NCBI GenBank assembly: GCA_018239675.1
Contig: JAFEGX010000117.1
Span: forward strand, 1-51,391
From: Verrucomicrobiota bacterium
Lineage (GTDB): Bacteria > Verrucomicrobiota > Verrucomicrobiia > Opitutales > Opitutaceae
DNA: 51,391 nucleotides
Direction: 5' to 3'
Made by a program: the position numbers and the translations under genes. Shown piece after piece: positions 1 to 51,391 of this stretch. Within the stretch, counting starts at the first letter, position 1. Every line of letters starts with the position of its first letter. The notes beneath the pieces are model-generated. The model had not been told where the DNA came from and did no database searches. It worked only from the letters and a program-made list of their open reading frames with translations.

Positions 1-109
1 AATCTAAGTGAATTATAGCAATGTTGAAAGGATCGCCGAAGCCGAAAAGCCACAATGGTGATGTGATTATTTGAAAGGACGTGTTTCGCGTAGGGCAAAC
101 GGCGGCAAT

Positions 110-186
110 TGGTCGGGGCGGCGAGATTCGAACTCGCGACCTCCTGGTCCCAAACCAGGCGCTCTACCAGGCTAAGCTACACCCCG
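110..186 (-). tRNA. tRNA-Pro (anticodon TGG)
   Basis: Read on the minus strand the segment folds as a full cloverleaf. The 7-bp acceptor stem is CGGGGTG/CGCCCCG. The anticodon stem CCTGG/CCAGG closes a TTTGGGA loop, which gives anticodon TGG (proline, CCA codons). The T arm carries GTTCGAATC, and a CCA end is encoded at 110-112. It stands alone upstream of the LysM gene and is transcribed away from it. Confidence 0.97.
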
Positions 187-341
187 GCGACCTTGCGCGC
201 CGATAGGGACGCCGGATGCCGCAGTGTGTCAATGCTATCCCGGGCTGGGACTTATCCACAAAGGTAGGTCGCGGAATGTTAATAATCTCTGCTTGCGTCG
301 CCCCTGCATTCCGCTAGTCCTACGCTTCTAACCTTTCACCT

Positions 342-857
342 ATGGATACCATTTCTCGCGAAAATAACAGCATGCTCCCGGTCGCTGGCGTGATCGTTGG
401 CGTGCTCGCCCTGATCGTGGGCGGTTACGGCGCCATCAAGGCGTCGAGCCTCCAGAAAACGGTCGCGGCCCATCAGGAGAAGGTGGACAAGATCGACGGC
501 ATCGAGTCTCAGCTGGGCTCCGTGTCGGCTTCCTCGGACAAGGCTACGAAGGACATCAGCTCCCTTTCCCGTACGACCCAGGACGCGTTCAATACCGTCG
601 CCGCGGATCTCGCCAACATTCATGCCTCAATCGTCAAGCTCGAGGAGGCCCAGAAGAAGCCCGCCGCGGTGAAAGGTGCGCGGGGTGAGGTCGTGGCCGG
701 CCCCGGCGAGTATGTGGTCAAGGCGGGCGACACGTTCGCGAAGATCGGCCGCGCCCATGGCGGCTTCACCGGCTCCGAGGTCGCCGCGGTCAATCCCGGC
801 ATCGACCCGAGCAAGCTGAAGGTCGGCCAGAAGATCAAGCTGCCGCAGAAGAAGTAA
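342..857 (+). CDS. Membrane-anchored coiled-coil protein with C-terminal LysM domain
   Basis: 171 aa. One transmembrane segment lies at about residues 12-32 (rich in V, A, L, G), followed by a charged and serine-rich stretch of about 70 residues with heptad character, probably coiled coil. The C-terminus (about 122-168) is a LysM domain: it opens with GEYVVKAGDTFAKIGR and ends VGQKIKLP, the classic YxVkxGDTlxxIa...LkvGQkl pattern. LysM domains bind peptidoglycan N-acetylglucosamine, so the likely role is tethering the inner membrane to the cell wall or an envelope scaffold. The exact function is unknown. A strong terminator follows directly. Confidence 0.85.
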   Translation: MDTISRENNSMLPVAGVIVGVLALIVGGYGAIKASSLQKTVAAHQEKVDKIDGIESQLGSVSASSDKATKDISSLSRTTQDAFNTVAADLANIHASIVKLEEAQKKPAAVKGARGEVVAGPGEYVVKAGDTFAKIGRAHGGFTGSEVAAVNPGIDPSKLKVGQKIKLPQKK

Positions 858-879
858 CCTTTTCGTCACCCGGAAATTT

Positions 880-913
880 GCCTCCTCGCCTCGCGGCTGG
901 GAGGCTTTTTTTT
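880..913 (+). terminator. Rho-independent terminator after the LysM gene
   Basis: The stem GCCTCC (880-885) pairs with GGAGGC (900-905) and is followed by eight T residues (906-913). It ends the LysM transcript, and its position argues against the ATG at 878 as the start of the Nudix gene. Confidence 0.8.
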
Positions 914-919
914 GGCCGC

Positions 920-1492
920 ATGTCGTCCTCCCCCTCCGGTCCCGCCCGCTGGCAGAAGCTCGCCCAGTCCACGCTCGCCCAGACGCGCGTGTTCGAGCTG
1001 AACAGCATCCGTTACCGCCACCCGGTGCGCGCCACCGAGCGCGATTTCGTCGTCGCCCAGCCGCCCGACTGGGTGAATGTCGTCGCCCTCACGCCCGACC
1101 ACCGTATCGTGATGGTCCGCCAGTTCCGCTTCGGCATCGACGCGTTCTCGCTCGAGATTCCAGGCGGCGTGATGGAGGCAGGCGAGGATCCCGTCGCGGC
1201 CGGCCTGCGCGAGCTTCGCGAGGAGACCGGCTTCGCCGGCACGAGCGCGCGGCTCATGGGCAGCGTGCATCCCAATCCCGCCATCCAGAGCAACCGCTGC
1301 CATTTCGTGTTCGTGGAGCAGGCGCAGGCGACCTCGGCCACGGAATGGGACGCGGACGAGGAGATCGAGGTCCTGACCCGGCCCGTCGCCGAGGTGCTGG
1401 AACTCGCCCACGCCGGGGGGATCACGCACGGCCTGGTGCTGGACGCGCTGTTGTTCTTCGAGCGAATCTGGCGGTCCCGGGCAGCCCCCTGA
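920..1492 (+). CDS. Nudix hydrolase, ADP-ribose pyrophosphatase-like
   Basis: 190 aa. A complete Nudix box GX5EX7REUXEEXGU is visible: GGVMEAGED followed by AAGLRELREETGF, at about residues 88-110, with the metal-binding RE..EE residues present. Family members hydrolyse nucleoside diphosphates linked to another moiety. The overall layout (N-terminal beta-rich part with V.V..LT.DH.IVMVRQFR) resembles ADP-ribose/ADP-sugar pyrophosphatases of the NudF type, but substrate cannot be fixed from sequence. An upstream in-frame ATG at 878 lies in the preceding terminator hairpin, so ATG 920 (MSSSPSG...) is chosen. Confidence 0.88.
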   Translation: MSSSPSGPARWQKLAQSTLAQTRVFELNSIRYRHPVRATERDFVVAQPPDWVNVVALTPDHRIVMVRQFRFGIDAFSLEIPGGVMEAGEDPVAAGLRELREETGFAGTSARLMGSVHPNPAIQSNRCHFVFVEQAQATSATEWDADEEIEVLTRPVAEVLELAHAGGITHGLVLDALLFFERIWRSRAAP

Positions 1493-1557
1493 CGTGACCC
1501 GCATTTGACTTAACCCCCGGGGCCGCTTGCTTAGCTCCGCAACCTTCCCTCACCGCC

Positions 1558-2817
1558 ATGCCCGCACCGCTGTTTGCCAATGCCCGCGAGACGCTGGGTC
1601 CCACCTCCGGGGACCAGGTGCCGCCGGCTTTGGAAGGGGAGATCCGCAAGATCTACGCCCGCAGCCCCTTGTACGGGCAGCGCTTCCCGCTGCACCCGAA
1701 CCCGCTGCGGTGGTCGTGTTACCGCGAGATTCCGGCGCTGTCGAAAAAGGAGATCGTCGAGCGTGGCCACCAGGCGTTCTTCGCGGACTACGCCGAGATC
1801 GACCGCGGGCTGCAGACGAAGCGCTACGAGTACGAGAGCACCGGCGGCACCACGCAGTCTCCGATGACGGTGATCATGGAGGAAGGGTGGTGGGACAAGC
1901 AGACGGAGCGGGCTTACCTCGCCTCGCCGATTCTCCGCCAGTTCGTCGGCCGACCGTACCGGAAGTGCGTCCTCGCGCCGGTCGGCTGCTCAAGCAACCT
2001 CTGCCCGTACGAGGATCATCCGTTTCCGCACCGCTATTTCAACGGCACGGTCTATCTCAACCTCTCGAGCGACCCGTTCGCGTTCCCCGAGTCGGAGTGG
2101 GACCGCATCGTGGTCGAGTTGCAGGCAACCAAGCCCGAGGTGATTGAGGGCGAACCGGTCTACCTCTCGCTGCTGGCGCGCGCCGTGCAGAAACGCGGGG
2201 TGAAGGTGCCGAGCGTGCGCGCCGTGATCCTCACCTACGGCAAGGCGAGCGCGCAGCACGGCCGCCGGATTTTCGAAGCGTTTCCCGCGCCGCAGGTCGA
2301 CCTCTACGGTTCGACCGAGGCGGGCTACCTGTTCGTCGGCGAGGCGTTCAAGGACAACCAGCAGGTGATCGACGCCAACGCGTTCATCGAGCTGGTGCCG
2401 TGGCGGGTTGAGCTCCCGGGCGTCTTCCAGATCCATGTGACGACGCGCGACCGCGAGGCGATGCCGCTGCTGCGCTACCACACGGGGGACATCGTGCAGC
2501 AGTTCCCGACGGGCTTCCGGCTGCTGGGCCGCGAGGGCAACCTGTATTTCCGGCCGGACGGTTCGCTTGTGTCGCCCACGGACATCGACGCGGTGCTGCC
2601 GGCGGATTTCGCCTGCTGGCACTACTCGCTCGTGCAGACGGCGGAGCAGCGCTGGGACTTCCACTACGTCGCGAACGACCTGATGCCGCATGCCGAGCTC
2701 GAGTCGGCGCTCGCGGCCATGCTCGGTCTCGGCAATCGCGTGAACGCGTTCCGCCGGCGGGTGCTCGCGCCGGCGCCGAGCGGCAAGTTCGCGCTGCTCA
2801 AGCCGCTCGCAAAGTAA
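1558..2817 (+). CDS. PaaK-like adenylate-forming enzyme (phenylacetate-CoA ligase family)
   Basis: 419 aa, the length of PaaK/CoF-synthetase-type acyl-adenylating enzymes (about 410-440 aa). The phosphate-binding loop is ESTGGTTQSP at about residue 100. The adenine-binding motif is DLYGSTEAGY at about 250, the ribose-binding Asp lies in RYHTGDIV, and the hinge is LGREGN. These enzymes activate an aromatic or other carboxylate with ATP and often pass it to CoA. The C-terminal domain is short and the substrate is unknown. No pathway partners lie nearby; the gene appears monocistronic, with a large palindrome downstream. Confidence 0.8.
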   Translation: MPAPLFANARETLGPTSGDQVPPALEGEIRKIYARSPLYGQRFPLHPNPLRWSCYREIPALSKKEIVERGHQAFFADYAEIDRGLQTKRYEYESTGGTTQSPMTVIMEEGWWDKQTERAYLASPILRQFVGRPYRKCVLAPVGCSSNLCPYEDHPFPHRYFNGTVYLNLSSDPFAFPESEWDRIVVELQATKPEVIEGEPVYLSLLARAVQKRGVKVPSVRAVILTYGKASAQHGRRIFEAFPAPQVDLYGSTEAGYLFVGEAFKDNQQVIDANAFIELVPWRVELPGVFQIHVTTRDREAMPLLRYHTGDIVQQFPTGFRLLGREGNLYFRPDGSLVSPTDIDAVLPADFACWHYSLVQTAEQRWDFHYVANDLMPHAELESALAAMLGLGNRVNAFRRRVLAPAPSGKFALLKPLAK

Positions 2818-2836
2818 CCGGGCGGGGAGTCATTGA

Positions 2837-3138
2837 GGGGACCGCTGATGGGATTTCACCAAGAGTGAAAACCGACACTGGCGGCTGCGGCTGATGGCCT
2901 CGCGGTGAGATGGGGCCCGCTGATCGCAGGCGTCTAGTTCGTTGGATTGGAAGCACTCCTCGTCTTCGGGATGAAAAATGCCGCGGTGCGATCCTTGCCC
3001 CGGCACTGCCTCAGAACCAACTCGGCGAGTTGATCTACTCGCCCGCGATCAGCGGGCCCATCAACATCAGCAAGGGCGATCAGACGCAGCCGCTGAATAC
3101 TGATTTCGTCCTTGGTGAAATCCCATTAGCGGTTCCCC
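2837..3138. repeat. ~300-bp imperfect palindrome upstream of the sdh operon
   Basis: The outer arms 2837-2863 and 3111-3138 are inverted copies with two single-base differences and a 1-nt length difference. Inner blocks match at the same distance from each end: ggcggctgcggctgat (2880-2895) against atcagacgcagccgct (3079-3094), and the gggcccgctgatcg block (2913-2932) against 3041-3060. Each arm is therefore about 100 nt with a central spacer of about 100 nt. It fills most of the gap between the PaaK-like gene and sdhC. No convincing gene lies in it. It could be a decayed MITE or a structured leader. Confidence 0.75.
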
Positions 3139-3319
3139 CAACCAAATCTCCGTCCTACTGGCTCGGATTGTCATCGGGTATTCTTATGGTGACCAGACGG
3201 GTTAGGCTCGCTAATAAGCCGGCGCCGACCGCGTCCGGCCTGCCGATAAACTTTACATCGCGGCGGGCCTCGCCGAGGTTTTCGCGACCCGTCACCCCAC
3301 CAATCTTCGCGATTCCGTA

Positions 3320-4090
3320 ATGAACCTCGTAGGTCGACTGTTTAGCTCCTCCGTTGGGCGGAAGTTCCTCATGGCGGTCACAGGCGTGATCCTCATCGGT
3401 TTCGTCATCGGCCATCTGGTCGGAAACCTGCAGATCTTCCAGCACCCGGACCACATCAACGGCTACGGCGCCTTCCTGCACGGCCTCGGGCCGCTGCTCT
3501 GGGCGGCGCGCCTCTTCCTGCTCGCGACCGCGGGGATCCACATCTGGGCGGCCACGGTGCTGACGCTGGAGAACCGCGCGGCACGCGGCACGGCGTACAG
3601 CGTGGCGCACACGATCCAGGCGACGCTCTCCTCGCGCTTCATGCGCTGGACGGGCGTGGTGGTGCTGGCGTTCCTGCTCTACCACCTCGCGCACTTCACC
3701 CTCGGCACGGCGCAGCCGGCCACGTTCAAGGAGAACCTGCCGCACTACACGATGACGGCCGACTACAAGATCGCGGGCTTCCCGGTGGTGCCCGCCGGCG
3801 CGGAGGTGCTCGACGTGTACAGTATGGTGGTGCGCGGCTTCCAGCACCCGCTGGTGTCGCTCTTCTACGTCATCGCGGTCGGCCTGCTGAGCATTCACCT
3901 GCTCCACGGCTTCGACAGCATGTTCCAGACGCTCGGCTGGCGCTCGGCGAAATGGGCCAACGGCCTGCGCCGGGTCGCGATCGCATTCTGTCTCGTCTAC
4001 TTCCTCGCCAACGCCGCCATCCCCGGCGCGATCCTGCTCGGCAAGGTCCGCGTGCCTGCCGCGGCGGTCCAGGAAGCCTCCACCCGCTAA
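3320..4090 (+). CDS. sdhC: Succinate dehydrogenase cytochrome b subunit (b558 type)
   Basis: 256 aa, about five transmembrane helices. This is the single large di-heme cytochrome b subunit of the Bacteroidetes/Bacillus-type complex II, which usually reduces menaquinone. Candidate heme-ligand histidines sit in successive helices: H32 (VIGHLVGN), H74 (AGIHIWA), H122/H125 (YHLAHF) and H193/H196 (IHLLHG). It is the first gene of an sdhC-A-B cluster, 12 nt before sdhA. No sdhD is present, as expected for this type. There is no Shine-Dalgarno sequence before ATG. Confidence 0.95.
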   Translation: MNLVGRLFSSSVGRKFLMAVTGVILIGFVIGHLVGNLQIFQHPDHINGYGAFLHGLGPLLWAARLFLLATAGIHIWAATVLTLENRAARGTAYSVAHTIQATLSSRFMRWTGVVVLAFLLYHLAHFTLGTAQPATFKENLPHYTMTADYKIAGFPVVPAGAEVLDVYSMVVRGFQHPLVSLFYVIAVGLLSIHLLHGFDSMFQTLGWRSAKWANGLRRVAIAFCLVYFLANAAIPGAILLGKVRVPAAAVQEASTR

Positions 4091-4102
4091 GGCATTTCCG
4101 TC

Positions 4103-6025
<1,923 letters not shown>

Positions 6026-6026
6026 G

Positions 6027-6528
6027 CCCATGGTCGAGATGGCGAGGAGTCGAGCAGTCGAGCATTCGGCGAAGCCGCGGTTTCGCTTTGAGAAGCTTAC
6101 AGTCTGGCAATCAGGCCGGCGGCTCTCCTCGGAGGTTTATTCGAAGACCCAGGATTTCCCGAATGACGAACGGTTCGGCCTGACCGGTCAGCTTCGCCGG
6201 GCCGCGGTTTCCGTGGCGGCGAATATCGCGGAAGGCAGTGGGCGGAACTCAGACGCCGATTTTGCTCACTTTCTGGAGATGGCCTACGGCTCTGCCATGG
6301 AGGTGGCGGCCTTGCTTTATGTCGCCAGTGACACGGTCAGGCTCGACTCGTCGGTGCGTGACAACCTGCTCGACATGACGGCCGAGGTCACCGCCCAACT
6401 CACGGCGTTGAACCGTTCACTCAAGGTCGCGCACACCAAGACGCCGTTCTCGCGCACGTCAGTGCATTAGTCGCCGGCCAAAATCGACTCCTCGACCCTC
6501 GTCATTCTCGACTCACATATCCCATGGT
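6027..6528 (+). mobile_element. IVS-like insertion between sdhA and sdhB with terminal inverted repeats
   Basis: The four-helix-bundle gene is bracketed by an imperfect inverted repeat of 29 nt: 6033-6061 (opening gtcgaga, ending agtcga) against 6484-6512. The arms differ by two mismatches and two 1-nt gaps. An 8-bp direct repeat, cccatggt, lies at 6027-6034 and 6521-6528 and looks like a target duplication. The duplicated 8 bp contain the start codon of both the inserted gene and sdhB. The layout resembles 23S rRNA intervening sequences, which carry the same protein family between long inverted repeats, but here it sits in a protein-coding operon. No transposase is present. Confidence 0.7.
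6030..6470 (+). CDS. Four-helix-bundle protein, S23/IVP family (23S rRNA intervening-sequence protein family)
   Basis: 146 aa. Family hallmarks are [14 protein letters not shown] at the start of the domain, then [19 protein letters not shown] and a helix around [14 protein letters not shown]. The family (TIGR02436 type) forms a small four-helix bundle, is commonly encoded in 23S rRNA intervening sequences, and is related to the Avd protein of diversity-generating retroelements. Its biochemical role is unclear. The first ~10 codons run through the left inverted repeat, so either ATG 6030 or ATG 6039 could be used. Base composition looks less GC-rich than sdhA and sdhB, suggesting later acquisition. 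It should be co-transcribed with sdh. Confidence 0.88.
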
Positions 6529-7336
6529 TGCCGATAATTCTTCCAAGTCTCTCAGCGTGACGCTCCGCGTGTGGCGGCAGGCGGGTCCGGCGGCGCCGGG
6601 CCGCTTCGTTGATTACCCGGCCCGCAACCTGAACTCGAACATGTCGTTCCTGGAGATGCTCGACGTCGTGAACGACGAGCTCACCAAGCAGGGCGAGGAA
6701 CCGATCGCGTTCGCGCACGATTGCCGCGAGGGCATCTGCGGCACGTGCTCCTGCACGATCAATGGCAAGCCGCACGGTCCCGGCCACGGCATCGCCACCT
6801 GCCAGACGTACCTGCGCAGCTTCAAGGATGGCGACGTGATCGTGGTCGAGCCGTTTCGGGCCCGCGCCTTTCCGCTGGTCAAGGATCTCGTGGTCGATCG
6901 CTCGGCATTCGACCAGATCATCCAGGCCGGTGGCTTTATCAGCGTGCGCACGGGCGCCGCGCCGGACGCCAATTCGATTCCGGTGCCGAAGCCCGATGCG
7001 GACCTCGCGATGGACGCTGCGGCCTGCATCGGCTGCGGCGCGTGCGTCGCCGCGTGCAAGAACGCCTCCGCGATGCTCTTCGTCGCGGCCAAGGTCTCGC
7101 AGCTCGGGCTGCTCCCGCAGGGCCAGCCGGAGCGCGACCAGCGCGTGCTCGCGATGGTCGGCAAGATGGACGAACTCGGCTTCGGCAACTGCACGAACCA
7201 GTACGAGTGCAGCGCGGCCTGCCCGAAGTCCATCAGCCACGACTTCATCGCGCGGATGAACCGCGACTACCTGAAGGCCAGCCTGCGCAGTGCCCTCAAG
7301 CCGACGTCCAACGCGTCAGGCGGCGGGGCAGGATAA
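6524..7336 (+). CDS. sdhB: Succinate dehydrogenase iron-sulfur subunit
   Basis: 270 aa. The N-terminal ferredoxin-like domain carries the [2Fe-2S] ligands C67, C72, C75 and C93 (CREGICGTC...ATC). The C-terminal domain has [11 protein letters not shown] (C168, C171, C174, C178) plus C223, C229 and C233 for the [4Fe-4S] and [3Fe-4S] clusters. It links SdhA to the heme subunit SdhC. It starts 53 nt after the inserted four-helix-bundle gene, and no Shine-Dalgarno is visible before ATG. In a normal operon it would directly follow sdhA. Confidence 0.97.
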
Positions 7337-7704
7337 CCTCCTGCGCGGCGTACCTCATTCGCTGCGTTGCAGCTTCGGAGGTCGGAGGGCGGGGCTCGCA
7401 GCTCGGAGTTCGGCTGGGCGCGATTGGTCTCGCTTGGACTGGGCGGGACACAGAACTCACTGAGGATGTACGGTGCTCACAGCGCCAATCCTGCTTGAAT
7501 CGGTCCGCGTAGTGGACCAGTTGCCTTGCTCGGTGTTCTCGGTGCCTCCGCGCTGTCCTCCGTGACGCGCCGGGAAATCGTGAGGCGTAGGACCGAGTTC
7601 GGCTGGCGCAACCTCCTGGGGCAGGGCGCTTTTTCGCGTCTGTTCATTTTCGTGTAACTTTCCCGACGGTGCCGGGTTTTCAGGTCATCAAACCTTACAA
7701 GACC
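7337..7704. other. Gene-free stretch after sdhB
   Basis: 368 nt with no convincing gene and no clear terminator for sdhB. The middle part (about 7440-7570) contains cacagaactcactgagg and, inverted and diverged, ctcggtgttctcggtg. This is a remnant of a GC-poorer dispersed-repeat type common between genes here. Confidence 0.5.
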
Positions 7705-7923
7705 ATGAAGACTCTCCCCGTCATCGCCACTGCCGCCGCGTTCCTCGTGTTCGCGCTGATTCCCACCCCGGCCGCCGCCGGATCCCTCTTCTTTGCGGTC
7801 AGCCTCCTGACCATCTTTGCCGCGGATTACTCCCGGGTCCGCCGGCCGATCACCCCCCGGGCCCCGGTGCTGCCCTTCCCGGGCGCGTATCGGTCGGCGC
7901 AGAATTGCGAGCTGGCGGCCTGA
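7705..7923 (+). CDS. Small secreted or membrane protein, unknown function
   Basis: 72 aa from ATG 7705. An N-terminal hydrophobic stretch (about residues 5-22, ending PTPAAAG) could be a signal peptide, followed at once by a second hydrophobic segment (SLFFAVSLLTIFA), so it may instead be a two-helix membrane protein. The tail is short and rich in R, P and A. An in-frame start at 7669 adds a poor N-terminus and is not preferred. A strong terminator follows, which supports a real short transcript. Confidence 0.65.
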   Translation: MKTLPVIATAAAFLVFALIPTPAAAGSLFFAVSLLTIFAADYSRVRRPITPRAPVLPFPGAYRSAQNCELAA

Positions 7924-7948
7924 TCACTGTCGGCTCGCAGCTGGAGGG

Positions 7949-7984
7949 CGGTCCCTGCCTCACGGTGGGGACCGTCTTCTTTTT
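7949..7984 (+). terminator. Rho-independent terminator
   Basis: The stem CGGTCCC (7949-7955) pairs with GGGACCG (7968-7974) and is followed by the T-rich tract tcttcttttt. It ends the small gene at 7705. Confidence 0.85.
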
Positions 7985-8001
7985 GGGCCCTTCCGAACCG
8001 C

Positions 8002-8484
8002 TCAGCCGCCGTGAATGCCCTGCAGGCCGCGCAGGTCGATCGTGCCCTCGGTCGTGCCCTTGATCTTCATGTCATCCTCGCCGGCGGTCGTGAACAGCAC
8101 GCTCTCGAGGCGGTAGCGGACGACGGGCTCGTTCTGCAGCGCGATCAGCTGCCTCACCAGCGCGGCGTTCTCGAGAATGAGCGTGACGTCCTGCGTGGTG
8201 GTGCTGAGCGGCGGCAGTCCGATCGGGGTGTTGCTCACCGCCTTGCCGACGTAGCTGCCGTTGAGGTAAAGTTTGTGGGAGGAGCCCGAGAAACCGAACG
8301 CGTTCAGGCTTTCGCTGGTGTAGCGCAGCGTGAGAATGAGCTGGGTTTCGAAAACCGTGGAGTTCGCCGCCTTCAGGTCCGCGACCGAGACATTGATGCC
8401 GTCGGGGCGGGCGGTGGAGCTGCAGCCGGAGAAGAGCGTGGCCAGGCCCAACGCGAGGAAGGCAAGGAAGGGGACAGGTTTCAT
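8002..8484 (-). CDS. LEA type 2 (LEA14/WHy-like) family lipoprotein
   Basis: 160 aa from the ATG at 8484. It has a lipoprotein signal peptide with lipobox LFSGC and mature Cys at about residue 20. The rest is a beta-rich domain with alternating hydrophobic residues and the pattern FETQLILTLRYTSESLNAFGFSG..KLYLNG.YVG, typical of LEA_2/WHy domains, which are immunoglobulin-like. Bacterial members are envelope proteins of uncertain function linked to stress. An upstream in-frame extension to 8682 crosses a hairpin repeat and is rejected. Confidence 0.72.
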   Translation of the reverse strand: MKPVPFLAFLALGLATLFSGCSSTARPDGINVSVADLKAANSTVFETQLILTLRYTSESLNAFGFSGSSHKLYLNGSYVGKAVSNTPIGLPPLSTTTQDVTLILENAALVRQLIALQNEPVVRYRLESVLFTTAGEDDMKIKGTTEGTIDLRGLQGIHGG

Positions 8485-8567
8485 GCGAGCAGGCGCCCAT
8501 GGAAGCCGCTTGATCGGAAACTGCAACCCTGTGGTTGGGCAGGGGGCGTTGAAGTGGGCCATGGTCA

Positions 8568-8627
8568 ACAGCCTCCTCACGTCGGCTGCTACCGGAGTTC
8601 TCGTAGCAGCTGACGTGAGGAGGCTGT
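8568..8627. repeat. 25-bp inverted repeat (strong hairpin)
   Basis: The arms 8568-8592 and 8603-8627 are complementary over 25 nt with one mismatch, around a 10-nt loop. Each arm contains cctcctcacgtc or its complement. It lies just upstream of the LEA-like gene and has no T tract, so it is not an ordinary terminator. The sequence looks like a mobile REP-type palindrome rather than a locus-specific control site. Confidence 0.85.
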
Positions 8628-8709
8628 CCTGATCGCTCGGTCGCCGCCGACCGCGAAAGCCGTCGGGGCCTTCAGCTTTCAACTCTCAATCTTCAACTCC
8701 CCAAGCGCC

Positions 8710-8964
8710 TCAGAACACCGTCAACGCGTGGGCGCTTTCGAGCAGGATCCAGGCGGTGCCGCCGGCCAGGACCACGTACAGGAGCTGGCGGGCGAGCTTG
8801 CGGCCGCGCAGCACCGCGTCGTGCAGGTCGGTGTTGAGGGCCTTCCGGTTGCTTTGTGCCAGGAAGCTCACAAACCGCGGGTTGCGGCACGGACCGCGCC
8901 CGCCGCACTCCAGGCCAAAGCGGATGGCCGGACGGTGGGTGAGGCGGGTCAGCAGGTGGCGCAC
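8710..8964 (-). CDS. Small putative membrane protein
   Basis: 84 aa from a GTG at 8964. The N-terminal half is basic (RHLLTRLTHRPAIRF...) and the C-terminus ends in one hydrophobic helix (LLYVVLAGGTAWILLESAHALTVF region). No family is recognised. It is divergent from lysA, 80 nt away. The start codon is uncertain and the case rests mainly on the clean C-terminal helix, so it is a tentative gene. Confidence 0.45.
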   Translation of the reverse strand: MRHLLTRLTHRPAIRFGLECGGRGPCRNPRFVSFLAQSNRKALNTDLHDAVLRGRKLARQLLYVVLAGGTAWILLESAHALTVF

Positions 8965-9044
8965 AACGGGGATTTCGGAATTTCGGGTGGTCTTTTCAAC
9001 GGGAAACTCGCCAATTGCGGCATTTCAGGGTTTTTTGACTCGGC

Positions 9045-10349
9045 ATGCATCACTTCCACTACGTCGGTCACGACCTCCATTGTGAATCCGTCGACCTGGC
9101 CGGTGTGGCCCGGCTGTATGGCACCCCGACGTATGTCTACAGCGCGGCCACGATCGCGGACAATTTCCACCGCCTGCAGCAGAGCCTGACCGGCCTGGAG
9201 GTGCAGATCTGCTATGCGATCAAGTCGTGCTCGAATCTCGCGGTCCTGCGGCATTTCGCGAACCTGGGCGCCGGCTTTGACCTGGCGAGCGGAGGCGAGC
9301 TCCGCCGGGTGGTCGCCGCCGGTGGCAATGTCCGCTCCAGTGTCTTTGCCGGCGTGGGCAAGACGGAGGCGGAAATCAAGCTCGCGCTCGAGAACGGCAT
9401 CCAGGCGTTTCATGTCGAGAGCGAACCCGAGCTCGTGCGCATCAACCACGTGGCCGGCCAGCTGGGCGTGAAGGCGCCGATCGCGATCCGGGTCAACCCG
9501 GACGTCGACGCCCAGACCCACGCGAAGATCACGACCGGCAAGAGCGACAACAAGTTCGGCATCCCGCTCCGCCACGCCGCCGCCGCCTACGAGGCCGCCG
9601 CCAAGCTCAAGAACCTCCAGGTCCGCGGCGTGCAGATTCACATCGGCTCGCAGCTCACCGACATCACACCCTTCGCCGAGGCCGTGAAAAAGATGGTGCC
9701 CCTCGTGGCCGAGCTGAAAGCGGCCCACGGCCTCGAGTATTTCTCCGTCGGCGGCGGCATGGGCATCGTGTACCGCGACGCACTGGCCAGCGGCCAGGCC
9801 GCGTGGTGGGCCGCACAGCCGCCAGAGCGGCGGCCGATCACGCCCGAGGCCTACGGGGCCGCGCTCACGCCGCTGCTCGCACCGCTCGGCCTCCGGATCC
9901 TCCTCGAGCCCGGCCGGTTTCTCGTCGGCAACGCCGGCGTGCTCCTGGCCCGCGTGGAGCACCTGAAGCGCGGGGCGAACAGGAACTTCCTCGTCCTCGA
10001 CGCCGCGATGAATGACCTGGTGCGGCCCGCGATGTACGACGCGTACCACGAGATCGTGCCGGTGCACCGTGACAGCTCGCGGCGGGCGCTGGTGGCCGAC
10101 ATCGTCGGGCCGATCTGCGAGAGCGGCGACTGCTTCGCGAAGGACCGCCAGCTCCAGGAGGTGGGCGAGGGCGAGCTGGTCGCGTTCATGAGCGCGGGCG
10201 CCTATGGTCACGTGATGGCCAGCCGCTACAACACCCGCGGCATTTCCGCCGAGGTGATGGTGAGCGGGAGCGCCTTCGAGCTCGTGAACGCCCGCGAGTC
10301 TTTCGAGCAGATCATCGCGGGCGAGAAAGTCCCGGCCTTCCTGAAGTGA
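9045..10349 (+). CDS. lysA: Diaminopimelate decarboxylase
   Basis: 434 aa. It catalyses the last step of lysine synthesis, meso-diaminopimelate to lysine plus CO2, with PLP. The PLP lysine is K60 in CYAIKSCSN. The alanine-racemase-like barrel continues with GFDLASGGEL, RVNPDVDAQTHAKITTG and KFGI. The C-terminal beta domain carries the substrate and dimer-interface motif CESGDCFAKDR and ends with AYGHVMASRYNTR. It is followed 106 nt later by gpsA in the same direction, possibly co-transcribed. Confidence 0.96.
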   Translation: MHHFHYVGHDLHCESVDLAGVARLYGTPTYVYSAATIADNFHRLQQSLTGLEVQICYAIKSCSNLAVLRHFANLGAGFDLASGGELRRVVAAGGNVRSSVFAGVGKTEAEIKLALENGIQAFHVESEPELVRINHVAGQLGVKAPIAIRVNPDVDAQTHAKITTGKSDNKFGIPLRHAAAAYEAAAKLKNLQVRGVQIHIGSQLTDITPFAEAVKKMVPLVAELKAAHGLEYFSVGGGMGIVYRDALASGQAAWWAAQPPERRPITPEAYGAALTPLLAPLGLRILLEPGRFLVGNAGVLLARVEHLKRGANRNFLVLDAAMNDLVRPAMYDAYHEIVPVHRDSSRRALVADIVGPICESGDCFAKDRQLQEVGEGELVAFMSAGAYGHVMASRYNTRGISAEVMVSGSAFELVNARESFEQIIAGEKVPAFLK

Positions 10350-10455
10350 TCGGCACCAGCCCGCTGCGCGATTGACGCCGCGAGCCGCGCGGCGCCATCC
10401 TCCCGGCGATGGTCCCGGCTTCGCTCCCCACGTCCCTGCGGTCCCCGTCCCCGTC

Positions 10456-11472
10456 ATGAAGTTCACCGTCATCGGCGCGGGGGCCTGGGGCACCGCCTTC
10501 GCGATCCACCTGGCCCGGGCCGGACAGCCGGTGGCGCTGGTGCCGCGGCGCGCCGAGCAGGCACAGGCCCTGGCCAGCGGTCGCGAGAACGCCGAGTACC
10601 TGCCGGGCATCCCCTTTCCACCATCGCTGCAGGTGCGTCATGACCTCGCGGCGGCGCTGGCGGGCGTCGACGTGGTGCTGCTGGCGTGTCCGTCCCAGGC
10701 GCTGCGCGAAACGAGCATGCGGGTGCGCGAGAACCTGGGAGCCTCGCGGCCGGCCCTCGTGGTGAGCCTGGCGAAGGGCCTGGAGCTCGGCACCCACCAG
10801 CGGCCGTCGCAGGTGATCGCGTCGGTGCTGGCCCAGCTTCCGGCGGGTTCGCTGACCGGCCCGACGAATGCCGCCGAGGTGGCGCGCGGGCTCCCCGCGG
10901 CGATGGTGCTGGCGGCGCCGGCCGAGATGGCCGCGGATGAACTGCAGGGCATCCAGGCGGCGCTGAGCACGGCGACCCTGCGCGTCTACACGAGCGACGA
11001 CCTTGCGGGAGTCGAATTTGGCGGGAGCCTGAAGAACATCTACGCGATCGCGGCGGGCTGCTGCGACGGCCTGAAGCTCGGGGACAACTCCCGTGCGGCG
11101 CTGCTGACGCGCGCGCTGGCCGAGATGGTGCGGGTGGGCGTGGCGCTGGGGGCGCGGCCCGAGACCTTCTACGGCTTGAGCGGGTTTGGCGACCTGGTGG
11201 CGACATGTCACGGGGCCTGGAGCCGCAACCGCGAGTTCGGCTTCGAAGTGGGATCGGGCAAGTCCGTCGCGGCGCTCATGGCGCATCGCAAGACCGTGGT
11301 CGAGGGCTACAAGACCGCGCAGTCGTTCCACGGCCTCTGCGTGGAGCGGAAGATCGACGCCCCGATCCTGCGCGAGGTCCACGCGATCCTCTACGAGAAC
11401 AAGGCTCCGGCCAGCGCGCTGAACGCGCTGATGACCCGTTCACTCAAGCGCGAGAGCGCGGCGAACCGGTAA
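10456..11472 (+). CDS. gpsA: NAD(P)H-dependent glycerol-3-phosphate dehydrogenase
   Basis: 338 aa from ATG 10456. It makes sn-glycerol 3-phosphate from dihydroxyacetone phosphate for phospholipid synthesis. The N-terminal Rossmann motif GAGAWG is at residues 7-12. Further family motifs are SLAKGLE, LTGPTNAAEVARGLP (usually LSGPsfA.Eva), the catalytic-Lys motif EFGGSLKNIYAIAAG, and GFGDLVATCHGAWSRNREFG. An upstream in-frame GTG/ATG region at 10372 codes for Pro/Ala-rich filler and is not preferred. Confidence 0.96.
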   Translation: MKFTVIGAGAWGTAFAIHLARAGQPVALVPRRAEQAQALASGRENAEYLPGIPFPPSLQVRHDLAAALAGVDVVLLACPSQALRETSMRVRENLGASRPALVVSLAKGLELGTHQRPSQVIASVLAQLPAGSLTGPTNAAEVARGLPAAMVLAAPAEMAADELQGIQAALSTATLRVYTSDDLAGVEFGGSLKNIYAIAAGCCDGLKLGDNSRAALLTRALAEMVRVGVALGARPETFYGLSGFGDLVATCHGAWSRNREFGFEVGSGKSVAALMAHRKTVVEGYKTAQSFHGLCVERKIDAPILREVHAILYENKAPASALNALMTRSLKRESAANR

Positions 11473-11479
11473 GGGAAGT

Positions 11480-11595
11480 ACCGAGGCGAACGCCGAAAGT
11501 CGGACGCCGAACGCCGAACGCCGAACGCTCAACGCTCAACGTTGAGCGTTGCATATGTCCGTCGCCGTCCGAGGTTCGGCGTTCGCCCCGGTATT
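11480..11595. repeat. Palindromic intergenic repeat (gccgaac/gctcaac units)
   Basis: Short units gccgaac and gctcaac are repeated nearly in tandem and then mirrored. The centre is a perfect 22-nt palindrome at 11530-11551, and outer blocks cgaacgccgaa and ttcggcgttcg mirror each other. It separates gpsA from the MFS gene and is one of several similar elements in the window. Confidence 0.75.
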
Positions 11596-11648
11596 TCCCG
11601 AGGGCGTGCTTGCCCTGCGGCCTCAAACCCGTTGAGTAACGGCGCCCC

Positions 11649-13286
11649 ATGAGTCCCCACGCAGCGGTCGACCCTTCCCTCGACCGCAAACACAAGCTGG
11701 TCATTTTCGCGTCGTCGCTCGGCACGGTGTTCGAGTGGTACGATTTCTACATCTACGGCACGCTGGCCGCGTTCTTCGGCAAGCTGTTCTTCCCGCCCGG
11801 CAACGAGACCGCGGGCTTCCTCTCGAGCCTTGCGCTCTTCGGCGTCGGCTTCTCGGTGCGGCCGTTCGGCGCCCTGGTGTTCGGCCGGATCGGCGACCTC
11901 ATCGGGCGCAAATACACCTTTCTGGTGACGATCATCGTGATGGGCCTCGCAACCGCGCTCGTGGGCGTGCTGCCGACCTATGCGTCGATCGGCTTCTGGG
12001 CGCCGGTGATCCTCGTGGTGCTGCGCCTGGCGCAGGGCCTCGCGCTCGGCGGCGAGTATGGCGGTGCCGCGACGTACGTGGCCGAGCATGCGCCGCACGG
12101 GCGCCGCGGCTATTTCACGAGCTGGATCCAGCTGACCGCGACGCTTGGTTTCTTCCTGTCCCTGGCGGTGATCTACACGGCGCGGCACCTGATGTCGCCC
12201 GAGAGTTTCAGCGTCTGGGGCTGGCGCGTGCCGTTCCTCTTCTCGGTGCTCCTCCTCGCGGTTTCGATCTTCATCCGGCTCAAGCTCGAGGAGTCGCCCG
12301 TGTTCGCGGACCTCAAGGCGCAGGGCAAGACCTCGAAGGCGCCGCTGCGTGAGTCGTTTGCCGAGTGGCGGAACGCCTCGATTGTCCTTAAAGCGCTGTT
12401 CGGCGCCACGGCGGGGCAGGGCGTCGTGTGGTATGCCGGCCAGTTCTATGCGCTCTATTTCCTGAGCACGACGCTGAAGCTCGACTACGAGACCACCTAC
12501 CTCCTGATCGGCGTCGCGCTGCTCTTGGGGGCGCCGTTCCTGGTCGTCTTCGGCTGGCTGTCGGACCGCTTTGGCCGGAAACACATCATGATGCTCGGCT
12601 GCCTGCTCTCGGTGCTGACCTACCAGCCGATCTTCAAGGCGCTGACCGGCGCCGCCAATCCGGCGTTGGCGCGGGCCATGGCGCAGTCGCCGGTGGTGCT
12701 GCACACGCCCGATTACCACGGCACGTTCATCCTCACCCTTGAGGCTGTGCGGGACGCGGCGGGCAAGATCGTCGGCCTGAAGAAGGCGGTGTCGCTCACC
12801 GACCAGGCCCGGACCTTTCTCAACAACCGCGGTATTCCGTTCACGATGGCGCCGGCCGAGCCGGACAAGCCGCTGCTGCTGACCGTCGGCACGGTCGCGG
12901 TGGCCGGCTTTGACGCCAAGGCCTACGAGGCGACGCTGGCCCCGGTTGGTTATCCGAAGGCGGCGGATCCCGCGCAGATCAACCGGCCGAAGGTGGTCGC
13001 CCTGCTGCTCGTGCTGATGCTCTACGTGGCGATGGTGTACGGTCCGATCGCGGCCTTCCTCGTCGAGCTGTTCCCGACCCACATCCGGTACACTTCGATG
13101 TCGCTGCCCTACCATATCGGCAACGGCTGGTTCGGCGGCTTTCTGCCGCTGATCGCGGCCAGCATCGTGTTCTACACCGGCGACATTTACGCCGGCCTGT
13201 GGTATCCGATCGCGGTGGCCGCGATGTCGTTTGTGATCGGCTCGCTCCTGATCACCGAGACCAACGACAACGACATCACCCGCTAG
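11649..13286 (+). CDS. MFS transporter, metabolite:H+ symporter (MHS) type, with periplasmic insert
   Basis: 545 aa, about 100 longer than typical MHS transporters (about 430-450). The N-terminus EWYDFYIYGTLAAFF and the loop GRIGDLIGRK are diagnostic for the shikimate/proline-betaine/dicarboxylate MHS group. ALGGEYGGAATYVAE lies in helix 4, and the repeated motif SDRFGRK follows helix 8. Residues about 335-448 form a soluble insert between predicted helices 9 and 10, which would be periplasmic. Substrate unknown. The next gene downstream is another transporter that also has soluble inserts. Confidence 0.88.
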   Translation: MSPHAAVDPSLDRKHKLVIFASSLGTVFEWYDFYIYGTLAAFFGKLFFPPGNETAGFLSSLALFGVGFSVRPFGALVFGRIGDLIGRKYTFLVTIIVMGLATALVGVLPTYASIGFWAPVILVVLRLAQGLALGGEYGGAATYVAEHAPHGRRGYFTSWIQLTATLGFFLSLAVIYTARHLMSPESFSVWGWRVPFLFSVLLLAVSIFIRLKLEESPVFADLKAQGKTSKAPLRESFAEWRNASIVLKALFGATAGQGVVWYAGQFYALYFLSTTLKLDYETTYLLIGVALLLGAPFLVVFGWLSDRFGRKHIMMLGCLLSVLTYQPIFKALTGAANPALARAMAQSPVVLHTPDYHGTFILTLEAVRDAAGKIVGLKKAVSLTDQARTFLNNRGIPFTMAPAEPDKPLLLTVGTVAVAGFDAKAYEATLAPVGYPKAADPAQINRPKVVALLLVLMLYVAMVYGPIAAFLVELFPTHIRYTSMSLPYHIGNGWFGGFLPLIAASIVFYTGDIYAGLWYPIAVAAMSFVIGSLLITETNDNDITR

Positions 13287-13406
13287 GCTGCGCCGCCCGG
13301 CTGAAAACCCGGGGAAATTTTCATGGCGGCCGGGCTTGCTTGGGCTGGTCCCGGCCGGCCTAATGGCACCCCTTCGGGCCCCGGCCCGGCCCAATATCTC
13401 CGCCCC

Positions 13407-15521
13407 ATGACCCTTTTTGGCCTGCACTGGATCGATTCGCTCATCCTGGTCATCTACATCGTCGGCGTACTCGTGATCGGCCAGGCCTTCTCGGGCCACA
13501 TGAAGGGCGAGAGCGATTTCTTCCTCGGCGGCCGCTCGCTCGGCAAGTGGTTCCAGTTTTTCCTGAGCTTCGGCAACATGACCGATCCGGGCCAGGCGAC
13601 CACCACGTCGAGCTCGGTGTACCGGCAGGGCGCCGGCGGCGCGTGGCTGGCGCTGATCACGCTCTTCCTGACGCCGTACTATTGGTTCACCAATGTCTGG
13701 TTCCGCCGCGTGCGCCTGACCACGATGGCGGACCTGTTCGAGGACCGCTTCGGCCGGCGCTTCCTCGCCACCCTCTACGCGATCACCACGATCCTCATGG
13801 CCGTGGTTGGCATCGCCGGCGGCAACGTGGTCGCGCTGAAGACGCTGCAGCCGATGATGGTGAAACCGGAGTCGGCGTACACTGCGGCGGATCACCAAAA
13901 GGTAGATAACTACAGGGAATTCGTGCAGCTGCGGAAGGACCGCCTGGCCGCCAACCTGCCCGCCGCGAAGTCCCAGCGCTACGAGGTCCTCAAGGGCCTC
14001 TATGACCGCGGCGAGCTGCAGCCCTACGTCTCGTACCTCACGCCGGTGCCGTTCTACCTGGTATCGTCGACGTTGGTGGCGATCTTCGTGATGCTCGGCG
14101 GCCTGAAGGCATCCGCGGTGGTCGACGCCGTCCAGGCAGTGCTGGTGATCCTGATCTCGATCATCCTGATCCCCTTTGGCCTCGCCCGGATCGGGGGCCT
14201 GTCCGGGCTGCATGCCAAGGTGCCCGAGGTCATGTTTAATGTGTTCGGCGGCGGCTCGAGCAGCGAGTACACGTGGTATTCGATCGCATCCCTGCTCCTG
14301 GTCCAGCTCGTCGGCATCGTGGGCTCGCAGGCGGGCATGACGATCGCCGGCTCCGCCAAGAACGAATACGCGGCCCGCATCGGCGCCGTCACCGGCGGCT
14401 TCAGCAAACGCTTCGTCACGATCGCCTGGGCCTTCTGCGGGCTCATTGCGATCGCGCTCTTCGGCCCGAACCTTTCCGATCCCGACCAGACCTGGGGCCT
14501 GCTGACCCGTGCGCTGCTGCCCGTCGGCCTCATCGGCGTCATGATCATCGGCATCCTGGGCGGCAAGCTGGCCGTCCTCGGCGCCGGCTCGGTCGTGCTT
14601 TCCGGCCTGGTCGTGAAGAACCTCTACGAGCCCCTGGTGCCCGGAAAATCGGAGCGGCACTATATGGTGGTCGCTCGCCTGACCGTGCCGCTCGTGCTCG
14701 CCGCGGGCATCTGCATCGGCCTCTACCTGAACAGTGTGGTGGCGCTCCTGAAGTTCGCGATCGTGCTGCTGGTGATCTGGGGTGTGCCCATCACGCTCAT
14801 GTTCCTCTGGCGGCGACTTACCGAGACCGCGGTGCGCGTGCAGGTGGTGGCGACGCTGATCTTCATCGCCGTGATCCCCTGGACCGTGCCGAACATCCCG
14901 GCGCTGGCGCAGTCGGCCGAACTGACGGTGATGACCCGCGAGCGCACGGTGAAGACGACGGGACCGGCGACCTCCGCCGACGTCGCGGCAGGCCGGGCGA
15001 AAGCCGTGGGGGAGATCTTCACCCGCACGCAGGTGATCGAGCCGGTCTCCGTGTATTTTGAGGAGGGCGTTGTGCGGGTGGATCGCCAGGATCCGAATTC
15101 CCCGAAGACCGGCGTGGGTCTCTTCCGCACCGAGGTGTACCTGCTGCACTTGCTGGGATATGACGTGACCCGTTTCGGTCCGGCGGGGCTGATGACGACC
15201 CGCTACGTGGTGGACTCGATCCTGCCGATCATCCTCCTGATCGTTGTCAGCCTGATGACCCCGCCGACGGAGAAGTCGCGGCTGGACCGCTTCTATGTCC
15301 GGTTGAAGACGCCGGTCGCGGCCACGCTCGAGCAGGACGCACTCGAGGTCCAGGCCAGTTACGCGAACCCGACGCGCTTTGATGACCGCAAGCTGTTCCG
15401 GCATTCCTCTTGGGAACTCACCAAGTGGGACCGCATGGACGCCCTGGGTTTCGTGGGCTGCTGCGGCCTGGTCGGATTCATCCTGGTGTTTTTCAAGGCG
15501 GTCCTCGTGGTCGGCAGCTGA
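13407..15521 (+). CDS. Sodium:solute symporter family protein with two soluble inserts
   Basis: 704 aa from ATG 13407. The SSS fold is shown by FFLGGRSLGKW in the first loop, GNMTDPGQATTTSSSVYRQGAGGAW near helix 2, and repeated hydrophobic helices. Two extra soluble regions stand out: about residues 160-210, rich in K, R and E, and a beta-like stretch of about 100 residues near 505-605 before the last helices. SSS proteins import sugars, amino acids or organic acids with Na+; the solute cannot be named. An upstream ATG at 13323 adds only a Gly/Pro-rich stretch over a GC palindrome. Confidence 0.85.
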   Translation: MTLFGLHWIDSLILVIYIVGVLVIGQAFSGHMKGESDFFLGGRSLGKWFQFFLSFGNMTDPGQATTTSSSVYRQGAGGAWLALITLFLTPYYWFTNVWFRRVRLTTMADLFEDRFGRRFLATLYAITTILMAVVGIAGGNVVALKTLQPMMVKPESAYTAADHQKVDNYREFVQLRKDRLAANLPAAKSQRYEVLKGLYDRGELQPYVSYLTPVPFYLVSSTLVAIFVMLGGLKASAVVDAVQAVLVILISIILIPFGLARIGGLSGLHAKVPEVMFNVFGGGSSSEYTWYSIASLLLVQLVGIVGSQAGMTIAGSAKNEYAARIGAVTGGFSKRFVTIAWAFCGLIAIALFGPNLSDPDQTWGLLTRALLPVGLIGVMIIGILGGKLAVLGAGSVVLSGLVVKNLYEPLVPGKSERHYMVVARLTVPLVLAAGICIGLYLNSVVALLKFAIVLLVIWGVPITLMFLWRRLTETAVRVQVVATLIFIAVIPWTVPNIPALAQSAELTVMTRERTVKTTGPATSADVAAGRAKAVGEIFTRTQVIEPVSVYFEEGVVRVDRQDPNSPKTGVGLFRTEVYLLHLLGYDVTRFGPAGLMTTRYVVDSILPIILLIVVSLMTPPTEKSRLDRFYVRLKTPVAATLEQDALEVQASYANPTRFDDRKLFRHSSWELTKWDRMDALGFVGCCGLVGFILVFFKAVLVVGS

Positions 15522-15611
15522 CGTTGCGGCCGCAATGATTATTTACGCACTTGGTCGCATATTTGCGCGGCGGACTTGCTGACGGGAAAGAGGGCAGGCT
15601 AGTTTTTCCCC

Positions 15612-16511
15612 ATGACTGTCCGCCCCGTTCTTGCCGTTTGCGGCAGCCTCTTGATTGGCGGATGGCTGGGGGCGGGATCGGAACCGATCGCAGCGGATCC
15701 GGCCGGGCCGAAGTCCGAAATTGTCCGCCAGTGGCGGGCGGGCCCCGCCGGCCAGTCGTTCCGCGATAGGCACGACGATTTCCTGAAAAAGGTCGGGGCC
15801 GATGCGGATTTCGGTTTTGTCGTCGCATCGATCAAGGTGCCGATGGTGTTTGTGCCGCCGGGCAAGTTCACGATGGGTGACGAGGGCGGCGAGGACGACG
15901 AGCGGCCGGAAACGGAGGTCGCGATCACGCGCGGCTTCTGGCTCGGACGTTACGAGATCACCCAGGAGGAATGGCGGACCGTCATGAACCTCAGCCCGAG
16001 CCACTACAAGGGGGCGAACCGGCCGGTGGAGTTCATTTCGTGGAAGGCCGCCCAGGAGTTCTGCCAGCGGCTCACGGTGCGCGAGCAATCGGCGGGCCGG
16101 CTGCCGCGCGGCTACGTTTACCGCCTGCCGACGGAGGCCGAGTGGGAGTACGCCTGCCGGCTGGGCACGGAGGGCGGAGCGCCCGGCGTGCAGCCGGAGA
16201 CCGGCTGGTATGCGACGAACGGCAAGGAGATGAGCCACCCCGTCGGCGAGAAGCTCCCGAATGCCCTCGGCCTATACGATGTCTTTGGCAATGTGTCGGA
16301 GTGGTGCGTCGACTGGTACGGCAAGTATCCGGGCGGCCAGGTGCGGGACTACGTCGGTCCGATCAACGGCGAGTTTCGGGTGGCGCGGGGCGGCAATTCG
16401 TTCGACATCGCGTACGGCTGCCGGCCGACCTACCGGACCGGGGCGGAGCCCATCGTGCGCAGCGCCGGCATCGGCATGCGGCTGGCACTCGCGCCGGAGC
16501 TGATCCGGTGA
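15612..16511 (+). CDS. Formylglycine-generating-enzyme-like (SUMF1/FGE-sulfatase domain) secreted protein
   Basis: 299 aa. An N-terminal hydrophobic segment (residues about 3-22) looks like a signal peptide. The FGE-sulfatase domain follows: FVPPGKFTMGDEGGEDDERP, then FWLGRYEITQEEWRTVM, RLPTEAEWEYACRLGT, NVSEWCVDWYG and RVARGGNSF. True FGEs convert sulfatase Cys to formylglycine with two active-site cysteines five residues apart near the C-terminus. Here the region reads YGCRPTYRTG, so only the first Cys is present. It is therefore more likely a divergent SUMF domain of other function. No sulfatase gene is in the window. Confidence 0.85.
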   Translation: MTVRPVLAVCGSLLIGGWLGAGSEPIAADPAGPKSEIVRQWRAGPAGQSFRDRHDDFLKKVGADADFGFVVASIKVPMVFVPPGKFTMGDEGGEDDERPETEVAITRGFWLGRYEITQEEWRTVMNLSPSHYKGANRPVEFISWKAAQEFCQRLTVREQSAGRLPRGYVYRLPTEAEWEYACRLGTEGGAPGVQPETGWYATNGKEMSHPVGEKLPNALGLYDVFGNVSEWCVDWYGKYPGGQVRDYVGPINGEFRVARGGNSFDIAYGCRPTYRTGAEPIVRSAGIGMRLALAPELIR

Positions 16512-16534
16512 GGCGCGGCTGCTGGCCGCGCGGT

Positions 16535-16608
16535 TGCAGGGTGAAGGTTGAGGGTTTAAAGATCTCCGGTCCTTCTACTTTCAACCGACCGCTTTCACCT
16601 GCGCCTCC
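16535..16608. repeat. Palindromic intergenic repeat (ttgaagg type)
   Basis: gtgaaggttgagggttt on the left is mirrored loosely by ctttcaaccgacc and cctcctcaacctttc on the right. It lies between two convergent genes and belongs to the same family as the elements at 30.9, 32.9 and 40.4 kb, but is more decayed. Confidence 0.5.
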
Positions 16609-17055
16609 TCAACCTTTCGCCTGCTCGATGGCCACGACGTGTCCGTCGTGGAAGACAATGCGCATGTCTTCCTGCGTGAACTCGCGGTAGAAGTCCGAGT
16701 AGATCGGATCGAGGTAGACGTAGCGTGCGCCGGTCCGGGGATTGTGCACGACGACCGGCGAGTAGCCGACGAGTCCGGTCCCGGCGAATTCCTCACGGGT
16801 GGACTGGTAGCTCCAGACCTCGGTGAGACCCTTGGGCGTCTTCCGCTCGTGCCTCTCCTCGGGCGCGCCGAGGGCCATGTAGACCATGTCGGGAGTGTAG
16901 CCGAGTTCGACCACCCCGCGCTGGATCTTCGCCTGCGTGGTGGCGTCTAGGGCGGCAAAGGCCGGAGCCTTTTCCTTGATCCGGCTCTCGATCGTGCTGC
17001 AGCCGGCGAGCAGTCCGGCGATGACGCCGAGGACGATGAGCATCAGGGGTTTCAT
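16609..17055 (-). CDS. Putative lipoprotein, paralogue of the protein at 45759-46319
   Basis: 148 aa from ATG 17055. It has a lipoprotein signal peptide with lipobox GLLAGC. The mature part begins STIESRIKEKAPAF, followed by a motif shared with the 45759 protein: IQRGVVELGYTPDMVYMALG, then AP. The C-terminal half has alternating beta-like segments with two Tyr-rich stretches and an FHDGHVVAIE end. The family function is not recognised; the segment resembles SmpA/OmlA-like small outer-membrane lipoproteins in layout (helix pair, then strands), which is a guess. It is divergent from the next gene. Confidence 0.7.
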   Translation of the reverse strand: MKPLMLIVLGVIAGLLAGCSTIESRIKEKAPAFAALDATTQAKIQRGVVELGYTPDMVYMALGAPEERHERKTPKGLTEVWSYQSTREEFAGTGLVGYSPVVVHNPRTGARYVYLDPIYSDFYREFTQEDMRIVFHDGHVVAIEQAKG

Positions 17056-17123
17056 GGTGTTGGGCAGGTTGCGACGGGTTTTCCGGTCTGGCAAGGGGGC
17101 GGAGTTCGGACCAGACTTTGGAC

Positions 17124-17894
17124 ATGATCCACCCCGGTTTGGTTTCCGTCACATTTCGGGCCCTGACGCCTGAGCAGATCGTGGTTCTGGTCCGTCAGGC
17201 CGGATTGCGCGGCATCGAGTGGGGTGGCGACATCCACGTCCCGCATGGCAACCTGGCGCGGGCGCGGCAGGTGAAGGAGCTGACCCAGGAGGCGGGTTTG
17301 TCGGTTGCGGCCTACGGCAGCTACTACCGGGCGGCGCACAGCGAGGCGGATGGGTTGGCGTTCGAGCGCGTGCTCGCGACCGCAGTGGAGCTGGGAGCTC
17401 CGACCATCCGGGTATGGGCCGGTGGCGTGGGCTCGGCCGCCGCCGACTCGGCCCAGCGGGCGCGCGTGGCCGACGACCTGCGCCGAATCGCTCGGCTGGC
17501 CGAGGCCGCCCACCTGACCATCGCGCTGGAATTTCACGGCGGCACCCTGACCGACACCGCGGAATCAACCCGGCGGCTGCTCGACGCGGTCAATCATCCG
17601 CACCTGTTCACCTACTGGCAGCCGCCGCTGGATCGAGACACCGCCGACTGCATGGCGGACCTGCGCAGCCTGCTGCCGCGGGTGACCCATCTCCACGTTT
17701 ACCATTGGCGGCCGTCCCCGATGGAGCGCCTGCCGCTCGCCGATGGCGCGGCCCGCTGGCGCGACTTCCTCGAAATCGCCGCCGGAGTCGCAGTCGACCG
17801 TTACGCGATGCTCGAGTTTGTGGAGCGGGATTCGCCGGAGTGTTTTCTCCGCGATGCCGCCACTCTCAGGACCCTGGTGGCGCCGGCGCGCTGA
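17124..17894 (+). CDS. Sugar phosphate isomerase/epimerase family protein (TIM barrel)
   Basis: 256 aa. AP-endonuclease-2/xylose-isomerase-like barrel: GLVSVTFRALTPEQIVVLVRQAGLRGIEWGG at the N-terminus, then GAPTIRVWAGG, ALEFHGGTLTDT (metal Glu/His strand) and HLHVYHW. Family members isomerise or epimerise sugars or inositol derivatives using a divalent metal. The substrate is unknown. ATG 17124 is preferred to the TTG at 17118. It is transcribed divergently from the lipoprotein at 16609. Confidence 0.85.
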   Translation: MIHPGLVSVTFRALTPEQIVVLVRQAGLRGIEWGGDIHVPHGNLARARQVKELTQEAGLSVAAYGSYYRAAHSEADGLAFERVLATAVELGAPTIRVWAGGVGSAAADSAQRARVADDLRRIARLAEAAHLTIALEFHGGTLTDTAESTRRLLDAVNHPHLFTYWQPPLDRDTADCMADLRSLLPRVTHLHVYHWRPSPMERLPLADGAARWRDFLEIAAGVAVDRYAMLEFVERDSPECFLRDAATLRTLVAPAR

Positions 17895-17962
17895 CGCCAG
17901 CGGACGGCCGGCGCGCTCGGGCCTGTTCACCCTGTTGCCGGAGCGCGGCCGGCCCCTGAGGC

Positions 17963-18676
17963 CTACGGAAACACTCCGGTGGCCGCGCGCACCAGCGCGC
18001 GTGCCAGGGGCGGAATCTCGCCGCGCAATGCGGCGCGTTCGGACTGGAACAGCGTGCCGATGAATAACGGGTGGATGGCCGGAGCCAGCTCCGCCGACCG
18101 CACGTCGCCGGAGCCGTCCTGCGAGGGGAAGCGGAGCCCCGCGGATTCCAGCCGGACGCGATACGCGGGATTCAGGCCGTAGTTGCAGTGGTAACCCTCG
18201 ACGGCGGCATCGCGGCCATAGATCGATCGAATCACCGAACCCGGCGCGAAACTCACTTCCCCGGTTTTCTCGACGAGCGAGCAGCTCAGCGGTGCGACGA
18301 CGAGGTCCGCGCCGCTGGGATTGGTCTCGGCATGGTCTGCGTCACGGATCCCGGCGCAGGACCGGGCGAACTCGATCAAAAGGTGCTGGAAGCCTCCACA
18401 ACTGCCGAGCGTCGGCCGACGGGACTCACGGGCCCAGCGGATCGCGCCGAGCACTCCGTCCAGGTTGGCGTACGGGCTGCCTGGAACCACCCACAGCGCG
18501 GCGCTGTCGGCGAGCTGGCGCGCGGGCTCGTGGAGCGCGGCGGTCGGGTACCAGCGCCATTGCACCATCACGCGTTCGGCGTCCGCGGCCAGCGCCAGCG
18601 CAACCGGAATGGCCCGGTGGGCCGTCACAGCCGGAGACGGATCTCCGACCAGAGCGATGGTGGGAACGCGGTTCAT
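17963..18676 (-). CDS. CTP-synthase C-terminal-region-related glutamine amidotransferase-like protein
   Basis: 237 aa from ATG 18676. The fold is that of a class I glutamine amidotransferase: WVVPGSPYANLDGVLGAIRWARE matches the oxyanion and helix region of the PyrG amidotransferase domain. The nucleophile elbow is GSCGGFQH (C93), and the catalytic-His region is HPLFIGTLFQSE. The synthetase domain of CTP synthase is absent, so this is a stand-alone relative whose reaction is unknown; some family members have selenocysteine in place of the Cys. It starts 7 nt after the DMT transporter gene stops, so the two are likely one operon. Confidence 0.8.
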   Translation of the reverse strand: MNRVPTIALVGDPSPAVTAHRAIPVALALAADAERVMVQWRWYPTAALHEPARQLADSAALWVVPGSPYANLDGVLGAIRWARESRRPTLGSCGGFQHLLIEFARSCAGIRDADHAETNPSGADLVVAPLSCSLVEKTGEVSFAPGSVIRSIYGRDAAVEGYHCNYGLNPAYRVRLESAGLRFPSQDGSGDVRSAELAPAIHPLFIGTLFQSERAALRGEIPPLARALVRAATGVFP

Positions 18677-18683
18677 GAGGGCT

Positions 18684-19607
18684 TCAGGCGGTTTGCTTTG
18701 CCGCGTTCCGGCTGCGCTGCACGGTGATGATCGCGACCGCTGCGATGATGATCGCCGACGCGAGCAGGGTGCGGGAGGTGACCGGTTCGCCGAGGACCAG
18801 CCAGCCGAGCACGACCGCGACCACCGGGTTGACGTACGCATAGGTGGAAACCCGGGCCGGCGTGCTGTGCTTCAACAGGTAGACATAGGCGGGAAACGCG
18901 ATGAGCGAACCGGCGCAGACGAGGTACGCCCAGGCGCCCACCGAGCGCAGGGTCAGCAACCCGGCATGAAATCCGGCGGTCTCGCCGCGGAGGAATCCGA
19001 TCACAAGCATCATCGCGCCGCCGAGCAGCATCTGAAGCGTGGCGGCGGTCATGGGCTCGGCGGGGTTCTTGGCGTAGCGCGAGTAGAGCGAACCAAAGGA
19101 CCACGACAGGCATGCGATCATCAGGCCCGCGCAGCGCCACAGGTCGAGGCTGACCCCGGGGGAAACGCCGCCACCGATCAGCAGGACCAAACCGCCGAAA
19201 CCCAGCGCCAAGCCGAGCAAGGTCGGCCAGGTTGGGCGGGCTCCGCTCGGCAGCATCCAGTCGGTGAGCACCATGAACAGGGGGCTCACGGAGATGATGA
19301 GCGTCGTGATTCCCGACGGAATGGCCTGTTCGGCCCAGACCACGAGGCCGTTGCCGCCGACGAGGAGCAGGCCCCCGACGATGGCGTTGTCCCAGATTTG
19401 CCGGGAAGAGACGCGGGCGCGGCCCCGGTAGGCCAGAAAAGCATAGGCGATGGTGCCGGCCACGACGAACCGCGCCCCGGCCATCACGAACGGCGGCAGC
19501 GTTTCCACCGCCACGCGGATGGCGAGGTAGGTGCTGCCCCAGATCAGGTAGATCGCGGCAAAGGCGAGCACGATGGCGGAGCGGGAGGTGGCGGGAGTTG
19601 CGGACAC
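18684..19607 (-). CDS. EamA/DMT family transporter (YedA-like)
   Basis: 307 aa, ten predicted transmembrane helices in two five-helix EamA repeats. The first repeat has IYLIWGSTYLAIRVAVETLPPF, a signature of the YedA/RhaT-like group; the second includes WSFGSLYSRY and YVNPVVAVVLGWLVLGEPV. Such proteins export amino acids or other small metabolites, and the substrate is not predictable. It is upstream of and nearly contiguous with the amidotransferase-like gene. Confidence 0.92.
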   Translation of the reverse strand: MSATPATSRSAIVLAFAAIYLIWGSTYLAIRVAVETLPPFVMAGARFVVAGTIAYAFLAYRGRARVSSRQIWDNAIVGGLLLVGGNGLVVWAEQAIPSGITTLIISVSPLFMVLTDWMLPSGARPTWPTLLGLALGFGGLVLLIGGGVSPGVSLDLWRCAGLMIACLSWSFGSLYSRYAKNPAEPMTAATLQMLLGGAMMLVIGFLRGETAGFHAGLLTLRSVGAWAYLVCAGSLIAFPAYVYLLKHSTPARVSTYAYVNPVVAVVLGWLVLGEPVTSRTLLASAIIIAAVAIITVQRSRNAAKQTA

Positions 19608-19733
19608 AGGAGCGGAGACGGTAGGGAAAAAGGGAGGCGGGACCGGGGCATTTTGATGAAAGGCCGCAGGGCCCCATCAACGGTCCGGTGAAGGGACTCC
19701 GCTCGCCATCGACCGCAAACCAAAAGCGTCGTA

Positions 19734-20309
19734 TCAGCGGTATTCCATGTAGGTCGCCGTGCGCCGAGCCACGTCCGCGCCAAGGATGCGACCCACCAGG
19801 TGCAGTGAACAGTCGATGCCGGCGGAAATCCCGGCCGCGGTCAGGACCTTGCCATTGTCGTGGAACCGTTGCGTGCCATCAACCTGCGAGCGCGGCGCCA
19901 ACTGGCGGAGCAATTCGAGACATTCGTGATGCGTGGTGACGCGCAGGCCGTCGAGCAGTCCAGCCCTGGCGAGCACCAAAGCCCCGGTGCAGACGGACAT
20001 GACCACCTCTGCCGCCTGGGCTCGGCCCCCGATCCATTCCAATACCGCTGGCTGGTTCAGCAGCGCGCGCGTACCGATGCCGCCCGGCACGATCAGGACG
20101 TGGGGCGGTGGACAGTTTTCAAAGGTGTAGTCGGGCACAACCTGCAGCCCGTTGCGCGTGCGCACGGTCGTGGTGTCGGCCGCGACGGTAAAGGTGTGAA
20201 ACGTGACGTGACCGCTGAGTTCGTCCGTGACCGCAAATACCTCAAAGGGACCGGCGAAGTCGAGGACCTCGACCTCCGGAAAGACCATGATGGCGACGTT
20301 CTTTTTCAT
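19734..20309 (-). CDS. DJ-1/PfpI family protein
   Basis: 191 aa. The family fold is evident from VLIVPGGIGT and the nucleophile elbow VCTGALVLARAGLLDG (C107), the arrangement of isonitrile-hydratase-like and AraC-N-terminal-like DJ-1 proteins. The N-terminus VAIMVFPEVEVLDFAGPFEVF is typical of that branch. There is no DNA-binding C-terminal domain. Substrate and role are unknown; it could be a glyoxalase- or hydratase-like enzyme. Confidence 0.88.
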   Translation of the reverse strand: MKKNVAIMVFPEVEVLDFAGPFEVFAVTDELSGHVTFHTFTVAADTTTVRTRNGLQVVPDYTFENCPPPHVLIVPGGIGTRALLNQPAVLEWIGGRAQAAEVVMSVCTGALVLARAGLLDGLRVTTHHECLELLRQLAPRSQVDGTQRFHDNGKVLTAAGISAGIDCSLHLVGRILGADVARRTATYMEYR

Positions 20310-20429
20310 GGGGCGGGATCAGGCCAGACCGGAATCGGGCCAAAGGCGAGAGCGGCGCGATGAACGGGGTGGTGGCGGCGGCGTGATATCGGATTGCCCC
20401 GTGCGAAAGGGTGGGGTCATTTCGCCGGC

Positions 20430-21014
20430 ATGGAGACACCCGCAGAAACCTTTGGGCGGATAACCAGCACGATTCTGGAGCGATATTTCTGGCAGAACAC
20501 CCGGCCCTTGCCGCCGACCGAGGAAATCGCGGCGGTCGCCTCGCGCCTCTGGGCCCTCATCCGGGAGCGCGGACTGCCTCCGCCCTTGCATCCCGCGGAA
20601 CGCGGAACTCCGGGTGAAATGTCCGACGAGGAACTCGACTCGCTCGTGATGCGGGTCTTGGGCGACTCACCCCCGGTTTGGCGCGAGGAGTTCTCGTCGC
20701 CGATCCGCCAGCTCGTGAAGGCCTGCTTTTATCCGGAATTCAAGAGTTGCCGTGACTCGTTTCGCGAACGCTCGCCGGACGGGAGCTGTCGAAGACAGGA
20801 ACTCAAGCGCTGCCTCACCCGGGTGAGTGGCGCCCACTGCGTGGACTGCCCCCACTGGGTCGCGCTCACGACCGAACAGCATAATCGATATCTTGCAAAA
20901 GAATGGCGTCCTGAAGGCCTCCAGGAATTCCTAAATCACCGCGGGGTGTTCCTGCCGGAGGACTTTCGTGCCCTGCGGTTATTTTTGCATGAAATTAAAC
21001 GAGCCGGTGTATAG
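20430..21014 (+). CDS. Conserved-looking Cys-containing protein of unknown function
   Basis: 194 aa from ATG 20430. I do not recognise a family. The N-terminal ~50 residues are helical. A central block carries six cysteines: C99, C107, C120, C128, C137 and C140 (the last pair in HCVDCPHW), spaced in a way that could bind zinc or an iron-sulfur cluster. The C-terminus is rich in F, L and R. It ends 39 nt before the response regulator in the same direction and may be co-transcribed with it. Confidence 0.7.
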   Translation: METPAETFGRITSTILERYFWQNTRPLPPTEEIAAVASRLWALIRERGLPPPLHPAERGTPGEMSDEELDSLVMRVLGDSPPVWREEFSSPIRQLVKACFYPEFKSCRDSFRERSPDGSCRRQELKRCLTRVSGAHCVDCPHWVALTTEQHNRYLAKEWRPEGLQEFLNHRGVFLPEDFRALRLFLHEIKRAGV

Positions 21015-21053
21015 ACTTGAAACCCTCAGGCGCGGGCTTTGAGTGGAGCTCCC

Positions 21054-21743
21054 GTGGCTACGCGAGTCGTTATCATCGAAGACGAGCCAGTCTTCCGCCA
21101 TATGATGAGCATGGCGCTGAACCGCATGCGCGGACTGGTCGTCGCCGGCGAATTTGCCGATGGCAAGTCCGGTCTCGATTACTGCCTGAAGGAGAAGCCC
21201 GTCCTGCTGGTGGTGGACCTGTTCCTGCCCGGCATGCACGGACTCGAGGTGATCCGCGAGGTGCGGGCCAAAGTGCCGAGCACCCGCATTCTCGTGCTGA
21301 CCGGCCATCCGGATGCAGAACTTCCCGGACGCCTGATGGCGCTTGGGGTGCACGGGTTTGTCGACAAGACTGAACCGATTAATTATGTGATGCAGGCGGT
21401 CGAGGTAGTGCTGAGTGGTGGAATGTTTTTCGCCACCAACGTGCCGCCGAAATTCAGCGCTTCGGAAGCCAGTGCCGCGGGCAATCTCCCACCCACGCCG
21501 CAAAAGTCCGGCCTGCCGCTGACGGTTCCGTCGGTCGAAGCCGTGAAGATGCTCTCAAGCCGCGAAATCGAGGTGGTGCAGCTGGTGGCCGCCGGACTTT
21601 CCTCGAAGGAAATCGCGGCGCGCCTGGACCTGAGCGTCCGCACGGTGGAAAAGCACCGGGCGAACATCATGGAAAAGATCGGCGTGCGTGAAGTTGCCAG
21701 TCTCGTGCGCTGGTGCATCCAGGCCGGTCTGGTGAAGAGCTGA
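21054..21743 (+). CDS. Response regulator, NarL/LuxR type (REC-HTH)
   Basis: 229 aa from GTG 21054, chosen because ggag lies 5 nt upstream; an in-frame TTG at 21039 has no such signal. The REC domain has the acidic pair E9/D10, phospho-acceptor D55 (VVDLFLPGMHG), the switch residue T in VLTGHP, and K in DKTE. The LuxR-type HTH lies at about residues 165-225 (LSSREIEVVQLVAAGLSSKEIAARL...VRTVEKHRANIMEKIG). A transcription factor; its kinase is not encoded next door. An HPt protein gene is convergent to it. Confidence 0.93.
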   Translation: MATRVVIIEDEPVFRHMMSMALNRMRGLVVAGEFADGKSGLDYCLKEKPVLLVVDLFLPGMHGLEVIREVRAKVPSTRILVLTGHPDAELPGRLMALGVHGFVDKTEPINYVMQAVEVVLSGGMFFATNVPPKFSASEASAAGNLPPTPQKSGLPLTVPSVEAVKMLSSREIEVVQLVAAGLSSKEIAARLDLSVRTVEKHRANIMEKIGVREVASLVRWCIQAGLVKS

Positions 21744-21805
21744 CCGGCTTGGCCGGTTCGCCACTTACTGGGCTTACGGTCGGCGCGGCTGCCGCGTCGG
21801 AATGC

Positions 21806-22144
21806 TTACTTCTGATGCGCAAACTCGCGCAGTTTCACGGCCACGCGTTCGAACTCGGTCACGGTCGATTCAACATCGTCCGGGGTGACCTCGCCGGTCG
21901 GTTGGGTCAGCCGGGCTTCCAGCGCCGCCATGCGACTCGACAGACCCTCGGCGCCCACAATGTGCGAACTGCTCTTGAGGCTGTGCGCCGCCCGGCGGCG
22001 CTGCTCGCGGTCGCCGGAATTCAGGTCGCGCAACACATTCGGGAAATTGTTGAGGAAGATGTCCACCAGCTCCCGGGCCGAATCATCACCCAGTGACGAA
22101 CATAGCTCGGCGATGGCGCCATTGGGAGGAGGAACACTGCTCAT
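21806..22144 (-). CDS. Stand-alone HPt (histidine phosphotransfer) domain protein
   Basis: 112 aa, a single HPt domain. The phospho-accepting histidine is H54 in AAHSLKSSSHIVGA, matching the HxLKG/S-type consensus. HPt proteins relay phosphate between the receiver of a hybrid kinase and a final response regulator. It is convergent with the LuxR-type regulator and about 1.1 kb from a hybrid histidine kinase that lacks its own HPt, so the three could form one phosphorelay (inference). Confidence 0.9.
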   Translation of the reverse strand: MSSVPPPNGAIAELCSSLGDDSARELVDIFLNNFPNVLRDLNSGDREQRRRAAHSLKSSSHIVGAEGLSSRMAALEARLTQPTGEVTPDDVESTVTEFERVAVKLREFAHQK

Positions 22145-22416
22145 TGTCGAATAGGGTAGGTTACCCGTGAGTCGGACTGCAACCTGACATTATTCCGTAG
22201 AAGTACCAGTCGGATTGACCATCTGTGACGACGGAGCCTCGGGTGGAGTCACACCGTTGAAGGCGGTAAGACCGGTTGGGTCGTGACTATGTTGCAATAA
22301 ATTGGACGTTTGCCGCCTCGGTTTTGGGTTACCTTCCCAAGGCGGAGCGAGTTGGACCCGCCTGCCGCCGTGCTTGCTGTGGCCTCGACCCCCGGCTTTC
22401 AACTGCCCGAGCCTGA

Positions 22417-22890
22417 CTAGGCATATCGGGCGAGCCGGTCACCCGTCAGCCGGCAAATGGTCCAGTCCTGCTTCCGCTCGGCCCCGAGCGACTCGTAGAA
22501 CTCGATGGCCGGCTGGTTCCAGTCGAGCACCGCCCATTCCATCCGGCCGCAGCCGCGTTCGTTGGCGAGCTTGGCGAGGTGGAGCAGGAGGGCCTTGCCG
22601 ATGCCGTGACCGCGGTGCTCGGGTGTCACGAACAGGTCCTCGAGGTAGATTCCCGGCTTGGCGAGAAAGGTGGAGTAGTTCGTGAAAAACACCGCGAACC
22701 CCGCCGGGGTTCCAACCTCGGTGAACGCCAGAATGCACTCCGCCGCCGGCCGCGGCCCGAACAGGGTGGCATGGAGCTTTTCCTCGGTCGCCTCCACCTC
22801 GTGCAGGAGTCGCTCGTAGGCTGCAAGGTCACGGATGAAATCGAGGACGAGCGGGACGTCGGCGGCGGTGGCGGCGCGGATTTTCGGCAT
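22417..22890 (-). CDS. GNAT family N-acetyltransferase, diamine-acetyltransferase-like
   Basis: 157 aa. N-terminus IRAATAADVPLVLDFIRDLAAYE and the core FFTNYSTFLAKPGIYLEDLFV resemble spermidine/spermine and thialysine acetyltransferases. The acetyl-CoA pyrophosphate-binding motif is EHRGHGIGKALL, and the C-terminal strand is WNQPAIEFYESLGAE. The substrate is probably an amine but is not certain. Monocistronic. Confidence 0.9.
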   Translation of the reverse strand: MPKIRAATAADVPLVLDFIRDLAAYERLLHEVEATEEKLHATLFGPRPAAECILAFTEVGTPAGFAVFFTNYSTFLAKPGIYLEDLFVTPEHRGHGIGKALLLHLAKLANERGCGRMEWAVLDWNQPAIEFYESLGAERKQDWTICRLTGDRLARYA

Positions 22891-23221
22891 GAGGCGTTTG
22901 TGATCGGAACGGAAGGAATGTCGAAGGCGGAATGGCAGTGCGGGATTCCGGTGGGGCTGGGCTTCCCGGTGCTTGCCGGGTCTTGGTGGAACTCATGTGC
23001 CGGAAGGAAAATTCTTTTTCACCGCGGAGATCGCGGAGGCGGCACGAAGGTCACGGAGCAGAGCTCGGGGTTGGGGAGACGTTGACACCACGAGATGATC
23101 GGCGCGCCACTTATTGCTAACGCCTTAGCAACTGCCAATCTGAGGCAACTAGCTCGGAGATGGCTTTGCCCCTCGACAAACCTCGACCCCCGCGATTGGA
23201 GTTTCGCGTTTATCGCCCCGC
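22891..23221. other. Gene-free stretch upstream of the hybrid kinase
   Basis: 331 nt between divergent genes. I see no gene. A segment at about 23017-23066 (caccgcggagatcgcggagg...gaaggtcacggag) resembles one arm of a dispersed intergenic repeat type. Promoters for the GNAT gene and the kinase should lie here, but no clear -35/-10 pair is evident. Confidence 0.45.
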
Positions 23222-26113
23222 ATGATGTCCGCGTCCTTGCTCATGCCCGTCGGCGCGCTGCTGCCACAGGCTTTGAATCCCTGGTGGCCCGCGGTAATCG
23301 TCGCTGTGCTCTTGACCACCCTCTGCGGGTGGCTGCGCGCCCGGCGCCAGGCGGAGACCGCCAAGGCGGTTGATCTCTACCGGTTCCTGTTCGAGAACGC
23401 CTTGGAGGGCATTTATGAAAACCCGGTGGGCGGCGGCTTTCGCACGGTCAATCCGGCCATGGTCCGGATCCTCGGCTATGCGAATGCCGAGACGCTGCTG
23501 AAGATCACGCCGGAGGAGGTCGAGAAGATCTATGTCGTGCCGGGGCGCCGGGCCGAGTTCCTCGGCATGGTCGCCAGGAACGAGGTGGTGAGCGGGTTTG
23601 AGTCTGAGATCCGCCGGCCCGACGGCAGCACGCGCTGGATCTCCGAGAACGTGCGGGTGGTCCGCGACGGGGCCGGCAGGGTGGTTTCGATTCAAGGCTT
23701 CGTCACCGACATCACCGACCGCCGGCTCGCCGAGGCAGCTTTGCGGGAAAGCGAGGAGCGATATCGGGGCCTGTACCTCGCGAATCCCTACCCGATGTGG
23801 ATCTACGACCGGGAAACCCTGCGGATCCTTTCGGTGAACGACGCCGCGGTGGCGCTGTACGGCTACACCCGGGCGGAGTTCGAGCAGATGACCCTCACCG
23901 ACCTGCGGCCCGAGCGGGAATGGGAGCATGTGCGCAGCGCGGTGCGCTCGATGCAGACGGGGCCGAACCAGATGGGCGTGTTCACGCATCGCTGCAAAAA
24001 CGGTCGCGAGCTTCAGGTCGAGGTGACCACGCTTGTCTTCACCTTTCACGGCCGCGAACAGGTGCTCAGCATCGGCAACGACCTCACCGAACGCGAGCAG
24101 GCTCGCCTGGCGCTGCACGACAGTGAGTTCCGCTACCGGCTCCTGTTTGAGAATTCGCCGCTTGCCCTGGTCGAGTTCGACTATCGCCCTGTGGTCGAAT
24201 GGATGGACGGACTCCGCGCCTCGGGCGTGGCCGATCTCGCGACCTGGGCTGACGATCACGGCGCGGAGTTTGCGGCGGCCATGCGCCGGGTGCCGCTCAT
24301 CGGCATCAACCGCGCCGCGCTGCGGTTGCTGAAGTCCGCTTCCATGGACGAAACCACGGCCAACCAGGAGCGGATCATGACGGATTCCGCCTGGACGCTC
24401 CGCCGGCAGTCGATGCTGGCGGTCTGGTCGGGACGCAATGAGTCCGAGGGAGAGATGAAGGTGCGGGCCATCGACGGCACCGAGTGCCACGTGCACTGCC
24501 ATTGGTGGGTGCCGACGCTGAACGATCGGTCCCATTTCGAACGCACCCCGGCCGTCATCGTCGACCTCACCGCGACGAAGGCCGCCGAACGGGCCCTCGC
24601 CGAGGAGCGCGAGCGGCTGGCCGTCACGCTTCGCGCCATGGCCGAGGGCGTCATCACGACGAACCGTGACGGCAGCGTGCTGTTCATCAACCAGGCCGCC
24701 ATCAAGCTCACCGGCTGGACCGCGTCCGCTGCGGCCGGCCGCCCGATCACCGAGGTCTGCGTCCTGCGTCACGCCCGCACCGGGGCCCCGGTGGCGACGC
24801 CGGTGGCGGCCGCGATCGCGAGCGGCGGCGTGATTGACCTGCCGCCGCAGACCCAGGTGCTGCGCCGGATCGGCGGCCGCGGGCTGGTGGAGGGCTGCTG
24901 CGCCCCGATGCTCGATGCCACGGGCCGCGGCATCGGCGCCGTGCTTGTGCTGCGCGACGTCACCGAGCGCTCCCGCATGGAGTCCGAACTGGAGCGTGCG
25001 TCCAAGCTCGAGTCTGTCGGCATCCTGGCCGGCGGCATCGCGCACGACTTCAACAACATCCTGGCCGTGGTGATGGGCAACCTGACCCTGGCGCAGCTGG
25101 ATCCCTCGACCGAGAACGCGCCGCTGGCGAAGTGGCTGCAGGAGGCCGAGCGGGCGACGCTCCGGGCCCGCGACCTCACCCAGCAGCTGCTCACCTTTGC
25201 CAAGGGCGGCGATCCGGTCCGGACCGCCGTCCGTCTGCCCGAGGTCGTCCGCGAAGCCACCGAGTTCTCGCTGCACGGCTCGACGGTCCGGGGGGAATTC
25301 AACACGGAGGCCGACCTGTGGGCCGCGGAGGTGGACCGCAGCCAGATCGGCCAGGTGGTGCAGAACCTCGTGATCAACGCCATGCAGGCGATGAAGAACG
25401 GCGGGATCATCCGGGTGTCGCTGCGCAACGTCGAGCTGGCGCCCGGCGGTCCCGTGCCGCTGCCGGCCGGGCGCTACCTGGAGCTGAGCATCGCCGACAC
25501 CGGCGCCGGCATCTCGCCCGAACACCTGGCCCGCATCTTCGAGCCCTATTTCACGACCAAGGAGCAGGGCAGCGGCCTCGGCCTCGCCACCGTCTATTCG
25601 ATCATCCGCAAGCACCAGGGTCACGTGGCGGTCGAGTCGGAGATGGGCAAGGGCACCACGTTCCGCATCTGGCTTCCGGCCGCCAAGGAGGCGCCGCCCG
25701 CGCCCCCGGTCGGGAAGTCCGCGATGGAGCCCATGACCGGCCGCGTACTGTTCATGGACGACGAGGATCCCATCCGCACGATGGTCGAGGTGCTCCTCAC
25801 CCGGCTTGGCTTGCAGGTGATGACCGTGCCCGACGGCACGGATCTCATCCGCGAATTCCAGGCGGCGCGGACGGCCGGGAAGGCCTTTGACGTGGTGATC
25901 ATGGACCTCACGGTGCCGGGCGGCATGGGCGGCAAGGAGGCGATGCAGGAACTGCAGAAGATCGATCCCGACGTCCGGGCAATCGTGTCCAGCGGCTACT
26001 CGGGCGATCCGGTGCTCGCGAACTTCCGCGCTCACGGATTCTGCGGCATCGTGCCGAAGCCCTACCGCCTCTCCGACCTCGCGAACGCGGTGCGGACGGC
26101 GCTGAAGAAGTAG
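23222..26113 (+). CDS. Hybrid sensor histidine kinase with four PAS domains and C-terminal receiver
   Basis: 963 aa. One transmembrane helix near residues 20-38. Four PAS-type regions follow: about 50-165, 170-290, 300-455 and 460-590; the first ends with the PAC-like GFVTDITDRRLAEAALRESE. The HisKA phospho-site is near residue 608 in GGIAHDFNNILAVVMGN. The ATPase domain shows NLVINAMQAM (N box), ADTGAGISPEHLARIFEPYFTT and GSGLGLATVYSI. A receiver follows with phospho-Asp near 895 (VIMDLTVPGGMGG). Phosphate would pass H to D, and then probably to an HPt protein such as that at 21806. The signal is unknown. Confidence 0.93.
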   Translation: MMSASLLMPVGALLPQALNPWWPAVIVAVLLTTLCGWLRARRQAETAKAVDLYRFLFENALEGIYENPVGGGFRTVNPAMVRILGYANAETLLKITPEEVEKIYVVPGRRAEFLGMVARNEVVSGFESEIRRPDGSTRWISENVRVVRDGAGRVVSIQGFVTDITDRRLAEAALRESEERYRGLYLANPYPMWIYDRETLRILSVNDAAVALYGYTRAEFEQMTLTDLRPEREWEHVRSAVRSMQTGPNQMGVFTHRCKNGRELQVEVTTLVFTFHGREQVLSIGNDLTEREQARLALHDSEFRYRLLFENSPLALVEFDYRPVVEWMDGLRASGVADLATWADDHGAEFAAAMRRVPLIGINRAALRLLKSASMDETTANQERIMTDSAWTLRRQSMLAVWSGRNESEGEMKVRAIDGTECHVHCHWWVPTLNDRSHFERTPAVIVDLTATKAAERALAEERERLAVTLRAMAEGVITTNRDGSVLFINQAAIKLTGWTASAAAGRPITEVCVLRHARTGAPVATPVAAAIASGGVIDLPPQTQVLRRIGGRGLVEGCCAPMLDATGRGIGAVLVLRDVTERSRMESELERASKLESVGILAGGIAHDFNNILAVVMGNLTLAQLDPSTENAPLAKWLQEAERATLRARDLTQQLLTFAKGGDPVRTAVRLPEVVREATEFSLHGSTVRGEFNTEADLWAAEVDRSQIGQVVQNLVINAMQAMKNGGIIRVSLRNVELAPGGPVPLPAGRYLELSIADTGAGISPEHLARIFEPYFTTKEQGSGLGLATVYSIIRKHQGHVAVESEMGKGTTFRIWLPAAKEAPPAPPVGKSAMEPMTGRVLFMDDEDPIRTMVEVLLTRLGLQVMTVPDGTDLIREFQAARTAGKAFDVVIMDLTVPGGMGGKEAMQELQKIDPDVRAIVSSGYSGDPVLANFRAHGFCGIVPKPYRLSDLANAVRTALKK

Positions 26114-26260
26114 CCCGCAGCCGAAGGCTGTGGGTCGAAAGTCGAAGGTCTCACGTCGAACGTCGCAGGCCGGCCGCCGGCCACGGGTCGACCGGACCTC
26201 AGTCCTTCGAACTTCGACCTGTCACCTTCGACGCAGATAACCTGGCACCTGCTCCCTGCG
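26114..26260. repeat. Palindromic intergenic repeat (gtcgaag units) with hairpin
   Basis: Directly after the kinase stop codon a hairpin forms: cccgcagcc (26114-26122) with ggctgtggg (26126-26134). It is followed by repeated gtcgaaagtcgaaggt-type units, mirrored further on by cttcgaacttcgacc and ccttcgacg. It has no T tract but could help end the kinase transcript. Confidence 0.6.
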
Positions 26261-26293
26261 CCTAGTCACCTGCTTGAAGCCGCGCCCACGGCT

Positions 26294-27034
26294 TCAGGCC
26301 TTGCCCCACTTCCGGAGCAGCTCAAGGGAGCGGCGGACGGACTCGAGCGGGACGTGGTTGTACTGCTCGACTTCGACCACGTACCATTCGACCGCGCCTA
26401 TGGCCTCGACGGCGGCGAAGACCGACGGGAAGTTCACCGGGCCGGTGCCGATCTCCTTCTCGTCCTTGAGATGAATGGTGCGGATGCGGCGGCCCTGCTC
26501 GTGAATGAAGGCCGCGGGGTCCTTGCCGCCCACGTGCACCCAGTAGACGTCCGCCTGGCAGCCCAGATCGCGGGGCGACGCGGCGTCGAGCATCCAGTCG
26601 AACACCCGCCGGCCGTCGACCACGGCCAGCTCGGACGCGTGGTTGTGGAAGGCGAACTTGATCTCGTGGGCGCGGAAGGTGGCGCCGATCGCGGCGAGCT
26701 CCTCGCCGATGCGGGCACACGCCGCGCCGGAGTGATAGTGGGTGTGCGACCAGCCCGGGCAGATCACGTGTTTCGTCCCGAGCAGCAGCGCCTCGTCCAC
26801 GCAGCGGTTGAGATCGGTGCGGAGCTGGCCGATGCCCGCGTGCATGCCGGCCACCTTCAGGCCGGCGGTGTCGAGCGCGGCCTTCGCCCCGCGGGCGTCG
26901 GTGTTGCCGAAGCCCGCGGTCTCCACGCCGGCGTAGCCCATCGCGGCCACGGCGCCGACCGTGGCGGCAAAGTCACGCGCGGTGTCCTCGCGGACGGACC
27001 AGAGTTGCAGGGCGACGGGAATCTTCTTGCTCAT
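26294..27034 (-). CDS. Sugar phosphate isomerase/epimerase family protein (TIM barrel)
   Basis: 246 aa from ATG 27034. The N-terminus is VALQLWSVREDTARDFAATV, then GYAGVETAGF, FAFHNHASEL (metal-binding region), DVYWVHVGGKDP and IRTIHLKDEK. This is the 'QLWSVRE' branch of xylose-isomerase-like barrels, very common in Verrucomicrobiota and Planctomycetes and usually linked with sugar or inositol metabolism. Substrate unknown. It is a distant relative of the protein at 17124. Confidence 0.9.
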   Translation of the reverse strand: MSKKIPVALQLWSVREDTARDFAATVGAVAAMGYAGVETAGFGNTDARGAKAALDTAGLKVAGMHAGIGQLRTDLNRCVDEALLLGTKHVICPGWSHTHYHSGAACARIGEELAAIGATFRAHEIKFAFHNHASELAVVDGRRVFDWMLDAASPRDLGCQADVYWVHVGGKDPAAFIHEQGRRIRTIHLKDEKEIGTGPVNFPSVFAAVEAIGAVEWYVVEVEQYNHVPLESVRRSLELLRKWGKA

Positions 27035-27203
27035 GTGGGGAAGGGAGGGGAATTCAGCCACGCTCACCCAGGCGGCGAAGTCAACGTGTCCGCGCCCCCG
27101 GGCCCGACCCCGGGGGCTGAACGTTCAACTTCCGCGGCCCGGAGCACGGCGATGACGGCTCCGTCCGCTTGCCGCCGGCGACGGGCTGTGTTCGATTGAC
27201 GGG

Positions 27204-27635
27204 ATGAAGGCTTGGCGCTGGCTGCTGGTCCTGATGCTGCTCGTGCCCGGGATGCGGGCGGGGCCGGCCGCGACCGAGCGGGTGCGCCTGAGCCGGCCCG
27301 CGGTGCGCGAGGCGTTGATCGGGACCGTTCGCGCGCAACTCGATGCGATTCGCGCCGAGGACTGGCCCCGCGCCTACCAGCTTGCGTCGAAGGCCTTCCG
27401 GAGCGTGGTGGACCTGCGCGGCTTCCGGGTGCTCGTGACCCGCACCTACCCGGTGGTCTGGAAAAACACCCGGGCGGAATTCACGCCGCCCCGCGACAAC
27501 GGCTTGGCGGCGATCGTGCCGGCGCGCATTTACAGCGGAACCGACAGCATGACCTACCTGTGGCTCCTGGTGAAGGAGGGTGACGCGTGGCGGGTGGGCG
27601 GCGTCGTGCCGCAGACCGTCGAGCGCGGAGCCTAG
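27204..27635 (+). CDS. Secreted protein, DUF4864-like
   Basis: 143 aa. Signal peptide at residues 1-19 (WRWLLVLMLLVPGMRAG). The mature part has the pattern QLDAIRAEDWPRAYQLASKAFR, then FRVLVTRTYPVVWKN and LLVKEGDAWRVGGVV, which fits the cystatin/NTF2-like DUF4864 family. Function unknown. The TAG stop codon lies within the first bases of the adjoining 189-bp repeat, so insertion may have set the present C-terminus. Confidence 0.75.
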   Translation: MKAWRWLLVLMLLVPGMRAGPAATERVRLSRPAVREALIGTVRAQLDAIRAEDWPRAYQLASKAFRSVVDLRGFRVLVTRTYPVVWKNTRAEFTPPRDNGLAAIVPARIYSGTDSMTYLWLLVKEGDAWRVGGVVPQTVERGA

Positions 27636-27820
27636 AGCATTTTAACAAGACTTGTAGCCGCAAAGATGCGCAAAAAGCGCAAGAACTCGTCGCGCCAGTT
27701 TTTCGCCCTACTTTGGCAACAATCCGTGGCAAACGATCCCTCTGCCGCTGGAGCTGGAATCGGATTGATCTGCGTTTTTTGCGCCTCTTTGCGGCTACAC
27801 GATTATTGAGTTCGCTCTAG
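27632..27820 (+). mobile_element. 189-bp MITE-like repeat, copy A
   Basis: The element begins ctagagc and ends gctctag, with longer inverted ends (tgtagccgcaaaga...gcgcaaaaa near both termini, about 40-50 nt). An equally long copy in opposite orientation lies at 47572-47760. The flanks gcgcggagc (27623-27631) and gcgcggcgc (27821-27829) look like a 9-bp target duplication with one change. No coding capacity. It probably depends on a transposase encoded elsewhere. Confidence 0.8.
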
Positions 27821-27891
27821 GCGCGGCGCGACCAAACGCCTCTCACCCGGTTTCAGGCCGCCGCCTGCAATCTTCAGCAACCCGAGCCGAC

Positions 27892-28968
27892 TCAGTGGCC
27901 GCCGTCGAGGTCGCCGGGCTTCAACATCGACGCAAAGAGCCCCTTGTTCGTGGCCTTCATGTAGGCCTCCTTGGCCTCGATCGTGCCGTCCTGAACGCGG
28001 GCCATGAGGCTGTTGTCCATCGTGATCATGCCGTCGTTGCCGCCGCCCTCGATGATCGAGCGGATATTGGAGATCTGGCCGCTGCGGATCGTGTTGGGCA
28101 GGGCCTCGTGGGCGAGCAGGATCTCATGGACGGCGCAGCGGCCCTTGGGCACGCGCTTGCAGAGGAGCTGGGCGACGACGCCGGCCAGGCAGCTCGAGAG
28201 CATGACGCGGACCTGGTTCTGCTCATCGGCGGGGAAGGTGTTGATGATGCGATCGACGGTCTTCGGGGCGTTGTTCGTGTGCAGCGTGCCGAAGACCAAC
28301 ATGCCCATCGAGGCGCAACCCAGCGCGAGCTTGATGGTCTCCATCTCGCGCATCTCACCCAGCAGCACGATGTCGGGGTCGTGCCGCATTGCGCCCTTCA
28401 GCGCCGCGGCGAACGACTCGGTGTGCTCGCCGACCTCGCGGTGCACGATGGTCGACTTCTTCGCCTGGTGCACGAACTCGATCGGGTCCTCGATCGTGAT
28501 GATGTGCCGCGAGAAGTTCGTGTTGATGTAGTCGATCATCGCCGCGAGCGTGGTCGACTTGCCGGAGCCGGTCGGGCCGGTCACGACCACGAGCCCTTCC
28601 GTGCGGTGGCAGAGTTTCTTCAGCGCCTCGGGGAGCTTGAGGTCGTCGAAGGAGAGGATCTTCGCGGGAATCTGGCGGAAGACGGCGGCCTGGCCCCAGT
28701 GGTTGTAGAGGTAGTTGCCGCGGAAGCGGGCGAAGCCGGGAATCTCGTGCGCGAGGTCGAGGTCCTTGCGTTCGAGGTAATCGTGCCAGCGGCGCTCGGG
28801 CACGATCTCCTTGAGCAGCGCCGCCATGGACGCGGGGTCGAGGGCCTTCGGGCCGATGGGCTGGAGTGTGCCGGAAATGCGGGCCTTGGGCGGCAGCCCG
28901 ACCGTGAGGTGCAGGTCCGAGCCGCCCTTCTCGAGCATCGTGCGGAGGAGTTGGTCGATGGCGGCCAT
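27892..28968 (-). CDS. PilT-family type IV pilus retraction ATPase
   Basis: 358 aa. A hexameric ATPase that disassembles type IV pilins for twitching or DNA uptake. The Walker A motif is GPTGSGKSTT (131-140). The Asp box includes HIITIEDPIEFVHQ, Walker B is DPDIVLLGEMREMETI, and the His box is GTLHTNNA. The N-terminus SDLHLTVGLPPKARISG is typical of PilT/PilU. It starts 2 nt after a second PilT-like gene ends, so the pair forms an operon. No other pilus genes are in the window. Confidence 0.93.
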   Translation of the reverse strand: MAAIDQLLRTMLEKGGSDLHLTVGLPPKARISGTLQPIGPKALDPASMAALLKEIVPERRWHDYLERKDLDLAHEIPGFARFRGNYLYNHWGQAAVFRQIPAKILSFDDLKLPEALKKLCHRTEGLVVVTGPTGSGKSTTLAAMIDYINTNFSRHIITIEDPIEFVHQAKKSTIVHREVGEHTESFAAALKGAMRHDPDIVLLGEMREMETIKLALGCASMGMLVFGTLHTNNAPKTVDRIINTFPADEQNQVRVMLSSCLAGVVAQLLCKRVPKGRCAVHEILLAHEALPNTIRSGQISNIRSIIEGGGNDGMITMDNSLMARVQDGTIEAKEAYMKATNKGLFASMLKPGDLDGGH

Positions 28969-28970
28969 GG

Positions 28971-30356
28971 TCAGGTAATCTTGGCCCGCAGCACGCGGTT
29001 GGTGATATTTCCCAGCGCCGTCTCAGCCGAGACCGTCCGCTGCTGCCACAGGCCGAAGACGACATTGTCCATGAGACACATGCCTTCGCGGACGCCGGTC
29101 TCCATGGTGTTGCGCAGACCCTGCGACTTGCCCTCGCGGATGAGGTTCTGGATGGCGGTGTTCGCGACGAGGATCTCGCAGGCGAGCGTGACCTTGCCGT
29201 CGGTCGAGGGCAGCAGGCGCTGGCAGACGATGCCGCGGAGGCTCTCCGCCACGCTGGCACGGATCTGCGTCTGCTGCGACGGCGCAAACACGTCGAGCAG
29301 GCGGTTGAGGGTCGTGGCCGCGTCGCTCGTGTGCATCGTGCCGATCACGAGGTGTCCGGTCTCGGAGGCCGTGATGGCCATCTCGATGGTCTCGAGGTCC
29401 CGCAGCTCGCCGATGACAATGACGTCGGGATCCTCGCGGAGCGCACCCTTGAGCGCGGTGAAGAAGGACTTCGTGTGCTGGCCGACCTCGCGCTGCGTGA
29501 CATTGCAGCCCTTGGCCGCCTGGACGACCTCGATGGGATCCTCGACCGTGATGATGTGGTCGGTGCGGGTCTCGTTGAGGTAGGCAACCATTGACGCGAG
29601 GGTGGTCGTCTTGCCCGAACCGACCGGGCCGGTGATGAGGATGAGACCGTTGTGGTAGGAAAGGAGTTTCTTCAGGGTCTCGAGATGCGCGGCGTAGCCG
29701 AGCTCCTCAAGAGTGCGGACCTTGTCGGGCACCATCCGGTAGGCGCCGGCGGCGCCGCCCTTGTGGAACATGAGGTTCACCCGGTAGCGATCCTCCCGGC
29801 TCAGGGCCAGGGCGTAGTCATAGTCCTTCCGCTGGAGGAAAATCTCGCGCTGGCCCTCGGACAGCAGGGCGGTATTGAGCCGGAGCGCGTCGGCGGCGGT
29901 CAGGACATATTCGGAGATGACGTCGAGCTGCCGGTTCTTCCGGATGAACGGGCGCGAGCCGGTGGACAGATGGAGGTCGCTGGCGCCCTGGCGCGCGGTC
30001 TCGCGGAGGAGGTTGCGCAGGCCCTCGGCGAGGGCGTCGTCCGGCATCTTCGCGATGCCCGGGAAATCGAATGGCGCGGCGCCTCCGTTGGTGGCGGCGG
30101 GAAAGGGCGCGTTCGAGGCGTCATCCTCGAACGGGTCGCTGGCCGGGGGGCCGCCCTGGGCCTTGCCCATCGCGACGCCCGCCAGCCGCTCAAGTGCGGC
30201 GACGTCCTCGACCACGCCGTCGTCGATGAGCAGCTGCGCGAAGTCGCCGATTTCGGCCGTCTCGCCCAGCTTGGCCCGGATGGCGGCGCACTGCTTGCGG
30301 TGGAACAGGCCTTGGTCGGTGCCGAGTCGGACAAGCCAGAGGACGTCAGGGTTCAT
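28971..30356 (-). CDS. PilT/PilU-family ATPase with ~115-residue N-terminal extension
   Basis: 461 aa from ATG 30356. The C-terminal ~345 residues are a complete PilT-type motor: SDLHLSTGSRPFIRKN at about 127, Walker A GPVGSGKTTT at 243, Walker B DPDVIVIGELRDLETI and His box GTMHTSDA. The N-terminal ~115 residues are not part of the standard motor: a helical segment with acidic and alanine-rich parts followed by a low-complexity linker (PFPAATNGGAAP). The extension may be a regulatory or docking region. It lies upstream of the shorter PilT gene in the same operon. Confidence 0.9.
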   Translation of the reverse strand: MNPDVLWLVRLGTDQGLFHRKQCAAIRAKLGETAEIGDFAQLLIDDGVVEDVAALERLAGVAMGKAQGGPPASDPFEDDASNAPFPAATNGGAAPFDFPGIAKMPDDALAEGLRNLLRETARQGASDLHLSTGSRPFIRKNRQLDVISEYVLTAADALRLNTALLSEGQREIFLQRKDYDYALALSREDRYRVNLMFHKGGAAGAYRMVPDKVRTLEELGYAAHLETLKKLLSYHNGLILITGPVGSGKTTTLASMVAYLNETRTDHIITVEDPIEVVQAAKGCNVTQREVGQHTKSFFTALKGALREDPDVIVIGELRDLETIEMAITASETGHLVIGTMHTSDAATTLNRLLDVFAPSQQTQIRASVAESLRGIVCQRLLPSTDGKVTLACEILVANTAIQNLIREGKSQGLRNTMETGVREGMCLMDNVVFGLWQQRTVSAETALGNITNRVLRAKIT

Positions 30357-30530
30357 GCAGGGTGGGGTCCGGTGCGCCGAAACCATGGGCAGCCGCCCGC
30401 CCCGGCGCAATTGCGGAGTGTGGAAATCGCTGGTGGCCCGGGAGCTGGACCCGTTGCGGCCCGGAAAACTGATTCTACGGGAAACTGCTTTACCGAAATG
30501 CGGTCCATGGGGTCTAATCCTGCCACTCCC

Positions 30531-30932
30531 ATGAAAAACTCCCGTGCTCCCCGTCTCGCCGCGATTCTCGCGCTGGTCCTAGCCCTGACGTCCCTGGCGT
30601 TCAACTCTGGCTGCATCGCTGTCGCCGCCGGCGCGGGTGCGGGTGCGGTCGCCTATATCCGCGGCGACCTGAATGCGACGCTCGACTCGAGCTTTGATCA
30701 CACCTTCAAGGCCTCCCAGCGCGCCGTCCAGCAGCTGGAGTTCGCCAAGGTCAGCGAGGCCAAGGACGCCCTGCTCGGCAAGATCACCGTCCGCAATGCC
30801 GCGGACAAGAAGATCGAGATCAAGATCGAGCGCGCCGGTGACAACCTCACCAAGGTCAGCATCCGGGTCGGCACCTTCGGCGACGAAACGCTGTCGATGG
30901 CGATCCTGGACAAGATCAAGTCGAACCTCTGA
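30531..30932 (+). CDS. DUF3568-like lipoprotein
   Basis: 133 aa from ATG 30531. Lipoprotein signal peptide with lipobox FNSGC, then a hydrophobic AVAAGAGAGAVAYIRG turn and a domain with DLNATLDSSFDHTFKASQRAV, ending GDETLSMAILDKIKSNL. This matches the DUF3568 arrangement (small outer-membrane-type lipoprotein with repeated I/V strands). Function unknown. It is divergent from the PilT-like operon. Confidence 0.8.
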   Translation: MKNSRAPRLAAILALVLALTSLAFNSGCIAVAAGAGAGAVAYIRGDLNATLDSSFDHTFKASQRAVQQLEFAKVSEAKDALLGKITVRNAADKKIEIKIERAGDNLTKVSIRVGTFGDETLSMAILDKIKSNL

Positions 30933-30944
30933 GGCGGTCAGTAG

Positions 30945-31077
30945 AGTTGAAGGTTGAAAGTCGACGGTTGAAAGCCGGAGGCGAGCTTTCCTTCGGCGCC
31001 AAGGTCTGGCCTTAGGCCTGAGCCGTTGATGGGGAACTCCCTGTCCGTCTGGGCCTTCAACCTTCAACTTTCAACCG
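30945..31077. repeat. Palindromic intergenic repeat (ttgaagg type)
   Basis: Left arm agttgaaggttgaaagtcgacggttgaaag is mirrored by ccttcaaccttcaactttcaaccgg at 31054-31077. Member of the family also seen near 16.5, 32.9 and 40.4 kb. Confidence 0.75.
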
Positions 31078-31158
31078 GTCCCCCGGCCCCAAGGTCGCCG
31101 AACTGGGGGGTTGCAAACCCGTCGGTTTCCGAGAGTCTGACCGCTCTCCAATCCGACA

Positions 31159-32751
31159 ATGCTGAAGAAATTCCTGTCGAAGCTGCGCCAATCGATCACG
31201 CCTTCGCGCCCGTCCCACGCTGCGCCGGCGGCGAAACCCGCTTCCCCTGCCAAGTCTCACTCCTCGCACCAGCCGCGCGCCGAGCGCGGCACCGGCGCGA
31301 AATCCCATGGCGGCGGCCACGGTGGCCATGAATCCCGCCCCCGCCGTGAAGAGCGGGGTCACGGCCACGGCCCGGGTTCGTCCCACGGCGGCGGCCACGG
31401 CGCCGGGCGCGGCCATGCGCGCGACGGCGGCCGCGGGGGCCGCGGTCCCCGGCGCGAAACGGGCCGCCCGCGCGTCGACGAGAGTTTCGAGCATCCCCGC
31501 ACCGGTGACATCAAGCCGGCGACCCCGGTGGACGTCCCGAAGATGGACACCGAGTTCTCGAAGCTCGGCCTCTCCGACGCCCTCGCGTTTGCCGTGCAGG
31601 AGATGGGTTATGTCACGCCCACGCCCATCCAGACGCAGGCCATTCCGGTCGTGCTCAAGGGCGGCGACGTCATCGGTTCCGCGCAGACCGGCACCGGCAA
31701 GACCGCCGCGTTTGCGCTGCCCATCATCCAGCGGCTCGGCACCCACGGGAAACTCCGCTGCCTGATTCTCGAGCCGACGCGCGAGCTCGCGCTGCAGGTC
31801 GAGGAGGCCTTCCAGAAATACGCCAAGTTCACCGACCTGCGCGTGACCATTGTCTACGGCGGCGTCGGCTACGGGAAGCAGACCGACGATCTCCGGCGCG
31901 GCATGGACATCCTGGCGGCGACGCCGGGCCGGCTGCTCGACCATCTCGAGCAGGGCAACTGCTCGCTGCGCGACATCGACATCCTCGTCCTTGACGAGGT
32001 GGACCGCATGCTCGACATGGGTTTCCTGCCCGACGTGAAGCGCATCGTGCAGAAGACGCCGGCCACGCGGCAGACGCTGCTCTTCACCGCGACGCTGCCG
32101 CCCGAGATCGCCTCGCTGGCATCCTGGGCGCTCCGCGACCCCGTGAAGGTCGAGATCGGCCGCCAGCGTTCGCCGGCCGAGACCGTGTCCCACGGGTTTT
32201 ACCCGGTCGTCGCCTCCCAGAAGTTCGACCTGCTGCAGCTCCTGCTGGAGCAGACCGAATTCAAGAGCGTGCTCATCTTCTGCCGCACCCGCATGGGTGC
32301 GGACCGCATCGCGCACCGCCTCCAGGCCAAGGGCCACACGGTGGGCGTCATGCACTCCGACCGCAGCCAGCGCGAGCGCATCGAGGCGCTCGAGGGCTTC
32401 AAGTCCGGCCGGTTCGAGGTGTTGGTGGCGACCGACATCGCCGCCCGCGGCCTCGACATCGCGGGCGTGTCGCACGTCGTGAACTACGACGTGCCGGAGA
32501 ATCCCGAGGATTACGTCCACCGCATCGGCCGCACCGGCCGCGCGCAGAACACCGGCGACGCCTTCACCCTCGTCACCGAGGAGGACGTCCGCGACGCGCG
32601 CAGCATCGAGCGGTACATGGGCATCGGCGTCGAGCGGAAGAAGATCGAGGGCTTCCCCTACATCTACTCCGCGCTCTTCGACGACAAGGCCCTCGCCGAG
32701 ACCGCCGCGCCGAAACCCGCCAGCCGCCTTCACCGCGGGATGCGGCGCTAG
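31159..32751 (+). CDS. DEAD-box RNA helicase, RhlE-like, with Gly/His/Arg-rich N-terminal extension
   Basis: 530 aa. The helicase core starts near residue 130: Q motif FSKLGLSDALAFAVQEMGY...TPIQ, motif I AQTGTGKT, Ia PTRELALQ, II DEVD (not DEAD), III TATLP (a variant of SAT), IV and V ATDIAARGLDIAGVSHVVNYD, and VI HRIGRTGR. Residues about 1-120 are low-complexity, rich in G, H, R and S (repeated GGGHG, RRE), probably disordered and RNA-binding; RhlE enzymes usually carry such tails at the C-terminus. It probably unwinds structured RNA during ribosome assembly or decay. A strong terminator hairpin follows. Confidence 0.93.
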   Translation: MLKKFLSKLRQSITPSRPSHAAPAAKPASPAKSHSSHQPRAERGTGAKSHGGGHGGHESRPRREERGHGHGPGSSHGGGHGAGRGHARDGGRGGRGPRRETGRPRVDESFEHPRTGDIKPATPVDVPKMDTEFSKLGLSDALAFAVQEMGYVTPTPIQTQAIPVVLKGGDVIGSAQTGTGKTAAFALPIIQRLGTHGKLRCLILEPTRELALQVEEAFQKYAKFTDLRVTIVYGGVGYGKQTDDLRRGMDILAATPGRLLDHLEQGNCSLRDIDILVLDEVDRMLDMGFLPDVKRIVQKTPATRQTLLFTATLPPEIASLASWALRDPVKVEIGRQRSPAETVSHGFYPVVASQKFDLLQLLLEQTEFKSVLIFCRTRMGADRIAHRLQAKGHTVGVMHSDRSQRERIEALEGFKSGRFEVLVATDIAARGLDIAGVSHVVNYDVPENPEDYVHRIGRTGRAQNTGDAFTLVTEEDVRDARSIERYMGIGVERKKIEGFPYIYSALFDDKALAETAAPKPASRLHRGMRR

Positions 32752-32813
32752 GCGGCGGCAGGACGCCGCGTCGAAGGTCGCAGGTCTCAGGTCGAAGCAT
32801 TCGATCTGGAAAA

Positions 32814-32852
32814 CAACAAGACGGCGGAGTCACTGACTCCGCCGTCTTGTTG
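32814..32852. terminator. Bidirectional terminator hairpin between helicase gene and katG
   Basis: A perfect inverted repeat with arms of up to 19 nt (caacaagacggcggagtca and its complement) meets almost without a loop. A runs on the left and T-rich sequence on the right fit termination of the convergent helicase and katG transcripts. Confidence 0.75.
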
Positions 32853-32892
32853 TCTTCGGCAATGGCCGGGTCTTCGGGACTAAGCGACGCGG

Positions 32893-32977
32893 ACGGTTGA
32901 AGGCGATCAGTTGAAGGTTGAAAGCGCAGTCGCCCGGCGACCGTCCGGCTTTCAACCTTCAACTGTCAACTTTCAAC
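32893..32977. repeat. Palindromic intergenic repeat (ttgaagg type)
   Basis: ttgaaggttgaaagc (32911-32925) is mirrored by gctttcaaccttcaact (32948-32964), with further ttgaagg and tcaactttcaac units outside. It lies at the 3' side of katG. Confidence 0.75.
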
Positions 32978-33002
32978 GGGCGGCCGCCGCCCCCCCGCCT
33001 CC

Positions 33003-35550
<2,548 letters not shown>

Positions 35551-37017
35551 ATGTCCTTCAAAGTTGCCTTCATTGGCGCCGGTTCGATTGGATTCACCCG
35601 CCGGCTCCTCGCCGATCTCCTGGCGGTGCCCGAATTCGCCGGCATCGACCTCGCCTTCACCGACATCAACGCCCGTAACCTGGCGATGGTCACGGAGCTC
35701 TGCCGCCGCGACATCGCGGCGAACGGCCTGGCCACCCGGATCACGCCGACCACCAACCGCCGCGAGGCGCTGCGCGGCGCGAAGTACGTCTTCTGCGTCG
35801 TCCGCATCGGCGGGCTCGAGGCGTTCGCCCACGACATCGAGATCCCGCTGAAGTACGGCGTCGACCAGTGCGTCGGCGACACGCTCTGCGCCGGCGGCCT
35901 CATGTACGCCCAGCGCGGCATCGCGGCCCTGCTCTCGTTCTGCCGGGACATCCGCGAGGTCGCGGCGCCGGACTGCCTCCTGCTGAACTACGCGAACCCG
36001 ATGGCCATGATGACCTGGGCCGCCAACAAGTACGGCGGCGTGCGCTGCGTCGGCCTGTGCCACGGCGTGCAGCACGGTCACTTCCAGATCGCCCAGATCC
36101 TCGGCCGCAAGAAGGAGGAGGTCGACATCATCTGCGCCGGCATCAACCACCAGACGTGGTACATCGCGGTGAAGACCGACGGCCGCGACCGCACCAAGGA
36201 CCTGCTGGCGGCGTTCGAGCGGCATCCCGTCTACCGCCGCGAGGAGAAGGTGCGCATCGATATGCTGCGGCGCTTCGGCTACTACTCGACCGAGTCCAAC
36301 GGCCACCTCAGCGAGTACGTGCCGTGGTACCGGAAGCGCCCGGACGATATCCTGAACTGGATCGACCTGAGCTCGTGGGGCCTCGGCGAGACTGGCGGCT
36401 ACCTGCGCGTCTGCACCGAGGGCCGCTACTGGTTCGAGGCTGAGTTCGGCGGCAAGAAGGACCATGCGACGCTGAAGTACACCCAGGAAAACCGCAGCGA
36501 GGAGCACGGCAGCCGGATCCTGGAGGCACTGGAGACGGGCCGCGTGTATCGCGGACATTTCAACCTGCCGAACCGCGGGACGATTTCGAACCTGCCGGTC
36601 GATGCGATCGTCGAGGCCCCCGGCTTCGTCGACCGCCATGGCATCAACATGACGCAGGTCGGGGACCTGCCCCTTGGCTGCGCTGCGGTGTGCAACGCCT
36701 CGATCAGCGTCCAGCGCCTCGGCGTCGAGGCCGCGGTCGCGGGCGACGACATGCTGCTGCGGCAGGCATTCTTGATGGATCCCCTGGTCGGCGCCGTCTG
36801 CAACCCGCCCGAGGTCTGGCAGATGGTCGACGAGATGCTGGTTGCGCACGCCCCGTGGCTGCCGCAGTACCGCCGGGCGATCGCCGCCGCCAAGAAGCGC
36901 CTCGCCGCCGGCCCGCGCATCCGCACCAAGGCCAACCGCGGCGCCGCCCGCCGGAAGATCCGCTCACTGGCCGAACTGAAGCGCCTGGAAAAGCAGAACC
37001 CGAGGGCGGGACACTGA
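35551..37017 (+). CDS. Glycoside hydrolase family 4, alpha-galactosidase-like (MelA/AglA type)
   Basis: 488 aa. GH4 enzymes cleave glycosides by an NAD+ and Mn2+ dependent oxidation-elimination mechanism. The N-terminal NAD fold shows FIGAGSIGFTRRLLADLL. The metal-binding Cys and His are in GLCHGVQH and AGINHQTW. CHGVQH rather than CNVP or CNSP motifs points to alpha-galactosidase or galacturonidase-like members. The C-terminus has a basic tail (AGPRIRTKANRGAARRK). Cytoplasmic. A monocistronic start, with katG divergent. The substrate is not proven. Confidence 0.9.
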   Translation: MSFKVAFIGAGSIGFTRRLLADLLAVPEFAGIDLAFTDINARNLAMVTELCRRDIAANGLATRITPTTNRREALRGAKYVFCVVRIGGLEAFAHDIEIPLKYGVDQCVGDTLCAGGLMYAQRGIAALLSFCRDIREVAAPDCLLLNYANPMAMMTWAANKYGGVRCVGLCHGVQHGHFQIAQILGRKKEEVDIICAGINHQTWYIAVKTDGRDRTKDLLAAFERHPVYRREEKVRIDMLRRFGYYSTESNGHLSEYVPWYRKRPDDILNWIDLSSWGLGETGGYLRVCTEGRYWFEAEFGGKKDHATLKYTQENRSEEHGSRILEALETGRVYRGHFNLPNRGTISNLPVDAIVEAPGFVDRHGINMTQVGDLPLGCAAVCNASISVQRLGVEAAVAGDDMLLRQAFLMDPLVGAVCNPPEVWQMVDEMLVAHAPWLPQYRRAIAAAKKRLAAGPRIRTKANRGAARRKIRSLAELKRLEKQNPRAGH

Positions 37018-37182
37018 AATTGCGGATTGCGGATCGCGGATTGCGGATTGCGTCCCAACCGGGCGCAACGCGCCGGTGAGATTCAATTCCGGAATCCGGA
37101 CTCCGAAATCCGGAGCCGAATTCCAGCGGCGCTCCGCGTCCCGCTGGACAAATCCGCAATCCGCGATCCGCGATCCGCAATT
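37018..37182. repeat. Palindromic intergenic repeat (gcggatt units)
   Basis: Directly after the GH4 stop codon, aattgcggattgcggatcgc with further gcggatt units is mirrored by units of aatccgcaatccgcgatcc ending at 37182. The 7-nt unit gcggatt/gcggatc occurs four to five times in each arm. Confidence 0.85.
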
Positions 37183-37226
37183 GAGAGTTGCCTCCCGCGG
37201 GTTTTCGCCGTGCGTTGCGCGCCTGC

Positions 37227-37817
37227 ATGCATCTTGACATTCCGTCCGGGGATTTTGCCGGCTACATTTTCGACCTCGACGGCACGCTGATCGACACCAT
37301 GCCGCTGCACTATAGGGCGTGGGACCGCGCCATGCGCGACTCGGGGCTGCCGCATGCGCTCGACGAGGACCTGTTCTACAAGCTCGGCGGCATCCCCACG
37401 CGCCGCGTCGCCGAGCTGTTCGCGGAGCACTACGGCCTGCAGCTGGACCCCGACGAGGTGTTTCACATCAAGGAGGCCTATTTCACCGAGATGCAGAAAC
37501 ACGCCCAGCTCATCGAGCCGGTCGTGAAGTTCGCGCGCCAGAAGCATCCGACGCACCCGCTTGCCATCGCCTCGGGCGGGCCGCGCAAGATCGTGGAGCG
37601 GTCGCTGGAGGTGACCGGCCTCGCCCCGCTGTTCCGCGCCGTCGTGACGGCCGACGACGTGAAGCACGGCAAACCGTCGCCCGACATGTTCCTTCTCGCG
37701 GCCAGGCTCCTCGGCGTCGATCCGCGGCAGTGCCTCGTCTTCGAGGACGCCGAGCCTGGCATCAAGGGCGCGCTCGCCGCCGGCATGCAGGTCGTCCGCG
37801 TCCCGAGCCGGACCTGA
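37227..37817 (+). CDS. HAD-superfamily sugar phosphatase / beta-phosphoglucomutase-like
   Basis: 196 aa from ATG 37227. HAD motif I is IFDLDGTLIDT (nucleophile D15, acid D17). The helical cap follows (LHYRAWDRAMRDSGLPH). Motif II is AIASGGPRK, motif III KHGKPSPDMFLLAA and motif IV VFEDAEPGI. The closest described relatives are fructose-1-phosphate phosphatase YqaB and beta-phosphoglucomutase. The Ser/Gly of motif II and the cap do not settle which. An in-frame TTG at 37188 overlaps the repeat and is not preferred. Confidence 0.88.
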   Translation: MHLDIPSGDFAGYIFDLDGTLIDTMPLHYRAWDRAMRDSGLPHALDEDLFYKLGGIPTRRVAELFAEHYGLQLDPDEVFHIKEAYFTEMQKHAQLIEPVVKFARQKHPTHPLAIASGGPRKIVERSLEVTGLAPLFRAVVTADDVKHGKPSPDMFLLAARLLGVDPRQCLVFEDAEPGIKGALAAGMQVVRVPSRT

Positions 37818-37937
37818 CCGGTTTCTTCTTTTCGTCCATCGCCTCCGGGGAGTTTCTTCTTTGCCCGGCGTTGCCGTTTGCCTGGGTCGGCCAAATTCTG
37901 GTTTCTCCGCCCGGTAGATTTGTGCTTTCATGGCCGG

Positions 37938-39029
37938 ATGAAGTTCGAGTCCCTCGTCAATCCCACGGTGCTGAAGCAGCCGGTCTACGAGCCGGGCAAG
38001 CCGATCGAGGAGGTGGCGCGCGAGCTCGGGCTTGATCCCGCGGGCATCATCAAGCTCGCCTCGAACGAAAATCCCTTCGGGCCCTCGCCCCGCGCCCTGG
38101 CCGCCGCCCGGGCCGCCCTCGAGCATGGCGAGCTTTATCCCGACGGCGGCTGCTTCGCGCTCCGCCAGAAGCTCGCCGCCACCCGCGGCCTCGCCGCGGA
38201 CCAGTTTATCGTCGGCAACGGCTCCAACGAGGTCATCGAGCTCCTCGGCCACGCACTGCTCCGGCCTGGCGACGAGGTGGTCATGGGCGCGCCGGCGTTC
38301 GTGGTGTACAAGCTCGTGACCCTGCTCTTCGGCGCCAAGGCGGTCGAGGTGCCGCTGGTGCAACACCGGCACGACCTCGGCCGGATCGCGGCCGCCGTGA
38401 CGCCGCGGACGCGGATGGTCTATGTGTGCTCGCCGAACAACCCGACCGGCACGGCGAACTCCGAGACCGAGATGCTGGCGTTTGCCCGCGCGATGCCGGA
38501 GCACGTCGTGACGGTTTTCGACGAGGCCTACGCGGAGTATGTCGAGCCGACGCCCGACCTGCGCCCGTTGGTCCGCGAAGGTCGGAACGTGGTGTGCCTG
38601 CGCACCTTCTCGAAAATATACGGCCTGGCCTCGCTGCGTGTCGGCTATGGCTACGCGGCGGCCGAGACGGCGGCGCTGCTCAATCGCGTCCGCCAGCCAT
38701 TCAATGTGAACGCCATTGCCCAGGCGGCTGCGATCGCGGCGCTCGACGATCACGAGTTCACCGCGAAGTGCGTGCGCGAAAACCGCGCGGGACTGGCCCG
38801 GCTCGAGGCGGGCTTCCGGGAGCTGGGCCGGGAGTTTGTCCCGAGCGTGGCGAACTTCATCCTCGTGCACGTGGGCGACGGCCTGAAGGTGTTCGACACC
38901 CTGCAGCGCCGCGGCGTGATTGTCCGGCCCGTGAAGTCCTACGGCCTGCCCGAGTGGATCCGCGTCACGGTCGGCACCCGCGAACAAAACGAGCGGCTAC
39001 TCGCGGAACTAAAGCGGGCTTTGGGATAG
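37938..39029 (+). CDS. hisC: Histidinol-phosphate aminotransferase
   Basis: 363 aa from ATG 37938. A class I/II PLP aminotransferase that converts imidazole-acetol phosphate to histidinol phosphate with glutamate. Motifs: IIKLASNENPFGPSP, ELYPDGGCFALRQKLA, NGSNEVIELL, SPNNPTGTA, the PLP Lys K226 in RTFSKIYGLASLRVGYG, and the C-terminal arginine in IRVTVGTREQN. No other his genes are nearby, so its real substrate could also be an aromatic amino acid. Confidence 0.92.
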   Translation: MKFESLVNPTVLKQPVYEPGKPIEEVARELGLDPAGIIKLASNENPFGPSPRALAAARAALEHGELYPDGGCFALRQKLAATRGLAADQFIVGNGSNEVIELLGHALLRPGDEVVMGAPAFVVYKLVTLLFGAKAVEVPLVQHRHDLGRIAAAVTPRTRMVYVCSPNNPTGTANSETEMLAFARAMPEHVVTVFDEAYAEYVEPTPDLRPLVREGRNVVCLRTFSKIYGLASLRVGYGYAAAETAALLNRVRQPFNVNAIAQAAAIAALDDHEFTAKCVRENRAGLARLEAGFRELGREFVPSVANFILVHVGDGLKVFDTLQRRGVIVRPVKSYGLPEWIRVTVGTREQNERLLAELKRALG

Positions 39030-39036
39030 GAAGATT

Positions 39037-39379
39037 CACAGGAGGTAACGGAGGGAACGGAGATTGGGCGGAATCTCTGGTGCTGCTGGTTGGCTGATTG
39101 GACTCGGCGTTTTCTTTTACCACGGATTTCGGGGATTTTGGCGGATGAGACGGAGGAGTCCTCACGGACCTGGGATACGATCCGGCCTAACCGGGGCCCC
39201 TCGAACCCGCCTCGCGGACTGCGCAGCGACGCCAGTCGGTGCACAGTTCGCGGGGCCTCGTCCGTCTCATCCGCCAAAATCCGTGTAATCCGTAGTTAGA
39301 AAACACCTCCGTCCAACCATCGACTCCCTCAGCACCCCACCTCCGTCGCCAAGCTCCGTTCCCTCCGTTATCTCCTGTG
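39037..39379. repeat. 343-bp element with nested inverted repeats
   Basis: Outer arms 39037-39062 and 39354-39379 match over 26 nt with one mismatch (unit ggaggtaacggagggaacgg). An inner pair, about 39118-39153 and 39262-39299, shares an exact core attttggcggatgagacgga and its complement. It fills the whole gap between convergent hisC and the Sua5 gene. No gene in it is convincing. MITE-like, but no clear target duplication is seen. Confidence 0.85.
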
Positions 39380-39398
39380 AGATAGATCCGGAATTCGA

Positions 39399-40385
39399 TC
39401 ACCGCGCCGCGGCGCGGCGCAGGCGGTCGTTGATGGCGTCGGCGAGACCGCTGCCGGGCGCGAGCTCGATGTGGATCCGTTCGAACCGGTGGGCGTCGAG
39501 CTGCCGGAGCATGTGGAAGAGCTGCCGCGCGACGCCGTCGAGCCGACCCGTTGCGTCGAGCCAGAAGACGTTCCGTCCCGTGCGTCCGCGCGGCCGGGCC
39601 AGGAACACCCACGCCTCCCGGGGCGCCAGGTGCGGGACGCTGCGCGCCAGCGAGGCGTGCAACGTGATCGGGGTGTGCGGACTGTAGTGGCGCGCCAGCT
39701 GCCCCGGCGCCAGCTGGGCCGAGGTGGCGGCGGCCTTTTTCCGGGGCACGCGCACCTTGACGCCGAGCGCGAGTTCCAGCGCGGCGAGCGTGATCGCGCC
39801 GGGGCGGAGGAGACGCGGGGCCCGCGGACGCCGGATGTCGATGATGGTCGACTCGAGCCCGATCCGGCTCGGCCCACCGTCGAGGATGCTCGGGATTCGG
39901 CCTCCGAGGCCGGCGCGCACATGCGCGGCGGAGGTTGGGCTGACATAGCCAAAAGGGTTCGCGCTGGGAGCGGCCAGCGGGACGCCGGTGAGGCGCAGCA
40001 GGCGCCGGAAAAGCGGATGGCTTGGCATGCGCACCGCGACGCTGGGCAGGCCGGCCGACACGACGTCGGGCACGGTCGTCCGTTTGGGCAGGATCAGCGT
40101 CAGGGGCCCCGGCCAGAACCGGCGCGCCAGCCGGAGCGCGGCTTCATTTGGCACGGCGATGGACGCGAGCTGCTTGATCGAGTGGATGTGCACGATGAGC
40201 GGATCGCGGCTCGGCCGGCCCTTCGCCTGGTAGATCCGGCGGCACGCCGTCGCGTCGAGCGCGTTCGCCGCCAGCCCGTAAACCGTCTCGGTGGGCACCG
40301 CCACCAGTTCGCCCGCCCGCAAGCGCCGGGCCAGTCGCGCCAGGTTGCGCGGTGTGCCACGGTAGGTGCGGGTGGGGGAGGGCAT
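39399..40385 (-). CDS. L-threonylcarbamoyladenylate synthase (Sua5/YwlC type)
   Basis: 328 aa. It makes threonylcarbamoyl-AMP for t6A37 modification of tRNAs. The N-terminal YrdC domain (1-200) has VAVPTETVYGLAANALD, KGRPSRDPLIVHI, FWPGPLTLIL, RMPSHPLFR and PSANPFGYVSPTSA. The C-terminal ~100 residues form the extra Sua5 domain (GQLARHYSPHTPITL linker), which TsaC lacks. Housekeeping gene. Convergent with hisC. Confidence 0.94.
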   Translation of the reverse strand: MPSPTRTYRGTPRNLARLARRLRAGELVAVPTETVYGLAANALDATACRRIYQAKGRPSRDPLIVHIHSIKQLASIAVPNEAALRLARRFWPGPLTLILPKRTTVPDVVSAGLPSVAVRMPSHPLFRRLLRLTGVPLAAPSANPFGYVSPTSAAHVRAGLGGRIPSILDGGPSRIGLESTIIDIRRPRAPRLLRPGAITLAALELALGVKVRVPRKKAAATSAQLAPGQLARHYSPHTPITLHASLARSVPHLAPREAWVFLARPRGRTGRNVFWLDATGRLDGVARQLFHMLRQLDAHRFERIHIELAPGSGLADAINDRLRRAAAR

Positions 40386-40387
40386 GG

Positions 40388-40605
40388 GATGAGTTGAAGG
40401 TTGAACGTTGAGAGTTGAAAGCCGGAATCCGGGTCGGATTTTCGCGCCGTCGAATCACGAGTCTTCAACCGGAGTGATCTCCGACCTACCTTCACGTGTG
40501 GGGCGTCGGATGGAGCGCGCGGTCAAACTTCGAACGATGAAAGCCGCATATCCGCGTCCGACCTACTCAACCCTCAACCTTCAACTTTCAACCGGCCGGG
40601 CCTCC
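40388..40605. repeat. Palindromic intergenic repeat (ttgaagg type)
   Basis: gagttgaaggttgaacgttgag with gttgaaagccgg (40390-40425) is mirrored by ctcaaccctcaaccttcaac and tttcaaccgg at 40565-40600. It lies between the rpsR terminator and the Sua5 gene. Confidence 0.75.
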
Positions 40606-40623
40606 GGCCCGGAACACCGGCAC

Positions 40624-40651
40624 AAAAAAGCCGGAGCCCAGAGGCCCCGGC
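40624..40651 (-). terminator. Rho-independent terminator of rpsR
   Basis: On the minus strand a 9-bp stem GCCGGGGCC/GGGCTCCGGC (one G-U pair) closes a 4-nt loop and is followed by six T residues. Confidence 0.9.
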
Positions 40652-40677
40652 CGGATGCAGTCAGGTTGTGTAGGTGC

Positions 40678-40872
40678 TTACTGCGACAACAGCATGTTGC
40701 GCGAGTGCTTGATCGTCTTCGTGATCGCGCGCTGGTGCTTGGCCGTCAAGTGGGTGTACTTGCGGGGCAGGATCTTGCCCGTGTCGGTCACAAAATTCTT
40801 CATCGACTGCGGATTCGTGAACGGGAGTTCCGCGGGCGTGGGAGTCTGCTGCTTCTGCTCGGTAGTGCTCAT
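40678..40872 (-). CDS. rpsR: 30S ribosomal protein S18
   Basis: 64 aa. Ribosomal-protein motifs NPQSMKNFVTDTGKILPRKYT, then LTAKHQRAITKTIKHSRNMLLS are diagnostic of S18, which pairs with S6 on the 30S platform. It is shorter than typical S18 (about 75 aa) and lacks the Cys zinc ligands (C- form). The usual neighbours rpsF, ssb and rplI are absent. The gene is monocistronic with its own terminator, and no Shine-Dalgarno precedes the ATG. Confidence 0.95.
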   Translation of the reverse strand: MSTTEQKQQTPTPAELPFTNPQSMKNFVTDTGKILPRKYTHLTAKHQRAITKTIKHSRNMLLSQ

Positions 40873-41128
40873 GACTGAAAAGGAGGGGAGACAGTGAATC
40901 CGCCATTGTCGGTGTCAACCCGTGATTTCTTTTGCACCCGGAAAACCAGCGGGGAGGGATCTCCGATTTCGGAATTACGATTTTCGATTGGATTAATGAT
41001 TGGTGCCAAGAGTGTTAAATCGTAACTTGTAAGTCGTAGCTCGTGAATAGTTCCTCCTCCAGCCGGACGGTCCCCGTAATTTCTGCTGCCTCCTTCGCTG
41101 GTCCGCCCGCATAGTCACTTCCTCAGCC

Positions 41129-42208
41129 ATGCAACCAGCAGCGAGCGGCATGAATTACGCGCCCACGGGCCGGCCGCAGCCCGTTGTGAAGGCCGGCGAA
41201 TTTGGGTTCGCCGCCGCTTATCTCGATCACGGCCACATCTTCGGCCAGTGCAACGGCCTCGTCGAGGCCGGCGGCACGTTGAAATGGGTTTACGATCCCC
41301 AGCCGGCACGGGCTGCGGACTTCGCGGCGAAATATCATGGCGTCAAGATCGCGCGTTCGTTCGACGAGATTCTCGCTGACGATGCGGTCCGGCTGGTGGC
41401 CGCCGCGGCCGTGCCTTGCGACCGCGCGGCGGTGGGTGCGCGGGTGCTGCGGGCCGGGAAAGACTATTTCACGGACAAGACGCCATTCACGACGCTGGCA
41501 CAGCTGGCGGAAATCCGGTCGCTCGTGACGGCCACCGGGCGGAAGTACATGGTCTATTACAGCGAGCGGCTCCACGTGGAGTGCGCGATGTACGCCGGCG
41601 ACCTCGTGCGCGGCGGCGCGATCGGCCGGGTCGTGCAGGTGTTGGGACTCGGGCCGCACCGGCTGAACCGCGCCGCGCGGCCCGCGTGGTTTTTCGAGCG
41701 CGCCAAGTACGGCGGCATCCTCTGCGACATCGGCAGCCACCAGATCGAGCAGTTCCTCCATTACAGCGGGGCGGCGGACGCGAAGGTCATGCACGCGGCA
41801 GTGGCGAACTATGCCAATCCTGAAAATCCCGAGCTGGAGGATTTCGGCGAGGCCACGCTGGTGGCGGACAACGGCGCGACGAACTACTTCCGCGTGGATT
41901 GGATGACCCCCTCGGGCCTCAGCACGTGGGGCGACGGCCGGACGCTGATTCTCGGCACCGACGGCTACATCGAGCTCCGCAAATACGTCGACGTGGCGCG
42001 CGGGCAGGGCGACCAGCTCTACCTCGTGGACAGCCGCGGCGAGCATCATCTTGAAGTGGCGGGCAAGGTTGGCTTCCGGTTCTTCGGCGAACTCATCCTG
42101 GATTGCCTGCACCGCACCGAGAAGGCGATGACCCAGGCCCACGCCTTCAAGGCCGCGGAGCTCTGCCTGCAGGCTCAGGCGCAGGCGGTGAGGCTGAAGG
42201 TGCGTTGA
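41129..42208 (+). CDS. Gfo/Idh/MocA family oxidoreductase
   Basis: 359 aa. The N-terminal Rossmann-like part reads VKAGEFGFAAAYLDHGHIFGQ, lacking the usual GxGxxG glycines. It continues with GGTLKWVYDPQPARAADFAAKY and AGKDYFTDKTPFTTLAQL, where the conserved EKP is replaced by DKT. The C-terminal alpha/beta domain has GGILCDIGSHQIEQFLHYSG, the family's catalytic GxHxID-like region. These enzymes oxidise or reduce sugars or inositols with NAD(P). Weak cofactor-loop conservation leaves the activity uncertain; members with this loop are common in Planctomycetes and Verrucomicrobiota. Confidence 0.88.
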   Translation: MQPAASGMNYAPTGRPQPVVKAGEFGFAAAYLDHGHIFGQCNGLVEAGGTLKWVYDPQPARAADFAAKYHGVKIARSFDEILADDAVRLVAAAAVPCDRAAVGARVLRAGKDYFTDKTPFTTLAQLAEIRSLVTATGRKYMVYYSERLHVECAMYAGDLVRGGAIGRVVQVLGLGPHRLNRAARPAWFFERAKYGGILCDIGSHQIEQFLHYSGAADAKVMHAAVANYANPENPELEDFGEATLVADNGATNYFRVDWMTPSGLSTWGDGRTLILGTDGYIELRKYVDVARGQGDQLYLVDSRGEHHLEVAGKVGFRFFGELILDCLHRTEKAMTQAHAFKAAELCLQAQAQAVRLKVR

Positions 42209-42240
42209 GGCTTTTTCTTGAGCGTTGGATGGTTTTTTTT

Positions 42241-42440
42241 GGAAACACCAAACGCCAAACCGCCAAACGCTAAACAAAGGGATAAGAGGCTAGGAAGGAT
42301 TAGGGATAGGTGGGTGAACAGGGTAAAAAATACCAGCGTGGGTGCTCTCGGCGGCCTGGCTCGGTCAGCGCCCTTGCACCTTTACCCGCCCCTAGCCGCT
42401 TACCGCTTGTTTGGCGTTTGGCGTTTTCTAATCTCCAAAC
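42241..42440. repeat. Intergenic repeat with gccaaac units in inverted arms
   Basis: accaaacgccaaaccgcc with more such units (42247-42275) is mirrored by gtttggcgtttggcgtttt (42407-42427). An internal agggataagaggctagg block recurs inverted near 43835-43855 next to the same gccaaac units, so a partial second copy lies about 1.5 kb away. Confidence 0.75.
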
Positions 42441-42441
42441 T

Positions 42442-43536
42442 CTAGACCAATTTTCGCAGCCAAATCTGGCCTCCGCCACCTTGGCAGCAAACCGGCATGT
42501 GTTTCTGGAACCAGGCGTGATGCCTTTGCCGCAGCCACGCTGTGTAGAGTTCGATTCGGAAAGCCGAGTTGTACATGAGGAATGCCCGCACGAGATAGAG
42601 CTCGTTCCACGAGCGGCCGCGGTCATACCAGTCGCGGGGGTATTCGAAATTGTCGGTGATGTCGTGGATGTGGACCAAGACGCCGGGCTGCAGCCCGGGC
42701 AGGACATCGAAAATCAGCCGGTTCACATCACTGCCGATCTTGGCGACGTGGGACGAATCGATGAACAGAATGTCGTTCGCCCCGAGGCGGCGAAATTCCT
42801 CCAGCGGCACCTGTTGCACCGGCTGTTCGATCAGCCGGAACACGCTGGCCTCTCCAGGCTGGAGCAGCGCGCGCAAGCGACTCATGTCAGGATCCACAAA
42901 TGTCAGCTGCATGCCTCCGCCGAAGTGGGCCTGGTTGATGTCCAGCATCGCCGCTGAGCTGAACCCGGATCCAACCTCAATGATGCGACGTGGCCGGGCA
43001 TGACGGATCATGCTGTAGAGCATCGTGGCGTCGAAATGGCCGTACGACGGATTCCTCAGGTAGAAGCGAGCCCCGGCGGTCGGCTCCTCGGGAAACGGCA
43101 GCTCTCGATAGGTGGAGAGAAACTCCGTCAACAGGGCGAGCTGAGCCGGTTCATTGAGCTGCATCCCGCTGAAAGGCGAGGCGTCGCGGGGTCGATCGAA
43201 GGCAGCCGCGATCTCCTGACGCGAGGCAACCGGGGTCAGCAGATGGGCGTCGGGAAAGGGCCGCTCATCCGTGCCGTTGACGAGACGGAGATGATGCACT
43301 TCGCGCAGCAGCTGCTGATAGCCGCGTTCCAGTCGCCGATACTGGCGGAATTGGCCGAGGAATCGTTCCATCAGCCCGCGGTCCTCTCCTGGTGCAGCCA
43401 ACAGGTCGGCTGACAGCAGGCGCTCGTGGGGCATGACCTGATAGACCGGCGAGATCGCAATTACCGCTATTCGAACCCGGAAGATCGGTTCCGATTGTTT
43501 TTGCTGTCGTTCGCCGAGCTGATCCCCAATCTCCAT
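42442..43536 (-). CDS. Class I SAM-dependent methyltransferase (Methyltransf_24-like)
   Basis: 364 aa from ATG 43536. The SAM-binding core is RIIEVGSGFSSAAML, then LTFVDPD, and the segment NDILFIDSSHVAKIGSDVNR followed by VLVHIHDI is typical of class I enzymes of the Methyltransf_24 or cephalosporin-hydroxylase-like group. The N-terminal ~150 residues are a helical region with no recognised domain. The start is uncertain: ATG 43434 is an alternative. ATG 43536 would overlap the control region of the divergent small lipoprotein gene. The substrate is unknown; such genes often sit in glycan or surface-polysaccharide loci. Confidence 0.82.
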   Translation of the reverse strand: MEIGDQLGERQQKQSEPIFRVRIAVIAISPVYQVMPHERLLSADLLAAPGEDRGLMERFLGQFRQYRRLERGYQQLLREVHHLRLVNGTDERPFPDAHLLTPVASRQEIAAAFDRPRDASPFSGMQLNEPAQLALLTEFLSTYRELPFPEEPTAGARFYLRNPSYGHFDATMLYSMIRHARPRRIIEVGSGFSSAAMLDINQAHFGGGMQLTFVDPDMSRLRALLQPGEASVFRLIEQPVQQVPLEEFRRLGANDILFIDSSHVAKIGSDVNRLIFDVLPGLQPGVLVHIHDITDNFEYPRDWYDRGRSWNELYLVRAFLMYNSAFRIELYTAWLRQRHHAWFQKHMPVCCQGGGGQIWLRKLV

Positions 43537-43540
43537 GGCA

Positions 43541-43741
43541 ATGAAGCGGTTGTTCTTCGGTCTGGGCCTCCTTTTCCTGTGCGGCTGCGCGAGCTCGGTT
43601 CCCACCCAGGGCAAGGCGCCCCAGACTACTACCGCCAGCGGGGAAGGCGCCCAGTCGTCCTCTCCTGCCGAGAGGTCGAGCACCGCCAATGACCGAATTC
43701 CCAGGCACCTCGGCGGCGGGATGTTCCCATCCTCGAACTAG
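43541..43741 (+). CDS. Small lipoprotein
   Basis: 66 aa. Lipobox FLCGC after a short hydrophobic signal (residues 3-16). The mature part is Ser, Thr, Gln and Ala-rich with no recognisable domain. It starts almost head-to-head with the methyltransferase gene (ATG 43535 is an alternative start). Function unknown. Confidence 0.6.
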   Translation: MKRLFFGLGLLFLCGCASSVPTQGKAPQTTTASGEGAQSSSPAERSSTANDRIPRHLGGGMFPSSN

Positions 43742-43824
43742 GGAACACCGAGCGGGGTTAGGCATGGTCGGGGGTAGGAGAGTAGGACCTCCGCGAGCGA
43801 GCCGCCTCGCCCTTCTCGTACGTT

Positions 43825-43893
43825 AAGCTCTTACACCCCTATCCGCTTATCCCCTTATTTGGCGTTTGGCGGCTTGGCGTTTGGCAATTCATC
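43825..43893 (-). repeat. Partial copy of the gccaaac-unit repeat
   Basis: Read on the minus strand it matches the left part of the element at 42241: gccaaac units, then aaggggataagcggatagg. Only one arm is present here. Confidence 0.65.
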
Positions 43894-43920
43894 GCCAACC
43901 GCCTCAGCAATCCCTCAATC

Positions 43921-44376
43921 CTAGCGGCCAACCGGAGGCCATACCACACCGCTCAGCTCCGGCGGCAACTGCTTCGGGTTGACGGGCCAAAACTTCCGGA
44001 GATCGAGCTTCTCGCCGGGCTCGAGCTCGTTGTCCGGCGCGCCGACGATCAGCCAGAGCACCTCGGAGTCGGAGTCGTTGAACACCTGGCGCATGGCATC
44101 CGGGCCGACGAGCACGCCGCCGTATTTCGGCACCGTGAGCGTTTCGTCGTTCACGCGCATCCGGCCCTCGCCCTCGAGCACAAAGTAGAATTCCTCCGCC
44201 TTCACGTGCTTGTGGAGGGTGTTGGCGCTCTTCGGCGGCAATCGCCACAGCCGCGCGCCCAGGAGCTGGCTCTTCGTGCGATCGAGATAGTCGGCGTTCG
44301 GCACCTTCATCTGGTTCGAAGGTCTCCACTCGAGTTCCTCGGGTTTGATCAGGAAATAGCCGGTGATGGGAGTCAT
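43921..44376 (-). CDS. Cupin-domain protein
   Basis: 151 aa. A single cupin barrel: motif 1 is LHKHVKAEEFYFVLEGEGRM, with metal-ligand His-x-His and Glu, and motif 2 includes VGPDAMRQVFNDSD. The N-terminus (ITGYFLIKPEELEW) and C-terminus extend slightly past the barrel. Function unknown; such proteins may be metal-dependent isomerases, dioxygenases or sensors. Confidence 0.88.
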   Translation of the reverse strand: MTPITGYFLIKPEELEWRPSNQMKVPNADYLDRTKSQLLGARLWRLPPKSANTLHKHVKAEEFYFVLEGEGRMRVNDETLTVPKYGGVLVGPDAMRQVFNDSDSEVLWLIVGAPDNELEPGEKLDLRKFWPVNPKQLPPELSGVVWPPVGR

Positions 44377-44436
44377 GGGTTGAGGTTCAGATTGGTCGGG
44401 TGCGCAGGCTGGCGGATCGTCAGCGCTTTTCGTGCC

Positions 44437-44643
44437 CTAGCGGCTCGTGTACTCGAGAATGTCTGCGGGCTGACACTTGAGCTCGCGACAGAGCGCCTCA
44501 AGCGTGCTGAAGCGGATCGCGCGGGCCTTGTTGGTCTTCAGGATCGATAGGTTTGCCAAGGTGATATCGATGCGTCCCGCCAGTTCGGTCAGGCTGATGT
44601 TTCTCTCCGCCATGACGCGGTCGAGATTAACTTGGATCGGCAT
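44437..44643 (-). CDS. YozG-like XRE/Cro family transcriptional regulator
   Basis: 68 aa, a single HTH domain: LDRVMAERNISLTELAGRIDITLANLSILKTNKARAIRFSTLEALCRELKCQPADILEY. The NLSILKTNKARAIRFSTLEALC stretch is characteristic of the small YozG-type regulators that are usually encoded beside DUF2975 membrane proteins. That partner starts here 19 nt upstream in the same direction. The twin palindromes at 45478 and 45522 are its likely operators (inference). Confidence 0.93.
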   Translation of the reverse strand: MPIQVNLDRVMAERNISLTELAGRIDITLANLSILKTNKARAIRFSTLEALCRELKCQPADILEYTSR

Positions 44644-44662
44644 GTCTGGGTCGTGCTAGTCT

Positions 44663-45463
44663 TTAAATGGTCAACGAGTTCTCCTCCCGGAGGCGCAGTC
44701 CCTGGCGAAATACCTCGGCCAGGCCGAGAATGACCACACCCGTCAAGAAGGGAGTGATGTCACCCGGAATGGTGGACTCAATCGACATGCCGTTCAACGG
44801 CACCGCGTGCCTCACCAGCTCGGTCATGCGGTGCATGAGCCAGCCGCCCGTGATCACGCGCAACACCGACGAAATCACAAACAGCCAGCCAATCATCCGC
44901 ACGCGACGTAGGTTCTTCTCACTGAAAACCTCATCCTCCCCCACGCTGCGAAAGACCCGCTGAAGGCATTCGAGCAAGGCGATCAGGAAAAGCCCGTTGA
45001 CCAGCATGCTGACGACAAACGGCGCGGTGAGCGGGGCCACCAGAGCCCCGGTGTTCTTGGGATGCGAAAATGTCATGAACCCGGAGAGGTTATTAAACGT
45101 GACGCCCGAGTCAGGAGTGGGGATGGAATTGACCGAGAACTGATTGGTGGCGTTCTTCAGCTTCACGGGTCCGAGCGAAAAGGAGCCATAGCTGGGCAGG
45201 CCCGAAGGGCGGACAAAGCGAAACGGCGATGAATTGCCGGAGTTGAGGCTGGAGAGAAATGTCCACCCCGCCGAATCGCCGCTGACAAAGAAACCCGGGT
45301 TGTCTCCCTCGAGAAAAATCCCTGCGCTCCCGCGCTGACTGTCGACGAGGCCCGGGTAAAGCGGCACGAAGACCACCATCCCAACCAGGCCAATGGCGAT
45401 GAAGACCTGGGTGAGCCGAAAGAGGGCGGCGAGATATCGCAGGAGGGTGAACTTGGTTTTCAT
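44663..45463 (-). CDS. DUF2975 family membrane protein
   Basis: 266 aa from ATG 45463. Four transmembrane helices: about residues 10-35, 150-180, 195-215 and 235-255. A ~110-residue extracytoplasmic loop lies between the first two. The segment FRSVGEDEVFSEKNLRRVRMIGWLFVI is diagnostic of DUF2975, which is found next to YozG-type XRE regulators as here. The function is unknown; the pair behaves like a membrane protein with its own repressor. The long upstream in-frame extension covers the operators and is not part of the gene. Confidence 0.9.
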   Translation of the reverse strand: MKTKFTLLRYLAALFRLTQVFIAIGLVGMVVFVPLYPGLVDSQRGSAGIFLEGDNPGFFVSGDSAGWTFLSSLNSGNSSPFRFVRPSGLPSYGSFSLGPVKLKNATNQFSVNSIPTPDSGVTFNNLSGFMTFSHPKNTGALVAPLTAPFVVSMLVNGLFLIALLECLQRVFRSVGEDEVFSEKNLRRVRMIGWLFVISSVLRVITGGWLMHRMTELVRHAVPLNGMSIESTIPGDITPFLTGVVILGLAEVFRQGLRLREENSLTI

Positions 45464-45477
45464 GGGGTAAATTGGAT

Positions 45478-45494
45478 TTATTGAAAAACAATAA
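45478..45494. promoter_or_regulatory. Operator palindrome 1 upstream of the DUF2975-xre operon
   Basis: ttattg-aaaaa-caataa, a perfect 6-bp inverted repeat with a 5-nt spacer, 15 nt before the DUF2975 start codon. A near-identical site follows 44 bp away. Likely bound by the YozG-like HTH protein of the operon. Confidence 0.75.
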
Positions 45495-45521
45495 ACACTC
45501 GACCAGACGTCAACCACAATC

Positions 45522-45538
45522 TTATCGAAAAACAATAA
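45522..45538. promoter_or_regulatory. Operator palindrome 2 upstream of the DUF2975-xre operon
   Basis: ttatcg-aaaaa-caataa, the same site with one change, 44 bp (about four helical turns) from site 1 on the same face of the DNA. The surrounding tract is AT-rich compared with the region and should contain the promoter. Confidence 0.75.
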
Positions 45539-45758
45539 ACGCCAAATTCGCTTTGGATATTCGCCATGGTCGGGTGGGGGTTCGTCTGAATCGAAGCGTC
45601 GCGTTGGCCTGAAGCTTGTATGGGTGTGACAGCTGCCGGAGATCGCAGTATATTGTTTCAGTCGAAGCCCGCGACCCCAGCCGCGCAGCACCTCTTCTTC
45701 TCGTACCTGACATTCGCGGGCCGCGCGTCTTGAGTTCATGAGCATAACCCCCCGTTCC

Positions 45759-46319
45759 ATGAGAAAATCCCTCTGTTTCCTGGCCGCCTTGCTGGGTCTT
45801 GCCTTGGCCGGCTGCAGCAATGGCATTTCCGCGCGCATCTCCGAGAAGTCGGCGATGTACGAGCAGCTCCGTCCTGAAATCCAGCAGAAGCTCCGCGACG
45901 GCGTCGTCGAGCCCGGCTACACCGCCGACATGGTCTATGTTGCGCTGGGCGCGCCGAACCGCACCGAGGTCCGGCAGACCCCCCATGGCGCGGTCGGATT
46001 CTGGATCTATACCAATCTCTTTCCTGAGGGATTCGTGCCGGCTGAACCCGCGGCGACCGCCAAGAATGCGGGCACCGCCCCGGCCACTGGCGCGAAGTCC
46101 GGCGAGGGCTGGGCGTACAGCGGCGAGTCGGTCCTTGGTCCGTCCCACGGCAAGAGTTACTGGGCCTTCGACCGCGCTGGCCAAAAGCCCTATGTGGCCT
46201 CCTTCAGCGACCGGGATCCAGGCATGGAGCCGCTGGACATTCCCGACATGGAGTCCGCGAAACTGTACGTGATGTTCTTCGAGGGCCGGGTCGTGAAGAT
46301 CTCGCTCCAGCGCGGCTGA
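45759..46319 (+). CDS. Putative lipoprotein, paralogue of the protein at 16609-17055
   Basis: 186 aa from ATG 45759 (ATG 45738 possible). Lipobox ALAGC after a typical signal peptide. The mature N-terminus is SNGISARISEKSAMYEQL, then IQQKLRDGVVEPGYTADMVY and VALGAP, the same block as in the paralogue. It differs by an Ala/Thr/Gly-rich insert near residue 95-120. The C-terminus contains MFFEGRVVKISLQ, echoing FHDGHVVAIEQ. The shared family function is unknown. Confidence 0.72.
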   Translation: MRKSLCFLAALLGLALAGCSNGISARISEKSAMYEQLRPEIQQKLRDGVVEPGYTADMVYVALGAPNRTEVRQTPHGAVGFWIYTNLFPEGFVPAEPAATAKNAGTAPATGAKSGEGWAYSGESVLGPSHGKSYWAFDRAGQKPYVASFSDRDPGMEPLDIPDMESAKLYVMFFEGRVVKISLQRG

Positions 46320-46682
46320 CCGGGAATTCAAGGCGGGCTTTCCTGGCTGCCATTCTGAGCGAAGCGAAGGATCCAATTAGGCTTCGCCCCGGGCCTCGAT
46401 CTTGTCCCACTGGGTTCTTCACTCCGTTCAATATGGCAAGCGGGGCTTGACGACACCGAGATCGGCGTGGTCGGCCGGGTCGGATCAACGGGCAGCCGAA
46501 CCGATTTGCAAGGCCATCGACGCGCCGGCTGCACGGCCCGCGCCGGGACCAACGGGCCCCGACTCGCTGGGGAATTCTCGGCGCGCAGTTGCGCCGGCGT
46601 CGGCCGTGATTTGACTGAGACAGTTCCCGTCGAGTATCCGGCGGCAAACCCAGCAGCCAAACCCAACCAGAGGAGTCATAGC
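46320..46682. other. Gene-free stretch with a dispersed repeat
   Basis: 363 nt upstream of the methyltransferase. cattctgagcgaagcgaagg (46351-46370) is a motif found as half of a palindromic intergenic repeat in many high-GC soil bacteria. A weaker mirrored arm, ggttcttcactccgttca, lies near 46420-46440. No gene is convincing. Confidence 0.55.
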
Positions 46683-47546
46683 GTGGCCGAACCGCAGCCT
46701 TCATTCGACCCGGCGAAGTACAAACGCACGCAGCGGGAGCAGTGGAACAAGGATGGTGCCGCCTGGCGGCGCTGGAACCCCACGCTTGACCGCTGGTACG
46801 GCGAGGCCACCCGCCTGATGCTCGACCTGGCCCGGCTGCAACTGGGCCAGCGGGTCCTCGACGTTGCCGCCGGCGCCGGCGAGCCGGCGGTCAGCGCCGC
46901 CACGCGCGTGGGACCCGGCGGCCATGTGCTGGCGACCGACCTTTCCGAGGGAATCGTCGAGCTCGCGCGTCAGGTCGCGCTTGAGCGTGGACTGGGTCAG
47001 ATCGAGACGCGGGCGATGGACGGCGAGAACCTGACTCTGCCGGATGCCAGTTTCGACGCGGTGCTCTGCCGGCTCGGGCTGATGTACATGCCGCATCCCG
47101 TGACGGCACTGGGCGAGTGGCGCCGCGTCCTGCGCCCCGGGGGCCGGGTCGCGGTCGTGGTCTTCTCCACGCCCGACCGCAACGATTGGGGCGCCGTTCC
47201 GGCCGCGATCATCCGTCGCCGCGCGCAACTTCCGCCGCCCGGACCTGGACAGCCGGGTCCGTTCAGCCTTGGCGGTTCCGGCGTCCTCGCCGGCGTATTT
47301 CGCCAGGCGGGATTCGCCGACGTGGACGTGCGGGCGGCGCCGGCCCCCCTGCGCATGACGAGCGCAGCCGAATACGTGCGCCTCGCGCGGGAGGCCTTCG
47401 GTTCGTTCAACGTGATGATGGCCCACCTGTCGCCGCCGGAACGCGAGGCCGCCTGGGACGAAGTCGACGAAGCGATGCGGCGGTTCGAGTCGTCAGGCGG
47501 ATTTGAAGTGCCGGGCGAGTGTCTCGTCGCCGTGGCGACGAAGTGA
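46683..47546 (+). CDS. Class I SAM-dependent methyltransferase, UbiE/Methyltransf_11 type
   Basis: 287 aa from GTG 46683, chosen because gaggag lies 7 nt upstream, a rare clear Shine-Dalgarno in this window. SAM motif I is RVLDVAAGAGEPAV, post-I ATDLSEGIVELAR, motif II SFDAVLCRLGLMYM, and motif III HPVTALGEWRRVLRPGGRVAVVVF. The C-terminal ~90 residues vary. The substrate is unknown. An upstream in-frame extension to 46467 runs through non-coding-like sequence. Confidence 0.88.
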   Translation: MAEPQPSFDPAKYKRTQREQWNKDGAAWRRWNPTLDRWYGEATRLMLDLARLQLGQRVLDVAAGAGEPAVSAATRVGPGGHVLATDLSEGIVELARQVALERGLGQIETRAMDGENLTLPDASFDAVLCRLGLMYMPHPVTALGEWRRVLRPGGRVAVVVFSTPDRNDWGAVPAAIIRRRAQLPPPGPGQPGPFSLGGSGVLAGVFRQAGFADVDVRAAPAPLRMTSAAEYVRLAREAFGSFNVMMAHLSPPEREAAWDEVDEAMRRFESSGGFEVPGECLVAVATK

Positions 47547-47571
47547 GCGGGCTGGAGGCGTGCGGCCGAAA

Positions 47572-47760
47572 CTAGAGTGCATTCAATAATGGTGTCGCCG
47601 CAAAGAGGCGCAAAAAACGCAGATCAATCCGACTCCAGCTTCAGTGGCAGAGGAAACGTTTACCTCGGGTTATTGCCTTAGTAGGGCGCAACTCTGTGGC
47701 GACGAGTTCTTGCGCATTTTGCTCATCTTTGCGGCTACAAGTTTGGTTGAAATGCTCTAG
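47572..47760 (-). mobile_element. 189-bp MITE-like repeat, copy B
   Basis: Inverted relative to copy A (27632-27820), the same length to the base, and alike along its whole length at roughly three quarters or more of positions by eye. It ends ctagagtgc and gctctag, with about 40 nt of internal inverted ends (gtcgccgcaaagagg... / ...tctttgcggctac). The flanks cggccgaaa (47563-47571) and cggctgaaa (47762-47770) look like a 9-bp target duplication with one change. It lies 25 nt after the methyltransferase stop. Confidence 0.8.
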
Positions 47761-47927
47761 CCGGCTGAAAGCTGAAAGGCCACGTGCGCGGCGGCCCTTG
47801 TTGAGCAGGGCGAGGATACACCGCCACGATTCCAAGGCAGGCAACACTGCACATCGAGGAGCCCAGCACCGATGAAGCCCGCAGAGCCATCAAGCCGAAG
47901 GCTTTCAACAGCCCCAGCCCGGCCGCG

Positions 47928-48428
47928 TCACGCTTTCACCGGAGCGGCATCCAGACGAAGAATGAACTCCTCGGTTTCCATGCCTCGCCCATGCGCGAAA
48001 CCGCGGTCCTTTCCGACAATCATGAAACCGCACTTCTGCAGCACGCGGAGGGACCCGACATTGTCGGTGGCGCAGCGGGCGTGGATGGGCCGGGCCGGCA
48101 CCAGCCGGAGCATCGCCTGGAGCGCCTGAGTCGCCAGACCCCGTCCCCAGAACTCCCGCCCGAGCCAATAGGTCACCTCGAGTTCGCCGTTCTGTGGGAA
48201 GCAGGCGACATGACCGACCACCGTGCCACCCGCGACAATCGTCCGGTTGATGTTCCGCGGCGACGCTAGGATCCGCGCCCAGCGAGCATCGAACACAACC
48301 CGGTCCCGCGGGTTTTCACCGACAAAGGCCGCCAGCCGATTCGCCTCCGGGTCGAGCTGATGCGCGAAGAAAGCGTCGAGATCGGACGGCGCGACTTCGC
48401 GTAGGACGACGGCTACAGATTCGTTCAT
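47928..48428 (-). CDS. GNAT family N-acetyltransferase, RimJ/RimL-like
   Basis: 166 aa. N-terminus VVLREVAPSDLDAFFAHQLDPEANRLAAF is typical of the RimJ/RimL branch. The acetyl-CoA motif is EFWGRGLATQALQAML, and the C-terminus has NVGSLRVLQKCGFMIVGK. The substrate (protein N-terminus or small molecule) is unknown. It is the last ordinary gene before the tRNA-Arg-associated accessory region. Confidence 0.92.
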   Translation of the reverse strand: MNESVAVVLREVAPSDLDAFFAHQLDPEANRLAAFVGENPRDRVVFDARWARILASPRNINRTIVAGGTVVGHVACFPQNGELEVTYWLGREFWGRGLATQALQAMLRLVPARPIHARCATDNVGSLRVLQKCGFMIVGKDRGFAHGRGMETEEFILRLDAAPVKA

Positions 48429-48501
48429 GGACGTACATCAGGAACATGATCGCCAGGTTGGCGAGTGGTTTGCGGTCGATCCCAGTGCCGCGCTCAGAAG
48501 T

Positions 48502-48594
48502 CTCCCTTTTGGCGTGAAATCCCCGCCGCAACGCGCCACGTTCTCCGGCGGTCCTTGCGTCCCCGTAGCTCAACTGGATAGAGCAATGGTTTCC
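48502..48594 (+). repeat. 93-bp direct repeat, left copy
   Basis: Matches 50201-50293 at a constant offset of 1699 nt with about two mismatches. It contains upstream sequence plus the first 36 nt of a tRNA-Arg. Identity stops abruptly inside the anticodon loop. Confidence 0.9.
48559..48594 (+). pseudogene. 5' half of tRNA-Arg(CCT), truncated
   Basis: Acceptor 5' strand, D arm and first part of the anticodon arm of the tRNA at 50258, ending at ggtttcc within the anticodon loop. The 3' half is absent and the following sequence is unrelated. Confidence 0.9.
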
Positions 48595-48829
48595 CAATTT
48601 GAACAGGCAGTTTGTCCTGAATCCTCTGCGATCACCTTGAGTCAAGTTTCACTCGTGGATTCGCAGTTTTCCCGAAGAACGCATCATCTGGAGTTCTCCA
48701 GAATTTCCTGAAATCTGGGCACTGGGTTACAAAAACGGGTTACACTCTGCCAGCGTTGAGGCCAGCCACACTTCTGTCGGGTTCCACTCGGGGAATGGTT
48801 CAGCCAGTCTACTTTTCTTAGGCCCGGCG

Positions 48830-49225
48830 TTAATGGAAGGTCGCAGCAGGTACAGTAACAAATAGAGCGAGGTTTGCGTAGATACCTGCAACAATTGCAT
48901 TCTTCCGAGCGCGACTAAGGGCTGACCATCGGATCGTAATCTCATCGGAACTTTGAAGCTCAGGATGACGTTTCAGATAGAACTTCATCCCAGCGACACA
49001 ACTCAGCACTACGGTCACACCAACAACCCATTTAGTCATGGGTTTATCATGGGGAAGCGACGCCGCTTGGCCGAGTGCAAGAAGCGTGAGCTGAACCAAA
49101 TTCGCGACCGCCAACAGGACACTACCACCACAGACTGCGGAGGCCAAAAATTCTTGGTCCTTCGAACGTGCGCTTTCGAAGTGCTTCCACAAAATCACAT
49201 ACATGTCGGCAATTAGGTCACTCAT
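48830..49225 (-). CDS. Small membrane protein of unknown function
   Basis: 131 aa from ATG 49225. Three likely transmembrane helices: about residues 32-52 (VCGGSVLLAVANLVQLTLLA), 64-82 and 108-127. The N-terminus is amphipathic. No family recognised. It follows the gene at 49239 with a 13-nt gap in the same direction, so probably one operon. Lower GC than the chromosome. Confidence 0.65.
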   Translation of the reverse strand: MSDLIADMYVILWKHFESARSKDQEFLASAVCGGSVLLAVANLVQLTLLALGQAASLPHDKPMTKWVVGVTVVLSCVAGMKFYLKRHPELQSSDEITIRWSALSRARKNAIVAGIYANLALFVTVPAATFH

Positions 49226-49238
49226 GATTCCGGGCGCC

Positions 49239-49502
49239 TCACTCGTTTGGAGGAGGCTTCCTGCTAACAGCGCCACGCACAATGAGGCCGGCGATTGCGA
49301 AATAGGCCGCTGTGTAGATCCAGAAAAGCACAGGTTCGCTCTGGCGATACACCCAACTCGATTCACCTTCTGGCCCTCCACCTGCTATTCCACTAGCGAT
49401 CTGTTCCAGTCCAATTGCGAAGAAAAGGAAGGCGAGGAACCACAAGCCGACGCGAAACCAGTCTGTGCGACGTCTCGGCAAGAGAGGTGGTTTTTCGATC
49501 AT
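49239..49502 (-). CDS. Small two-helix membrane protein of unknown function
   Basis: 87 aa. Helices at about residues 17-38 (RVGLWFLAFLFFAIGLEQIA) and 57-77 (PVLFWIYTAAYFAIAGLIV), joined by a Gly/Glu/Ser loop. N-terminus Pro/Arg-rich. No family recognised. Located in the tRNA-Arg mini-island and probably co-transcribed with the gene at 48830. Confidence 0.65.
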   Translation of the reverse strand: MIEKPPLLPRRRTDWFRVGLWFLAFLFFAIGLEQIASGIAGGGPEGESSWVYRQSEPVLFWIYTAAYFAIAGLIVRGAVSRKPPPNE

Positions 49503-49619
49503 GGCTCCTTTGTCGGGGCGGTGAGGGACAGGATGTCGCGTAGAGCATCTGAACCCGGAGCTTCGCAGTTTTGGTATGACGCACTCACGTAGAGGAGGCT
49601 CAGGGCTTTCAAACGAGAC

Positions 49620-50075
49620 CTAGTTTCTGAAGCGGTAATATCCGTTGCCGACGAAATCGCTACGTTTCCCTTCTTGGTCTACTTCCAGCGAGACACGCAA
49701 AGATCCTGCCTTCCAGTCGACCTCAATTGAGCCGGCAACCAACTTGAGAATGCTCCCGCAAGGCCCCGGTTCGAAGAGTGTGATTTTCTCTTTCCGATAG
49801 GACTTCAATTCGCCCCTGAGCATCAGCCCATACATCCAGGCGTCTTTCGGAAGCTTGGCTGAGAGCGCTTGCACCGTTCTTGCGTCTCCTCGCGCATCTG
49901 CTTCGAAGACCTTTCTTGCAGCCGGTGGCGCGAGATAGAAACCATAGAGCCTTTCTTCGGTCTTCTCGTCCCGCGACTCCTGCCAGCCAAACAGGGCCAC
50001 ATCCGAGCCGGCGCGTGCCGGTGGGCATCCGATGAACGCCACCAGAAGTATCAGCACACTCAGGAGCTGGCGCAT
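49620..50075 (-). CDS. Secreted protein of unknown function
   Basis: 151 aa from ATG 50075. Signal peptide at residues 1-22 (LLSVLILLVAFIGCPPARAG). The mature protein has two regions: a helical part (APPAARKVFEADARGDARTVQALSAKLP) and a beta-like C-terminus ending FVGNGYYRFRN. No family recognised. It is the upstream-most of the three minus-strand genes of the mini-island. Confidence 0.65.
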   Translation of the reverse strand: MRQLLSVLILLVAFIGCPPARAGSDVALFGWQESRDEKTEERLYGFYLAPPAARKVFEADARGDARTVQALSAKLPKDAWMYGLMLRGELKSYRKEKITLFEPGPCGSILKLVAGSIEVDWKAGSLRVSLEVDQEGKRSDFVGNGYYRFRN

Positions 50076-50200
50076 TTCGGAATCTGGACAGCTATTGACC
50101 ATAGGAACAAGGCAAGACCAGTGCGTGTGCTGACTGGAGACAGGATTTTGGAATGGGACGAGTTGGTCTACGGGTGGAGTTGGTCAGCAGATCAGTGAAA

Positions 50201-50293
50201 CTCCCTTTTGGCGTGAAATCCCCGCCGCAACGCGCCACGTTCTCCGGCGGTCCCTGCGTCCCCGTAGCTCAACTGGATAGAGCAGTGGTTTCC
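50201..50293 (+). repeat. 93-bp direct repeat, right copy
   Basis: Second copy of 48502-48594. Here the sequence runs on into the 3' half of the tRNA, giving an intact gene. Confidence 0.9.
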
Positions 50294-50333
50294 TAAACCG
50301 CGCATCCCGGTTCAAGTCCGGGCGGGGGCACCA
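50258..50333 (+). tRNA. tRNA-Arg (anticodon CCT)
   Basis: Acceptor stem GTCCCCG/CGGGGGC, D stem GCTC/GAGC, anticodon stem GTGGT/ACCGC around TTCCTAA (anticodon CCT, codon AGG), T stem CCCGG/CCGGG with TTCAAGT, discriminator A and encoded CCA. It is the intact member of the duplicated pair; both flanks are accessory DNA. Confidence 0.97.
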
Positions 50334-50400
50334 GTTAGCTGAATCTTCTGCTCGGTTTTCGGAGGTTAACGGCTGGAATGCCCGCGCGCCAAATCCGCCG

Positions 50401-50997
50401 TCAGCTCCGCGCAAAGGCGAGCAGGGGAGCGAAGTCGCCGGCGTCGGCCTTGCGGATCGATTCGATGTAGGCCATGCGTGCCCGCCCCGGCGATTCCAAG
50501 GCGGCGCCTGCGCCCCAGGTGAGGTCGGCACCACCGCGCGACTGCACCAGGATGTCGGCCATCAACCGGGCATGCCTTCCGTTCCCGTTGGGCCAGGGAT
50601 GCACCCGCACGAGCTGGTGATGGAGCCGCACCGCCGCTTCCTGAAGTGGATAGGTCTCGCATTGCAGCCACACGCGCGCATCCGCGAAGGCGTTGTGGAC
50701 GCCTTCCGCTAGGCGATGGACTTCCCATCCGAGGTTGCGCTCGGTTTTCCGATATACACCGGCCCACTGCCAAATGCGGTCGAACATCCGGCGGTGCAAT
50801 TCCCGGCCAAAGATGTCCGTGACCAAGTCGTCCCGCTTCAACGTCCGCGGACGCATGGCCCAGATCCGTGCCTGCAGGATGTTGGCCCGCTCGGCCTCGT
50901 TGAGTTCCGCACGGGTGCTTAAGCTGGGGATAAGCTCCAGCCGTTCTTCCTCGGTGAGGAAAGTTTCATGCTCCTTGGCTTGGAAGATGTCGCTCAA
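50401..50997 (-). CDS. Mobile mystery protein B (Fic-domain protein)
   Basis: 198 aa. The Fic motif is HPWPNGNGRHAR, at about residues 133-144, with the catalytic His. Fic enzymes usually transfer AMP or another nucleotide part onto proteins. The N-terminus and EVHRLAEGVHNAF region fit the 'mobile mystery protein B' family, which is always found with protein A. Here B overlaps A by 4 nt (ATGA). The pair may act as a toxin-antitoxin-like unit, but that role is unproven. It starts the region downstream of tRNA-Arg. Confidence 0.92.
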   Translation of the reverse strand: MSDIFQAKEHETFLTEEERLELIPSLSTRAELNEAERANILQARIWAMRPRTLKRDDLVTDIFGRELHRRMFDRIWQWAGVYRKTERNLGWEVHRLAEGVHNAFADARVWLQCETYPLQEAAVRLHHQLVRVHPWPNGNGRHARLMADILVQSRGGADLTWGAGAALESPGRARMAYIESIRKADAGDFAPLLAFARS

Positions 50998-51391
50998 GGT
51001 TTCGGTTTCAGGTCGCCGACGGCCTGGTCCTCTAGCGCCATTGAGTGTTCGGCGGCTTGCAGGTGGTGGAATGCGGCGTCGTGCCGCTTGGCCAGTGCCG
51101 CATAGTTTTCGGCCACCGCCGATTTCGGAAGCAAGAAATAGACGACCTCACAGTCCATCGCGTCCGCCGCCTTCTGCAGCGAACCAAGGCTGATGGAGCC
51201 CAGGGATTCGGTTACTTCAAGGCGCGCGTAGGTTTGGCGCCGAATGCCCATGCGCTTTGCCACGCTGTCCTGCCTGATTCCGGTTGCCTCGCGCACGGCG
51301 CGCAACCAGCCCCGGATCGGCCGTACGGCAGATGGCTTCGCTTTCTGAAGATCAGGAAGGCGTTGATCCAGCCCTTGGCGAACGATGTCGC
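50994..51391 (-). CDS. Mobile mystery protein A (XRE HTH), 5' end beyond the window
   Basis: Partial. The reading frame stays open to the right edge of the window: the upstream codons read GLDQRLPDLQKAKPSAVRP then IRGWLRAVREATGIRQDSVA, so the true start lies outside. HTH motif: REATGIRQDSVAKRMGIRRQTYARLEVTE. The pattern matches mobile mystery protein A (about 150 aa), the partner of the Fic protein that follows with a 4-nt overlap. It probably represses the operon. Confidence 0.9.
   Translation of the reverse strand, partial: DIVRQGLDQRLPDLQKAKPSAVRPIRGWLRAVREATGIRQDSVAKRMGIRRQTYARLEVTESLGSISLGSLQKAADAMDCEVVYFLLPKSAVAENYAALAKRHDAAFHHLQAAEHSMALEDQAVGDLKPKP

Follow-up and report, generated by a model that had tools for sequence, protein, structure and literature searches.

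The sdhA and sdhB genes of this Opitutaceae genome (G000) are separated by an inserted unit at about 6027-6528 of the window, i.e., of the whole stretch of 51,391 nucleotides that was analysed. Upstream lies sdhA (4103..6025, forward strand; Pfam FAD_binding_2 and Succ_DH_flav_C), whose TAA ends at 6025, and downstream lies sdhB (6524..7336, forward strand; Pfam Fer2_3 and 4Fe-4S families). Between them stands a forward-strand gene of 146 amino acids (6030..6470) for an IVP or four-helix-bundle protein, which matches TIGR02436 with 108.3 bits (cut-off 24) and PF05635 with 113.3 bits (cut-off 33.8). The TIGR02436 family, annotated as "four helix bundle protein", is common and of unknown function. 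In Pfam, this gene matches 23S_rRNA_IVP alone, with no tyrosine transposase match, and through alignment A1 the protein is a relative of PDB 2gsc and 2rld. A left arm of tandem GTCGAG-type words at an 8-nt step (6033..6061, forward strand) and its inverted partner, the right arm (6484..6512, forward strand), form the ends of the unit. Both are bordered by a direct repeat, cccatggt, whose left copy (6027..6034) includes the ATG used by the IVP reading frame and whose right copy (6521..6528) includes the start of sdhB.

The inverted ends are 29 nt long and 72% complementary. When the same geometry was placed at random in the window, 1 of 5000 placements reached their local pairing score of 18.6. 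Coordinates, domains and this pairing test agree with the earlier note, which had described an IVP gene splitting the sdh operon, its ends inverted and flanked by a direct repeat of 8 bp. The ends had also been expected to pair in RNA, and the predicted fold of 6000-6560 does pair them (z = -2.64, with 1 of 100 shuffles as low). As for the direct repeat, an 8-nt stretch was shared in 26 of 5000 random pairs of segments of that size, so cccatggt is suggestive only. Within the left arm, identity is 0.78 at lag 8 and 0.08 at lag 7, and the spacing of the right arm is mixed. The element (L005) is thus atypical in period, with 8 nt instead of the usual 7.

The insertion had been likened to the intervening sequences (IVS) of 23S rRNA, and the likeness holds for the protein family and the inverted ends. 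In the available part of the source, the Coxiella burnetii 23S IVS resembles the unit in both respects and in its size of about 0.43-0.5 kb (PMC4990558). It also carries three tandem heptamers (GACAGAT) directly upstream of its reading frame, and its protein, S23p, seems not to be made (PMC4990558). The 23S IVS differ, nonetheless, in sitting in an rRNA loop (PMC4990558), whereas the unit has complementary ends but is flanked by two protein genes, in a genome with gene-less arrays of IVP words. No rRNA family was found in 5900-6700, where the best match (E 0.81) was an unrelated riboswitch, and no known RNA family could be assigned to the unit. The Avd model gave the IVP protein 12.6 of 80 bits, far under its cut-off, and the defence-system models gave a stray 12.8-bit match only. 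A phage origin was set aside: one cross-phylum IVP protein (typed from a G121 locus) was compared with 50,697 phage records and matched none of them at E 1e-5.

The sdhA-sdhB junction was compared across the family, in 67 of 69 genomes with an sdhB match (G011 and G035 were left out). It is under 45 nt in 37 of the 67, six of these short gaps being slightly negative since the sdhB start was extrapolated. Short junctions of this kind are what the earlier note had predicted for the empty site, TAA-gccc-ATG. Longer junctions without a gene account for 17 of the 67, and an ORF6N-like gene occupies the gap in seven (two by Pfam, the rest by eye). An IVP gene of another lineage with ATTTACG arms is present in four (one by Pfam and NCBIfam, all four by our own profile), and the GTCGAG-type element in two, G000 and G059. 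On the protein tree, the ATTTACG rows require three changes and the GTCGAG rows two, and the row nearest to G000 (G064; support 90/57, which is not strong) carries the other, non-GTCGAG element. The site is a hotspot of turnover. The ORF6N-like gap genes of other Opitutaceae (L025, L026, L030, L039, L087, L103, L105) are scattered on the tree, with seven changes for seven rows, and palindromes of type GAGGTCACAAATTGTGACCTC were seen by eye upstream of and within their reading frames.

The orthologous element in G059 has weaker inverted ends, with a score of 12.9, just above the threshold of 12.6, and by eye it has no direct repeat of the cccatggt type. More generally, flanking direct repeats of at least 7 nt were found at 4 of 182 elements, compared with 1.2% of mismatched pairs. 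These results do not support reading the 8-bp repeat as a target-site duplication, and such duplication was rejected as a rule for IVP elements.

Paired arms are widespread around IVP genes. They were sampled at 244 loci in three sets, which consist of best-scoring matches rather than random ones, are in many cases of common ancestry, and count one locus (L436 = L276) twice. Pairing between the two flanks exceeded the 95th percentile of mismatched flanks at 213 of the 244 loci and the 99th at 166. In set 1 (122 Verrucomicrobiota loci; null of 14,762 mismatched flanks, duplicate places removed), 105 loci were above the 95th and 82 above the 99th percentile, against 11 and 2 of 120 for control windows further out. 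Set 2 comprised 89 loci, 13 of cyanobacterial plasmids and 76 of named genomes from many phyla (the best 80 matches, four dropped). Here, the counts were 77 and 55, against 2 and 0 of 84 in the control. Set 3, with 33 loci from the order of a record titled Lysobacterales and thresholds taken from set 2, gave 31 and 29. The flanks of sdhB, used as a further control, gave 5 and 0 of 67. Rows were dropped in set 1 (L006, L060 and L067, at contig ends), set 2 (L269, L282, L272 and L261) and set 3 (L453). In the two main sets, 29 of 211 loci did no better than the 95th percentile. One IVP gene (L290) lies on a contig titled Methanophagales archaeon, possibly through a binning error, and has heptamer-like arms with a score of 16.2, above the 95th percentile only.

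Further TIGR02436 genes with terminal repeats, for which a search had been suggested, are indeed present in the genome of the window. G000 has 11 IVP genes with short tandem words in their flanks, inverted about most of them, and the word differs each time. The earlier note had overlooked that the arms are arrays of tandem short words, that the word is specific to the element, and that gene-less arrays occur elsewhere in the genome.

Period, polarity and placement were determined for the 182 loci whose flank pairing exceeded the 95th percentile. In 147 of them the arms repeat best at lag 7 and in 22 at lag 8, and lag-7 identity was 0.56 and 0.62 in sets 1 and 2, compared with about 0.24-0.33 when lags 7 and 14 are set aside. 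G exceeds C in the left arm of 163 of the 182. Among loci whose neighbours were called with a simple ORF caller, 144 of 173 left neighbours run in the same direction as the IVP gene and 29 are antisense; on the right, 120 of 170 are co-directional. The left arm starts at a median of 1.5 nt past the stop of the left neighbour, and the right neighbour starts at a median of 4 nt past the right arm.

The word of the arms is element-specific and tracks the identity of the IVP protein. Pairs from different genomes were counted as having a common word at a score of at least 16. At protein identities of at least 75%, 82% of 17 pairs had a common word, some of them being orthologues at one site. This share fell to 29% of 84 pairs at 60-75% identity, to 4% of 719 pairs at 50-60%, and to about 1% or less below. 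Inside one genome, none of 208 IVP pairs had a common word. Moreover, the protein is kept by selection, as pN/pS was 0.07-0.20 in nine ortholog pairs, with synonymous sites saturated in five. The window gene had a value of 0.18 against its G059 orthologue, likewise with saturated synonymous sites.

Arrays of the same kind occur without a gene. The window contains 12 period-7 arrays, compared with 0.35 in block shuffles. Three gene-less inverted pairs have words of IVP elements of G000, namely a GCGGATT-type pair at 37011..37196 (L009), a GTTGAAA-type pair at 40390..40603 (L003) and a CCAAACG-type pair at 42240..42431 (L011). Other period-7 arrays of the window lie at 7373-7418 (right after sdhB), 11480-11562, 26119-26192, 31048-31094 and 32927-33003. 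Between GCGGATT arms, an array of the GGAATCC / GGAGTCC type was seen (window 37077-37125; L361 4652-4701), as if one element were nested in another.

Across 949,943 bases of G000, 75 arrays lie no more than 700 nt from an inverted partner. In a slightly different count, the best word match among 164 IVPs was one of G000's own for 38 of 113 arrays, the expected share being 4.9%. The mean best score of the arrays to the genome's own IVPs was 15.39. In contrast, 1000 random sets had a mean of 10.27 and a maximum of 13.58, and other-genus Opitutaceae IVPs (500 sets) reached 10.57, with a maximum of 11.93. The effect rests mainly on the word of L009, which accounts for 24 arrays at a score of at least 16, followed by L003 with 8, L004 with 3, L007 and L011 with 2 each, and L002 with 1. 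Some array words have no own IVP in G000. These are GTAGCGA, the word of the same-genus IVPs L055 and L057 (13 and 12 arrays), and ATTTACG, the word of L072 (6 arrays). The replicates G072 and G118, with five arrays each and an own IVP as best match in three and two, go in the same direction but are too small.

The word of the window's own element is tied only weakly to gene-less arrays. None of the 113 period-7 arrays matched it at 16 or above. A gene-less family in G000 (L292-L302, L304, L312-L332) has CTGAGCCGGAATCATGCAG at its outer ends and GTCGA(A/G) words further inside. These are likely its kin, found with a pattern whose total of 35 is little higher than the 24 of the reversed control. 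This family gave 21 matches to one 153-nt copy, and by eye its left end often coincides with the stop codon of the upstream gene. As for the GCGGATT elements, the spacers are unlike one another (mean score 8.0 and maximum 13.3 in 55 pairs, given without a null). Elements with one word are thus not simple copies of one unit.

A link with arrays already described comes from Xanthomonas, whose protein XCC0516 (2gsc) is the solved structure nearest to the IVP profile. Intergenic GGGAATC heptamer arrays have been reported in this genus, with 70 and 75 forming close inverted pairs in two genomes, and GGGGA(C/T)T arrays in Nostoc (PMC4692102). The available part of that source treats the Xanthomonas arrays as quadruplex-forming repeats, whose loci it describes as of above-average stability and without a tie to mobile elements (PMC4692102). 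A text search of the same part found no occurrence of "0516" or "ribosomal protein". The arrays resemble those described here in their intergenic 7-nt words and inverted pairs (PMC4692102); the tie to IVP genes is drawn from six loci found elsewhere. These six, the most similar to Xcc0516 (62-74% identity), all have GGGA(A/T)TC arms and, by eye, lie between accB-like and accC-like genes. GGGAWTC arrays were counted in 44 of 151 genomes, overlapping matches included. The six genomes with a GGGA(A/T)TC-armed IVP, which may be kin, had 138-479 matches. The 38 others had 179 in one (G139), at most 16 in six, and none in 31, and the reversed pattern had 0 matches in the 44 genomes. With more than 16 matches in 6 of 6 genomes versus 1 of 38, IVP genes are tied to the Xanthomonas heptamer arrays. 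The sole IVP gene of G139, however, has a different word, with GGGGACC-type arms. Rescanning eight genomes with no IVP match at the strict limit brought out IVP genes in two of them.

Taken together, the unit at about 6027-6528 is read as a member of a large class of elements whose IVP protein recognises the word of its own arms and so aids spread or persistence. We put the probability of this reading at roughly 0.55. It builds on observed features: the gene-and-arms architecture and its occurrence in many phyla, a word that is specific to each element and tied to the protein lineage, arms of fixed polarity, purifying selection, turnover at the sdhA-sdhB site and gene-less arrays with IVP words in the same genome. 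We infer the movement of the elements and the action of the protein from this pattern. The element consists of an IVP gene with inverted arrays of a short degenerate word (usually of 7 nt, here of 8) on both sides, and it sits between one gene's stop and the next gene's start. In the proposed scheme, the sdh operon would tolerate the insertion owing to its position in the short intergenic gap. The protein, of which a solved relative is a pentamer (PMC4990558), would bind its own arm word, probably as a hairpin or an ordered array in single-stranded DNA or RNA. Through this recognition, both its own element and the gene-less arrays of the same word would be able to spread or persist, much as REPINs do with a RAYT. 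Cutting and joining would fall to host enzymes of replication or repair, since the IVP protein resembles no nuclease. Given that target duplication is not general and that spacers differ, the process would not be plain copying of the whole unit, unless spacers decay fast and the arms are kept. Several points count against the reading: no movement was observed directly, target duplication and compensatory change between orthologous arms were not seen as a rule, spacers of gene-less elements are unlike, the window's own word is weakly linked to such arrays, the G072 and G118 replicates are small, G139 combines many GGGAWTC matches with an IVP of another word, and 29 of 211 loci stay at or under the 95th percentile. 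The published stability of the Xanthomonas loci (PMC4692102) and the apparent lack of S23p in Coxiella (PMC4990558) also point the other way.

A classical IVS acting at the RNA level is the foremost alternative, although an unlikely one. The arms would pair in the transcript, RNase III would cut the stem, and the IVP message would be freed from the sdhA-sdhB mRNA. The same gene family is found in 23S IVSs that are cut by RNase III (PMC4990558), and both the fold of the region and the mostly co-directional upstream neighbours are in line with such processing. Nevertheless, a helix selected in sense-strand RNA should leave G-T mismatches in excess, and the opposite was observed. The arms have 219 G-T and 279 A-C mismatches (264 and 277 in the mismatched-pair control), with 48 loci having more G-T and 82 more A-C. 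This speaks against the importance that the earlier note had given to the stem as sense RNA, and selection for a sense-RNA helix in the arms is not supported. If anything, the pattern would fit a helix of the other strand, in DNA or RNA. Furthermore, no compensatory change was seen between orthologous arms, with 3 double compensations against 66 pairing losses in nine ortholog pairs. The antisense left neighbours at 29 loci and the gene-less arrays, which need no IVP message, also argue against RNA-level processing.

It is less probable still that another enzyme moves the arrays and that the IVP gene is a passenger. The mover could be a RAYT, a transposase of the IS200 type or, by analogy with Avd of diversity-generating retroelements, a reverse transcriptase, and REP doublets with their RAYTs offer the same picture of inverted short repeats with a linked gene (PMC3116915). 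The family scan also placed Avd as a distant relative. By Pfam, however, the unit does not encode a tyrosine transposase. Of 33 IVP genomes, 14 have a reverse transcriptase (PF00078), and none was found in G000, G072, G096 or G099; this enzyme was rejected as the mover, being absent from G000 and 19 of the 33. That the arrays are prior simple-sequence repeats of the host, with IVP genes landing inside inverted pairs, is the least probable explanation: gene-less inverted arrays are common in the 950 kb of G000, their spacers differ, and some sdhA-sdhB gaps look array-like by eye without a gene (L080, L081, L082, L084), but most junctions are short, the word follows protein identity across genomes, and genes landing either way round in a symmetric pair would not be expected to show a left arm of fixed polarity.

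The class has a close counterpart in REPINs and RAYTs. Both comprise short inverted doublets in intergenic DNA, with families per genome and a linked gene (PMC3116915), and in the IVP class, too, the word of the linked gene recurs in the same genome as inverted repeats without a gene, though only weakly so for the window's own GTCGAG word. They differ in that the gene here encodes a four-helix-bundle protein rather than a tyrosine transposase, and in that the repeats are arrays of 7-8-nt words. The TAACTGA repeats of Beggiatoaceae are similar as intergenic tandem heptamers, for which a repeat-binding protein has been suggested as the mobile part (PMC4679880). Compared by description, they differ in being mostly direct, with one inverted, and the available part of that source mentions no IVP gene ("S23" and "four helix" are absent; PMC4679880).

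On a broader and more tentative reading, to which we give a little less than even odds, IVP proteins may be the dedicated partners of short-word arrays in bacteria, each lineage recognising one 7-8-nt word and keeping up its private inverted arrays, those of its own element as well as gene-less ones. This reading covers bacterial phyla and at least one archaeal contig. It would unite the 23S IVS, the Xanthomonas GGGAATC arrays and perhaps the heptamers of cyanobacteria and Beggiatoaceae in one class of mobile or persisting DNA that has no known transposase. To our knowledge, intergenic heptamer arrays have been described in bacteria for years with no partner gene. In the literature, as far as it was covered (incompletely, so that a link may be given elsewhere), no link of IVP, S23 or four-helix-bundle genes to heptamer arrays or to mobile inverted arrays is stated, the Coxiella paper coming nearest. 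If true, an orphan protein family would gain a ligand, its own word, and the heptamers would gain a cause. The 23S rRNA intervening sequences would become one landing site of a general element. Beside REPIN/RAYT, there would be a second, unrelated system of a chromosomal gene with gene-less inverted repeats, with no recognisable transposase. The pattern of one word per lineage makes the claim directly testable.

Cyanobacteria also provided some particular gene settings. On their plasmids, IVP genes were seen within CRISPR operons (L203, L210, L208), in the order cas6-IVP-cas4 twice and cas10-IVP-cmr3-family once, and another annotated cyanobacterial case has its IVP gene between two ribonucleotide reductase genes on the other strand.
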